Below, piece after piece: positions 1 to 64,000 of a stretch of DNA of 64,000 bases. The position numbers were made by a program, and so were the translations under genes. Origin of the DNA: Myrmaecium sp. VS I D KN 1 (taxonomy: Eukaryota > Ascomycota > Dothideomycetes > Valsariales > Valsariaceae); contig JADQAV010000064.1 of assembly GCA_019775845.1 (NCBI GenBank), positions 62,001 to 126,000 on the forward strand. Reading direction: 5' to 3'. How positions within the stretch are numbered: position 1 is the stretch's first letter; every line of letters starts with the position of its first letter. A model generated the notes under the pieces. The model ran no database searches. It worked only from the letters and a program-made list of their open reading frames with translations, and was not told the DNA's origin.

Positions 1-901
1 GTCAACCCCCCCACCGACCACCGACCACCCCACGCAGAACAGCGACGCCGACGGTAATCAACGTCTACGACAGCCTATCTTCCTCCTCTCCGTGCCCACA
101 GAGCGCTCGTTCTAGGGATGAATGATAAGAGAAGGAGGAGGCAAACGCAGAACAACAAGAAAAGATCATGTCGAGTTCAACCTCGGGGAAAGCATGGAGA
201 ATATCCAGGCTCCACTATTTTTTCCTCTGAAATCCCCAACCCCCCGGTCAGGCCTCTTTCCTCTCTCTGGTCCGTGTGTGGTCGGAGAACAAGCAAGATG
301 GAGAATCAGGGGGAAGACGATCGCGACCGTGCTTTTTGTTTTGGTCACGGCGAATGATGAGTGAAGAGGAGGAGGTCCTGGAGGTGGAGAGGGTTGCAGA
401 GGCAAGGAGAGATTTTCATTATTCACACTCTCCGTCCTTTTTTCTCTATCCTTTTTTCCCTCTCTGCTTTGTGGATGCCTTCGAACTTCTCCCCTCGGCC
501 CACCTCCCTCCCTCTCTTAGCTATTACGGAGAAGCATAATATCTCACGTCGAAATTGGACCTCCGCAACCCCGGTCACACACCCACCCACCAACGGTGAG
601 GGTTAAAAAATAAGCTTCTTCTCCTCTTTGCTTTTATGCAGCGTTACTCCTGACGTCCCTCGACGACGACTGCGACCAATACGTCCGCTGTAGGGAAAGA
701 AGGAGGAAAAGGAAGAACGAAAGTCAGGGCGAAAAGGGGAGAAAAAGGAGGATAGGATACCAGGAAACGCTCATTCACCCGTCCGATCTACGCTCGACAT
801 ATACAACGCACGCGGCGCTCCTGACAATCGCACGCAACACACCCGGCTTTCTCTCACAGCAAGCCCTCCCGAGGGGTGACCTACCTACCTATCCAGCAAC
901 C
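1..901. other. Intergenic / upstream region, no gene seen
   Basis: Only short overlapping frames occur here and none resembles a protein family. The last 150 bases before the first gene are rich in C and T, as is usual for fungal leaders. I see no tRNA, rRNA or repeat. Confidence 0.6.
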
Positions 902-3091
902 ATGCGTTCCTTCTTCCGCAACTCCTCGCCATTCTACGAAAAACTTCCCACCACCAGCACCCTCACCCCGGGGACATCCACACCACCAACCTCCAACTCC
1001 CCTCGAAGCCGCAGCCCCAACCCCACCTCTAACCTTCGCCGCATCCCCCTCCCCTTCCCCCGCCGACTCTCCCGCCTCGCGACCCTGCTCCTGACCTCCC
1101 TCCTCCTCAGCGCCCTCCTCGTCACCACCTACCGTACCCACCACCTCCTCCTCCTCAACCGCGAGCCGACCCGCGCCCGCGCCCGGGACCCGTACCCCTG
1201 GGAATCCTTCCCCCCGCTCACGGGCTACTACAGCGGGCTGCGCAACCTGGTGCCGGGGGCGGAGTACCTGAGCGAGCAGGGCTGGCGTGGTGCCGCTGGC
1301 GGGCCACCGTCGACGCCGGGCCCGGACCTGGGTCGGGTGCCGCCGCTCGCGCCCGTGAAGCCGGACCCGTATCCCCTGCTGGATGATCGGAGGCGATGCT
1401 TTCTTGATGGGGAGAAGGGCCGCGTGCCGGCGCCGGAGGGGGTGTGGGCGTACCCCGGCCTGCCGCGGAATATGACGGCGCCGGGGCATGGGGGGTATGA
1501 GGTTGTTGGGTTAGAGAGCGGTGGGGATGGTGATGGTGATGGGGCACTGCGGTGCTGGGAGCGCTGGGGACGGTGGGGCGCGTATGGGTATGGGTATCCG
1601 CCGGCGGAAGGCGGGTTGGGCTTGGGGAATTGGAGTGAGCGTGTGGGTGTGGAGGAGCTGATGCGGTTGCGGGAGCGGGATGGGGAGCACAGGGTGGATT
1701 GGCGGGGGGTGGATTGGGGGGTTGCGCAGAGGGATTGTGTCGCGAGGAACCGGGAACGGTTTGGGGAGGTGGGGGGACGGAAGAGGACGGCGTATGTGCT
1801 GAGGACGTACACGGGGTATCGGTATGAGACGCATCAGCTGCTGCACCTGCGCGCCATGGTGAACGAGCTGGCCCTCCTGTCCGGCGGAGAGTACGACGTG
1901 CATCTCCTGGTGGAGGTGAAGGACCGGAGCCTGCCCATCTTCGAGGACGAGCAGGTCTACCGCCGGGTGGTGGAGGAGAGCGTGCCGCGCGAGTTCCGCG
2001 GGCTCGTCACGCTGTGGAACGAGAAGCTGATCGAGGACTTCTATCCCTCGGACTTCCCGAGCAACCGGGAGAACCACTCGAACCAGCCGATCCACGGGGT
2101 CTATCGCAGCGGCCACTTCGCGCTCATGTGGTTCGCACAGCAGCATCCCGAATACGACTCCTTCTGGAACTGGGAGATGGACCTCCGGTTCACGGGCCAC
2201 TACTACGAGCTCCACGAGAGCCTGGCGCGGTTCGCGCGCGCGCAGCCGCGGAAGGGCTTGTGGGAGCGCAGCGCCCGGTTTTACATCCCCGGCGTGTATG
2301 GCCCCTGGGAGAATTTCAGCGCGGTGGTGGAGAGCGAGACGAAGGACCCGGTTTGGGGACCGCCGAGCTATCCGGGCGATGACAACCGGCTCCCTCCGCC
2401 GAAGGAGGCGTATCCCCCGACCAGCTGGGACGAGGATCAGCACCAGTGGGGCGTGGGCGAGGAGGCGGACTTCATCTCCCTGATGCCCCTGTTCGACCCG
2501 GAGCCGACAAACTGGGTGTTCCGCTACGATCTGACGGGCTGGGACACCGAACTCCCGGCGCCGCCGCGACGGGTCGCCATCGTGACCGCGGGCCGGCTGT
2601 CCAAGCGGCTGCTGGACATCATGCACGCCGAGTCCCGCGGCGATCCGGCCCGCGGGGTGATGGCCAAGTCGGCCTTCCCGGAGATGTATCCGCCCACCAT
2701 CGCGCTGCAGCACGGGCTGAAGGCCGTGTACGCGCCGCATCCCGTGTTCATGGACCGCGAGTGGGACCCGGAGTACATGGATCGGATCTTGAACCGGCCG
2801 TCGAAGCCGCATGAGTCGCCGTTCGGATGGGGCGAGCATAATATGCTGGGCGCGAGCTTTTACTACAACGCCCAGTTTGGCCACGCGCTGTATCGGCGGT
2901 GGATGGGCGGCACGGAGGAGCTGGGGTATGAGATGGGGGTCTGGGGTGGAGGGAGGGAGGAGGAGGAGGGTGTGGAGGGCTGGTGGGATACGAGGGTGAA
3001 GGGGATGTATGAGGGCAGTGGGAGGATGTGTTTGAGGGGGACGTTGGTGCATCCGGTGAAGCGAGAGGTGGTTGAGGAGATGTTGTGGTGA
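902..3091 (+). CDS. Type II membrane protein of the DUF3405 (glycosyltransferase-like) family
   Basis: A single uninterrupted frame of 729 residues. Residues 1-57 are Ser/Thr/Pro/Arg-rich and look cytosolic. Residues about 58-77 form one Leu-rich membrane anchor, so most of the protein should face the secretory lumen. From about residue 294 the conserved part begins with RTAYVLRTYTGYRYETHQLL, followed near residue 421 by FWNWEMDLRFTGHYYELHE. As I recall the fungal DUF3405 family, this WEMD-x-R-x-TGHYY pattern is typical of it. Its members are presumed glycan-modifying Golgi or cell-wall proteins, but the reaction is not established. No intron is needed. The ATG follows a pyrimidine-rich leader. 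GC is extreme, so long antisense frames overlie the gene. The family call is fairly safe; the enzymatic role is inference. Confidence 0.82.
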   Translation: MRSFFRNSSPFYEKLPTTSTLTPGTSTPPTSNSPRSRSPNPTSNLRRIPLPFPRRLSRLATLLLTSLLLSALLVTTYRTHHLLLLNREPTRARARDPYPWESFPPLTGYYSGLRNLVPGAEYLSEQGWRGAAGGPPSTPGPDLGRVPPLAPVKPDPYPLLDDRRRCFLDGEKGRVPAPEGVWAYPGLPRNMTAPGHGGYEVVGLESGGDGDGDGALRCWERWGRWGAYGYGYPPAEGGLGLGNWSERVGVEELMRLRERDGEHRVDWRGVDWGVAQRDCVARNRERFGEVGGRKRTAYVLRTYTGYRYETHQLLHLRAMVNELALLSGGEYDVHLLVEVKDRSLPIFEDEQVYRRVVEESVPREFRGLVTLWNEKLIEDFYPSDFPSNRENHSNQPIHGVYRSGHFALMWFAQQHPEYDSFWNWEMDLRFTGHYYELHESLARFARAQPRKGLWERSARFYIPGVYGPWENFSAVVESETKDPVWGPPSYPGDDNRLPPPKEAYPPTSWDEDQHQWGVGEEADFISLMPLFDPEPTNWVFRYDLTGWDTELPAPPRRVAIVTAGRLSKRLLDIMHAESRGDPARGVMAKSAFPEMYPPTIALQHGLKAVYAPHPVFMDREWDPEYMDRILNRPSKPHESPFGWGEHNMLGASFYYNAQFGHALYRRWMGGTEELGYEMGVWGGGREEEEGVEGWWDTRVKGMYEGSGRMCLRGTLVHPVKREVVEEMLW

Positions 3092-3825
3092 GTTACGGGC
3101 TTTCTTTCAGTCGGTGCTTGGGCGTTTCAATCTGTTCTCAGTCGCAGAAGGTCGGCATCTTTGTGGGTTTCGCGCACTGCGGCTTTGGCGCATGTTGTTC
3201 CTGGTCTCCTTTGGTGATGCATTTTCTTGGGATCTGTTGGGCCGAGTGACCGTAGCGGGAGAGCGGTTGAGTTTCAATGAGTAGAGAGGGACGTCAAGTA
3301 TGTTGTTGTATATGGGCTATTAGCATCATCTGTACAGTGTGAATCCGCCTAACTGCGGCATCCATCGATCTTCTGAGTTCTGAGGATCGTTTCCATCTGA
3401 TCATCAGTTGACAGCCAACATGGGCTTGGGAGATAGAGCCCGACTGCTTCGAGCATCCCCCAATGGCTGGATACTGGTCTTGGACGTCCCGTGCATGTAC
3501 ATTGATATGGCGGTGATGAGCTGGAAGTGAGGCTGCTCACACGTCGTCTGGTACTGTAGGTTGCCAAGGCCGATGATATCAGATAAGCGGTTGGTGTACT
3601 CGGTGATCCACTTCAAGTGGTCAGCACCCCCCGGACAACACAGCACTCCTTGCCTTGCCTTGCCTGCCTGCCTGCACCCTCCTTTGCTCGCAGCATCTTT
3701 CTTTCATTCCCGAGTCGTTCCTCACATTCTCTCTCGTCCCTGTTTTTCTGTTTTCCTATACTCTCTCTATATCCTACTACTCGTTCCACTGCACCTCGAC
3801 ACCAACCAACCTCTCTCCGCCCGTC
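3092..3825. other. Intergenic region between the DUF3405 and PHO8 genes
   Basis: It holds the 3' flank of the first gene and, from about 3,650 on, a strong C/T-rich tract that looks like the promoter-proximal leader of the phosphatase gene. I looked for the Pho4/NUC-1 core CACGTG and did not find it. The nearest is CACACGTCG near 3,538. No gene is seen. Confidence 0.5.
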
Positions 3826-5717
3826 ATGGCGCGCGGCGAACAACCACTCCTCCAGCGAGCCTCCTCCGACCAGGGCAGCCTCGCCGAAGAGGAAGCACTC
3901 CTGACCGGCGAGCGCCAGAGACGAGCAGATGCCCTTGGCTTGAGAAAGAAGGGCCGGGGCTTCTGGGCGGAGGTCGGACTCTTCGTTTGGGCCTCCCTGG
4001 CCACCGTCGCCGTCATCGTCCTCGCCGTCGTCTACCACAAGCAGCGCCAGTCGCAGGCTCACACTCCCGTCCACCCTCATGGCAAGCGGAACTTGATATT
4101 CATGGTCAGCGACGGCATGGGCCCGACCAGTCTCTCCCTGACCAGGTCGTTCCACCAGTACGCCGATGGCCTGCCCTGGAGCGACCAGTTGGTCATCGAC
4201 CAACATCTCATCGGCCAGTCGAGGACGCGGTCAACCTCCAGCTTGGTCACAGACTCCGCTGCTGGAGCCACCGCCTTCACATGCGGGCTCAAGAGCTACA
4301 ACGGCGCCATCTCCGTTTTGGATGACCACTCCCCTTGCGGTACCGTATTGGAGGCTGCCAAAAGGGCAGGCTACATGACTGGCTTGGTCGTCACCACCAG
4401 GATCACGGACGCGACCCCGGCGTGCTTTGCTGCCCACGTCAACATGCGGAGCGAAGAGGACCGGATCGCGGAACAGCTGGCCGGTGACTATCCGCTTGGG
4501 CGCGTGGTTGACCTGATGCTCGGCGGCGGACGCTGCCACTTCTTACCCAACACGACCGACGGCTCGTGCCGTGCCGATGACCGAGACGTCCTCGGCTTGG
4601 CTCAAGACAATGGATTTAACTACATCAGCACGCGGGAGGACTTTGACGGCCTCAAGCTCGGCAGCGCGGTCAAGCTCCCCCTTCTCGGCCTCTTCGCCCC
4701 GACCGATATCCCCTATGAGATCGACCGTCGCAACGAGAACGACATCTACCCGTCCTTGGACGAGATGGCTCGCACCGCCATGAAGGCTCTCAGCGCTGCC
4801 ACCAAGGATAGCGACAAGGGGTTCTTCCTCATGATCGAGGGTAGCCGCATCGATCACGCCGGCCATGCCAACGACCCGGCTGCCCAGGTCCACGAGGTCC
4901 TGGCGTATGACAAGGCCTTCGCCAGCGTGCTCAAGTTCCTCGAAGATGATACGACCCCGGGCGTCATGGTCAGTACCAGCGACCACGAAACCGGCGGTCT
5001 GGCAACCGCAAGACGTATGTCACAGCCCCTCTCCCCCAACCCCTCCGTTCCCTGCTAATCAGTGGCATAAAAGAGCTCCACGAAAGCTACCCAGCCTACC
5101 TTTGGTACCCATCCGTGCTGGCCAACGCCTCCGCCTCCGCCGAACGCCTCTACCTCCACTACCACACCTACCTCTCCTCGCACCCGGAGGCCTCCTCCAC
5201 CACGCTGCGCGAATACCTTCGCGACCTGATCGGCACGGGCCTCGGGATCCACGACGCGGCGGACGAGGAGCTGGACGCGCTGGTGGCGCGGCCGCTGTAC
5301 GCCGCGTACGTCTTTGCGGACATGATCTCGCGGCGGGCGCAGACGGGCTGGAGCACGCACGGCCACTCGGCCGCGGACGTGAACATCTACGCCTCCGACC
5401 CGCGCGCGGCGGCGGCGCTGGTGGGCAACCATGAGAACACGGAGGTCGGGGCGTTTTTGCGGGATTATTTGGAGGTCGATGTCCAGGCGGTGACGAGGGA
5501 GTTGAGGGAGAAGGGGGTTGGGCGTGTGGGTGAAGATGCGTATGCGTGGATGGGACCCCGCCCCGAACGGGGGACGCGACTGGATGGCCAGAGCCATGCG
5601 GCTGGTGGTGATGGGGAGGGGGATGTGGATGGGTTGTTGGTGGAGGATCATTATCAGGGGGATTTCCGGAAGAGGATGGCGATGGAGGGGGAGTGTGGGT
5701 GTGGGTTGATGCATTGA
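3826..5717 (+). CDS. Repressible vacuolar alkaline phosphatase, PHO8 type (two exons)
   Basis: Exons 3826-5014 and 5074-5717 give 610 residues, close to the usual fungal length. The 59-bp intron starts GTATGT and has a GCTAATC branch site. It ends in AAAAG, the only nearby acceptor that keeps frame, joining GGLATAR to QLHESYPAYLWYP. Residues 47-70 form a single signal-anchor, so this should be a type II vacuolar enzyme hydrolysing phosphomonoesters in the lumen. Visible catalytic motifs are the metal-binding FMVSDGMGPTS (Asp96), the nucleophile motif VTDSAAGATAF (Ser144), IEGSRIDHAGHAND and STSDHETGG. The first ATG at 3826 (context GTCATGGCG) was chosen because the frame upstream, though open to 3655, reads like untranslated leader. 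The C-terminus from about residue 540 is Gly/Glu/Asp-rich and variable in this family. Confidence 0.95.
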
Positions 5718-6584
5718 GGAGTGATGATGTGAGAAATTGCTTGGTTGATTGACTGACTTGATTTAACTGATTGGGGAGGAGTTGGGCGTCGCTCCTGTTA
5801 CGTCGTTCCTGCTTTGGTGTTTTCGCTCGATCGTTATGTCCTCCGTCTGCATCATGTGTGTTTTGTGTCTTGTGTGTTATATGTTTGGATGTTTCGGCGC
5901 CAGTTCTGCTGTTCGAATTGCTTATGTAGTGGTATACATGTCTGTCTGAAGCAGTGGGTGGAGCTGGAAGATGGAGATATATAGAGAGGAAGATGTTGAA
6001 GAAGATGTAGAGAGAAAGAGGGAGAGGCTTGGTAGACCCTTTATATGTATGTGTTTTAGGTTACGGAATGCGATGCAATACGATCCGATCCCTCATCCTA
6101 GTATACAGGAAGTTATCGAGGGAACGACCCGTTCCCCTCAAGTACTGTACCTAAAGGCTGGAGAGCGAAGGGGAAGGACATCAATGTACTCCCTGTCTAT
6201 ACAATCCGGAGAGGCGTGCGGTTCCTTCTTCCGATCGTTGTTGGCGTTCAGGGACTACTAACTACCAGGTGATTGCGATCTTCATTCACACAACCACGTG
6301 CAACAGAACATGTGGGAAAGGCCCTTTTCTTTTCTTTTTTTCATTCTTCTCGCGGGGATCACCGTTTGTCGTTTAGAGGGACGGGTGTATTACGGTGGAT
6401 TTGGATTAAATACGTCTACCGCGCGGAGTACGGTAGAAGGACCTGAACTTCTTCCCCTCCCGCGGGTGTCACATTTTCTCCATCTTGAGATTTGTGGGCG
6501 ATGTGATGGAGAAGTCTGCTTGCTCGCAGGATCTGGACCCAGGCATGACGAAACCTGAGGCTCGCTCCCCCGGCAGGATCTGGA

Positions 6585-6620
<36 letters not shown>
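6585..6620. repeat. Trinucleotide microsatellite (ATG)12
   Basis: Twelve uninterrupted ATG units lie in intergenic DNA. Such arrays are commonly length-variable between isolates. Confidence 0.95.
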
Positions 6621-6623
<3 letters not shown>

Positions 6624-6934
6624 ATAACGTCAAGATGCCAGTCCGGAAGTCGGAAAAAGGACACTGGCAGTTCTGCAAGGGAAGGGACAAAGAAGGGGTT
6701 CACCAGTCCAGCCGTTCCAGCCGTTCACAGAAGTTCCCGCACGACCGCAGATCTCCGAGCGGCGGAACAAGCGGGTCCGACCGCAGCGTTTGGGCACTTC
6801 CTATTCGTCTATCGCACACGAACCTATTGTACTACGAGAAAAGAGGAAGCTGAGAAATATTCACCCTCCACCTCCCACCACCACCACGCACGTTCTCTTC
6901 AGCCAGTTCTCCCCCACTCCGGTCTCCACTCGCC

Positions 6935-6977
6935 ACACAGATACCACACAGATACCACACAGATACCACACTGTACC
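6935..6977. repeat. 11-bp tandem repeat, three perfect copies plus one degenerate
   Basis: The unit ACACAGATACC occurs head to tail at 6935, 6946 and 6957, followed by a decayed copy, ACACTGTACC. It lies about 0.9 kb upstream of the permease start. No function is evident. Confidence 0.9.
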
Positions 6978-7111
6978 TCGCTAGTACCGACACGGGACGT
7001 ATCGTCGCTATCATCGCAATCCCCCACCCTGGATGGGAGAGAGAGCAAGACAGCAGCATGTTCGCCCTCATGTCCCGGCTCATGAGCTCGGTCTGCCAGA
7101 ATGACCACACA

Positions 7112-7529
7112 TGATAACGTGGTGAAGGGCATGGGGGAAGGGGGGAGGGGAGAGCGGAGGGGACCGTCGGCAAATGTGCCCATCGCTCGTCGACTCTTTT
7201 TTCCTTATCTCCAAAATCTCCACTTGGTGTGCGCTCGAATCCCAATGGCCGCGCCGGTTCCGGTTCCCTACTAGGCTTTCATCATTCGGCCGGCACAGGC
7301 GTTATACGTCTCCATCCACATCCGCCCATCTTTTTTAGCACGACATCACTAGTCGCCGTCTGCGACTTGCCGCGTGAAGGGCCTTTTTTTCTGCCCTTTC
7401 CGTTTTTTCCCTGCACTACTCGCCCCTCTCGAATGCCGACGGTCGCGCCGCGCTCGACCGACTTACGGCTCATATCATACCTTCCTTACCTTGCCCGCTT
7501 CCGTGACATTTTTTAGTGGCGTTTGATAA
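7112..7529. promoter_or_regulatory. Two TGATAA sites, possible GATA-factor binding upstream of the permease
   Basis: TGATAA occurs at 7112-7117 and 7524-7529, within 730 bp upstream of the nucleobase permease start. Fungal nitrogen regulators of the AreA/NIT2 type bind HGATAR, and purine uptake genes are often under nitrogen control in these fungi. Two hexamers in 700 bp can occur by chance, so this is suggestive only. Confidence 0.25.
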
Positions 7530-7837
7530 TACTACCTACTTGACACTTCCCCCACGCGGTTCGTTCACTCCTTCGCTCCCTTTTCCCTTTTCCTTTTCCT
7601 TCCTCAGCTTCTATCTCAAGCGGACAACTTCCCTTGACTCGAGAGAGCCCATCCCGGGATTCCGGTTCTCATCTCTTCTGCCTTTTCTTTTTTCTTTACG
7701 CGCACACTCCTTATACGTCCTACCAATACTCATAAAGATCGCCGGCTCTTTTCGCACCAACCGGACCTCTTCGCTGTCGAATCCAGGAAGACGAGGACGA
7801 GTTATTCTCCTCTCCCGTCCAATTCGATCTACCCGCC

Positions 7838-9629
7838 ATGGGCATCTTCAGGAGCGAAAAGTCCGACGTGGACGATGTCGAAAAGAACCCTGCCGAGACT
7901 GGGGAAGCGAGCCTGCCGTATGCCGATAGCAGCGTGAGCGAGGGGAACGCGGTGCCGGGAGAGAGCTTCGAGTATGGCGACAGCATGTACGCGAAGCTGC
8001 AGCGCCTGGCGGGTCGGATGAAGATCGAACAGCGAGGCATTGAGCGGGTGCCGAACAGCGAGCGCGACGACACTTCGTTGTTGAACGTCGGGACTATGGT
8101 ACGGATGACCGGTTTTCCCACCCGCATCTCACCACCCCGCCGGAGCCTGAGGCTTCCGCGGGCACCGTGATGCTTCACTATCCAGGCGGGAAGGGAATCC
8201 GCGAAACACGCAGAATGCTGACAGAATCGTCCCTCAACAGTGGCTGTCCGCGAACCTGGTCGTCTCCTCCTTTGCCATCGGGCTGATCGGTCAGGTCTTC
8301 GGGCTCGGCTTCGTCGATGCCATCCTTACCTGCCTGTTCTTCAATATCCTCGGCGCGCTCCCCGTCTGCTACTTCTCCACCTTCGGCCCGCGCTTCGGCC
8401 TGCGCCAGATGGTGCTCTCGCGGTTCTGGTTCGGCTGGTATGGCGTGAAGCTGAGTATGCATTGCCCTCGATCAGCAAGCCCCTCTCGCCCCTCCTAACA
8501 CCATCACCCAGTTGCGATCTTCAACATCCTCGCCTGTCTCGGCTGGGCGTGCGTCAACACCATCGCCGGCGCCCAGCTCATTCACGCGGTCAACACCGAT
8601 GTCCCCGGCTGGGCCGGCATCATCATCATCGCCATCCTGACCGCCTTCATCTGCCTCTTCGGATACAAGATCGTGCACGCGTACGAGTTCTACAGCTGGG
8701 CGCCCAATTTCGTCATGTTCATGATCATCCTGGGCGTCTTCGCGCACTCGGGCGACTTCGTCAACATCCCCATGGGCGTCGGTACCTCGGAGCTCGGCGC
8801 CGTGCTCTCCTTCGGCAGCGTAGTCTACGGCTTCGCAACCGGCTGGACCTCCTACGCCGCCGACTACACCGTGTACCACCCGCCCACGGTGTCGCGCCGC
8901 AAGATCTTCATCGCCACCTTCATCGGGCTCATCATCCCGCTGCTCTTCACGCAGTTCCTCGCCATCGCCGTCATGACCGCCACCACGATCAACGGCGGCG
9001 ACAACCGGTACATGGACGGCTACAACGAATCCTCCACCGGCGGCATCATGGCCGCCATCCTCTTCCCCGCGGACTCGTACGGCGCCACCTCCCTCGGCAC
9101 CTTCGGCAAGTTCTGCCTGGTCATCCTCGCCCTCAGCATCATCGCAAACAATTGCCCGAACCTGTACAGCGTCGCGTTGACGATGCAGGTCCTCGGCGGC
9201 CGCTGGTTCCAGCGGGTGCCCCGGTTCATCTGGACGATCGTGTGCACGGGCATCTACATCGCCATCGCCATCCCGGGCTACTCCCACTTCGAGACCGTGC
9301 TGGAGAACTTCATGAACTTCATCGGGTACTGGCTGGCCATCTACACCGCCATCTCGCTCACGGACCACTTCCTGTTTCGTCGCGGCTTCAGCGGGTATCA
9401 CCCGGAGCACTACGATCAGCGGAACCGCTTGCCGCTCGGTCTCGCGGCCGTGGGTGCGTTCTGCTGCGGCGTGGTGGGCATGGTGACCGGCATGAGCCAG
9501 ACGTGGTTCGTTGGGCCCATTGCGAAGAAGGCTGCAGATGGCGATGTTGGCTTTGAGCTGGGCTTTGCGTTCTCCCTCGTCAGCTACATCGTGCTGAGGT
9601 GGGCGGAGCTGAAGGTGTTCAAGCGGTAG
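7838..9629 (+). CDS. Purine-cytosine permease, FCY2 type (NCS1 family; three exons)
   Basis: Exons 7838-8098, 8241-8454 and 8512-9629 give 530 residues, the normal length for fungal Fcy2-like carriers. Intron 1 (142 bp) has a GCTGACA branch site and CAACAG acceptor; joining gives LLNVGTMWLSANLVVSSFA, a strongly conserved stretch of the family. Intron 2 (57 bp) starts GTATGC, has CCTAACA and ends ACCCAG. The first 87 residues are hydrophilic and cytosolic (KLQRLAGRMKIEQRGIERVP). The rest is about twelve membrane segments, including FGSVVYGFATGWTSYAADYT and a GYSHFETVLENFMNFIGYW stretch typical of the family. It should be a proton-coupled plasma-membrane importer of cytosine and purines. The family is clear; exact substrate choice cannot be read from sequence. 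Confidence 0.94.
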
Positions 9630-10761
9630 CGTAGCCTAGTGGATGATGAGGAAGAGGTGGACGCATATGGCTCACGGACGGCTGTCCTGGGGCTGTGGAA
9701 CGAGGGATAATGGTCATGAGGTACCATGGATATTAGGCAGGACGTCCTGCGCTTAAGAGGAGGACACACTACTTTTCGCTCTTCTTTCTCGAAACTTTTC
9801 GACAACCAGCATCACGACGACCTTTGTACAAACACACACGCAACCAAGAAAACTCACCAACAAAAGGCTAAGGGCGAGGGCGAGCAAACATTTCCAAGAG
9901 ACCGAGACTGTGTACCGCTACTACCGTATTCCCCTCTCGTTTTTTCTTGTATCTGTTTTCCTTCTTCTCACCCTTCTTTATCTTTTGCGATCAGATCGGG
10001 CCTCGCTCGTTACGATATCTCTCGCTCTTAGCCTTTTTTTTCTTTTTCTTGCTCTCGGACTGGTTTTTTTCTGTTTTATATGTATGTAGCTTGTAGATTA
10101 CATGGATGGATATATTTGATAGATAGATAAATGGGAAAATAGATGAAGATGTATATAGAAGTGAGGGATGATTGGGATCAATATAGAGGTATATATCTGA
10201 TGACTGACATTTTCGTCTTAAGGATCATTGATGCTTGTTCGAGAAATAGATGACTCTGGTGCGGCAATGGGAATGGAGAGTGGAAGGAGATTTAAGGGGC
10301 TTCGTAAGCTTGAACGGCTCGTCTCAGAGCTCAAGATGGCTAGGTTGGTGCGTACTATTTATCATACATCCGTTTGATGTAGGAGTCGATATCGAGTCCG
10401 GCCTGACTCTCGGCTCGGTTGCCTGACGTGCCTGAGTCGCAACCGGAGCAACGTTCGGTCCGGAGGGGGTCTCAGCGGACCCTCACCGCCCTCGGCCTTG
10501 GCGTTACCCCCCGCCTAAATTCGACGGAACTTTTTTTGTTACTTACCGACTGGCATGCATTCGCGACCGCCGCAAGTCAGATCGTTCTCATTACTCACGA
10601 CCGTCCGCTCCTTCGCACCACCTCGCCGTCGCCCGCAAATGATTGACCGATAGCTGGACCTTCTCTCCCTCATCACACGCCGTCGCATCCTGCCGCCGAG
10701 TTCTCACGCCTGCAACCTTTCTCTCGCCCTCGTCTTCCGTCTCCCCGGGGCCCGCGCCATC
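9630..10761. other. Intergenic region between the permease and Rpc34 genes
   Basis: No gene. The first half is T-rich 3' flank with short GATA-like low-complexity runs near 10,090-10,140. The last 200 bases before 10,762 are C-rich leader sequence. No tRNA or repeat of note. Confidence 0.5.
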
Positions 10762-11928
10762 ATGTCGGCCTTCAACGACCTCAAGGCCAACGCCGAGCGG
10801 CGCGAGACGCTCTACGAAAAATGCAATGCCGCGCCGCCCGACACGCTCTTCTTCCAGAACGACCTCACCGGCATACGCGGCGACGATGGCGAGCCCCTCG
10901 TCCCGGACGTGGAGTCGCTCATGGTCCTCTGTCAGGAGCTCGTGGACATGCACCTCTTCCGGGTGCTGTCGTGGGAAGGCCAGCCGTGCTGGAAGACGCG
11001 CTCGCGGGACATTGCGACCAAGTAAGATCTCACATTGCGATCTCGTGCAGGGCGCTCCGATCGTTAACCCACCTCGTCCGTGAACAGAATGAAAGCGATG
11101 CCGCCGGACGAGCGCCTCGTGTACGCCTGCATTGAGGACAGCGGCAACACCGGCATCTGGACCAAGTCCATCAAGGCCAAGACCAACATCCCCCAGACGA
11201 TCATGACCAAGTCGCTCAAGTCGCTCGAGTCGAAGAACCTGGTCAAGACGATCAACAACGTCAAGTTCCCCACGCGCAAGATGTACATGCTCTCCCACCT
11301 CATCCCGTCCGAGGAGGTCTCCGGCGGGCCCTGGCACCAGGACGGCGAGCTCGACCAGGAGCTGATCGAGGAGCTGTGCAAGGTCATCCTCACGTACGTG
11401 GAGCGCGAGTCCTGGGTCGAAGCGCCCGCCAGCCAGGCGCACCTCTACGCCTCCGCCAAATCCGCCAAGCGGAAGGCGGCCGCAACAACCACAACATCTT
11501 CCACCGGCACCGCCATCGAGGAAGCCCCCTCCCCACTCCCCACCCCGCGCTACCGTCCCCCCCTCGGACCCAACGGCCGACCGCTCATCCCCCACCCGCC
11601 GGGCTACCGCCACTACCCAACCACAGCCTCGACCCTCCGCTTCATCGTCAGCGTCGGCATCCTCGGGCCCAACATCGCCCTGACCGAGCCGGACCTGCAG
11701 ACGCTGATGGACCTGCTCGTCTTCGACGGCCGGATCGAGAAGGTGGGCGGGATGGGCTACCGGTCCGTCCGCGCGCCCGCGGATGAGACCGAGGCCGGCC
11801 CCGGCAACGGCTTCGTCGAGGCCCCCTGCGGTCACTGCCCCGTCTTTGACCTTTGCGCCGAGGGTGGGCCCGTCAACCCGGCGAATTGCGTGTACTTTGA
11901 GCAGTGGCTTGTGCAGAGCTTGGGGTGA
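10762..11928 (+). CDS. RNA polymerase III subunit Rpc34 / RPC6 (two exons)
   Basis: Exons 10762-11021 and 11088-11928 give 366 residues. The 66-bp intron begins GTAAGA and ends GAACAG; the join restores IATK-MKAMPPDERLVYACIE. This is a subunit of the Rpc31-Rpc34-Rpc82 subcomplex, which acts in promoter opening and in contact with TFIIIB at tRNA and 5S genes. Winged-helix segments are seen around residues 10-85 (DVESLMVLCQELVDMHLFRV) and 90-155 (ERLVYACIEDSGNTGIWTKS, then LKSLESKNLVKTINNVKFP). A low-complexity Ala/Thr/Pro linker follows at about residues 210-270. The C-terminus ends with four cysteines (334, 337, 343, 354), in CGHCPVFDLC and PANC. This fits the 4Fe-4S site known in the human orthologue RPC39. 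Nothing looks broken. Confidence 0.95.
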
Positions 11929-12582
11929 TTGTGGCGTCCTCTTCTGCTCTCCGTTCCTGTTCGACTTCCTTCTCGAGCAGGCGCGACTTTCTTCCTCCCT
12001 CTCATTTCTTCCTCCTTCTTTGCGGCGCCCGATGGCTCTCAAGCCACGCATCCTCTTTCCCTCCTTTTCATTCGACGTTGGGAGAACGGGAAGCACGAAA
12101 TTGGGTTTCCCTTCGCCCTTTCAGACCGTTGTCTATTTACGTTTTTCCGACGTCTATCCCAGCCCGGTCTAGACTGGTTTTCTTTGTATTCGCACCTTGA
12201 TAGCATAGCGACGGCGTTTTCTCTTTTGGCTTGGTTTTCTTTCTGATTGTTTCCCATTCATTCATCATGAGCCCCTGATTTGTATCTTGTATTTTCTCCC
12301 CATCCTGTATTTGGCGAAGCATCAAGCACCATCCTCTGAGAGAAGTAGAGACTGAAGACGAAGAGGGCGAGCTGGCAGTTATTAATTCCGCCATCAATAC
12401 CATCATCATCACCATGATTACTACCACGAGGAACAATGAATGTCTTTGCATTACGTGACCGTCATCATACTGTATACACAAATACAGCTTGCTCGCATCA
12501 TCCAGAGTTTCATCCCCGCTCTCTCTCCGCCTCATTTCCATGGGCCCTCTCACATCCAACCCCATTCCCATGTCCGTCCCTT
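11929..12582. other. Convergent intergenic region
   Basis: This is the shared 3' flank between Rpc34 (plus strand) and the Ala/Ser-rich gene (minus strand). It is T-rich on the left. No gene or repeat is seen. Confidence 0.5.
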
Positions 12583-14583
12583 TCAAGTCCTCCACGCCTC
12601 CCTACCCCCCAAGTCCCGCATCTCCGCCCTGGCCATCCGCACCTGGCCCTCCAACCAGCCCCCCACCCCCACCTCCTCATCCGGTGCCGCCCCCGTTTCC
12701 GCCGTCGCCTGAAGCAAGCCGTCCACCCACCGGCGCTCCCGCTCCAGCACCCCCCGCTCCAAACGCCGCATCACCTGGCCCTCCTCCGCGATCCCATCCA
12801 GCGTCCGGCGGAGCAGACGCACCAGCGGCATCGGTCCCACCTCTTCCTCCTCTGCTTCCTCCTCCTCGCCTTCAACACTCGACAAACCCTCAACCAACTC
12901 CCCCCGCAACCGCCCCGCCCTCCGCACCAACCGATCCACCTCCGCCCGCCACCCCTCCCCCAAGCCCTCAACAACAAGCCCCATCTCCCCCGCGTCCCCC
13001 CGTCGTCGCTCCCAGCACCCCTCCACCCCCGCGACCCACCCCGCAAAACCCTCCACCAGCTCCGCCCACCGCTCGCCGAGCCCGCCCACCTCGCGCGCCA
13101 ACAGACCCAGCGCGCGCACCCGCTCGCCGAGCTGCGCGCCGGCCCCGCCGGCCCAGCGCTCCCACGCTCCCAGCGCCCGCACTTCCGCTGCCGCCCGCGC
13201 ACGCTCCCCGACCGCCCGCTCCGCCGCCGCGGTCGCGGCCCACCGCGCTGCTAGCTTTCGTTGCGCGTCCGCACGCCAGGCTGCTAGGCACGGCTCCGCG
13301 TGCGCGGCTAGTATGTCTAGCGCTAGCAGCTGCGCCTGCTGGGCTCGCGTCTCTGTCGTTAGCTCGGCTGCGGCGGTGGCGTTCGAGGTCGAGGTCGAGG
13401 TTGGGGCAGGTGCTGGTGCGGACGCCGCCGGCTTGCGCGGCGTGAACGACTGCTGGTGTGTGTTGAAGGGGGGTCGTCGTGCTGCTGCTGCTGCTGCTGC
13501 TCCTGCTGCTGCGGGCCGTTTCGTTTTCGTGGGCGGAGGGGAGCTGCTGCTGCTGCTCGAGGTGGGCCGGGCGGTACTGGTGGTGGTGCCGGCGCCGGCG
13601 CCAGTGATAGTGTGGCTTCGTCGGAGGCCGGCTCCTACGGAAGACGTGGTCGTGGTCGTGCTCGTTCCCGGCTTGCTGCTTTTGGCCGCTGACGCCCGCA
13701 TGACTGCGCCATCGCTGCCTGCTTTGGCGTGTCGGGATGCTGCTCCCGCTGCTGCTGCTGTTGTGGATGAGGTGGGAGGACGTGCGAGGCGGGAAGTGGT
13801 GATCCCAGTGCTGCGTTCCTGAGTGCTTCGGTGGCGCGCATGTGTCGCCGCTGTTCGTCCGGCGCCCGCTGTCGTCGTGGTAGTGGCAGTAGGGGCGCGC
13901 AAGCTGCGTGTGCGTCGCAGCGCGGCCGCAGATGCACTCGCGGAAGCGGGAGCCGCAACAGGAGCAGGCGCAGCAGAAGCATTACGACCGACCTTCTCCG
14001 GTTGATCCCCAGTCGAAACCATGGCGCCTGTGAGCTCCGTACTCCCGCTCCCCGTCCCATCCTCTTCCTCCTCCCCCTCTTCCTCAACGCCATCCCCGCC
14101 GTCCACCTCCGCACCGCTCTCCTCATTCGCACCATCCATATCCGTCTCCGCTTCCGTATCCGGCGGTGTCATCGATGGCGTCTCGCTCGCGCTCGCCCCA
14201 GCTCTAGCGGCGGCGGGGTTTCCCTTCGCGCCCAGCGCGGGCGGATGGAGACGCAGCCGCGACACCTTCGCTCCGCCCGTCGGTCGCGGGAGCTGCGGGC
14301 GCCGCGACGGCGTCGGAAGGCCGGAGGAGGGCAGCGATGGGTTCTGCGTGGGGAGAGAGGGTAGGGTCAGCGGCCTCTCGCGTTATGTGACTCTCGCTGT
14401 ACGGAGACGGACCTCTCTTTCTGCTGCTCTTCCACCTGCTGCTGTGCTCGTGCTTGTGCTCTTGCTCGACGGCGGCCGCGCGATGTTGCTCCGTCCGCCC
14501 GGTGCTGTTGCTGTTGCTGCGCCGGCGAGACGGGATGATGGGGGGATGCGGGAGGAAGTATTCGGCGGCTGAGGTGGCGGCAT
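12583..14583 (-). CDS. Uncharacterised Ala/Ser/Pro-rich protein with acidic N-terminal part and helical C-terminus
   Basis: I do not recognise this protein. On the minus strand exon 1 is 14583-14413 and exon 2 is 14343-12583, giving about 643 residues. The 69-bp intron begins GTCCGT, has a GCTGACC branch site and ends CACGCAG. Exon 2 then reads in frame NPSLPSSGLPTPSRRPQLPR. The proposed start MPPPQPPNTSSRIPPSS follows a pyrimidine-rich leader; an in-frame ATG at 14670 is the alternative. Order of parts: a Pro/Ser/Thr-rich start, an acidic run (about EEEGEEEEDG), a long Ala/Thr/Ser low-complexity middle with poly-Ser and poly-Ala, and a final 260 residues rich in Leu, Glu, Arg and Trp likely to form helices (for example VRLLRRTLDGIAEEGQVMRR). 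No signal peptide or membrane segment. The helical C-terminus suggests a scaffold or complex subunit, but that is guesswork. Confidence 0.62.
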
Positions 14584-15572
14584 GATAGGCTGGGACGTCT
14601 GCTTTGGAATGCTCTGCTTTCCGTTGTCTTTCTCTCCTCTTTGGTATCTCTTCTTACGCCCCTTTCCCACCCGATTTCCCTGATGTCGGATGTACGGCGG
14701 CGGTGTCGGCGGCTCCCCTGCTTGTTCGTCTAGCGATTGGGAAGTATAGCGTGATGTAGGTGATTTGAAGCAGTGCGGAGAGGCTTCTTGTGCCCTGTAT
14801 GTGGTGTTGGTAGGTGATTTGCTGTCCGCGCGCCTGCGTCCGCTGGTTGTTTTGTTGTTTGTTGGCTCGCCGAAACGGGCGGCGGCGGGACCAACCCCGT
14901 CAGACGGGGTTAAGGTCGGGGATATTTATTCAGCTGCCTGGCTGGAGCTGAGCTGAGGATTCAATTCTAGATCACCATGCCATCTTCTCCTGAATGCGTT
15001 CCTCATGTTTCAATATGTATAGTCTGTAGCAGTATATCCATCCATCCGATCACTCTGGTATCTACTCCTCTACCCGGCCATTCTCTCCCTTCCCAACCAT
15101 CAAAAGCGAAGAGCGCAATCGAACAAACGGTTGATCAAACAGCAGGAACAGCAAAGAGAAACAGCGGAGATGGACAGTCAGCAAATAGATAAATAGATAT
15201 ATAGCCTAGTAGTACGCTGGTCGCTGAAAAGCCTTCGTCAAAAAATGGCGTGCAAGAGAGACAAATCTACTACTTTCGTCGATGGTTAATTGGACTTGTC
15301 GAATCACAACACGCAGCACTTCTTCGAACTCGTTAAAAAATATGCGGGACCGTGGGACTATGAGTTCCTCTCCTCACATCCTCGTCTCCTCTCGAATACC
15401 TCTCTCTCGAACACGCCTGCCCGCTGTCTCCACCTAACCCCAGAATGAGATCGCGTTCCTGCTCCTTAGATTTCATTTCTCTCACCCGTCCTGCCTCAAC
15501 GACCCAGTCTTTCCCATCCCCCCTCTTCATTTTCCGCCGAGGCATATCGCTCAAAACTTCGAACTCTCTGTC
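14584..15572. other. Intergenic region between the Ala/Ser-rich gene and 6-phosphogluconolactonase
   Basis: Both flanking genes are on the minus strand, so this holds the promoter of the Ala/Ser-rich gene and the 3' flank of the lactonase gene. No gene is seen. A short GC-rich inverted pair lies near 14,880-14,905 (CCCGTCAGACGGGG-like), of unknown meaning. Confidence 0.45.
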
Positions 15573-16370
15573 TTACAGACTTCCCCGTCTGGCAGGAAAC
15601 TGAACCCCCTCCACCGCCCCAAAGTCCGTGAACCACGTCACCCGGTCCTGGGCGATCCCGTTCACCAGGCCGCAGGGCAGGCTGTGGCCCTCCTCCGTGT
15701 CGAAAATGCGCTTGAGCACCTCCCGCTTCCCATCCCCGGTCGCGACAAAGGCGATCTTGATCGCGTGGCTAGCCACGGGCAGGCTGAGCGTGATCCGCTT
15801 CGGCGGCGGCTTCGGGCTGTCCTCGATCGGGAGGACCCAGGCCTCGGTCTCGCGCAAGAGAGGGTGACCGGGGAAGAGCGAGCAGGTGTGCCCGTCCGGT
15901 CCGCAGCCGAGCAGGAGTAGGTCGAACATGGGAATCTTGACGCTGTCCCGAGCCGCGAATGCCTTGACGAGCGTCTGCTCGTACTGATCCGCGAGCTCCT
16001 GCACGTTGTCCAGCCACTGCTCGTCGATTGGATAGACGGTCGGGAAGCCAAGGGTGTCCTTGGGGATCTTGTCGAGCAGCTCCGCCTTGAGCAAGCCGTA
16101 GTTGCTGTCTGCGTGGTTAAGAGGGACGGCGCGCTCGTCGGCGAAGAAGACGTGCCAGCGACTGAAGTCGACTCGGTCCTCGGCGGTGCCATTCGAGGGC
16201 GCCAGGAGCGCCTGTGCCAACACCTTGGGCAGCGAACCCCCGCTCACCCCGACGCGGAAGAGGCCGTGCCTCTCGAAGGCGGCGTTCTGCGCATCCAGTA
16301 CGTAGGTGCGCAGGTTTTTGGCCAAATCGGCCGTGTCCGGGAAGGCATAGAGATTCGGTGGCTTGCCCAT
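15573..16370 (-). CDS. 6-phosphogluconolactonase (SOL type)
   Basis: A single exon of 265 residues, the usual length. It hydrolyses 6-phosphogluconolactone to 6-phosphogluconate, the second step of the oxidative pentose phosphate pathway, in the cytosol. Family motifs in order are GVSGGSLPKVLAQAL (residues 41-55), WHVFFADERAVPLNHADSNY (72-91) and LLLGCGPDGHTCSLFPGHP (152-170, with the catalytic His of GPDGHT). Further matches are RITLSLP and the C-terminal TWFTDFGAV. The start at 16370 (MGKPPNLYAF) is preceded by a poly-Thr-coding CAC/ACC repeat and a pyrimidine-rich leader. The frame stays open upstream to 16775, but that part reads as leader, not protein. Its minus-strand promoter lies to the right, in the gene-poor stretch. 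Confidence 0.95.
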   Translation of the reverse strand: MGKPPNLYAFPDTADLAKNLRTYVLDAQNAAFERHGLFRVGVSGGSLPKVLAQALLAPSNGTAEDRVDFSRWHVFFADERAVPLNHADSNYGLLKAELLDKIPKDTLGFPTVYPIDEQWLDNVQELADQYEQTLVKAFAARDSVKIPMFDLLLLGCGPDGHTCSLFPGHPLLRETEAWVLPIEDSPKPPPKRITLSLPVASHAIKIAFVATGDGKREVLKRIFDTEEGHSLPCGLVNGIAQDRVTWFTDFGAVEGVQFPARRGSL

Positions 16371-19300
16371 GGTGGTGGTGGTGGTAGTTGTGGTGGTGAT
16401 TGTTAGGTGGGTGTCGTTATCGGGCAGACGTTGTACGTCTGTGTCCGTGTGTGGGCGGTTGGGCGTGACGAGACGATGACGAGCTTCGTCCGGTTGCGAG
16501 AAGCGGTACGGTACGCCGGTGAGGTATGTGGTGTGGAGAGGAATTGTGTGTGTGAGGGGTGTGAGTGCGAAGGAGTGAAAGAAGGATGGATGGAAAGAGA
16601 GAGGAAGTGGGAGAACGTGGAAGGGAAGCCAAAGCCCAAGGAAGCGCGGGGGTTTGTTCGGTTTCGTGTGGTGCTGGTGGGGGTTTTTGGCGTCGGCATT
16701 GGCGCGGGCGTACGATCGGTTGTTGGTTGGCCACGCTACGTGCCTCCCCTGCACGAGCTTAGGTAAGCTACCCAAGTTACCGTTACATACCAGGCACTAC
16801 ATACTACTACTTGGGTATACTTCATCCTAACCTGCTTCGACATAAAAGCTCCGGTGCCGCAGCAGCAGCAACAGCGGCTGCAGGGGATGGAGGGAGTACT
16901 TTGACGTGCATTCAAGTGTTGGATCCCTTCTTGCTTCCAGCTGGCCAAAGATGTCAGGCCTTCTTTACCACTTCACCTGCACCTACAGTACCCTGCACCT
17001 TCTTCCCGATGGCATCCCGGGGACGGCAGGTCGCAGGTCGGAGTTCGCAGATAGCAGATAGCAGGCCATGGCAGCCTCATCGAGTGGGTATGCAGCGATC
17101 GCAGATGAAGAGATAACGTTAGTTAGCGTGTGTATGGACTGGAGTAGGTAACATGGTAGACCATTTGCTACAGTATCGAGTACCTGATAGGAGCAGTAGA
17201 GAATACTAGGAAGTTTGTAATATATCGTAAATTGGCACTTTACGGTATGCAATAATACGTATATTACATCTCAAATTATTCGAGCACTGTGATCAATATT
17301 ATGGGACCGTAACTCTCTAATTCCACGGTGCGGATGCTATCAACGTGAATCGCACGCCATCGAGTACACCTTAGTCACACAAAAAAGAATAAAAAACTGA
17401 AGGCTGATGAATCCAAACGTTGCATTTCAATACTATAAAACATGACACCTTTGGCACGCGCTGGCGGCGGCGACGGCGGCGCCCACTTCACCCCTCCCTC
17501 CCCTCTTCCCCTCCCCCTCCGGTTGACGTCAGAATCGCGGAGGAGTGAAAAGTATCCATCATTTATCTCCCTTCTGTGCTGCCCCCGATACATCTCTTCT
17601 TTGTTCTTGCTCTCTTCTCATAGTCAATCGGGTTCTGCAACGCGGATGTATGTAAGTACATCAGTCCTCTTTGGACCACCTACGGAGGTTGGTGAAGCAC
17701 TGTAGGTAAGGGGGAAGTGCGAGAGCCCCAGACATGTCCAAAGTAAAAGCCCGACCAAGCGCCCCCCACCAACCGACCTTACTTACCGACCTTGGGTACA
17801 AACCGTACCCACTACTGACAACTCGAAGACGTCCAAAGGTGGACGTTGGACAGTGTGTCGTTCTTCTTGCATGGCCTAAAATTTCAGATGCTTTCGCTGA
17901 GCCTTGAGATGGATATGCAACGCACCTCTCATCTCATGGATCCATCACCATGTTACCTACCCAGCAAGAGTGTATACCGGGACGGATCAGACTCCGCGAT
18001 CACGATCGCGACATTCCACGGTGATGGGGAGTAAGGTGGGGTAGATAGGGGGTGGGGTGCAAGCCCCTCCCGACTTTCCGAGAAGCTTCTCGAACACGAC
18101 ATCCTTTTGTAAACACACAAGACGCAATAAACAGCGCGCACCATAGCAACGCACTCACCACATACGTAACCCATAGTCGCAGAAGGAAAATCAGCAGCAG
18201 CAGCAGCGCTTCGTCCCTCGTGCTCTGCCGATCGTAATACGCAGAGTATCAGTGCGTTGGAAGCTTCTCAATCGAATCCAGCGCGAAGACCCTCTTTTCT
18301 GCGGGGAGACGGGGAGAAGGGGAGAAGAAGAAAAGCACTGACGATACTGTTTTCGCTTTGGAAAAGAGGGACACGCGCAGAACAACAACTTACCGGGAAC
18401 GCTGAAGGCTTGCTCGATTTCCTTCTTTGCCTGTTCGCTTCGCTCTGTTTCGTAGTGGCAGACGTTAGCGAAGGCAGCCGGTGACGATATAGAGAGAACT
18501 TCAACTTTGACTTTTTGTTTGACAGATTTCATGTGTCGTAATGGGAAGGCGCCTCGTTTTGGAGCATGATGAAAAGCGGGATTGTGGACGGAAGGATTGC
18601 TTGACCCATCAAAGATGCTTGTGTCGACGAGAGTCCTGATGGAACCTCATTTGAAAGGTCAGTGGAAGGAGACCAAACGTCCAGATACAACCCATCGCCG
18701 AATGGATCAAAGAAGCTGTTCAGATGATCCGCCACCAAACGCGATGCTGCTGGAAGGGAAGATGTTTAGTGATCTTGGAGATGCTTCGCGACCACGGGTA
18801 GGTAGGTAGGGCAACGCAAAATCGTCTCGAAGGGGGGAGATCCCTCTCAACCGTCGAGGGCGTCACGACCACAGCATAGCAACATCCAGGAGAGAGCCGA
18901 GTCTCTTGACCGAGTAAGAGGCAGGTACGGTAATAGCTGGCCAGCTAGGTGTGGCGGTATAGTAACTCGTACGTCACTCTAGCGTAATACTGATTAAGAA
19001 GGGGCTTACGCTTTTTAAAGGGTTCTATCTTCTGATCAGTTCGATTGATTTATTACCAACTGGCCAGCCCATACGATACCAGCCGACGATGGCGCCCGAA
19101 CAAGCCCTAAACGGAGGCCGTGTGCCTTGTCTTGGAACCGCCCACCCCCACGGTCCGGGAAGTGGAAGGGGTGAGAGTGAGACGACCCTCCCCATCTCGA
19201 AACCGGGGCATTGCGCGTTCGAAACGGACGGACGGGGAGCAGCCAACAAGATCCGATCTGACTGACCGGACCAGCGAACGGGGAGAACGTTTTCGAGATG

Positions 19301-22300
19301 GAAATGGAGAGGGGAGGCCAAGGAAAAAGTCCGTGCATGAAACATGGTGTGGTTTCGAGATGGCGCAAGCAGATCCCCTGGGAGACGGCTCGGCTAAAGA
19401 GATGTTGAACCAGGATCCTCCTTCTTTCTCCAGGAGCAAACATTGCTCGCTCGGACCAGAAACAAGGCTGTTCGAAGGTGGTGGAGCTGCAATGCCTGTG
19501 GCTGGAAGGAGATCGAGCATGATGAGTTGCGCGGCGCGCCATCCCGTGAGTTAGGAGACCGTTGGAGATCGTTTGACACCGGACGATTCAGATGTTGATG
19601 TGGTTCTCACGGTCCTTCTGAAGCTCCAGACACCACACGGGCGCAGCCATGCGACGGATTGGCCGGTCCGACATAGGTCAGCTCGTTAACGTGCTGTTTT
19701 TTGATTCGACGGGAAGCCCTACCCGCTCAACATTCAATTCGAAGACGGCTGAACCAACAGGGGATTAGCAGTGGTGCAGTTGTGCCTGAGAATTACCTTG
19801 ATCCTCACACCGGCGTGCCTAGATTCCGTGAGCAAGAGCGGTAAGTATCCCAAGGGGATGGGTGGACGTCCCGGGATGCTGACCTGCGCGGAATTCCCTC
19901 ACACATGCACGCCGCCGCCGAAACTGGTGGTGGTTCGAGAATGAGTACCGGTGAGAGGGTCAGCCGTTCCTAGTGTTTTGCTAGAGCGAGGTACCAACCG
20001 GGTAGGGGCATGAGGGATGCATAAACCGGGATTCGACGTGCAAGGATTATCCATCCATTCTATCGGGAGAGGAAGGAGGAGGATAGAGCCGCAAGGCGAC
20101 GGACGAAAGAACGGAGAAATGCAGGACATGAGGCGGAGAGTGGTCCACGGAAACTGAAAAGAAGCTTGCGTGTAACTTACAGTCACCGGTTGAGGGAAAG
20201 GGAAGGACAGTGCCAAGAACGATTGACTTCCATCCACGCCGCCGAGAAGAGTGTGACAGCAAGAACCACACGACGAAGGAGTGATAAATTGTACGGGAGC
20301 CCAATTGGTAACTCAGGATGGGCGATGGCAGGCATGGAAGGATGACCGTTTCTGACATAAGTTACTGCAGACTCGTGTCTCGACCCTTCTCAAGCCACAT
20401 ACACACGTATGACGGTCGCTATGAACGCAGCGCCTCGTTTTCCTTGGAATGCAGCGGTCTGTCACGAAGACGTAGGCGTTATACATGTTCCGTCTTTCGG
20501 GCTTGGAGTTGTTGGTTAGGTACCCGAGAGGAAGCGTGAAGACGGCCTCGTGATCGTGCCGTGCACATTGACCACTACCGCCGTACCCCCAATCACGGCC
20601 TGGGCGACGAAGCCGCAGAGAGAAAGTCATCGCACTGCCGCCGCCCAACAAGCAAGCAAGTGTATCGCTGTCGGATGCCAACATAATTCGGGTTTGTCTC
20701 CTGGAGGTAAGGTGCGCCATTGTTGCTATGGTGTTGCTGTTGTTCCACTGACAGTTCAGAATCATTGTAGATAGGGGAGCCTGTGGGGCCGGGGGGAGGG
20801 CGCGGACCCCACGGCAGAGCCAGGCGCCCCCCGGTTGGTCTAGAACGGAGTGGAACGACCACGGGGCGCCGGCAGACCCTGGAGGCGGGGAGGCACGGAG
20901 GTTGAAGGGAAATGAGGCTGAACAGAGGAAGAGATACTCCACATCGATATTTACCGTTGCCAGCGTGATCGTTTCGTTTCTACGGCGTCGGTGTTCGAGG
21001 TAGATACAGGTTTCTGGTGGAAGGTGTGGGTTGGCGGTAGAGGTACAACTCGGAAGCATATCCGCTACTAGGGAAGACAGTCGGCAGGCAGGCAGGTAGG
21101 AACAGGAGGCTTCGTACTCTCTTTTCCATGGAACGACGACCAAATAGGTATGTTATCCTGAGTCGAACCCATGACCTACTTTATCTGAGCAGGCAGGCTG
21201 GGTCCGGGGTGTGTTGGGAACTAGGTAGAAGTAGGTGAATCCGCTCATTATCCATCCATCCGTCGGCATCCCCTGTGAGGCCGTTTTGACTTTTGTAACA
21301 GGAGAAGGGATAAAGGAAAAATGACTCAACGCGCGTCGTGCTTTCCGTTGGCCGATGGGTAGGCAGGCAGACAGTCGGACAGGTTGAACGGATGATGCTG
21401 ACTGTGTGCACGCGTGCGTGTGTCCGTTCACTCGTAACGTCGGCCGTGGGACGAGTCTCGCGTTAGACAGACAACAGGCAAAAATGGACGCAGGACTGCC
21501 AGCCAGCGGGTGAAGGAAAAGGCGATCGGTCATCGATTGCACGATGCGCATCCGAGATGGATGAACGACGCGGCTCTTGGCAGGTGTGCGCGTGCAAGAG
21601 CATCAAGAAAGGTAACCTATGGACGAGGCACTACGCTATGTCAACGTTACGGTGGGTAGACACTTTTTGTGTCTGTACCAGTCTACGTTCACGCCCTCAG
21701 CTCACGTCGGAGTTCACGGCCGCGTCAGGATGGGTTGATGTGGATGAGGAATCCATGCATCTCGCAGGGCAGAAAGAAGAAAAAGGGGGTTCGGTGGGTT
21801 TCGAACGCGGGCGTGATGGAAGGGATAGAAGGGGCAGGTAGAAGGAAAGAATGGACCAGTTTGACCAGCATCGACGACCGACCACGGTTCATGGTCCACT
21901 GATCACGGATCACGGATGATGGTGGAGTCCATGGGGGGCTCTGTGAGGCAGCGGACGGAACGGCAAAGCTACACGGGGCGAACGTGCTAGCAGGTGCGCC
22001 TTAAGGTAGGATCTGGATGGGATGCACGATGGACAGCGATGGCCCCGATGGGCGCGGCTAGTCTGGAGCAGCTGGTGCCCTGGGCCGTCCGGCACCGTCC
22101 AAGGTGTCCTGCGCCTTCTCGTCCTTAAGGCCCCTGGCCGGACGATCTGGGTTTTGGGGGACCATCGACACCATCGCCCATCGGCCGTTCCGCTGTCCAC
22201 CGTCCCCATGGGCCCCACCCGCCCCCATCGCACATCGCACATCCCCCGGCCCACTGATCTGTCTCGAATCCGCTCGAGCCAACTTCTAGGCCCCCCCGTT

Positions 22301-22736
22301 TTCCCTTCCGCCCCAGCCCGGCCGGCCAGTCAGCCCAGCCAGCCCAGTCAGCCATGCCTCCCTTCTGCCTCTTAAGCCAGTGGCCGTCCTTCATTCCTCT
22401 CCATCACTACTACAGTAACTACTTAGGTACGATCTTCGATGCGCAGGCCGAAATACACTACGGCTACCGCACCCGCCCTTCACTGTTTGCACCTGCACCT
22501 GCACCTGAACCTGCGACTGCAGCCGTCCTATCCATCCACACCCACTCCTGCCGATTCCGCCGCGCTCACTGGTTCGACCACTCTCTCCTCGCCGGACGGC
22601 TTCCTTGCTTTCTGATCGACTTCCGTCCCGTCCGTTGCTCCTACCTTCCTTGCCTTAAACTCCCTTACAACATATTTATCACCCGCCGACCTCCCGACTT
22701 CTACGATCCCGATCGGTGCGACGCGTCCCTCCTACG
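16371..22736. other. Gene-poor 6.4 kb stretch of ordinary base composition
   Basis: I find no frame with family resemblance, spliceable pair of frames or conserved motif on either strand. Open frames up to about 276 residues exist (for example on the minus strand at 20,313-21,143) but read as Ser/Arg/Pro/Cys-rich noise. A small AT-rich island lies at about 17,200-17,300. The last 400 bases are C/T-rich, like a long leader for the zinc-ribbon gene. The stretch is not RIP-mutated, as CpA is frequent. It may hold promoters, non-coding transcripts or long-decayed sequence. Confidence 0.5.
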
Positions 22737-23273
22737 ATGCTCTTTTCCAGCTTAAAGCAGCCTCCTGCTCCGTCGCAGCATCAGTCTTCTCCGCCTACCT
22801 GCTACTTCTCCTACACTCCCTCGCACGCCACGCCCGTCCAGCACTCGCCCTCCGACACGCCGCTCTGCTCGCCCGGCGGAACCGTCCTCTCTCTCGACAC
22901 CCCCTCCGAACCAGGCAACCCCCTCCTGGCCCTCCGTGACCCTCCGACGACGACCTACCGCCAGCCCGGCATGGACGCCGCCAAACTGCTCCAGCTGCAG
23001 ACGAAGGCGGCCTATGGCGCCAGCCGACCGCAACCGCAGCCGCATCAGTCGTCTGCCTCCTCGCCCGGCAGCGACTCGAGCACCAACCCGTCCCCCACCG
23101 CCAGCTCCTCCTCCACCAACACCATCCCGCAGATGCTCCCACCGCGCTGCTCCCGCTGCCACCGGAATGCCAGCCTCGGCGAGCTCAGCCCCACCGGCGA
23201 AGGGATGATCAGCTACGGCACCAACCTCTACTATTGCCGCCGCTGCGCCGAGCTCGTGGGCTTCTTCCGTTGA
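22737..23273 (+). CDS. Small uncharacterised protein with C-terminal CxxC...CxxC zinc-ribbon-like motif
   Basis: A single exon of 178 residues from the ATG at 22737 (an upstream in-frame ATG at 22716 would add seven). Residues 1-130 are Ser/Pro/Thr/Gln-rich and probably disordered, with a short Leu/Gln segment MDAAKLLQLQTKAAYG. The last 40 residues hold two cysteine pairs, CSRC and CRRC, 25 residues apart, separated by a Gly/Tyr segment (GMISYGTNLYYC) and ending ELVGFFR. The spacing fits a single zinc-binding ribbon or knuckle. I believe similar C-termini occur in other fungal proteins of unknown function, but could not check. No signal peptide or membrane segment is present. It is the last gene before the AT-rich block, whose edge is about 1.1 kb away. 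Confidence 0.72.
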   Translation: MLFSSLKQPPAPSQHQSSPPTCYFSYTPSHATPVQHSPSDTPLCSPGGTVLSLDTPSEPGNPLLALRDPPTTTYRQPGMDAAKLLQLQTKAAYGASRPQPQPHQSSASSPGSDSSTNPSPTASSSSTNTIPQMLPPRCSRCHRNASLGELSPTGEGMISYGTNLYYCRRCAELVGFFR

Positions 23274-24400
23274 GCAGCAGGCACCGTCCAGCATGCTTGT
23301 ACGCATCCGCTTTATACGCCAACACGTCCACGTCGACTCAATGCCGCTTCGACCACACTGATCTCATCCGCACACCGGTCCGCGGGATGCCATACCGACT
23401 ACGTCGTTGTCGTCACCGCGCATTTTTATCGCATCGTATCACATCGCATCGCATACTGCATTCTCGTCCCTTCGAATCGACTGCGCGCGTGCGACGCCCC
23501 GGAACTACAAAGAACACGACTGCGGTTATCTAGTGGGGCATCATTATCATCATTTTATCGACACACAATGCTACTTCCGTCCGATGGTGACTTTTCACCA
23601 TCACCAACGTCACATCAGCACATCAGCACAAAAGCGACAACCCGATCACTCAGTTCGCATTACCCGCAAGGAAGGCAGCTAGAAAGATGTGTGTGGTACC
23701 TCCGTAGCTTGGGTGGGAAGGTGGATGGAACATTTTTGGTTGGCGAAGGGGCTTCTGTGCGATCCCTGCCACGTAACGCACACAGACCTTGACATTGATT
23801 GACAAGGCTGAAGGAAAAAAGAAAGAATGGAGCCTCGCTCGGTCGTTCGGTGGTTCGTTCGGTCGGTGTGTGAAAGAGCGACGGGAGGCGAGGCGGGGCT
23901 GGGCTGGGCCGGGCGGGGCGGGGTGGGGCTGGAGCCTGCCCCTTTGCCCCTGCCCCTTTCCCATCCCCTGTCGATCAGGGACCCAGCCAGTCACCCTTTG
24001 AATTGGAGGACCTGAAAGAAAGAATGGAAGGAATGAAGGAAGGAAGGAATACAGAAGGAAAACATAACAATCTTTGATACCCCCCTCCTCTATACTGTAG
24101 TACCGATACCATATGCTTCTCTTGTTTTCAAGTTCTCGATTCAATAATGAAAATAATGTGATACTTGATCAACGCGTCTTCCGTATATACATTCTTCTCA
24201 TACCGTGGTTTCTTATCCTTCCCTTACATGACGGGATCGAGCAATCTAAAGGTCCGATCGATCAGATCGACTTACTTAATGATAAAATCCCTTTTTCTTC
24301 TTTTTCCTCCTCTTTCCTTCTTCTATCTTTCCTTTTATTCTTCCCTTTATATCTACTAGTGTAAGTATACTAAGCAGACGCGAGCCTATCCCTCCGCCCC
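23274..24400. other. Flank between the zinc-ribbon gene and the AT-rich block
   Basis: No gene. It contains G-rich low-complexity sequence near 23,890-23,960 (GGGGCTGG-like) and a T/C-rich run at 24,290-24,350. Base composition then changes to AT-rich RIP sequence over roughly 100-200 bases. Confidence 0.5.
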
Positions 24401-25102
24401 CCTCTCTTACACGCGCGTGATATATAATAAGAAATTTACAGCTAGAGTTAGAAAGAAATAAAGCTGCACCTCCTATCATAGTAAGATTTTAGGGGGTATT
24501 CTCTAATATCTTATCTAGATAGTATCTTGTTTATTAGGCAGATAATAGGACCAGGTAGCGGAATTTTAGTTAGCCTGTATACTTAAGTAAATAAGATAGG
24601 TAGTATTTTAGTAATAGTATCTCTTAAGTATTCTTTTTAGTATATAGGTTAGTAACCCTTTAAGTAAGCCTAGAGTATATATATAAGCGTATATATAAGT
24701 ATTAACTTAATATTATAAGCTAGCTAAGAGGTATTATAAGATCTAAACGGCTTTTTTAGAAGGTTATATTAAAAGGGGGCAGTTTTATAGTTTTAATATA
24801 ATAAGGGCTTTTTTACAGATATCTAGACGCCTATTATAAAAGCTAGGTAGAAGACTGAGGTAAGGGAATATCCCCTTACTAATTTATAATAAGTATTAAA
24901 TCTATATTAGTAGCTGCTCTTTATATTTATCATAGATCTCTTTACTCTATTATTATATATAGTATATATTTAAACAACTTACTAACTAATAACCTAACTA
25001 ACCTTTATTTCCCTCAAATTATAATATATATAATAATACTTATTATTAAACTTCTGATAAGCTTATAAAGGGATAAATCTGTAAAGAGAAGCTCTTTATT
25101 TC

Positions 25103-25511
25103 TATTAGAACTAAGGTATTATAATATAGTTATAATATGCTAGAAATATTAGAAGCTGAGGTATAGAATCAGCTGATCTAGAGTTAAGCGGGACCTCGAA
25201 TTAGATAATTTAAAATTAAATAAAGCCTTAAATTAGGCCTAGAACTAGCTAACTAGCTTTATCTAATTAATTCTAAAAAAGGATAATTCTTTAAAAGACT
25301 AGAAGCCTAGCCCCGTCTACTAGGAGCTTAGTACTATAGTAATAAAGCTTATAGATTAGGCCTACATATCTATATCTAGATAGACTATCTAAGTAATCCG
25401 GATAACTATTAGGATAATAAAATAGACTAGGCCTAATTTATTACTTAAAAGATACTCTTCTAAATCTTCTATAACTCCTTATATACTTAGTTAGCTCTAT
25501 CCTGTTCAACA
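25103..25511 (+). repeat. Copia-family LTR copy 1, plus orientation
   Basis: About 409 bp, matching the other three copies through landmarks such as TAGATAGACTATC and TTAGTTAGCTCTATCCTGTT. It ends in CAACA. The start is RIP-altered. No matching same-strand partner lies nearby; the nearest copy, at 29.6 kb, is inverted. Confidence 0.7.
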
Positions 25512-28424
25512 GAACTAGATAAGAAACTTTATAAGGTAGAAGAGAATATAACACGAGATAAGAGAGGGATAGTAGTAAGAGAATATCTAAAAGAGGGCAA
25601 GAATATATAAATTATGAAAAGAAGAGGTAAATCAGGAGAAAAAGGTCCTAATATATATATATATATATATAAAGGGGATAGAAGTATTTCAGCTTATTAA
25701 TTTTACTAAGAAATATAACTAATCTCTGGAAAGTAGCTAAAAGGAGTAAAGGTTACTGCCTTATTTAAACTAAGATACTATAGGCTCCCGCTTTACTATA
25801 ACTAAAATAGGGCCTAGAACTATAGAATAATAATAATCTGGAATTAATGAAAAACCCTTAAGATTAAGTAACTTTATAGTACTAAAGAAGGAGGTAATTA
25901 AATATAGGGGCCTACTACTAGAATTTAATAGATTAGTCTAGCTAGTTAGGAGAACTACTAGAATAATAAAATTAACTAGAGCTAGTTATATTACCTACTA
26001 AAGGCTTCTGTAGATAATTTAGTACCCTGAACCTTATATACTTAGGTAGCCCTACCCTGTCTGATAGGCTTTCTATAATCTTCAGATTATATAGTCTAGA
26101 ATACTTTAATAAAGTAGTATTAAGTTCTAGCCCTTTTATTTTTAGATTATTTAGCTTAAGGTCCTAATTTAGTTTAGATAATACAGAGACTTCTAAAAGT
26201 TTAGTATACTACTTCTTATTATAATACTCTAAGTTTAATAACTATAATAATATATTATAATAATATCCTAACACCTTAGTCTTAATAGTTATATAGTTCT
26301 TTATATAGGTTTAAGAGTAGGCACTCAGTAATAAAAGCTATTATAATATATTATTATAACTATTATATATCTTATAAGGATTCAGCTAATCTATAAAGCT
26401 TATTCTTTAAACTTTCTTATATAGTATAGGTCTAAGAATCTAAAATTAAGGCTTAAATATCTCGTTCAGCCCCTGTATAATAGGAATATTTTTAATCTTC
26501 CTAAATATAGATTTATAAATATAGAGTATCCTCTTAGTAGACTAGGCTTCTATAAAGATTTTATTTTAAAAAGTTTCTCTAGTCTCTGTTACTATTATTT
26601 TAAATATATAGAGATAATAAGTAATAGAGTTCGAAATTAAATAACTTACTAAAGCCCTCTTTCTATACCTTCAGTTCTTCTACTCTTTTTTATAGCTATA
26701 AGTATGTCTTAAAATTAGTAGCTATCTAATACTTCCTTTTAGGCGGCTGTTAGGGATATTAATAGATTACAGAATTAATAATATAATTATTAACTTATAT
26801 TAGTCCTAGCCTGCTACTTGTAGCTCTATATAGCCCTTAGTCTTATAGAGTATAGTATAATATAGTAACCCCTATATAATAGTTAACTACTACTAATATT
26901 CTTAGTTTACTAAGTTATCTGAATTAGGGTTAGTCTATATTAGACTTAAACTTAAGTTCTTTTTTATTAATTATTTCTTTACTTCCCTTATCTACGCTGA
27001 ATTATTAGCTATACTATAGGGAGTATATAACCAGCGTAGGATAATAGCTCTGGATTAGAAGTAAGACTAAAGCTACTATTCCCCTATCACTCGCAGTCCT
27101 CGTTAAATACTATACTATATAGGCAGTGCTAAGGTTCTTAGTTAGGTAGCGAATGCTAAGGTATTCGCAGGTGCAGCACACGTGTCTTACATATACCCTC
27201 TATAGTAATATTACTCTTACCCTTTAGCCTAATAAGCCAGGTTAATACTACTCTATTAGCTATAGATTATTATTATATAGGGATACTAATTATATTTAAA
27301 GCTAAATAATACCTTATTTATCCAGGAGTATATAATAGGAGTTATAAACCTTTTAATATATTATCTTACTAGGTACTTAGATCGTTACTATAAGTTATAA
27401 TAGTATTATAGTCTACCTACCTTAAATTTAAGTTAAGGTAGGGAAGTCAGTTCTAGTCTCTAGAAGAATTAGTAGAATAAGCTCTAATTATTATATTTAG
27501 AAGGAGTAGGACTATTTATAATTATATATATTTAATTTTTAGTTTATCCTAGTCTAATTAACCTGTTCTTATAATCTCCTGAACTTATTAAGGGTAAACT
27601 AAAATATTACTTATAGTTATTCTATAGAGGCAGGCTTCTTAGGCCCAACTTTTGAATATATAAAGGTTAGGGTAAAAACTAGTAGAATTATTAATATTAG
27701 TTACAGCTCTTATTAAAATAACTTTAGTAAGTTATAAATATCTGAAAGTATATTAGACTAGTCTAACAGAGGCTGAGGACCGAATATTAGATTATAAATT
27801 AATAAGTAGATAGGAGGGACCCTATTATAGATATATTATCCTCTTATATAAGTATCTCCCCTCCTTTAAGCCTCTTAAGTACTAAAGGTATTTATAAATA
27901 TCTCTAAAGTATTAACCTATATATATAGCCCCTTATTTTAAATACCTAAAGTCTTCCCTAAGTATATAAAAATATAGTTAAGGTCAGATAATTTATAGTT
28001 CTTACCTAGTATAACTATATAGATAATATTATTACTAACGCTCTTAGGCTTCCGTATTTATACTTAAGAGGCCCCAGGCTTTAATCTACGCTGGGGCTTA
28101 CTGATTGATTATACCTTTATAAATAGGGCTCCCTACTATAATATTATATAAAATCTGAACTATAACTATTAAGTATTTAATTCAAAGAAATATATAGTAA
28201 GGTGGTCTTAGTGTACTCCTAGTCTAAAAACCTGAAGATATATTAATAGTAGTAATAAAGTTACTAAGATAAATTATCACTATTTAATTTCGATATAACT
28301 TATATAATAAAGAAATAGTACCCTAGCAGATTAGTTTATTAGGTATATTAGAGTATAGGAAAATAGAAGAAGTAGAGTACTAGGCTATATTAGCTAGCTA
28401 GTTTAACAGGAAGATTCTATTTTA
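25512..28424. other. Unassigned RIP sequence between inverted LTR copies
   Basis: AT-rich and without a readable domain on either strand. A short stretch of higher GC lies near 27,080-27,185 and includes CGCAGGTGCAGCACACGTG-like sequence. It probably contains further element remnants that I cannot classify. Confidence 0.4.
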
Positions 28425-28560
28425 AGGTTTACAAGTAAGGTACTGAGGCAGGTAGGCTGTAAAGCGGCGAGGCAGTAAGGCAGCGAGGTATTAATATATA
28501 GGTCTCTGCAGCAGTATAGTTACTAGATTATACTAACCTTTTCAGACGGGTTGTTACCCT
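28425..28560. repeat. Dispersed repeat C, copy 1
   Basis: About 130 bp with higher GC than its surroundings. It matches, in inverted orientation, the sequence at about 39,300-39,430; shared landmarks are GCAGCGAGGTAT and ATATAGGTC. One end reads AGGGTAAC/GTTACCCT, which may be a terminal repeat of a small mobile element. Class unknown. Confidence 0.6.
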
Positions 28561-29568
28561 AAGTGACAGGGCCTTAGTATAATATCTATATACTAGAAAT
28601 AGAAGGACTATAACCTTTATAAAGGGATATTATATAGACTATAGGGTAAGGAGTAATTTAGTACTAGAAATCACTTTAACTAAGTAAAAGGGTAAAAGGG
28701 TAGCCTAGAATTTTTATAAGTAATATATTTAGATTATTCATTTGCTTAATATTAATTCTATGTTATATAATTCTATACCCCGCTTTATACAGCGGAAACT
28801 TCTAACACTTTCACCTTATCCTGATTATGCTACCTTATAATTATTATAGTGCCTTAGTTTTAGGAATCATTTATAATATATTATAATCCTATCATAAAGC
28901 CTTATATATAATAAGAATTCTAATATCTAGAGTTTATAAATAATTACTTAGAATAAGAACTAGGCTTCTACTACTAGCTTCTAAGTATATTATTAAAAAA
29001 ATATAATATAATAAGCTAATATATATTATTAATAATAATATGCCCCGACCAAAGTCATCTAAATATCTTAATAAACAACTTAATACTTCATCAGGATGTG
29101 GTTAGATATAATACTAACTTAGATACTTAACTATTTAGCTCCATTAACTATACCTTATATAATCTATCTTCTCCAGGTGAGTCTATTGTTTTATTTACTA
29201 TTATATTATGTTATAAGAAGTATATATTAATCGCATTTCTTAGGTAAGCCGCTTATTTTTTTTAAGTGATCTATTAATAGATATAAAGGCTCTATTTACT
29301 TATTAATTTACTAAAGTTTTCTTCTAGTACTTAGCTTAGAGGAAGAAAAGAATAAACTATAGCTATAGTAGAGAATAGCTATACTTAGAATAACTAGCTT
29401 ACTAGTTTAGAACCTCTTATATCTATATATATTTCTCTTTTTAAGAGTATTATACTACTGCTATATAGCCCTCACCCAAGACTAAAATATTATATTTATT
29501 ACAGATAAGGCATTATAATAATACTATAGTATATTACTATATTATAGGTCTTATAATCTAGTAAATAC

Positions 29569-29955
29569 TGTTAAATAGGATAGAGCTAATTAAGCATATA
29601 AAGAGTTATAAAAGATTTTGGAGGAGTATTTTACAGGTAATAAATCAGCCCTAGTCTGTTTTATTATCCTAGTAGTTATCTGGATTGCTTAAATAGTTTT
29701 CTAGATACAGATGGGCAGGCCTTATTTATAGACCTTCCCTGCGGTAATACTAAGCCCCTAGTATAGAAGCTAGGCTTCTAGTTTTTTACAGAGTGATTTA
29801 AAATTAACTTAGTGGAACTAGTTAGCCAGTTCTTAGCCTAAGTCTGGGCCTTGGTTAATTCCAAATTATCTAATTCGGGGCCTTAGTTAATTCTAAATTA
29901 TCTAAGTCTAGGCTTTAGTTAATTCTAAATCATCTGATTCTGGGCCCCGCCTTAG
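29569..29955 (-). repeat. Copia-family LTR copy 3, inverted and partial
   Basis: The reverse complement matches copies 1 and 2 from the ACA end (TGTTAAATAGGATAGAGCTAA on the plus strand is the LTR 3' end) through the GGGCCTTAGTTAATTC region. The outer TGTCA end is not recognisable. With copy 1 it forms an inverted pair 4.0 kb apart. Confidence 0.65.
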
Positions 29956-32718
29956 TCTAATAAATACAGTAATATTAAAAGCATTATATATAAACTAGGT
30001 AAAGGTATTAGAAGTTCCTTCCTGCTTTTTTCCAACTAATAGGGCTAGAAAACTTAAAATATTAAGAAGAGATAAAGAGTACTTAAAGTAATAGTATAAT
30101 TTATATATAAATTTTCAGATTACTGTGCACGGACTACCCCTAACCTATATTATTCTTCTAAATATTTCAGCTATTTACTTATAGAGAATTATATTATGTC
30201 TATTTAAAGCTACCCCTTATATTAATTATAGCCTAAAGTTTCTCTAGTATTAAATAAGCTATTCGCCTTGTTAGAAAATTAATAGTAACTCCCTTATATA
30301 ACTTATATATAAGGTTCTACCTATTTTATTCTATAAGTCCCTTCCTATCTTATTTAATTTCTTATAGTCCTAGTTCTCCTAGCGCTAATTAGTTCAGCGT
30401 TTTTAGCTAGTTTAAGAAGATAAAGCCGCTCCTACTCCTACCCCCGCTATCTCTTATAAAAAAAGTAGGTTAGCGTTAGAAGTAACGGAACCTTCTAGCT
30501 TAGAAAGTAAAGTTCTAGAAGTTATTATACCTTAAGTTAATTACTGCCTAGCTTCTTAGGGAGGTTCCGAGGCTTATATAAGATTAGCTAAATAAGTAGG
30601 CGTATTAGAGGAAGTAGTATAAATATAGACTAAATAAATCGCCTTATTTTCCTATATTATAGACTTATTCGCCTAAATCTTTTATACTTATAATATACTC
30701 CTATAAGCCCCTTATTATACTCCTCTTATCTATAGTTTTACCTATATACTTTCGGGTATATTTAGGGCTCCTCCTTAGTTTCCTAAGTTTCTTAGTATTA
30801 TATAGGTTACGGTCTTTTTCTTAGTTTTCAGGAGTTCTTAGAATATATTATATCCTTATAGGTATTTAGGCTTTCTACTTTTCTTTTTCTTTTCTTTTTA
30901 TTTCTATTCTCGGGACGTTTTATTATCTTTAATATTTTAAATTTAAGCCTTCCGCTTTACCGTCCTTCCTCCTTAAGTTATAGGGTTTTTTATATTCTAC
31001 CTACTTCTCTTAAACTCTCTACCTTTACCTTATAATCTAAGAGACCTACTTCTTAGTCGACCTTCCTAATTCTTCTTTATAGCTCCTTATTTACTTCTAG
31101 CTTCTTCTAGATTCTTTAATATCTTTATATAATATACCGCTCTTCCTAGACGGTTTTCTAAGCTTATACGCTTATTAGGTAGATTAATTAATTATTTACT
31201 ATTAGCGGCTACTTTTACCGTCTTAATACTCCTTTTATCTTTAACTATCCTCCTTTTCTTCTATTTTAATTATATTTTTTTAACTCTCTTTATTTCTTCC
31301 TCCTCTTCCTTTATACTACTTTATTATTATCTTATTTTTATTTCGTTACTCCTTTATCGTCTATCTATTCTTTAATTATTTCTTATACTTCTCTAATAGT
31401 ACGCGTTATATTTCTACTCCCTAATATACTTTCTTAAACCCCGAATAAATATACTATAAGTAGTACCCTTCTCTATACGCCTTTAAATAGTTATTATAAT
31501 TTTAATAGATCTTCTCGCTTCCTTTTCTTTAATTAGTCTTTTATTTAACTCTTATTATATATAGCTATTTCTTCTATTACTCCTTAGACCTCCGGAGTCC
31601 CTTCTTATAAATTCCTTTATTTTTCTTCTTTTACTTAATATTTTACTTAACCTTCTTCGCTTCTAGCTTTTTCCCCGGTCTTTTCTAGGTTTATAGCTAT
31701 TTCTTTTATTATTCTAAGGTCCGCCGCTATTTCTTTTATTATCTCTTAGGCTAGAGGAATCCTACTAAGTAAATTTCCTCTTATTCTTTCCTTTATTTTA
31801 TATTTTAGCTAACTTCCTTCTACCTCTAATATCTTCTTTATCTTTTCTTAGGCCGCCGGGGTCGTCCTAGTTAATCTTATAATAAAGTCTAATTTTAATA
31901 ATATAATAACGGATTTATTATATCTTAGGGCGCGCTCTTTTCGCCCCCTTATTAATATCCCGTATATATTTAAAGGTAAAATCCGCCCGCTTACCTTAAC
32001 TAAATAAACTTATAAGAGTAGAGATATTAAGCTATAATAGGGGTTCGCAGCCTAGCTTAAACTATTATTAATAGTAGTAGAAGTTAGCTACTAAGTCTAT
32101 ACTAGCTAGTATATAGGCCTTTAAGTCATTCTATATAGGTTCCTCGATAAGATCTTATTCTTTTTTTAAATTTACTTATATTTCTTATAATATCCTTTAT
32201 ACCTCTGCTAGGTAGTATACTTTAAATTCTATTTTCTATTATTTAATTCTAGAGTCTACTAGTAAATAGATATAGTATCCCTTATAATTATAAACCTAAT
32301 AGTTATAGTTAGCTCAGTTCTTTCCTTTAAAAATATATAAAGGTTTAGGTTTAGATAAATTAGACCGTTATAGCGTTTTTTCTATCTCTCTAAGCTGATT
32401 TAAGTCTAATAAAACTATTTCTTTTATTAATATCTCTTCTCCTACCTCTACCTTTTATAAGCTCTACTAGTACCCTCTTAATATCTTTTATCCTCTTTTA
32501 TTATTTAGTCTAGTAAACTAGGTATCGAATTATTATTATCTTTATAAGATATCCTCTAACTTATTAGCTAGTTATAGTTAGATTCCTTCTATCCTATTAT
32601 AAGGTAGTTATAATAGTTAAGGCTATTAAGGTATTTAAGATAGTTATAATAGTAAGAGCTCTATTATATCGGCTTTTATATCGTTAAATATTAATATATT
32701 AGGAGGAGTAGATATTAG
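29956..32718. other. Unassigned RIP sequence left of the gypsy fossil
   Basis: The plus strand is strongly pyrimidine-rich from about 30,850 to 31,850 (TTCTTC and CTTTCT runs), so any old coding sequence would be Lys/Glu-rich on the minus strand. I cannot assign a family. Confidence 0.35.
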
Positions 32719-32943
32719 TAATTACTAGGAGCCTAAGGCCTAGGAGGCTAAAGACTCGCCTTACTAGAGGTAAGGCTTCGTAAGCTAATATATAACTATT
32801 ACGTACTTATGTACGTAACCTCCTAGGGGCACCGTATAAACTAGCGAGCCTCCTTATACTTTTAACTTTCCTTCCTTAGATAATCCTTCTTATCTTATAG
32901 TTAATCTATTAGGCTATTCCTAGCCGCGGTTTAGATTATAATA
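32719..32943 (+). repeat. 5' LTR of the gypsy fossil
   Basis: About 225 bp, the partner of the copy at 37,944-38,170. The ends are set by where the two copies stop matching (start TAAT, end TAATA) and may be off by a few bases. Confidence 0.8.
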
Positions 32944-35900
32944 TTAGGATTATCTCTTTCTAGTACGCTAGGTTCCCCGGGTACTATATAGCTAATACGG
33001 AGATAATAGATATTAATCTAGATATCCTCGCTAAAGAGGTTATATAATTATATAATAAGCTCGTAACCGCCTAGTAGTAGAACCGAGTAATTAAAATACT
33101 TTATATAGAGATTAAATCGCTCCGGAACTAGAGAACGGCTATAGCGACGCTCTTTACCTCCTCTACTACTAAAGTCCTAATTATAATAGCTAAGGCCCTA
33201 CCGAGACTACGCTTCTATAACCTAACCTAATATACTTATAATAACCTAAAGGAGTACCTAGCGTTTAGGATAAACCTTTATACGAAACTAGTAATAGACG
33301 CCCGTTACTTTAATATAGAGGAGGAGAAGGCTTAGTATATCTTTAACTATCTAGGTAGAAAGGCCGCTTAGAAAATCTTACTTTAGATTTATATAAAGGA
33401 TGGGAATAATAAGGTATTAAAAGTAGATAAGCTATACCGGGTTATAAATATTACTTTCGGGGATTTTAATAGTTAGTAAAAGGCCCTTATATAAGTTAAT
33501 ACTATAAAGTAAGGACCTTAAGATCTAAACGAGTTCCTAAGTAAGTTTAACGAGGTTATAATTAAAGCTAGAGGCCTATCTTAAGCGGATAACTAGAAGA
33601 AGGCCCTTCTTTAAACGGCTATTAATATAAAGCTTTTATAAGGGATAATTAGGGCTAGGAGGGCCGAGTCGTATAAAAACTATTATAACTAGCTTAGGTA
33701 GGTAGATAAGGACTTAAAATAATAGCTTAGATCTAGAATTATACTAGTTATTATACGATACTAACGTTCTAACCTTAGGCTCCTATTTAACTGTCTCGTA
33801 ACTAGGACTAGATAGATTAGGAACTAACTAAAGTAAATACTATAAAGACTTAAGGATAATAGCCTTATATACGCGCTAAATAAGTAACTTAGGACGAATT
33901 ATAAAAGAGACGGACGGAAGGGGTATACCTTAAATATAATAAAAAGAACTACTTTATTAGGTAGTACTAACTACTCCTAGCTTAAAGGCCTAAATAGGTT
34001 ATAGCCGTCTAAAATATAGAAGAGGCTAAGAACTCTAATAATAGAGAGTACTAATTAGCTAATAAAGAATAAGGAAAAGTATAACCCTCGTTTAAAGTTA
34101 TAAATAAGGGGATAATAATATAAAATCTATAAAGTTTCTCTTTAATTAATAAGACTTTAAAAGATCGCGTATAAATTTATCTTCTTTTATCGTCTATATA
34201 ATAGTTAATAAGGTGTATATAGTACGCACCCTAGTAAATAATAAGTATTTAAGTTATAAAATTATTAATAAGCGGTTTATATAAAAGTATCGGCTTCCGA
34301 CCTTTAAAATTAAATCTAAGAGAGTAAAGGGGGTAGCTAGAGAGGAAGGCTAGATTATATAAATTATATAAGTAAGGCTAAATATTAAAATATATAAAGA
34401 AGAAGGAGCCTACTTCTATATCCTTTTAAACTATTTAAGATATAACTTAATTCTAGAGAAGCTATAGCTAGACTACTATAATACCTAAATAGATTTAAAG
34501 AGAGAGAGGATCTTTCTTCGTACGATAGAGGTTAAGCTATAGGATAGAGGGAGGAAACCCTTATTAAGAATAGAAATTACTTAAGTATATACCTCTACTA
34601 TAGGAGCCCTATTAAGAAGAAGAAGAAAAAAGAGAGAAGTTTAAGTATTTATAATAACTCTAGGGGATATCTAGAAGGCTCTTATTAAAAAGAAGATTAA
34701 CCCTTATATAAGCCTGTCTAAATAATACTAGGCTTACTTAGACCTATTTAAACCGGAAAATACCTCCTTACTTCTACTATACCGGGGCCCCGGGATTAAC
34801 TATAATATTAAGCTTATATAAATAGACGGAAAGGAGGTAGAGATAGTATAGGGCCCTCTATATAATATAACCTAGGACGAATTAATAGTATTAAGGAAAA
34901 TACTTATTAAATTTCTAAATAAGAACTTTATCTAGGTTAGTTATTCTTCTATAGTAGCTTTAGTTCTTTTTATATAAAAGCTAGAAGGAGGCCTATACTT
35001 CTATATAGACTACCGAGCCTTAAATATAATTATAAAAAAGGATAGGTATTCTTTACCGTTAATTTATAAGACTCTTAGGCAGATTAGCTAAGCTAAGTTA
35101 TTTATAAAACTAAATATTAGCGTAGCCTTCTATAAGATCCGAATCGCTAAAGGAAGGAAGTAGATAATAGATAATATATATAAAATTACGCTATATATAG
35201 GAGAACTAAGGCCTTCTAGTAGTAGAAATAAGGACTTTTAAAACTCCTACCTATCTCTAATAGACTATAGTAGGAAATATTAATAAACTTTATAACTAAC
35301 CTCCTAGAAAGTAGAGGTCGTATAAATATCCTAGTTATTACGGACTAGCTAATAAGGGGTATAATCTTTAAAAGAGTAAGAGAAATAATAATAGAATATT
35401 TAGCTAAAGTTATAGTCTAAAGCTTTATATAATACTATAACTTCTCTAGAGTAATTACTTTAAATAGAGATACCTAATTCGTAGGAGAACTTTAGTTATA
35501 TATATATAGGTTAATAGGGATTAAGAGGCGCTTAAGTATAGTATATTATCTATAAATAGACGGCGCTATAGAAAGGATTAATAATACTATAAAGGCTTAT
35601 CTTAAGGCCTATATCTATTTTAATTAAAGTAATTAGGTAAAGCTACTCCCCTTAACTAAACTAACTCTTAACGCTTATATAAATACTATAATAGGAACTA
35701 GCCCCTTCTTTCTATCTTATAGGTTTAAGTTATCCCCTTTTAAACTAAAGGAACTACTAGAAGAAGCCCTAGCTAGGACTAAGACCTCCTTATAAAAAGG
35801 AGAATAAATTATATAAACTATTAGAAATATACTTAAATAGGTAAAAGTGTTTATAGCTTATATCTAATAAGAAGCTAAATACTAGGTAAATAAAGTAAGA

Positions 35901-36589
35901 GACCTAGCTCTAAAATACTATATAGGGGATAAGGTTTAGCTTTTCCTAAAGAATATTTATATAATATAGCTATATAAGAAACTAGATTAGAAGAATACTA
36001 AATATACTATCTTAGAGACTATAGGCTTATTATTATATAATTAAATACTCCCCCTAGAATCTATAATATTTTTTACGTAGATTAAGTCTACTTAGTAGCG
36101 AATAACCCCCTACTATTTTAATAAATAGATAACTTATAACCCCCGCCGATATAATAGGATAGTAAAGACGAATATATAATTAAGAAGATTATTAACGAGT
36201 ATTATATAAAGAGAGGAAAAGGCTAGTAAGTATAATATTTAGTAAAATAAATAAGCTATACTAGGCCTACCTAGGAATTTAAAGCTATACTAGAAGATAT
36301 AGCGGCCTTAGAAGACTAGCTCGTACGAAAGAAAGAAACTTCTTAATAATAAGTACTAGTAGAAGATAGCGGTAGGGAGGTAAGGACTTTTATTTATTTT
36401 ATAAATTACTAACTAAATTCCTAGGGTAAAGAGAAGTAAAAGTACTAAACTATACTAGATAAGAACGGATTATTATATATATAGCTAATCCTCTATATCG
36501 TAAATATTAGGAGGGAGGACGGCTAGGGGCGTAGGGGGTATAAAGGTCTCCTAGCCGTTCCGGTAAGAATAACCCCAGATTTTAGAACT

Positions 36590-37315
36590 AAATAAATTAA
36601 TTTAAAAATTAATACTTACTATATAGACTTTATATTCTAGGCTCTTAATCTAGGTAGCCTAAAGTATTTATAGTATTTTTTAATTTTTTATATTAAGGGA
36701 ATAAAAAGTTAGAGGATTTTTAATTAATAATCTTATCTTTCATAAAATTTCTATAAGACTAGTCACTTTCTAGAAAATCTAGAAAAAATACCTAAATTTT
36801 AAATAAATTAGCTAAAAATTAAAGAAGAATAATATTATACTTATTAGTATTTATATATTCTAGAAAAGTTATAAAAGCTTAGTATTTACTAGTATTTTAT
36901 ATAAAAAAAATAAAAAAGACTTTTTTTTCTAAAAAAAAAAAAAATCCTAAAAAAATCTAGAAAAATCTAGAAAAATCTAGAAAAATCTTGAAAAATCTAG
37001 AAAAATCTAGAAAAATCTAGAAAAATCTAGAAAAATCTAAAAAAATCTAGAAAAATCTAAATAAATACCCAGAAGGCTAGGCTATACTAATTTAGCTTTT
37101 TTAAGTTATAATTAATTAGAATATTTAGGATTTTTAAGGCCGGAAAACCAGCTCCTAGAAATAGATTTTTTCGGAATTTTCGGGTTTTTTACGGGTTCTG
37201 AGGTTCGGGTTTAGTTAGTTTCGGGTTAGCAGAGCCTCTAGATTTTCGGCTCGGGTTTTTTTTTTAGTTAGCTAGACCCCTGTTTAGTTAGCTTTCGGAA
37301 CCTAATAGGCTACCC
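36590..37315 (+). repeat. Mariner-like dispersed repeat B, copy 1 (inside the gypsy fossil)
   Basis: It shares with the 39.2 kb and 43.3 kb copies the segments ACTTACTATATAGACTTTAT and AATAATCTTATCTTT and a right end GGCTACCC followed by TA. Its left end is not recognised. It contains the 10-bp tandem array at 36,951-37,060. Its position between the chromodomain region and the 3' LTR shows that it inserted into the gypsy element. Confidence 0.6.
36951..37060. repeat. 10-bp tandem array, AAAAATCTAG, about 11 copies
   Basis: Eleven consecutive 10-bp units, eight exact, with variants ending TTG or TAA. Shorter arrays of the same unit occur in the related repeat near 44,255-44,290 and 45,118-45,145, so the array belongs to repeat B. 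Confidence 0.93.
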
Positions 37316-37443
37316 TAGGAATAAATAGGCTATATAAGTAACGGCGGGTATAGTAGGGGCAGGTAAGGCTATTATACCTTAGGAATAAATAGGCTATATA
37401 AGTAACGGCGGGTATAGCGGGGGTAGGTAAGGTTATTAAAGCT
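37316..37443. repeat. 64-bp tandem duplication
   Basis: Two head-to-tail copies, beginning TAGGAATAAATAGGCTATAT at 37,316 and 37,380, differ at only a few C/T positions. It lies between the right end of mariner-like repeat B and the 3' LTR of the gypsy fossil. Confidence 0.9.
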
Positions 37444-37943
37444 TAGTTAAGATCTATCTTACGGGCCGGAATAGACGAAAATTCTATATTAATATTAGTA
37501 ACTCTACTAGAGAGAGGAGGATAAATTATTATATAAGAGTAGTAGTAAGATAGTAGAGAAAAGAGAGAGAGACGAGGACAGAGCTAGTAGTTAAGAATAA
37601 TAAAGGAGGAAAAGAAGTAGAAATAAAAGAAGAGAAAGCTCCTACTTATAAATAAGGCTAGATAGAAAAGTGGTTAAGTAGTATTATAAGAAATAAGAAG
37701 AAGTAGTAACTATATAATATACTACTACCTTATATAAAATATCTAGAAACCGGAGGGGAGCGGTAATTATAGAAAAGAAGCGGTTAACCCCTAGAAGTAA
37801 GAGAAGAGGATATTAAGCTAATATAAGAGCTAATACTATACTTTAATAAGGAAGACGGTTAAGTATAGTTAATTACTATAGTATAGATAGTTAATTATTA
37901 TCGTACGAAGGTATACTATAGCTTAAAGGAAGAGAGGAGGGGG

Positions 37944-38170
37944 TAATATTAGGGGCCTAAAGCTTAAAAAGCTAAAGACTCGCCTTACTAGAGGTAAGGC
38001 TTTATAAGTTAATATATAACTATTACGTACTTACGTATATAACCTCCTAGGGGCACCGTATAAACTAGCGAACCCCTTTATACTCTTAACTTTCCTTCCT
38101 TAGATAATCCTTCTTCTTATCTTATAGTTAATTTATTAAGCTATTCCTAGCCGCGGTTCAGACCGTAATA
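37944..38170 (+). repeat. 3' LTR of the gypsy fossil
   Basis: About 227 bp, the partner of 32,719-32,943. It ends GACCGTAATA. It retains slightly less RIP change at its right end than the 5' copy. Confidence 0.8.
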
Positions 38171-38763
38171 GTAATCCTATATTAGGTATACTTATTCCCC
38201 TTTATTAAGAAGACTATAAAGAGCGATTCGAATATTAAGGTTTATATAAGGTCTTAAAGATATAAGGAAAGAGTATCTAATATTAAATAAAATAAATCGC
38301 TAAAGTCCTACTACTAACTTTAGCTCTCCTTTAAATAGTAGAAAACTCTCTTATATCTCCTATTAGGTAGAACTTACTCTAACTAATTATAAATATTATT
38401 ATTATTATTTTTATTATTAGTACGAGTTCTAGTCTACTATTCTTCAGCGCTATCTAGCTTATATCGGCCTAGAGGGTCGCTTAGCGCTACTTAGTACTAC
38501 CTAAGGCTACTTAGTACTACCTGAGGCTGCTAGCTAGGGTAGTTTCTAATAGGAAGAAGAGGAAGTAAAGAGGAAAGACTCTCTTATATAATAAATAGAA
38601 TAAGTAAGGAAGCGGTTAAATATAAGTATTAAAAGTTAAATAAAAATGTCAAGTTAATAATATACTACTATAACGTATTAAAAAGCTATAAAGAAATAAG
38701 AAGTATAAAAAGAAGCAGTTCAGTTATTTACTAAAAAATAGCGGGAAATAGAAAGAGGGGAAA

Positions 38764-38979
38764 TAATATAAGCTAAGAGCTAGGGGGGCTAAAGACTTAC
38801 TTTATTAGAAGTAATACTTTATAAACTATAACTATTATATCCTTATATCTATAATCTATAAAAAATACTATATAAACTAGTAAGCTCCTTTATCCTCTTA
38901 TCTTTCTCTTCTTAGATAATTCTTCTTATCCTATAGTTAATCTATGAGGCTAGTTTTAGCCGTAGTTCAGACTATTATA
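38764..38979 (+). repeat. Solo LTR of the gypsy family, copy 3
   Basis: About 216 bp aligning along its length with the gypsy LTRs (GGGCTAAAGAC, TAGATAATTCTTCTTATC, AGCCGTAGTTCAGAC) but more diverged. No internal element sequence adjoins it on either side, so it is best read as a solo LTR. Confidence 0.7.
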
Positions 38980-39209
38980 CTAAGGCGGGGTAAAAAAGAA
39001 GATATTTATTCTAAAAAAGAAATAATCTACTTAAGGGGAAGTTATAGGAATTAAAATAAGTATAGTTAGTATTATATAGTATCTATATTCTAAATTTTAA
39101 AAAGATTTAACCGTAGTAACTTAAAGTTTTAATATTTTCAAGATTTTTATCCTTAGATTTTAAGTAAGGAGGGGGGGGGGAATCCCTAGACTTTTAAACT
39201 TAATAAATA

Positions 39210-39798
39210 GATTATAGATTCTATACTTATTATATAGACTATATATTCTGGGATGAAAATTTAAGTACCCTTAAATATAATACGCGAAGGCCTGGCTACC
39301 TAGGTAATAATCCCTCTAAAAAGGGTAATATAAATCTAGTAATTATACTAGACCGACGTAGGGACCTATATATACATACCTCGCTGCCTTGCGGCCTTAT
39401 AGCCTCACTGCTATACTCCTTATAGCCTTATATAAAGTATTTATAATATTTTTCAAGATTATTATATCTAGTGAATAAAAAGTCAGAAAACTTTAGATAA
39501 ATAATCTTATCTTTTATAGAATCTCTATTATTAAGGTAGAGTACTTTATAAAAACCTAGAGAAAATAACTAACTCTTTAATTTAAATGGATAAGATTTTA
39601 AGAAATATAGTATTATATTAATTAATATTTCTTCAGTCCATAAAGGTTAAAAAAGCTCTGTATTTATAAATATCTATATTTTTAGGTTTCACCCTTCTAG
39701 TTCAGTTAGTTTCGGGTTAGTAGAGCCCCTTAATTTCAGCTTAGGTTCTTTTAGCTAGGCCCCTATTTAGTTAGCCTTAGGAACCTAATAGGCTACCC
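39210..39798 (+). repeat. Mariner-like dispersed repeat B, copy 2, interrupted by repeat C
   Basis: It shares CTTATTATATAGACTATAT, AATAATCTTATCTTTTATA and TTCGGGTTAG with the other B copies and ends GGCTACCC followed by TA. Compared with copy 1, about 150 bp of extra sequence at roughly 39,275-39,430 corresponds to dispersed repeat C, an insertion of one repeat into another. Confidence 0.6.
39300..39430. repeat. Dispersed repeat C, copy 2 (inserted in repeat B)
   Basis: The reverse complement of the repeat at 28,425-28,560, with ATACCTCGCTGCCTT and GGACCTATATAT as shared landmarks. It is GC-richer than its surroundings. Class unknown. Confidence 0.6.
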
Positions 39799-40013
39799 TA
39801 ATCTAGATTTAGTAGTAAGTTCTAAGAGCTTCTTATAATAATACTATATCTATATACCTTAACCTATTCTTTTACTACTTATATAACTTCCTAGCGGCTT
39901 ATATAGCTTATAAATAGTGGAGCATCTATTATAATAGAGAAAAGAGCTTCTAAGATAAATTCTAGAGAAGCGTCTAGATAGTAGTTATAAATATATATAT
40001 AATATTAAATTAA

Positions 40014-40401
40014 GGGAATTACTATATATATATATATAAGCTTTACTAGAAAATATAATCTTATTAAATTAATCTTAATAATAGGAAACCTAGGGCCTAA
40101 CCTTATTAGATATAGCTTTTACCACCTTTCGCAGCTCGCAGGCCCCCCTCCTTTAGGCCCTCTCTCTCTTACAGGCGCTTTTACAGGCTTACTCGCAGGC
40201 CCTCTTGCCGGCTCACTCGTAAGCTCTTATACGCGCACTTATAAGCTCTTACAGGCCCTTTTATAAGTACTTTTATAGGTACTTTTCTAGAGGTTCCTCA
40301 CCGGCCCTATAATTTAATAGGGTCTTAGCGGACCTTAGAAAAGATCGATCTAATAAGATTATCTTTTCTAGTAAAACCTATATATATAAATAGTAACTCC
40401 C
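40014..40401. mobile_element. Short inverted-repeat element (hAT-like MITE), copy a
   Basis: About 388 bp. The ends are inverted repeats of about 60 bp: left GGGAATTACTATATATATAT, right (reverse complement) GGGAGTTACTATTTATATAT. They continue into an ACTAGAAAA.ATAATCTTATTA segment on both sides. The flanks TAAATTAA and TTAGTTAG agree at five of eight positions, two of the differences being G/A, so they may be a decayed 8-bp target duplication. There is no room for a transposase. The core (40,130-40,300) is GC-rich with repeated CTCGCAGGCCC / CTTACAGGC motifs. Confidence 0.72.
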
Positions 40402-42252
40402 TTAGTTAGGTAGTAGATTTACTATTAGTAAAAAGACTAATATAATATTATTATACCTTATAGAAAGAGCTATATATAAACCTATAAATAATAATTAATT
40501 ATTAACTATATTAATTATAAGTCATGTATATCTTAGAGTTACTAGCTATATAAAGGAAAATAAGAGGAAAATAATAATCATCAGGTAAGGGAATAATAGT
40601 GGTAATAATTAATTATAAAAAAAAGGGGAATAATAGCGATGAGGAAAATGAAAAAAGAAGGAGAAGTAAGTTTAAGTTAAGCTAGTATATATATAATATA
40701 TAATAGCGGGATGTACTAAAAGCTGTAGGAAGGAGGTATAATTATATTTATTAGTATTATAATACCTAAGGCTGCAGGAGTATTATATTTTGGAAAGAAG
40801 GTAATTAGATAACTTATGCCTGATAAGATATAATAAAAGCCCTAAATATAATACTAGAGATGCGTAGGTGGAGTATAAGTAAGGCTTAGCCTTATATAAG
40901 TATTTTTAGGGTAAGGAGAGAAGAAGTGGCTTATTTAGCTTAACTTATATACTATAAGTAATATTAATTTATTAATACCTAACTGCGCTAGTTATTACTT
41001 AGCTTTTTAGGTCTCTACTAGAATTATATAAGTAGGGAAAAGTTATATAATTCTATTTAGTAGAGGTGCCTACTTCCTAAATAGTTATTTTCTATATAAT
41101 ATAGATAATAGCGATAAGACAGCGCAATGATTATATTATTAGGAATAAATGAGTAACTACTTAATATAGTAGTTTAAAATAACTATTTTAATTCTTTTTC
41201 TATCCTAACTAAGAACTTAACTCTGGATACTAAATGGATTCTGTTCGAGAAAATAAGTAAATCTAGTATCTTAAAACTTAACTAATACTAACCAGACCTA
41301 AAGAAGAATATATACTTACTAATAGAGTTAAGGCTTTAATAATAGGGTGTAGCGATAAGATATAGTTTTATTACTTTATAACTTTATCTTTTCTGAGGCC
41401 TACTAATATAATATATATTTAGTATTCTTTAATTATACTTAACCAAAACTATATATTAAGCTTTAAAGTTCAAACTAACTACACGTATATATAATAGATT
41501 AAAACATAGTATAAGTACTCTTACGTTAATATTAACTAAAAGAAGAGATGGTATACTGCTATTAGTATATTAATATCTTAATTACTTCTTCTTTTTTTTC
41601 TATTATATATATCTTCTTAACTGCTTTTAGGTTCCTTCTTATAATCTCACTTAATTATTTATTATACTTTTAAATACTAGATTCCTCTGAAACTTATACC
41701 CCCTTAATAATATTAAGAAAAGTGAGAAGCTGTACTAAGATATACTTTATAATCTTTACTAGCACCTTAAACTTTAATTATAAATATATAGGTCTTAGTA
41801 TCGTAAGGAACACTGCGGTAGTAATAGTATTATTCCTTTCTTAAAGGGAGGCCCTTAAGTATAGTAGAATAACTTAGTACTAATAATCCATTAATCCCTG
41901 GATAGTATAGCCCTTAAAGGTTAGATATATATATACTTACTCCTCTTAAAAATATAAGATATATTTAACCTAATTCATCCCTGGGTGAATCTCCCTCTGA
42001 TTAAAGAGTATAATATAGCTATATTAAAGTCTTTTCTTTTAAGTTTTATATCTAGCTGCTGTTATTATTATAGCTAAGCTTTCTTTTTCCTATAGAGGAC
42101 TATTTTATTTAGTTCTATATATAGCTTTAATTACTATACTTCTGATCCTTTTATATTAAAGTTATACTTTACTATTATAATCGCTATATAGTATACTTCA
42201 CTATTACTACCATAGTTATACTTCACTACTATAATAGGTATATTTTATGGAG
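40402..42252. other. Unassigned RIP sequence
   Basis: About 1.85 kb between the MITE and a solo LTR. Neither strand shows a domain I can name with confidence. It may contain more retroelement remnants. Confidence 0.35.
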
Positions 42253-42470
42253 TAATTCTATTACAGGCTGAGGGCTAGAAGGGCTGAAGACTTACCTTAC
42301 CTTTAAAAAGCAAGGCTTTATAAGCCTATATAAATATCCTATATATATAAAGTACTATATATAGACTAGTAAGCCTTCTTATCCTCCTTCTTTCTCTTTT
42401 TAAAAAGAACCCTTCTTATCTTATTAGTAATCTATTAGACTCTTTATAGCTACGGGTTAGACTATAGTTC
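42253..42470 (+). repeat. Solo LTR of the gypsy family, copy 4 (most diverged)
   Basis: It matches the gypsy LTRs through GGGCTGAAGACTTACCTTAC, AAGGCTTTATAAGCCTATAT, ACTAGTAAGCC and GCTACGGGTTAGAC. It is isolated from any internal sequence. The boundaries are approximate. Confidence 0.6.
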
Positions 42471-42764
42471 TTTAACCCCTTCTATTTACTATACTAGGTT
42501 ACTATAGTAACTTATTACTTATAAAGCCCTTATTAATAATATTATTAACTATAATATAAGCTTATAATAATATAAGAGCAGAGTAGATGAAATAATAATC
42601 TTCATAAAGAAATAAAAGTATTTTAAGAACTAATAAGTAATTATTAAATATCTTACTAAGTTAATAGGTAATACTATAACTATTTCTTCTAGGCCTGATC
42701 TAATATATAATTAATGCCCTTAAGCTTAGAAATACATGTTACTAGGCCCCTATATTATTAATAA

Positions 42765-43199
42765 TGTCAAAATTAAGGCATTATAATATAGTACTATATA
42801 ATACTAGAAACCGAGGTAAGGAACCAGCTAATCTAGAATTAAGCGGGGCCCGTAATTAGATAATTTAGAATTAACTAAGGCCCAGTCTCAGATGATCTGG
42901 AATTAACTAGAGCCTAGACTTAGGCCCAGAACTAGCTAACTAGTTCTACTAAGTTAATTTTAAATTAATAGAAAACTCTATAAAAAACTAGAAGTCTAGC
43001 CCTTATACTATAAGCTCGGCGTTGCCGTAGGAAAGTCTATAAATAAGGCCTACCTATCTATATCTAGATAGACTATTAAAGTAATCTAGATAACTACTAG
43101 GATAATATAATAGACTAGGGCTAATTTATTACCTATAAAATACTCCTTTAAAACCTTTTTAAATCCTTATATACTTAGTTAGCTCTATCCTGTTTAATA
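42765..43199 (+). repeat. Copia-family LTR copy 2, plus orientation
   Basis: About 435 bp, beginning TGTCAAAATTAAGGCATTAT and ending TCCTGTTTAATA, so the expected TG...A ends are visible. It matches copies 1, 3 and 4 throughout. Only about 85 bp separates it from the mariner-like element, and no coding remnant follows it. Confidence 0.72.
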
Positions 43200-44318
43200 A
43201 ATAACCACCCTGAAGCCCCTTTTTATACTTAAAAACTACTACAAAGCGATATCCCAGGAGGGATATTAATAGTAATAAGTAGGTAGGGTGGCCTATTTAG
43301 TTAGCAGAGTCCCTCTTTTCTTTTAGTTCGAGTTGGGTTTTAGCTGCCAGAAATTTTTTTAATATATTTCTGATAGTCCCATATTTTTATCTTTTTTTTT
43401 AATTTCTTTTAATCTTTTTTTAAAAAAATTATATATTTCTATTTTTTCTATTTATTTATATCTTTTTATATTCTTAACTACTATCTTTCCTATACTTATA
43501 GATATATATCTAATTTACTTTATCTCTTCTATTTTAATAGTATTTCTGATTTTTATAAGCTATTTTTAGTACTAATATAAAAGCGAGGAAGGATAATCTG
43601 AGGTAAAACCCTAGATATTAAGTCTAAATGAATTAGTAGTGAATTAGTTTCTCATAGGATATAGATATAAATCTAGTATATTATAAGAGATATTATCTAG
43701 TATTTATATACTTAATTTTAAAAAGTTAAGCATGGCTAAAAAGAGTTATTAATTTCTAAATATTTTAAGAGAATACCTTAAGTAAAGGGGAAGGGTTTTA
43801 AGTGAGGGAGGATCTAAGGATCTAAGGTAAACCGCAGATATTAAACCTGAATAAACTCATAATAAATTAGTTTCCTACAGGGCTAGTATTTTATAATATA
43901 TATTATCTAGTATTTCTATACTAATTCTTAAAAAATTTAAGCTACTTATTATATAGACTTTATCTCTTAGGATATAAATCTAGATACCTTAAAGTATCTA
44001 TAGTATTCTCTTTAATCTTTTCTAATTAATAATCTTATCTTTTATAAAATTTCTATAGCTATAATAGACTACTTTCTAGAAAATCCGGAAAAACTAACTA
44101 ACTCTTTAGATAAAATAGATAAAAATAAGAAAGAAAATAGTACTATAATTATTAGTACTTATATAATCTATAAAGGCTATAAAAGTTTAGTAATTATAGA
44201 TATTAAGTATGAAGAAAAATAAAAAAAAATTCCTTAAGAAAAGAAAAACCTAAAAAAGTCTAAAAAAAATCTAGAAAAATCTAAATAAATACCTAGAAGA
44301 CTAGGCTATATTAATTTA

Positions 44319-45084
44319 GGGAATTACTATTCGCAGGGAGCTATCTTACTATTTATAGGTAATCTTATCTAATTAATCTTATCGATAAGCGCGCAGACGT
44401 ACTAAGACCCTATTAAAAGTCTATATATATAGTTACTTATAAGAGCCCTAAAATTACCTCCCTCTTACCACCCTAAAGAGTATTATATTAGAAGGCTCCT
44501 TCTCTATCTTAATATATTCTAATAGCTTAGCTTTTTTATAGGGAGCCTTACTAGATTAATTAGCTTTACTAATAATACTCTATTTATTTCTAGACCCTGT
44601 AGGGCGGCTATACTTACAGCTAGAAGATATAGGAAGTAGCTAAAAGTAAAGCCTAAGAGTTAAGGATAACCTTAATAATTAATACTAGAAGTAATACTAG
44701 AAGTAATACTAGAAGTAATACTAGAAGTAATACTAGAAAGAATACTAGAAAGAATACTAGAAGTAATACTTAAATTAATAGTATATAGTATTCCTAATAT
44801 TAGTAGCGTTAAAGTAGCTTAAGTTAATATATATCTAATTAGTAGAGCCTTATTTCTAAGACTTATTACGCTGCGTAAGCAAGGTAGTTTAAATATTAAT
44901 AGCTAGTAGTATAACTTTAGCCTACTATAGGGACTTATAATTACTTTAGGGGCCTTAATAGCTATTAATATTACTATATCCTCCGATATTTATATAGATA
45001 TAGTATAATTACGCTTATCGATAAGATTAATTAGATAAGATTACCTGCGAATAGTAAAATAGCTCCCTGCGAATAGCGATTCCC
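44319..45084. mobile_element. Short inverted-repeat element (hAT-like MITE), copy b, with perfect 8-bp target duplication
   Basis: 766 bp with near-perfect 73-bp terminal inverted repeats: left GGGAATTACTATTCGCAGGG, right reverse complement GGGAATCGCTATTCGCAGGG, both running on to CTTATCGATAAGCG. It is flanked on both sides by TTAATTTA (44,311-44,318 and 45,085-45,092), an 8-bp target duplication as made by hAT transposases. There is no coding capacity for a transposase. The interior holds a 12-bp minisatellite. It sits inside the mariner-like element. Confidence 0.92.
44681..44776. repeat. 12-bp minisatellite, AATACTAGAAGT, eight copies
   Basis: Eight consecutive 12-bp units inside MITE copy b. 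Six are exact and two end in AAAG instead of AAGT. Confidence 0.95.
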
Positions 45085-45875
45085 TTAATTTAACTTAAAA
45101 CCCTAAATAAAATCTTAAAAGATCTAGAAAAATCTAGAAAAATCTGACTAAATACCTAGATGACTAGGCTATATTAATTCAGCTTTTTTAATTCTTTATT
45201 AATTAGGTTTTTTAGGATTTTTAAGGTAGGAAAGTAAGCTCGTATAAATAGATTTCTCGGTTTTTTTAGGTTTTTCTTTATCCAGGCTTTTAGATTTAGT
45301 TTCTAGTTAGCAGGCCCCTATCTTTAGCACGGGTTCTTTTTTAGTTAGCAGGGACCCTGTTTAGTTATTATTTAGTGCTAAATGGGCCACCCTAGTAATA
45401 GGGCTCCTAGGTTAGGCAGGCCCTTCTAGTAGATACGCTTTTATTACTATTAATCTGATTTTTAGCACTATTTATAAATATTATATAAGTAGGGAGACCT
45501 GTGCGCTTAAATTCTATAACTTTTAAAATACTAGACTATTATTACTAATATTAATAGTTAGTAGAAGATTTTTATATTAGTTAAATATAGAACTTTAATA
45601 AGTTTCTAACTAAATTTTATAATCAAAGCAGGCATACTCTTAAAAATGAATTATTAAAGGAGAGCACCTTTAGAAAGTATTTTAAATAATCTAATATAAA
45701 GCTTTCTGAAAATATAACTAGCATAAAGATAGTAGTTATATAAAGACTATTATAAAAGTAATAACTGATATCTAAAGTAGGTTATATTAATATAATACTT
45801 ATATACTATCTTTAAGCTACTTCTATTTTCATTTAGATTTAGAGCTAAATTAAATAAAAGCTAACTAAGAAATAA

Positions 45876-46169
45876 TTACTAAATATATAAAGGCATAATT
45901 TCCAGGTATATAAGCCTCTTCTAATTAGTTAGAAGACTTCCTACGGGCTCTCCCGCAGCTTCTATACTTCCTTACAGGCCCTTATACAGGCTATTATATA
46001 AGGCTCCTTACAGGCTCTATAGTAGAGCTATTATAATTATTAGGAATTACTAGGTAGGGGCCTTGCAGGCCCTCACAGAGCCCCCTCACAGGTATAATAG
46101 TAGTTACTATATTACGATATTATACCGCCTGCTCCTAGCTAATTAGAAGGGGGTTTATATATTTAGTAA
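45876..46169. mobile_element. Short inverted-repeat element with 16-bp ends and TAA flanks
   Basis: 294 bp bounded by perfect 16-bp inverted ends, TTACTAAATATATAAA and its complement. A second inverted match (CTTCTAATTAG) lies further in. Both flanks are TAA, which fits a 3-bp duplication as made by PIF/Harbinger elements, though three bases are weak evidence in AT-rich DNA. The core is GC-rich with CTTACAGGC and GGCCTTGCAGGCCCTCACAG motifs like those in the hAT-like MITEs. Confidence 0.65.
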
Positions 46170-46438
46170 TAAGAGGTTATACACTAAGTAATCAGGGGTC
46201 TTTAGAATAGCAGTTCCTATCGGATATATATATTATATATCTGAGTAAAGAATAAGTATCTACATTATTAAATAAATTAGTATAAGAATACCACCTTTTA
46301 ATATCTAAAATTAAGATAAGAAGAGTAAGGGAGCTACTAGAGGATATAACTGATTAAGAGATATTATTTCGATATATAGACTAAGTATTACACTAAGCAG
46401 AAAGAAAGAAGCCTTTTATTATATTATTCTTAACTATC

Positions 46439-46844
46439 TATTAAACAGGATAGAGCGAACTAAGTATATAAAGAGTTATAAAATATTTAGAGGAGTATCT
46501 TATAGGTAATAAATCAGCCCTAGTCTATTTATCATTCTAGTAGTTATCTAGATTACTTAGATAGTATAAGGGCTAGACTTCTAGTTTTTTATAGAGTTTT
46601 CTATTAATTTAAAATTAACTTAGTAGAACTAGTTAGCTAGTTCTGGGCCTAAGTCTGGGCTCTAGTTAATATTAAATTATCTAAGTCTAGGCCTTAGTTA
46701 ACCTAATCATCTAATTCTGGGCCCCGGTTGGTTCTATATCAGCAAGTTCCTTACCTTAATTTCTGGCATATTATAACCATTTTATAGTGCCTTTGTTTGG
46801 TGGTTTTAATATTATAACCATATTATAATGCCTTAGCTTTGACA
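46439..46844 (-). repeat. Copia-family LTR copy 4 (3' LTR of the minus-strand copia remnant)
   Basis: About 406 bp; on the minus strand it begins TGTCAAAGCTAAGGCATTAT and ends CCTGTTTAATA. Just outside its start, on the minus strand, lies the purine tract CCTTAAGGGGTG (46,845-46,856), the expected position of a polypurine tract before a 3' LTR. Compared with copies 1 and 2 it carries about 40 extra bases near the start, a partial internal duplication. Confidence 0.75.
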
Positions 46845-46858
46845 CACCCCTTAAGGTT

Positions 46859-47060
46859 TATAGTATTAGTTATTTCTTTTTAATAGTAATTATTTATATA
46901 TTCTATCTTATAACAGTAATCATCTGTCTGTTATTATTAAATATGATTTTATATCTATTATAATCTTATAACAGCGATTATTTATCTGTTGACTTTATAA
47001 TAGTAATTATATATCCATTATAATCTTATAATAGCGATTATTCATCTGTTATATTCTATC
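46859..47060. repeat. Degenerate tandem repeat, CTTATAACAGCGATTATT type
   Basis: About four imperfect copies of a unit near 40-60 bp, containing TCTTATAACAG(C/T)(G/A)ATTAT and ATCTGTT. It lies between the polypurine tract and the MITE of the copia remnant. Confidence 0.6.
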
Positions 47061-47075
47061 CCCGATAATTTATAA

Positions 47076-47588
47076 GAGAATTACTATTTATAGAGGCGGG
47101 TTTTGCTAGCAGCAGAGGCTATCTTATCTAATTATCTTATCGATAAGATGGAACACTAAATCCAGTGCCAGTTTTAAGACTCGCTCGAAGGTCTTCAGGC
47201 TCTCACACAGGCCCTTACGCAGGCCCTCACGTAGGCTCTCACGCAGGTCCTCTTGCAGGTCCTCTCGCAGGTGCCCTCGCCCTTTAGTAGCTCCGGTCTT
47301 CCTACCTGCGTGAGGGCCTGCGTGAGGGCCTGTGTAAGGACAGCCCCTAAGGTATCGTAGGCTCGCTCGCAGGAGGCTTACTTATAGGAGGCTTGCTTGC
47401 AGGAGGCTCGCTCTTAGGCCCCCTCGCAGGCCCGGTTACAGGCTCTCTTTTAAGCCCTCAGAGTGCCCTTAGCAGGCCCCCCTACAGAGCGCTCGCAGGC
47501 TTATTTAGTATTTAATCTAATCGATAAACTAATTATATAAGATAGTCTCTGCTGCTAGTAAAACCGGCCTCTGTAAATAGTAATTCTC
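47076..47588. mobile_element. Short inverted-repeat element (hAT-like MITE), copy c, GC-rich core, perfect 8-bp target duplication
   Basis: 513 bp with inverted ends of about 70 bp: left GAGAATTACTATTTATAGAG, right reverse complement GAGAATTACTATTTACAGAG, both continuing through GCAGCAGAG. It is flanked on both sides by ATTTATAA (47,068-47,075 and 47,589-47,596), the 8-bp duplication of hAT elements. The core (47,160-47,505) is strikingly GC-rich, with many copies of CTCACGCAGGC/CTCGCAGG in both orientations, and is full of CpA, unlike all surrounding DNA. No transposase. Confidence 0.93.
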
Positions 47589-48126
47589 ATTTATAAAGAT
47601 TTTAGTTTTTAACTTATCTAGCCCTTTTATAAATAAATCAGCTGTCTGTTCTGCCGTTAGAATATACTTTAGGCTTATAAAACCTGATAACACGTAATCC
47701 CTAGCTATATAATACTATATATCTATATATTTAGATCTAGTGTGGTATTTAGGGGTTTTTACTAATTCTATTACTACTTCTATATATATCTAGTTATTTA
47801 AGTAAAATAGCTAGCTATATATATTCTTTTATAGCCTCTTTTAATACTATATATTCGGCTTTATAGATTAATAGGGCTACCGATTTTCATAGGGTGCTAG
47901 GCCAGCTTATTAGATATTTATTTCCTTATAGAAATAAATAGCTAGTAGTGCTTTTTCTAGTTATATAATCACCCCCCTACTCTGAATTAGTATAGCCGAT
48001 TAGATTAAGATTAAGTGATTTAGAGTATTTATATACTAGCCCTAATTTCTTTAGTACTATTTAGATACTTCTAAATGCGGTATAGTGCCCTCTAGTGATT
48101 TTTATCTATATTTACCATATATCTAG

Positions 48127-48206
48127 TGCATTACAACCACCTGATAGTGCCTCTATTTAGTGGTTTTAATTTATTATAACTATATTATAATGCCTTATTT
48201 TTGACA
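48127..48206 (-). repeat. 80-bp repeat with TG...CA ends inside the copia remnant
   Basis: On the minus strand it reads TGTCAAAAATAAGGCATTAT through to GTTGTAATGCA. It closely matches the first 81 bases of LTR copy 4 (46,764-46,844). It interrupts the copia polymerase region. It could be a fragment of an LTR end or a tiny mobile unit; no clean target duplication is seen. Confidence 0.6.
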
Positions 48207-48583
48207 GTGATTTACTACCTGCTAAATACTCCTCTAGATATTATACTATATATCTTAACCTATAGATCTCTTATCTAATAAGTATAAGTAAACATCTAAG
48301 TATATTCAGCTATCTTAATATAATCTAATAGTTTCTTCTCTATTATTATATAATATTAGTAGTTCAGGTACCTTATGAATTATTTAGTAATAACCTTTAA
48401 TTTTAATAGAATTTAGAGAAATAACGGCTTTATATATTAATCCCTGTTCTAATCCTTAAGATTACTATTATAATTACTTTTATACTAATTAAACCTGCTC
48501 TTCTAATAACTTTAATCCTAAATATAGCTATAATAATAGTCTATAGAAGTTTATAGTTTATCGAGATTTACCTGATATTATAA

Positions 48584-50345
48584 GAAGTACTATTTGCAGA
48601 GGTAAGTTTCCTAAGCGGTAGAGGCTATCTTATCCTATCGCCTTATTAATAAGATTAAATACTAAAATATTATATATTAAGAATCCGCTATACTATTACT
48701 CTTATTAGCTATATCGCTCTATAATATCTTTTAAGCGCCCTATATAGGCTCTTAAAACTACTTTCTATATTACTTATAGGCGTCTAAATAGATATACTAC
48801 CTCTAGGTCCTTATATAGACCGCCAGGAAGCCTTATAGGCTATTAAGAACTAGGTAAAGGCTTATAGTTATAGTATTATAATAAATAATAGGGATGTCTA
48901 GAGTAAAATATTCAGATTTCAGATAAGGATACGTAGATTATTAATAGAGTATATATTAAATATAGTAGAGGCTCTATATATAATTTAGTTACTATATACC
49001 GCTAGATAAATATATATAAAAAGACGATCCTTTAAAATAGTAATTAAGTATATTAAGGAGGGGTATACTTTCTAGCTAGTTAAGATAATTAAAGCTGCCT
49101 ATAACTATTACTAGTATATATAAATATAGCTCTACTAGCCTACCGTATACTATTAAGCGATAATAAGAAGTTAATATATATTCTTTTAGCTATAAAAGTA
49201 ACGCCTAGATAGATATAGACTATCCTAATATTATAATAGCTAATATATATAAGTATAATAAGATACTATAGATATATAAAGAGTTATTAAATAGCCTTAT
49301 ACTAACTTAATCCTTCTAGCTAACTCTTTAAGAGTAGGAAAAATAATACTCTAAATACTAGTATATATTTAAATAGTGTAGTAATAATAACTATATTAAT
49401 TATCTCTTCTAGGCTTATCTAAGCTCTATTAAGCTCCTTAAGTAGTATCCTAATCTCCTTCTTATTAACAGTATATATAAGATAAACTACTATAATATAC
49501 CTCTTATCTATATAACTAGTTTTATATAAGGCCTTATATTTAATATAGCGTACGCGCTTATTATTAGGGAAAATAAAATAAACTATACTTTATTTATAAC
49601 TTATCGAGGGGCCCTTTAGTAATAAATACTATATAAAAGCCGCGTTTCTCAGTTATAAATAAGAAGAGGGCCTTAAAGAACGCCTATAAAAGTAGTAAGT
49701 ACTTCTAATTAGGACCTTAGTTATATTAATAGTATACTAGATATCTTCTGAATTATAGATAGCTAGAGTAGGAAGTACTAGGATTATAAAAAGGGCCTAT
49801 TAAGTAAGGAGGAGAAGAAGGAGCTTTAATAAAAATATTAGGAATCTAATATTAAATAGAAGACGCTAATAGAGTTAAAGTTAAAAACTAACTTTAATAC
49901 TTAATAGTAAATGCTTAAAGATAACTATTTAATATAGATTATTCTATTAATATATCTATAGAAAGAGTAACTAGATAAGTAGAAGAAAAGTTTATTAACT
50001 TCTAAATTAGCTATAGTATTATAGTATAAAGTGAATTCTAGTCTCCTAGTATTAAGTTAAACGCTTTTAATAACTATACTATAAGACTACTTATACTAAT
50101 AAAAGTACTTATACTTATTCTAAGATATATCTAAATAGCGTAAAGGGCGATCTTCTCTTAGTTATAAAAGTTATTTATATTAAGATAGTTTTTACTAATA
50201 TACTTAATAATATTACACCTATTAACCTAGTATACTCTAGAAATAAATAAGGGATATAGTTAGGAATACTTCTACTATCTCCTAATATAATTAGACTAGT
50301 ATTTAGCTATACTAAGACTAGAACTAGTATTAAATAATTAATTCT
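48584..50345. mobile_element. Left end of a hAT-like element of the same MITE family; remainder unassigned
   Basis: The sequence GAAGTACTATTTGCAGAGG at 48,584, then GAGGCTATCTTATCCTATCG, matches the terminal repeat of MITE copy c. I could not find the matching right end before the AT block stops at about 50,345. The intervening 1.7 kb is RIP-degraded, larger than a MITE, and without readable domains. It might be a decayed longer relative, or a MITE that lost one end. Confidence 0.4.
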
Positions 50346-50549
50346 GGGTAGTTACGGTAGATATGCGATTAAAGTCGCCTCTAAGCCCCTGAGCCGACCG
50401 GCTGGTCAACCAACCTAGCCATCCGATTATCTCCTATACCAGTCCCGTCCCATTCGACCCAGAAGAATCCTTTCCCCTATCCATCCAAGACTGATCGGAT
50501 CACTTAAACCTCACTCTTTGCGTCCCCTGACGAAGCTGCCTCCTCTCGG

Positions 50550-52737
50550 TTATGGTTTTTCGTCCTTCTCCTTCCCGGATCCAGGCGTATCCACTTCCAG
50601 CGGACTCTCCGACAGCGACGATGCGGTTGTTGCCACCGTACCCTTCCTCTGTTCAGGACCACCTCTTCCCTCCCCTTCCACGTGCACATCCCCCATCCCA
50701 CCTACCTCCACACCCACATCATGGCCCCTTATTCCCCCCAGAACCCCCCGCACCCGCTCTGCTACCCCGCCCACCTCACTCAGCAACCCCACCAGCTGTA
50801 CGCCCTGCACCTGCAACTCCGCCACTGCCCTCTCCAACACTCCATTCCGATCCCGCAGCCGCTCCACCTCTCCTCGCAACGTTACCGCCGACCCGTCCGC
50901 GTCGTATCCCGGCCCCAGGCCTGGTCCTGCTGAACTTCCGCGCCGACACCGGCACCGCCTCCGCTCCTCCCGCCCACGCTCCTCCAGCGCACTCGCCATG
51001 GCCACGATGCGCCCGTACTGTCCCGCGCACGCGGCAAGTTGGCTGCGAGCCTCATCCCGGGCGGCCGCCAACCCGCCCACCTGCTCCTCCAGCCCGGCCA
51101 GCTGGGCTCCCAGCCGCTCACGCTCCTCGAGCAGGCCATGCAGCTCCGCCTCGGCGGTCGCGGCCTTGGCCTCCAGCGCTGCGTTTCGGGCGCGCTGTCG
51201 CTCGAGGTGCTGCATGCAGAGCTCGTGTGTGCGCTGGAGCGTCGACAGCTGGACGGTCTGCAGGCTGAGCTGGTGCTGCAGGTCGTGCAGATGGGATGTT
51301 TGGACGCCGGTCAGAGTGGATATGGAGGCGGAGGTGGGCGCACTTGAGGGCGGAGGCGGGAGCGGCGGAGGCGGGGAGGAGACGGGGGCAAGAGAGGAGA
51401 AGCTGGAGGCGGGAATCTGGGTCAGGGACGAGGGCGATGGAAGCAGCCGCTGGGACGTTGAGCCTGTGAGTGGGGAGCGGGATGGAATGTAGCCGGATGT
51501 GCTGCTGGTGGAGGCGGTCCGACGGGGGGACTGGGGGATCGAAGCGGGTGGTGGTCCGTGGGTGGAGGGAGGCCGACGGAGTTCAATAGCGTCCACGCTG
51601 TACGGCTGAGACGGTCGACGTGGCGGGTGGACGGGGCCAGAGAGAGTCCTTCGGAACGGAGGCATACCTGTTGACGATTCGGTGTTGCCCTGACGCCGCT
51701 TGACGCCTTCCGCAAAACGAGCGCCGTAGAATCCAGCGCCTTCGAATTTGAAGGGATAATCACTCACACGGTCGACGTCCGATCTTGTCGTTAGATCTGA
51801 GAGGCCGATGCTGTCCCCTTTCACAACGTCGAGAACCCACTCCAGAGTCCGGTCGTAGCTGAGGTGGTCGATGTCGGGGATCTGAAAAGGGCGTGAGAAG
51901 AAAGAGCGGACGAAGACGCCCGAAGCTGCAGCCACAGCGCGCCGGGTAGAGAGTGAGCGGGATAGGGGGCAGATGTGGCGCCGGACATACCTCCTTGACC
52001 GCCTGAGCAGACTCCACCAACGAACTCTGCAGCTTCGAGTCCAGAAGTACCAGCTCAGCGGCGAGCTTGCGAAGCAGAACGCGAACCCTCGTGCATGTAG
52101 GTCCAGTGCAAGTGACGGGGCAGCATCGCGCCGATGTAGAAAGGTGTTCGGCTTGGATGTCCACTGCATGACCAGACAACGTTCCCGATGACAATGACGC
52201 TGAGGATGGTTCGGACAGACTAGTCTTGGCGTCTGCAGTGAATGACAGTAAGCAAAACAACTGCCACCAAAGTCTCGGGCAGCTTCAGGCAGGCGTGGTC
52301 CGCGCTGAGGGGCCGAGCGAGGATGATTTACCTGTGATTGTCTTGGACTCATCGCGTTCCCATCCTGAGGGAAGGCCGGCGTTGGCCTGGGTTTGGTTGT
52401 ATTCATACAGTCGCGGGCGCTTGTCTTGATAACCGTACTGCTGCTCGCTTGGCTCAAACCTGAATGGTTCATAACCTATTTGCGCGCTCTTCTGGAAGGT
52501 GTTTGAGGCCGCCGCACTGTCGCGATGCTTGCCGGCCGATGTGTCACTCGTGGTTGGAAGTAGAGGTGGCAGCCGCCAATCGTCACCTTGGCCGTCACGA
52601 GTGGCCCAGCCGGCCTGTAGAGGCAGTGACGGGAGGGGTTCCTGGTGAGCAGATCCGGCGGAAAGCAGGTAGGTAGGTCGGAAGTCGGAGGGGTGAGTAG
52701 ATTCCCATGGTCTTTTCCTGCCTGTCCACGATTCCAT
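50550..52737 (-). CDS. Uncharacterised coiled-coil protein (three exons)
   Basis: I do not recognise the family. On the minus strand exons 52737-52332, 52232-51991 and 51881-50550 give 659 residues. Intron 1 (99 bp) is GTAAAT...CTGCAG; intron 2 (109 bp) is GTATGT...TTTCAG; both joins keep frame (KTIT-DAKTSLSEP and AQAVKE-IPDIDHLSYDR). The start MESWTGRKRPWEST is preferred; an in-frame ATG at 52860 would add 41 residues. The N-terminal 135 residues are polar. A Cys-rich CCPVTCTGPTC segment comes next. About residues 190-275 look most conserved-like (DRTLEWVLDVVKGD, YPFKFEGAGFYGARFAEGVK). A Pro/Ser-rich stretch follows, then a coiled coil of about 110 residues (LHDLQHQLSLQTVQLSTLQR onward), a second shorter helix and a Gly/Glu-rich tail. 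The helices suggest self-association. The stop lies about 200 bp from the RIP block, yet the gene shows no RIP. Confidence 0.72.
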
Positions 52738-53910
52738 GAGTTGCACCGGCTTTTGAGAACGCAGCACGACTGATCCGGATCGCCATCCGATTTCAGTGCG
52801 AGGTGGTGATGAGGGCGCGCGGTCAAAAGCGAACTGGCGTGGCTTGTGTCCCGCCCTCACTCACGGATGTAAATGTCCAATTCCCGAGACGAGCGCTTAG
52901 TAATGCGGCAAGTGGGTGCCACACGAGTTCGTCCGGGACGGGCGATATTGAAAGGATGCTGGCTGGTGGTAGGAGGCGCGCACGCGTGCTTCCTCGTTCT
53001 GCATGCAGGTGGCTGCTGTGTAACTGTGCAGTAGCCCCGGCTAACAATATCAAGCCTTGCTGACGTCGTGAGGTAGCGGAGGCGACCTGGCGCTTATTGC
53101 AAGCGCCGGTACCGAGGACAGAGGGCCTGGAGAAGCGGCGCCTAAGCCGACTTAAGTATAACGAGTCGAAGAGTTGCAGATGGACAGGACGGGCTTCAGA
53201 GAGCGGGTGTTGCGGGGAAACAAAGCGGATGGAATGAGACGACTGGTTAGGGAGCACGACTGGACACCGGGAACAGCACGCAGGTCAGGAAGAAGAAGGG
53301 TGGACGTGTGATTGGAGGTAGGATAATCTATGTAATACGGGACAGGGCGAGGTGCATACAATAGGAAGCCAGCGGGTGAGCTTCGATGCCCACACTGGGG
53401 GGACGTTGGCGCTGAGTAATCGGAGAGGTGCAGGAAGGGTGAGATGGATTGGTACAGTGGAGCACCGAGTATGTAAGGAAGGAGGAACGCTCGCGCCGCG
53501 GACACGGCCTTCGCAGCGGCAGGAGCTAGGAGCAGGATGCGGCCGGCCGCGGAGTGAGATTCGGCCCATCCCTGGCATAAGGATGGTGGGAGGGTGAGAA
53601 GATGGAGGCGGCTTGATCCTCCAGGAAAGCAGGCCGTAGGTGGGAGGAGGTTGGTACATACGATAGGTAGGTATTCGATATGCGGCCGAGAAGGCCATCC
53701 TTCCGCGCGCTTCCGGTCCTCCTTTGCCGGACGAAAGAAGGCTGTGAGGATGGCTCATCTCGGCAGATACATGGGGGGGTCCCGCCGGCGACACTCAATA
53801 CATATGCCTTCACCATGTCACGATCCGAATGGCAAAGGCCATCGGTACCGAGAGAGGTGATGTTGTTGCTAAGGGGACGAGCAGCTGTTCCTTGGAAAGG
53901 AGGAACCAAG

Positions 53911-53917
53911 TCAGCCA

Positions 53918-53954
<37 letters not shown>

Positions 53955-53981
53955 TCAGTCAGTCAGTCAGTCAGTCAGTCG
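53911..53981. repeat. Tetranucleotide array CAGC/CAGT
   Basis: About 18 four-base units: a mixed (CAGC)/(CAGT) first half, then eight or nine uninterrupted CAGT units. It is intergenic. Confidence 0.95.
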
Positions 53982-54323
53982 GCCGAGGAGGTGCGAAGGG
54001 CTGCACGGTGGAGAAGGTGGAGCAGCTGAGATAGGCGGGATGATCAAACGCCGCCGGAGTTGCGGCTTCAAGAGGGCTAGTTGGTCGGCGTGGCAGAGCG
54101 TGACGGAAAGGCATGGCGCATGGCACATGGCACCTGGCATCTGGCATCTGGCATCGCTGGCGCAGGTGTGCAGGAGGAGGCTCAAGGAGTCGAGTCCGAT
54201 GCGTGATGTGCAGGCCAGATGATGGAAAGCAATGGGAAGTCGACGCCTTAGCGCTTACTCATACGCCGCCAAGCCCTGCCTCCTCCCGCCGCTCATCTTC
54301 GCGACGACAACGACGCGAAGAGG

Positions 54324-54341
54324 CAGCAGCAGCAGCAGCAA
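54324..54341. repeat. Short (CAG)n microsatellite
   Basis: About six uninterrupted CAG units in intergenic DNA. Confidence 0.8.
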
Positions 54342-55420
54342 TCACAGAAGTATCGAACTCGACAGGCACCCCATCCACAAGCCGCCAACCAACATGCTCG
54401 CTTTGGCGTTGCACCAACAACGACATCATCCATTCATTCATCCATGCGCCTCCTCCGGTCCTTAACTCCCCGGGATGCAAACCCAGCAACTCATCCCCGA
54501 GCTTTCCCTCCTCCACCACCCTGCAATCGCGTGCATCTCAAGCTGAAGCTCACCCAACCAGCGCCTCCCGTCCTGTCCTGGCTGCAGAATTCAGCAATGT
54601 ATGATAAGTACTGCTTTCCCCGCCTGTTCACGTCCAATCCCGTCCGTGATGATTCTCACCCGACATGGGCCTTACCCCGCCCGAGATTCCTCATCTCCTC
54701 CCCGAACCCGGATCACTTAGGTTGGTATGCTCCAGGAGGTCCTGAATACCTCTCGTGCACGCGGGCGGGATGAAGAGCGCGTGTGTATGGACGGTTGTGT
54801 AGGGCTGCAAGGATCCGAGCTCTTGCGGCAGGAATGGTGATGCCTGGGAGAGGAGGGTAGGTATTCTTGGAAACGGTTGGGTGATACATATACACACATT
54901 TGTATATTTAGTAAGGTGGGGGTAACGGATGAGCTGCACTGACGTTGATGCAGTAAGGTAAGACTGAAGGGCACGAGCATGCCGCATGCGGTGCTGGTTG
55001 TGAGCATTCCTGCTGTGCTCCGTTGATTCCTTGGCTTGGAGAGAGGAGAGTACACGCAAAAGCAGCACGTGTGAGGAGTAGAAGACTCCCGGGTCTGTAT
55101 CAGCTCACCAAACATTTTTGGTCTCTATCTTCGTGTCCTTGTCACTGGGAGGCACTCTGGAACTCGGGAACAGAAAGAACAAAAGAGAGGAAAAGATAAT
55201 TAAATCGCAGACATCAACCTTGTAAAATCGAGGATCGATTATGGAAATGAGCCCATCCAAGGCGATATAAAACGGTGTCGTCCGTCTGCAACCACTCTGA
55301 CTCTGGTCCGATGGATCTCCGTCGCAGCCTCGCCTCCTGTCTCCATCCATCTGCATTTTCCAGAAGGCGGGTCGAAGCAGTTTGCCTGTCGCGGCCCCAC
55401 TGCGGACGACGACGAATGAT

Positions 55421-55465
55421 GGACGGTGGTGGACGGTGGACGGTGGACGGTGGACGATGGACGTT
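55421..55465. repeat. 7-bp tandem repeat GGACGGT
   Basis: About six copies of TGGACGG in tandem, the last ones with A or T changes, about 300 bp upstream of the MFS gene start. Confidence 0.88.
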
Positions 55466-55769
55466 GGCCAGGTGGGGACAGCCGGGTGGGGTACGTACCT
55501 TGTTCGCTTTGTTGATCGGGTCACCTCAGGCCGAGGGACGAGCGACATCAGTGCCTCTCGCCAACTTCCCACTTTCTCCTCCGACAACCATCACCCACCA
55601 CGGCCATGGTCCATCTGCCCCAATGCTCCTCTGCACCACGATACCCATGATACGCGAATAGCCTGCGCTCACGCCTTTCCTCCCCCTTCATCGCCTTCCG
55701 GACCGTGCATTGGCTGCGCGATCACCGCCGACCGCACCACTTCTACTGCCACTGCCACTGCCATTGACC

Positions 55770-57823
55770 ATGCCGCTCACCCTCCCGCGCTTCCTCTCAA
55801 TCACGGCGACGCGCACCCAGGCGCTCACCTACCTCCTCGGCATCGCTCTCTTCAGCATCTCCTTCCTCGTCTTCCTCAACAGCAGCATCAGCTTCGTCAT
55901 CACCGACGTCATCGGCCGGCACCGCGGCGTCGGCGATGCGGTCGGCACGTTGGGCTTCGCCGATGAGCTGGTTGCTCTGGTCGCCTGCCCCATCTGGGGT
56001 ATCGTGAGTGACCGCGTGGGCGTGCGAGCCGTCGCCGTTGCCGGATATGCTCTCATCGGGGTGGCCTTGTGCGTGCTGGTTCAGGCGAGAAACGTGTATC
56101 CGCAGCTGCTGTTGGCCCGGCTGTTGTTCAGCGTAGGAGGCGCGGCGAGGTGAGCATCTCTACCGGCGTGCCGACGAGAAGTCACATCCTGGAGCATGCT
56201 AACAGATCCTCCTGTCGCAGCGCGACAATGGTCACTGCCATCCTCCCCTCGATGACTCTTCCCGCCTCTTCCATCTCTTCGCAAGACGAGCACACTCCAG
56301 GCAGCGCCAATCCCAACCGCAACTCCACCCACACTCTCTCCCCCTCCATCTCATCCGAGCTGACCATCACGCCGGCGCGCTTCCAGTCACATTCGCCGGT
56401 CGCTGAAGAGGCAGGCGAGCCCGGCAGCGACAATGGCGCGGCCCAGTCACCCTCTTCCACCGGTACCACCTCCTCCCACCTGGCCGGCCTGGTTGGCATG
56501 TTTACCGGCTTCGGCGCGCTCCTCGCTCTCGTCGTCTTCCTTCCGCTCCCGACCCGCTTCCAGCGCGCAGGCTACACTCCAGCCGGGGCCGTTGCCGCCG
56601 CCTTCTACGTCGTCGGCGCGATTGCTATAGTTGTTGCCATCGCCGTCTCCTTCGGGCTCCGCAACCTTCCGGGCGAATCCGGCAAAAGTCTGCGAAACCT
56701 CTTCCACCAGCCGCGCCACAAGCGCACTTCCGCCTCATCGCTTCCGGACGGGATTCCCTCCTCCGCTGCCGACCTGCCGACCCCGCCTCCCCCGACTCTC
56801 AGTTACCCGCGCCTCCTCCTCACGAGCCTACACCTGGCTATCCATGATCCGTCGCACATTGGCCTCGCCTACCTCGGCGGCATCGTCGCCCGCGCCTCCA
56901 GCGTCGCCATTTCCCTCTTCTTGCCGCTCTACACCCACGCCTACTTCATCGAGTCCGGTCAGTGCTCCGCCGGCGGCGACGGCGATGGGGCGGGAGACAT
57001 CAAGCACGCCTGCCCGCGCGCCTACCTCCTCGCAGCCGCCCTGTCTGGCACCTCACAGCTCGTCGCCCTCCTCTGCGCGCCTCTGTTCGGCTGGCTGGGC
57101 GCGCACTACAGCGGCGGGGTCAGCAGCGACGAACGAACGCGCAAAGGCCTCCTCCAGCACTCCTCTTCGGAGGGCCTGGGCATCAACCTGCCCCTCCTCC
57201 TCGCCGCGATCGCGGGCCTGGCGGGCAACGCGCTCTTCGCGCTGCTGCGCTCGCCCGACCCGAAGAGTGCGCAGGGCAACGGCGGCGTCTTCCTCATCGT
57301 CGCCCTCATGGGCTTCTCCCAGATCGGCTGCATCGTCCTCTCCCTCGGCTTGCTGGCGCGCGGGGTGAGCGAGGTGGGAGGCAGCGCCGATGAAGAGCAG
57401 GAGCGGAGAGGCGCGCATGCACGTCAGCGTGAACGCCACGAAGAGGCCAGACCGGGGAGGGAGGGCGAAGAGGAGGCGGAGGCCTTGCTCGGTGCGGACG
57501 CAGGTGCGGATGTGGAGGCGGAGGCGGAGGCGCGGTCTGACGGACTCGGCAGCGGCGGTAGTAGCAGCAGCAGCAGCAGCCGCGCCCACCTCAAGGGCAG
57601 CCTCGCGGGCTGTTACTCCCTCTTCGGCGGCGCCGGCATCCTCGTCCTAACCAAGTTCGGCGGCTGGGCGTTCGACGCGTGCGGTCCGGCCGCGCCGTTC
57701 TGGATCTTGGCTGCCTTTGAGGCCATTTTGGCGCTCGGCGTGGTGGGCGTGGGTGGATGGGGATGGGTACGTCGGGTGCTGCTGCGTGGAAGGGGGAGGG
57801 GCGGTGGGAGGACGAGGCTGTAG
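55770..57823 (+). CDS. Major facilitator superfamily transporter (two exons)
   Basis: Exons 55770-56149 and 56221-57823 give 660 residues. The 71-bp intron is GTGAGC...TCGCAG with a GCTAACA branch site; the join reads FSVGGAA-SATMVTAILPSM, which is transmembrane helix 4. Helices 1-4 are in exon 1, with the MFS motif A region as GIVSDRVGVRA after helix 2. After helix 4 come a long polar insert (about residues 140-200) and then helices 5-6. The central loop is Ser/Pro-rich, and helices 7-12 follow. A second, acidic insert (EEEAEALLGAD, then a poly-Ser run from AGC repeats) separates helices 10 and 11. The carrier is longer than usual because of these loops. The overall pattern fits the 12-helix drug or metabolite:proton antiporters, but the substrate cannot be told. 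It converges with the next gene. Confidence 0.85.
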
Positions 57824-58533
57824 AGGGAGTTCGTGAAGGAGGAGGAAGTTTGGACCCGTTATGAACATATCATGGCAACGTTGGAACGTATCGTGCAGTC
57901 AGGAGCAGTGATGTAATGTTATGTGATTCCCCTTTACCCTTGCGTGATCCCTTCCAGTCGATACGTAAAAATCATAAGTTTCTCTTGTGCATACAAGTTC
58001 TTCTACCTTTCTTCTATTGTCCCGTCCTGTTTTCGTCGATGCCCGCGATGTACCTGATATCGTGTTTTATCCCCTCCGTTGAGCGAGCGGAGAGTTGTGT
58101 ATTCCGCATGGTACAACGTGGATGGTATGGATGGTAGGAACGGTGTATGGAATAACACGCGTTCGGATAGATGCTCGTGGAAGGAGAGAGAAGATGACGT
58201 TGATAGTAGGGAATATCGTGATGTGAAGGGGGGAATCGATAGGATGATGAGAGGTGTTGACGATACGGTAGGGAGAGATAAGATGAGGTCGTGAATGAGG
58301 GATGATTGATGGAGAGGCGGGCTTTTGGATGGTGTACTAGGGGTAGAGGGGGTGTGAGGTGTGAGGGATGATAGGAATGAGGTATAATTGGGGAGAAAGA
58401 AGACGGCAAAAGAGGATTGAAAAGAAAATTGAAGACTTGGTAGGACTTCCCATTCTGCATGCGATTCAATGAACTATAAGAGTCTGTGAAAGACAATGCC
58501 TATCCATGCATACGCTTCCTCTTCACCTCCACC
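57824..58533. other. Convergent intergenic region between two MFS genes
   Basis: The 3' flanks of both transporters. Purine-rich on the plus strand in the right half. No gene or notable repeat. Confidence 0.5.
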
Positions 58534-60151
58534 CTACACCACAACCCTCACATCTTGAATCTCTTCCCCCTCCCCCTTCCTCTTCTTCTTCTCCCTCTCC
58601 CACTTCCCCCTTACAACCAACGTACTCCCAAACAACAGCACACTAATCACACTCGCAGTCACAAAGCCCTTGAAATACCTCGGCGAATCCGTTTGATCCC
58701 ATACAAGGAGGGGTAGCCACGCCTGCACGGCGTAAGCAAGCGCATTCATGCTTCCCACGACAAGAGCGCGCTCCTCATTGTCCGCAGCGCAAGCCTCATG
58801 CGCCCACGCGAAGAGCAGACCGCTCAGCCCGCCACCGCAGCCGATGAGGGCGTAGCACGTCCAACGCAGGCCGTTCGGGATCCGCCAGACGGCGAGGGGC
58901 ACGTACGCGATGAAGTTGGCGGTGGCGCCGAAGAGGATGGGCGGCCAGCGGGCGCCGGCCAGCGCCGCGTCCGACGTCCAGGCGTACGCGAGCGTGCTCC
59001 CCACCTGCACCGCCGAGGTGATGGTCGGGTAGGTGTTGATCTGCGACACGCTGTATCGACCCGTGGACTTGAGCCACTGCGCGAAGACGGGCTGCCCGCC
59101 CGCGCCCGCCCCGTTGTTGAACAGCACGTACAGCCACGTGAAGGCGTACAGGCGCCAGGAGGTGAAGATGGCCTTCAGCTTGGCGGCCGTGTAGGGGGCC
59201 CGGGGACGGCGGCCTTCGCGCTCCATCCGCACCCGCGCCAGCTGCACTTCCGCCGTTGTCAGGTAGAATGGCGCGCTGATCTCGGGCACGTCCGGCAGGA
59301 TCCAATACCCGGCCAGGGCGACGGGCAGGCTGATGATGCCGTCGACGAGGAAGAGCCACTGCCAGCCGCGGAAGCCGCCCGTGCCGTCGAGGCGGTACAC
59401 CGCCGCCATCAGGTAGCCCGAGAACATGGTCGCGATCGCGGAAGAGGTGTGGAAGATGCAGCTCCGCTTCGCCAGCTCGTCCGACCGGTACCAGGACCCG
59501 ATCAGGTACTGCATGCCCGGGTAGAAGGTCGACTCGGCCAGGCCGACGAAGAAGCGCAGCGCGTACACCGTCCGCGCGCTCGACGCCCGGCTCAGGCACA
59601 TGGTCAGCACGGCCCAGAGGAGCTCCATCGTCGGCAGCCAGTACCGCGGCCGGAGCCGGGTGAGGAGGAGGTTGGACGGCAGCTCGCCGAGCACGTAGCC
59701 CACCGTCCAGCACGTCTGCATGATGTTCAGCTGGTTCTGGTAGAGGCCGAGGTCTTCTTTCCTGCGGGTGACGGCGTCAGCGTCAACGACGAATGCGATG
59801 CGATGAGCGGGGTGGAAGGAGGGAGGACGCGTACATTCCGCTCACGAAGGCGCTGTTGATGTTGGCTTGGTCGAGGTACTTGATGAAGTATCCCAAGCTC
59901 GCGAATGTGAGCAGGGCTGCGTCGAGCTTGAAGAGCATCCGGCGCTCCGCCGGATCCTTGTCGAGCGTGTCCCATATGTAGGACGTCCACTTGCGCTTGC
60001 CCGTGGCGACGTCAGTTCGAACCTCCACACTGGCGGCGGACTCGGCCTCCAGCACCACCGACTCCTCCTTAGGCCTGGCAGTGATGGTGGTCACATCTTT
60101 GGCGGAGGAGGCGGGCGAGGTGGAATGGGAGGTCTTGGAGATCTCCATCAT
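58534..60151 (-). CDS. MFS anion:cation symporter, pantothenate/allantoate type (Liz1/Fen2/Dal5 group; two exons)
   Basis: On the minus strand exons 60151-59835 and 59761-58534 give 514 residues. The 73-bp intron is GTACGC...CCGCAG; joining gives [18 protein letters not shown], a well conserved family stretch. The N-terminal 70 residues are polar, ending in [18 protein letters not shown]. Helix 1 is [20 protein letters not shown], followed by [20 protein letters not shown]. These are hallmarks of the ACS family, which imports organic anions such as pantothenate, biotin, nicotinate or allantoate with protons at the plasma membrane. I place it nearest the Liz1/pantothenate branch because of the [12 protein letters not shown] and KEDL segments, but the substrate is inference. 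The tail is charged ([12 protein letters not shown]). Its start is only 82 bp from the stop of the small membrane protein upstream. Confidence 0.92.
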
Positions 60152-60233
60152 TCTCTCGTTGGCTGTCCGTGAACGGTCGATTCAACGTCTCGAGGAACGA
60201 GCGATGGTCCCGAAAGCGGATGTGGACGAGTGC

Positions 60234-60506
60234 TCAGAGATCAAAGCGAGGCAGCCACACGAACGGCCGGACCGCGTACACAACCCAGGAATGGAACAGC
60301 CAGATGGAGGTTCCTAGCACAGGCACCCAGAGCGGCACGGGGAGATCGCGGGTGAGATGCAGGGGCTTGAGGAGGTCGGACGGACGGCGGGAGTGCCCCC
60401 TCTTCGTGTCGGCGACGGAGGACGAGGAGCGGTATCCGACGTAGGCGGAGGCCAGGGCGAGGGTCCAGGCGATGGGAGTGGAGAGGGCGTGAGTCGCAGG
60501 AGCCAT
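60234..60506 (-). CDS. Small two-helix membrane protein, uncharacterised
   Basis: A 90-residue frame starting MAPATHALSTPIAWTLALAS with a strong start context (CACCATGGCT). It has two hydrophobic segments, about residues 8-23 and 56-76 (PLWVPVLGTSIWLFHSWVVY), joined by a basic loop (KRGHSRRPSDLLK), and ends PRFDL. The frame stays open upstream to 60728, but that part is His/Arg-rich and reads as leader. It is on the same strand as the ACS transporter and ends 82 bp before it. That is too close for a normal separate fungal promoter and suggests a shared transcript or overlapping transcription units. I do not recognise the family. It may be a genuine small protein or, less likely, a long upstream frame of the transporter mRNA. 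Confidence 0.5.
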   Translation of the reverse strand: MAPATHALSTPIAWTLALASAYVGYRSSSSVADTKRGHSRRPSDLLKPLHLTRDLPVPLWVPVLGTSIWLFHSWVVYAVRPFVWLPRFDL

Positions 60507-62619
60507 GGTGAAGGATGTGGTCAGACGGAACGTGAGGGCTTTTTGAGATGGGTTGGAAGGCTGCGCTCTCTGGGGGAGAGAGGAGTTGACAAGAGATCTT
60601 CGTGATTGGTGATATCCAGGGTGCTGTGAGGAATCTCCCGCGCGGGGTTCGCGGCGGCGATGGCAGTGGTGGTAGTCGTGATGGTTAGGATGGTGAGGAT
60701 GGTGAAATCGGAGGAGGTGTTCGAGCAAGGCCCGGGAAGGTGGGAGCAGTGATAGAGTGATGCCGGCCTCAGATGGCGGAAGGGCTCTTATAGCAGGCGG
60801 ATGCGAACACGGAGGAGAGGGGAAACGGAACGAAACGAGACGAGAGGAATGGGTGCGGGGATGATGACCAGGGTGAGCGGAGGGATCCTGGCAGGTTGCG
60901 ATAATGGATGCGGTGTGGTGCCAGAGCAGCTGCTGGTAAGTGTCCCACAGGCTGGTCGGCGGTGAGAATATTGGTGATGAGGGGTTGGGCCGGAGATGAT
61001 GAGATAACTAGAGGGCGGAATGGTAGTGAATGGTGAGTGGTGGAGGATCGGGAGGAGGATGGGATGGGGGGCCATTGAGAATATGAAGCATCAATGGCGT
61101 GCGATGGGCGTGTGACGAGAGCGCAAATACCTCACTCCAACTCGGATGTATGAGAGAAAGCAAGAGTGTGGAGTAAAGGGCTAGCACAGTGACTACCGCT
61201 AGGCTGCGGACGATGGCCAGGCCAGCCAGGCCAGCGCGCGCCGTTCCCCGGGGGCCGAGACTGTCAGCCGCATGCAAATGGGAAGCAAGGGAGAGTGTGA
61301 GTGGGGAAGGACGCAGTGTTACGAGAGATGGTTGGCTGCCAGCCGCGGATGGGATCGTATCGTTTGTGAACGGCAGCGCCCGGCCGGATTTTATGCTTGA
61401 TGCTTGGATGCTTTGACGGCGGATGCTTCGATATCATGCTCGGATGCTTGATTGATCCTCGTATTTGAAGAAATACTACTACTAGTATCGCCCACAGACT
61501 GGTAGACAGCTTCATCGTGACCATAATCGGCATTAAATACAAACCAATACCAGAGAAGCCATGCAATTTTAGTACGAGAGACCAACAACAACAACAACAC
61601 CAACAACCTCAGGCTCCGGATATCGCGACATCAAAGAGCGATTGTTCGCAATGATCATCCGTCCTACTAACGGTACTGTGACTCCATCCCGAGCGACATA
61701 TGATGTCAATTATCCATACCACCATACCACTAAACTGAAAGTACGGAATACCTTATTCACTGTACATCCCTTGGACCCTGATTCCCCTCTTCTCTCGTTC
61801 AACGTCACGTAAAAGAAGGACGGGAAGGGGAGGGAGCACGTCAAGTTCGCCAACATCACGTCATAAGCCCCGGCAGCCAATTGGAGATGAGCACTTCGAC
61901 CCTGACTCAGCCATCATCATCCTCCTCTTGACTGGTCCATTTCACTCATCTGCAGGCACTTCGTATCTACAGTATCAATTTCACTGTCGAGTTCACAACG
62001 CCCGAAAGATATTGAGATAGAGTGGAGAGTAATAGAAAATAAGTCAAGTACAAAACAAGTGGTCCTTCCTCCTTCGTTTTCGCACGTCTTGTACAGTATG
62101 AAGTTTTCTTTCGAGTATTCACCGAGCGCAAGGTCAGTTTTAGCAATTTTCACCTCTCCCTCGTATTCCCAAGATAGATGCAAGGCTAGGTGCACGACCT
62201 CCTCGGCCGTACATCCTCAGGTACTACCGATGTCCTTCCACGCCGCACTCCGGTAGGTAAACGAACGGCGAAGGGAAGGAGGGGATAGATACGGAGCTCT
62301 GCCACCGGAAGTGATCTCGAATAGGCAGTTCGCGACATCGTACCCTGGCCATTGCGTGACGCTCCATCGGAAATACTTGATATTTGCACTCCCTTCGGTC
62401 GCTAACAGGAGAAAAGAGTGGGTTAAGGCTCGAAGATATTTCAAGCGTAAATCAGATCTTTCATTCAAAAGAATAACCATAACCCGACAACGAGAAAAGA
62501 AGATTTTAAGCTTATTCACCTCTCTTTCCGCGAATCTAAGCTTGACGTCTTTATTTGCCATATTTCTTTGACAACATCCTTTCCACTTCCTCCCACTCTT
62601 CTTCTGCTAATCGTGTACT

Positions 62620-63050
62620 GCAGCAGTTCACCATCAGTCAGAAGAGACGCGAAGAACATATACTAATCCAATCCGAGAAAAAGCCCATCCACGGGCATCT
62701 TCCCCATCTCTATATGTCCTCCTCTTCCTCCCTCCGTCCCTCCCACACCAGCATCTTCATCATCATCATTACCCATTTCCAAGCTCCTTCCCCGCCGCGC
62801 CGTCGTCATCCATCACCAGTACCCACCGAGACGAAGCAAGATCCCACAAATAGCAGTTCACCACCAATCGAAGTCAGAAGGGACACGAGGAATATACAGT
62901 ACCTATCAATCCAGTCCGAGAAAAAGCTCATTTCCCTCCCTCCGTCCCTCCCACATCGTCATTCTCCATCTACAAGACCATTTCCCGGGACAACGTCGAC
63001 ATCCATCACCAGTGCCCATCGAGACGAATCGAGATCATACACACACACAC
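62620..63050. repeat. Imperfect tandem duplication of about 200-240 bp
   Basis: Two head-to-tail copies share, in the same order, CAGTTCACCA, GTCAGAAG, TCCGAGAAAAAGC, CCTCCGTCCCTCCCACA and CATCCATCACCAGT.CCCA. The first copy starts near 62,621, the second near 62,863. The copies have diverged through small insertions. A 177-codon frame spans both but is low-complexity, and its repeat is simply the DNA duplication. Confidence 0.75.
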
Positions 63051-63869
63051 TCTCTCTCTTACCAACGGCTCCTGGAACCGACCACTAAAACCCACAAACG
63101 CGAATTCAACCAAAAATACGCACGACCGGACCAAGTAGCAGCCTGCTCGACGACCGCAGGCAAGTAAAAGCGAGCTCTCCTATCTGCACGAGGCCCGTCT
63201 ATCGCGCGGTTGGCGTCGTGACAGTGAATCCCCGGGTACCTGGGTATTAGTCTCTGAGGTTCTTGATTTCACTTAACTTACCCTGGATACTTACTCTCCC
63301 TGGGAAAGACATAGCCAGGGAACAAAGAAGGAGAGAGGAGGGAAGAGAAGAGAACCGAGGAGAAAGGCCGGAACGGATGAAGGTTGAAGGATCTATCCTA
63401 TTCATCGCCTGATACCTAGTCCCCACGCATGTCCGGTTTTGCAGAGTTGAAAAAGGTTTGGTTTTTTGTTTCAGAAGACCTAACCAGGGAAGACACGAAA
63501 ACAAACGGCACAGCCGTGAATCGACGCCAATGAATGAATACAGGGACGGAATGGATCAGTACATACATTATGTGGTTTCGCCGGCTTCTGGACATTTTGT
63601 CATCTAACAATGAGAAACAGAAAGAACGTTGACTACGGTTCAAGGTAGGTAGGCACATAAGGTAAGTACTGGTAGTAAGACGAGACGACAGAAGGTAGGT
63701 CAGCCCAACAACGACGACGGTGAGTACGGTGTGAGATGAGACACAGTCATCCATACATCCATCCATCCATCAGAGGCAATAGCAACGACCAAAGCAAGGA
63801 CCCGCCAGATCAACCCGACGCCGGGGAAGTAGACATACGTACTCTTAGTACTTCTATAGAACATAGGAC

Positions 63870-63937
63870 ATAGTACATACTGTAGTACATAATTCACCGA
63901 TATCTGTCGTAGTACATACATTAGTAGTACATACATA
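63870..63937. repeat. Cluster of TAGTACATA motifs
   Basis: Four copies of TAGTACAT(A) within 68 bases at about 63,871, 63,883, 63,910 and 63,925, two of them extended to TAGTACATACAT. Function unknown. Confidence 0.75.
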
Positions 63938-64000
63938 CAATCCCAAAACAAAAACGAAAAAACAGAAGACGAAAGACAAGAACAAAGCAAGTTATGTATA

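Follow-up and report, generated by a model that had tools for sequence, protein, structure and literature searches.

The window analysed here (64,000 bp) comprises positions 62001-126000 of contig C53 in a genome of 25.66 Mb and 66 contigs. Between gene-rich stretches it carries an AT-rich block (24-50 kb) with a GC content of 0.25-0.34 per kb, rising to 0.395 in the kilobase that holds a 513 bp element at 47076-47588. One protein encoded in the window was compared with known proteins; the top match, at 68%, is from Aspergillus floccosus, and nearly all named sources among the 120 best matches listed are ascomycetes. How a GC-rich element came to lie in DNA so heavily degraded by RIP, and where its repetitive core came from, are the questions raised by this locus.

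The element, designated family A, has inverted ends of 86 bp each (87% identity), or 91 nt at 86% identity if neighbouring bases are counted in. The original prediction had correctly recognised inverted ends, at a shorter length of about 70 bp, together with the perfect 8 bp duplications on either side. The core (47162-47502) has a GC content of 0.61, compared to 0.28 and 0.26 in the left and right flanks, and is built of tandem 12 bp units in both orientations, each a constant CGCAGGC followed by a five-base spacer. Two oppositely oriented stretches of the core form a 36 nt stem, and when folded as single-stranded DNA the core outperformed all of 100 shuffled versions (z −3.1), in agreement with the predicted GC-rich core of motif copies in both orientations that could form hairpins. 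A Foldback element was ruled out, as the tandem units lie in mixed orientation inside the 86 bp ends, whereas in Foldback it is the ends themselves that hold the repeats. No RNA families were found over 46500-48200. The features of the element and its relatives are given in Table 1.

Table 1. Features of the family A element in the window, its flanks, further two-ended family A elements, and the other families of ends.
Feature	Position	Strand	Remarks
Left flank, dispersed RIP-degraded host repeat	46470..47075	.	78 or more matches at E<=1e-10, counting itself
Left target-site duplication, ATTTATAA, 8 bp	47068..47075	.	identical copy on the right; empty sites in paralogues
Left terminal inverted repeat, 86 bp, starts GAGAATTACTATTTATAGAGGCGGG	47076..47161	+	nine further matching places, spread over eight other contigs
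12 bp unit array, plus orientation, CTCACGCAGGCC type	47196..47280	+	TRF period 12
Array units, minus orientation	47304..47339	-	36 nt stem with 47213-47248, 92% complementary
Second plus-orientation block, 15 and 12 bp units, GCTCGCTCGCAGG type	47353..47450	+
Right terminal inverted repeat, 86 bp	47503..47588	-
Right target-site duplication, ATTTATAA	47589..47596	.
Right flank, RIP-degraded remnant resembling Ty1/Copia, with an RNase H-like stretch	47597..48700	-	translation with X at stops; paralogues
A element, 469 bp	contig C10		duplication TAGAATGT twice
A element, 397 bp	contig C2		duplication 7/8
A element, 1,198 bp	contig C24		duplication TTATTATT
A element, 4,024 bp	contig C12		duplication TAATATAT
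A element, 777 bp	contig C29		no clean duplication
A element, 3,650 bp	contig C34		no clean duplication
Family B, ends GGAAATTGATAATCGTACAACCCC			8 bp duplication
Family F, B-like ends			8 bp duplication
Family C, ends TACGGAATAC			5 bp duplications TCTTG, TCCTC, CCGCG
Family D, ends GGACGAACCTAAGGAGCACC			8 bp duplication

The minus-strand frame of the right flank, with X at stops, reads LIGYTNSEXGGDYITRKSTTSYLFL, then ...YKAEYIVLKEAIKEY, which we take to be a Ty1/Copia RNase H. A Pfam scan of the flank frames, again with X at stops, found no family. The host thus resembles what is left of a Ty1/Copia element: of the RIP-degraded retroelement described originally, the RIP decay is clear, and the retroelement identity is suggested by this frame. 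Three paralogues of the host repeat were fetched. Those on contigs C9 and C34 match the two flanks of the element as one continuous sequence, at identities of 76% (523 bp) and 74% (634 bp), with a single diverged copy of the target at the junction, and the alignment of the third, on contig C42, ends just past that point. Since two of the three copies read through the site without an insert, the element represents a precise insertion.

The same AT-rich block contains possible traces of other inverted-repeat elements. A single degenerate family A end (74% identity to the left terminal repeat) lies at 48583-48666. An island of RIP-worn CAGGCCCTC...CAGGC repeats at 40130-40330, 7 kb from the element, is bracketed by a 52 nt, 87% inverted pair (40025-40076/40341-40392), and is perhaps an older array-bearing element. 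A 79 nt inverted repeat of 91% identity with 620 nt between its arms (44313-44391/45012-45090), whose arms have 28 nt in common with the more internal portion of the family A end, is possibly another MITE-like element.

The two RIP indices of the core give different pictures. The ratio (CpA+TpG)/(ApC+GpT) is 1.18 in the core, 0.41 and 0.25 in the left and right flanks, and 1.11 and 1.19 in gene regions of the window, so by this index the core is spared; TpA/ApT is 9.0 (18:2) in the core, 1.5 in the flanks and 0.62-0.63 in the gene regions, and by this index the core has been touched. The description of the element as RIP-spared therefore holds relative to its host, with a CpA-based index clearly apart from that of the flanks, but not in absolute terms. 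Seven of its 21 CAGG/CCTG-type sites read TAGG/CCTA (14 are kept). Against A2, picked as reference because it is the least changed relative, the whole element has six CpA and five TpG changed to TpA and none in the opposite direction (11/11 in the RIP direction). Transitions from GC to AT number 28 and those from AT to GC eight, and there are 20 transversions. Its left and right terminal repeats are distinguished from each other not by transitions alone but also by transversions, so the element is not very young.

Other copies vary widely in the fraction of changed sites (TAGG/CCTA among all CAGG/CCTG/TAGG/CCTA sites). Among family A copies this ranged from 0/22 in A2, through 5/17 (A3), 7/24 (A5) and 18/30 (A7), to 20/29 in A4 (1,198 bp) and 11/13 in A8, a 298 bp remnant; in copy C5 of family C, 36 of 36 sites were changed. 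In family B and C copies with GC-rich surroundings, copy C5 apart, the fraction was 0.22-0.56, so that some TAGG-type sites are perhaps old or not due to RIP. Across 33 copies, ten with flanks shorter than 1,000 bases (about 110 in B4-B8), the changed fraction was weakly related to flank GC (Spearman −0.33, p 0.06).

Insertion after the main RIP of the host is most likely, as one of the two originally proposed histories had it: the paralogues with empty sites are RIPed, and the core is far less altered than the host around it. The element probably took some mild RIP-type change afterwards; this order is inferred and undated. The other proposed history, that the element is older than the RIP of its host and was passed over as being below the RIP length, appears improbable. 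Zymoseptoria MITEs are considered short enough to escape RIP (PMC9970103), and those of Fusarium poae were treated as lying under the RIP length threshold (PMC4994206), but the window element itself carries RIP-type change, and short copies in other AT-rich blocks, such as A8, are heavily changed. Protection by size is superfluous here and fails as a general rule: judging by A8 and A4, shortness alone gives no protection, though leakage from RIPed neighbours may account for their changes. In Z. tritici and F. poae, MITEs are likewise short, non-autonomous and less RIP-marked than other elements (PMC9970103, PMC4994206); the parts of these descriptions available to us mention no array core across families, and the element described here is partly RIPed.

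Within this one genome the copies range from nearly unaffected to completely RIPed, a natural series that could show at what point RIP acts on short elements and if a 12 bp array makes a good or a poor target for it. In Neurospora, RIP was able to recognise homologous trinucleotides recurring every 11 or 12 bp, while in a second experimental setting a 10 bp period was best and 11-15 bp had little effect (PMC4858203).

A genome search with the family A ends gave 15 matches, belonging to the window element and the nine other places noted in Table 1, in line with the expectation that further copies exist; of the refuting conditions proposed originally, those on further copies and on empty sites were thus both decided in favour of the element. 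Besides the six further two-ended elements, these comprise single ends on contigs C34, C7 and C42. The window element resembles a MITE in its 86 bp ends, its flanking ATTTATAA copies and empty sites, and in being, at 513 bp, too small for a transposase. MITEs usually form many copies of uniform size, whereas family A occurs at ten places in total and its two-ended elements range from 397 to 4,024 bp, and for this reason it is termed MITE-like.

A search with the whole element also reached places with other ends (families B, C, D, F and G). The strict array pattern CRYAGGCYYTYDCRYAGGCY had 82 matches in the genome and none in the reversed control, and every one of the 82 lies inside one of 26 copies in the catalogue (A 5, B 6, C 5, D 6, F 1, G 3), so the arrays it detects are not ordinary gene minisatellites. 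Both ends are present in 20 of these 26 copies, the incomplete or undelimited ones being B10, C5, D7 and G1-G3. The original prediction rightly considered such a motif core unusual for a MITE; the occurrence of the same array in transposons with unrelated ends lay outside its view. A looser heptamer pattern gave 112 matches (seven in the control); of the 100 matches listed, 84 are accounted for by 23 catalogued copies, and of the remaining 16, which lie elsewhere, 11 have other spacers (mostly 6 bp repeats), two belong to an array beside B2 with undelimited ends, and three are array-type matches on contigs C10 and C35. With up to three mismatches there were 276 matches against 33 in the control. 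Among the first 100 of these, which were listed, a slightly different unit was seen on contigs C17 and C25 and in one match on C10, and three places, on contigs C5, C8 and C10, all have D-type ends, with the left end partly cut off on contig C5 and an exact 8 bp duplication on contig C8.

Since the arrays had themselves served to find many of the copies, their presence was recounted from end searches only (22 genome-wide matches for B, 10 for C and 12 for D). An array was present at 7/10 places for A, at 11/11 of the places read (13 in all) for B, 5/5 for C and 7/8 for D, and in all three of B6-B8, copies missing from the listed array matches. The family A places without one are A6 and the single ends on contigs C7 and C42, and for family D it is a stretch on contig C66, of which 6.2 kb was covered; in A4 and A8 the array is RIP-worn, and in D6 it has only three units. 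Apart from A4 (0.1), A7 (0.5) and A6 (0.0), the catalogued copies have 0.6-3.6 units per 100 bp, compared with 0.07-0.14 in three other stretches of the window.

Similarity between the families extends beyond the array unit. BLAST matches at E<1e-5 were found between elements of all 15 family pairs and none with reversed sequences; the comparison used whole elements, so part of the B-F matches are ends. Non-tandem stretches are shared between G1 and C3 copies (55 bp at 93%) and between A5 and G1 (53 bp at 75%), and variants of ACGGCTCTACCAGAGCC were seen in A5 and C1 and in six members of family B. That independent minisatellites arose by chance in several transposons is therefore hard to credit at all: minisatellites derived from transposons are common (PMC9659126), but here one unit is found throughout (82 matches against none in the control) and non-tandem stretches are shared too. 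When 878 matching 60 bp windows (ends included) were compared, the best match was in the same family for 711 and in another for 87, with 80 ties, indicating that cores mostly travel with their ends, the exceptions being chiefly A5, A7, G1 and D3, and that any exchange is old or rare. Family F, which has no second member, contributed 22 of the 87; with F left out, 65 of 856 matching windows fit another family better.

Target-site duplications are perfect in 19 of 27 catalogued copies (A 4/7, B 7/9, F 1/1, C 3/4, D 4/6), only D5 requiring an end to be shifted by one base. They match at 7/8 positions in A3, B7 and D4 and are poor in five copies (A5, A7, B9, C2 and D6). Outside the 27 stand G1-G3, C5, A8, B10 and D7, as well as B11 and D8-D10; exact duplications are also present in B11 and D9. 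G1 and G2 match each other far beyond the array, and no clean ends or duplication were found for them.

The ends were compared by local alignment of their outer 60 bp, counting the shuffles, out of 500, that scored at least as well. Family A ends were no closer to those of C, D and G than chance would give (406, 469 and 275 shuffles); the values for A-B and A-F were 75 and 127, that for B-F was 0, and those for C-D and F-C were 14 and 28. B and F are one group. In the outermost 16 bases, family A agrees at 13 with a B copy on contig C11, and B11 on contig C24, flanked by TAATATAA on both sides, has A-like outermost bases followed by B-like ones. A, B and F are thus best taken as one superfamily. 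Families C and D look separate, with the C-D value borderline, giving at least three kinds of ends.

We consider that a MITE-like family A element inserted into a RIPed Ty1/Copia-like remnant and was later mildly RIPed, and that its core is homologous across the families and was passed between them by template switching, a reading given a probability of about 0.62. In outline, a non-autonomous cut-and-paste element of family A would have inserted, with an 8 bp duplication, into the already degraded remnant, and mild RIP would have followed. A gap or break in a transposon may have been repaired on the template of an element that carried the array but belonged to a different family, with the 12 bp units supplying the homology for template switching, so that the core was carried over. 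Each family would then have multiplied with its own version of the array, mobilised in trans by transposases that were encoded by genes since lost or RIPed. What the sequences show directly is the insertion, the further copies, the common core and the differing ends; the passage of the core and the mobilisation in trans are inferred, and the template switch is put forward by analogy with chimeric Galileo copies (PMC3573991). Because A and B/F share a terminal motif and B11 is intermediate, part of the core sharing may be due to descent.

Descent could be extended to all families, with one ancestral array-bearing element that kept its core as its ends diverged or gave way to others. The likeness of A, B, F and B11 in their terminal bases, and the fact that most windows are closest within their own family, agree with this, but the duplication is 5 bp in C and 8 bp in the others, and the C, D and G ends have no similarity to A, making such a common origin rather improbable. 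Alternatively, the array could be a selfish module, a parasite of parasites that moves between unrelated cut-and-paste frames by self-seeded conversion, in which case transposons of different superfamilies would all be dispersing the same passenger; this is conceivable, though we doubt it.

The array might also be a cis-acting platform, its CGCAGGC units bound by a transposon or host protein and kept as an aid to transposition. The heptamer is constant while the spacer varies, units occur in both orientations, and neighbouring units of the same orientation are predominantly 12 bp apart (n=167, the next most frequent distance being 24 bp with n=27). TNPA binds the subterminal repeats of En/Spm. 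In soybean CACTA elements, direct and inverted subterminal motifs are bound by TNPA-like proteins (PMC2613891), and the authors of the coral CMITE study propose a role in transposition for a conserved interior (PMC2872659). The orientation pattern differs between families, however, A6 and two single A ends are without arrays, a candidate binding protein was not found, and subterminal motifs vary widely among CACTA elements (PMC2613891), so that such a role seems unlikely.

The nearest precedent found for a core shared between families is that of the CMITE families of Acropora corals, which have different terminal inverted repeats and a common interior more conserved than the ends, shared within one superfamily. 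CMITEs are about 100 bp long with a 75-base shared interior, TTAA duplications and a retained piggyBac terminal motif; the origin of the interior was unknown to the authors, who state that MITE families as a rule differ in their interiors (PMC2872659). Here too, a common interior lies behind different ends. The ends are of three or more unrelated types and are flanked by duplications of 8 or 5 bp, the interior is a 12 bp array, and neither a TTAA duplication nor the CC[C/T]T terminal motif is present, so the elements are not CMITEs. Galileo, a Foldback-like transposon of Drosophila mojavensis, has internal tandem repeats and chimeric copies carrying the interior of another subfamily, attributed to ectopic recombination and conversion (PMC3573991); there, subfamilies of a single transposon with 7 bp duplications have exchanged interiors, whereas the families here have unrelated ends. 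The oyster elements CvA, CvE and CvG and other Helitron-like elements resemble ours in having satellite-like tandem repeats in mid-element, but theirs belong to Helitrons and Helentrons (PMC11136912), while those described here have terminal inverted repeats and duplications. Among open-licence PMC papers, no report was found of this array, or of an array core common to kinds of ends with different duplication lengths. One interior behind several kinds of ends suggests that transposon families may swap their interiors, and clustering by similarity when a repeat library is built could wrongly fuse such families.

Superfamily membership was approached through duplications and transposase traces. 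The hAT duplication is 8 bp with the consensus nTnnnnAn, that of Zisupton (KDZ superfamily) is also 8 bp, and that of PIF/Harbinger is 3 bp. The length of the family A, B and F duplications fits hAT, and the consensus fits four of their 12 perfect duplications, which falls short of an assignment. A genome search for the hAT domain (PF05699) gave two stop-bearing relics, at C9:65872-66027 and C5:65237-65359 (contigs), neither between catalogued ends. The interior of A6, with X at stops, matched no Pfam family; that of A7, in a frame with X at stops, has a sub-threshold DDE_Tnp_4 stretch (E 3e-4), and a whole-genome search with PF13359 found one relic, with stops, at C61:4010-4450. Family A was not assigned to PIF/Harbinger, as its duplications are 8 bp and DDE_Tnp_4 traces are confined to A7 and contig C61. 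A genome search with PF18758 (KDZ) gave no match, nor did the control genomes. No autonomous source was found in these searches, only transposase relics, none convincingly tied to catalogued ends.

On contig C66, inverted family D ends lie 13.76 kb apart (G000:C66:1676863-1690625), with flanks GCTATCCG and GCTGTCCG that agree at 7/8 positions. This stretch is possibly a large, RIPed and once autonomous D element; there was no Pfam match in 5 kb of it (L063), and an array was likewise absent from the 6.2 kb covered.

Nesting was observed at two other places. In stretch L033 (3670-5990), a nest of array-bearing elements includes copy C1 within a larger element whose ends resemble those of family A, and B2 adjoins another CCTGCGAAAAG array. 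In stretch L042 (3940-5070), a family D element is nested in an element with terminal inverted repeats of GGGAAACACTATGTG, flanked by GAGGCGCG, that has GCCT tandem repeats of its own.
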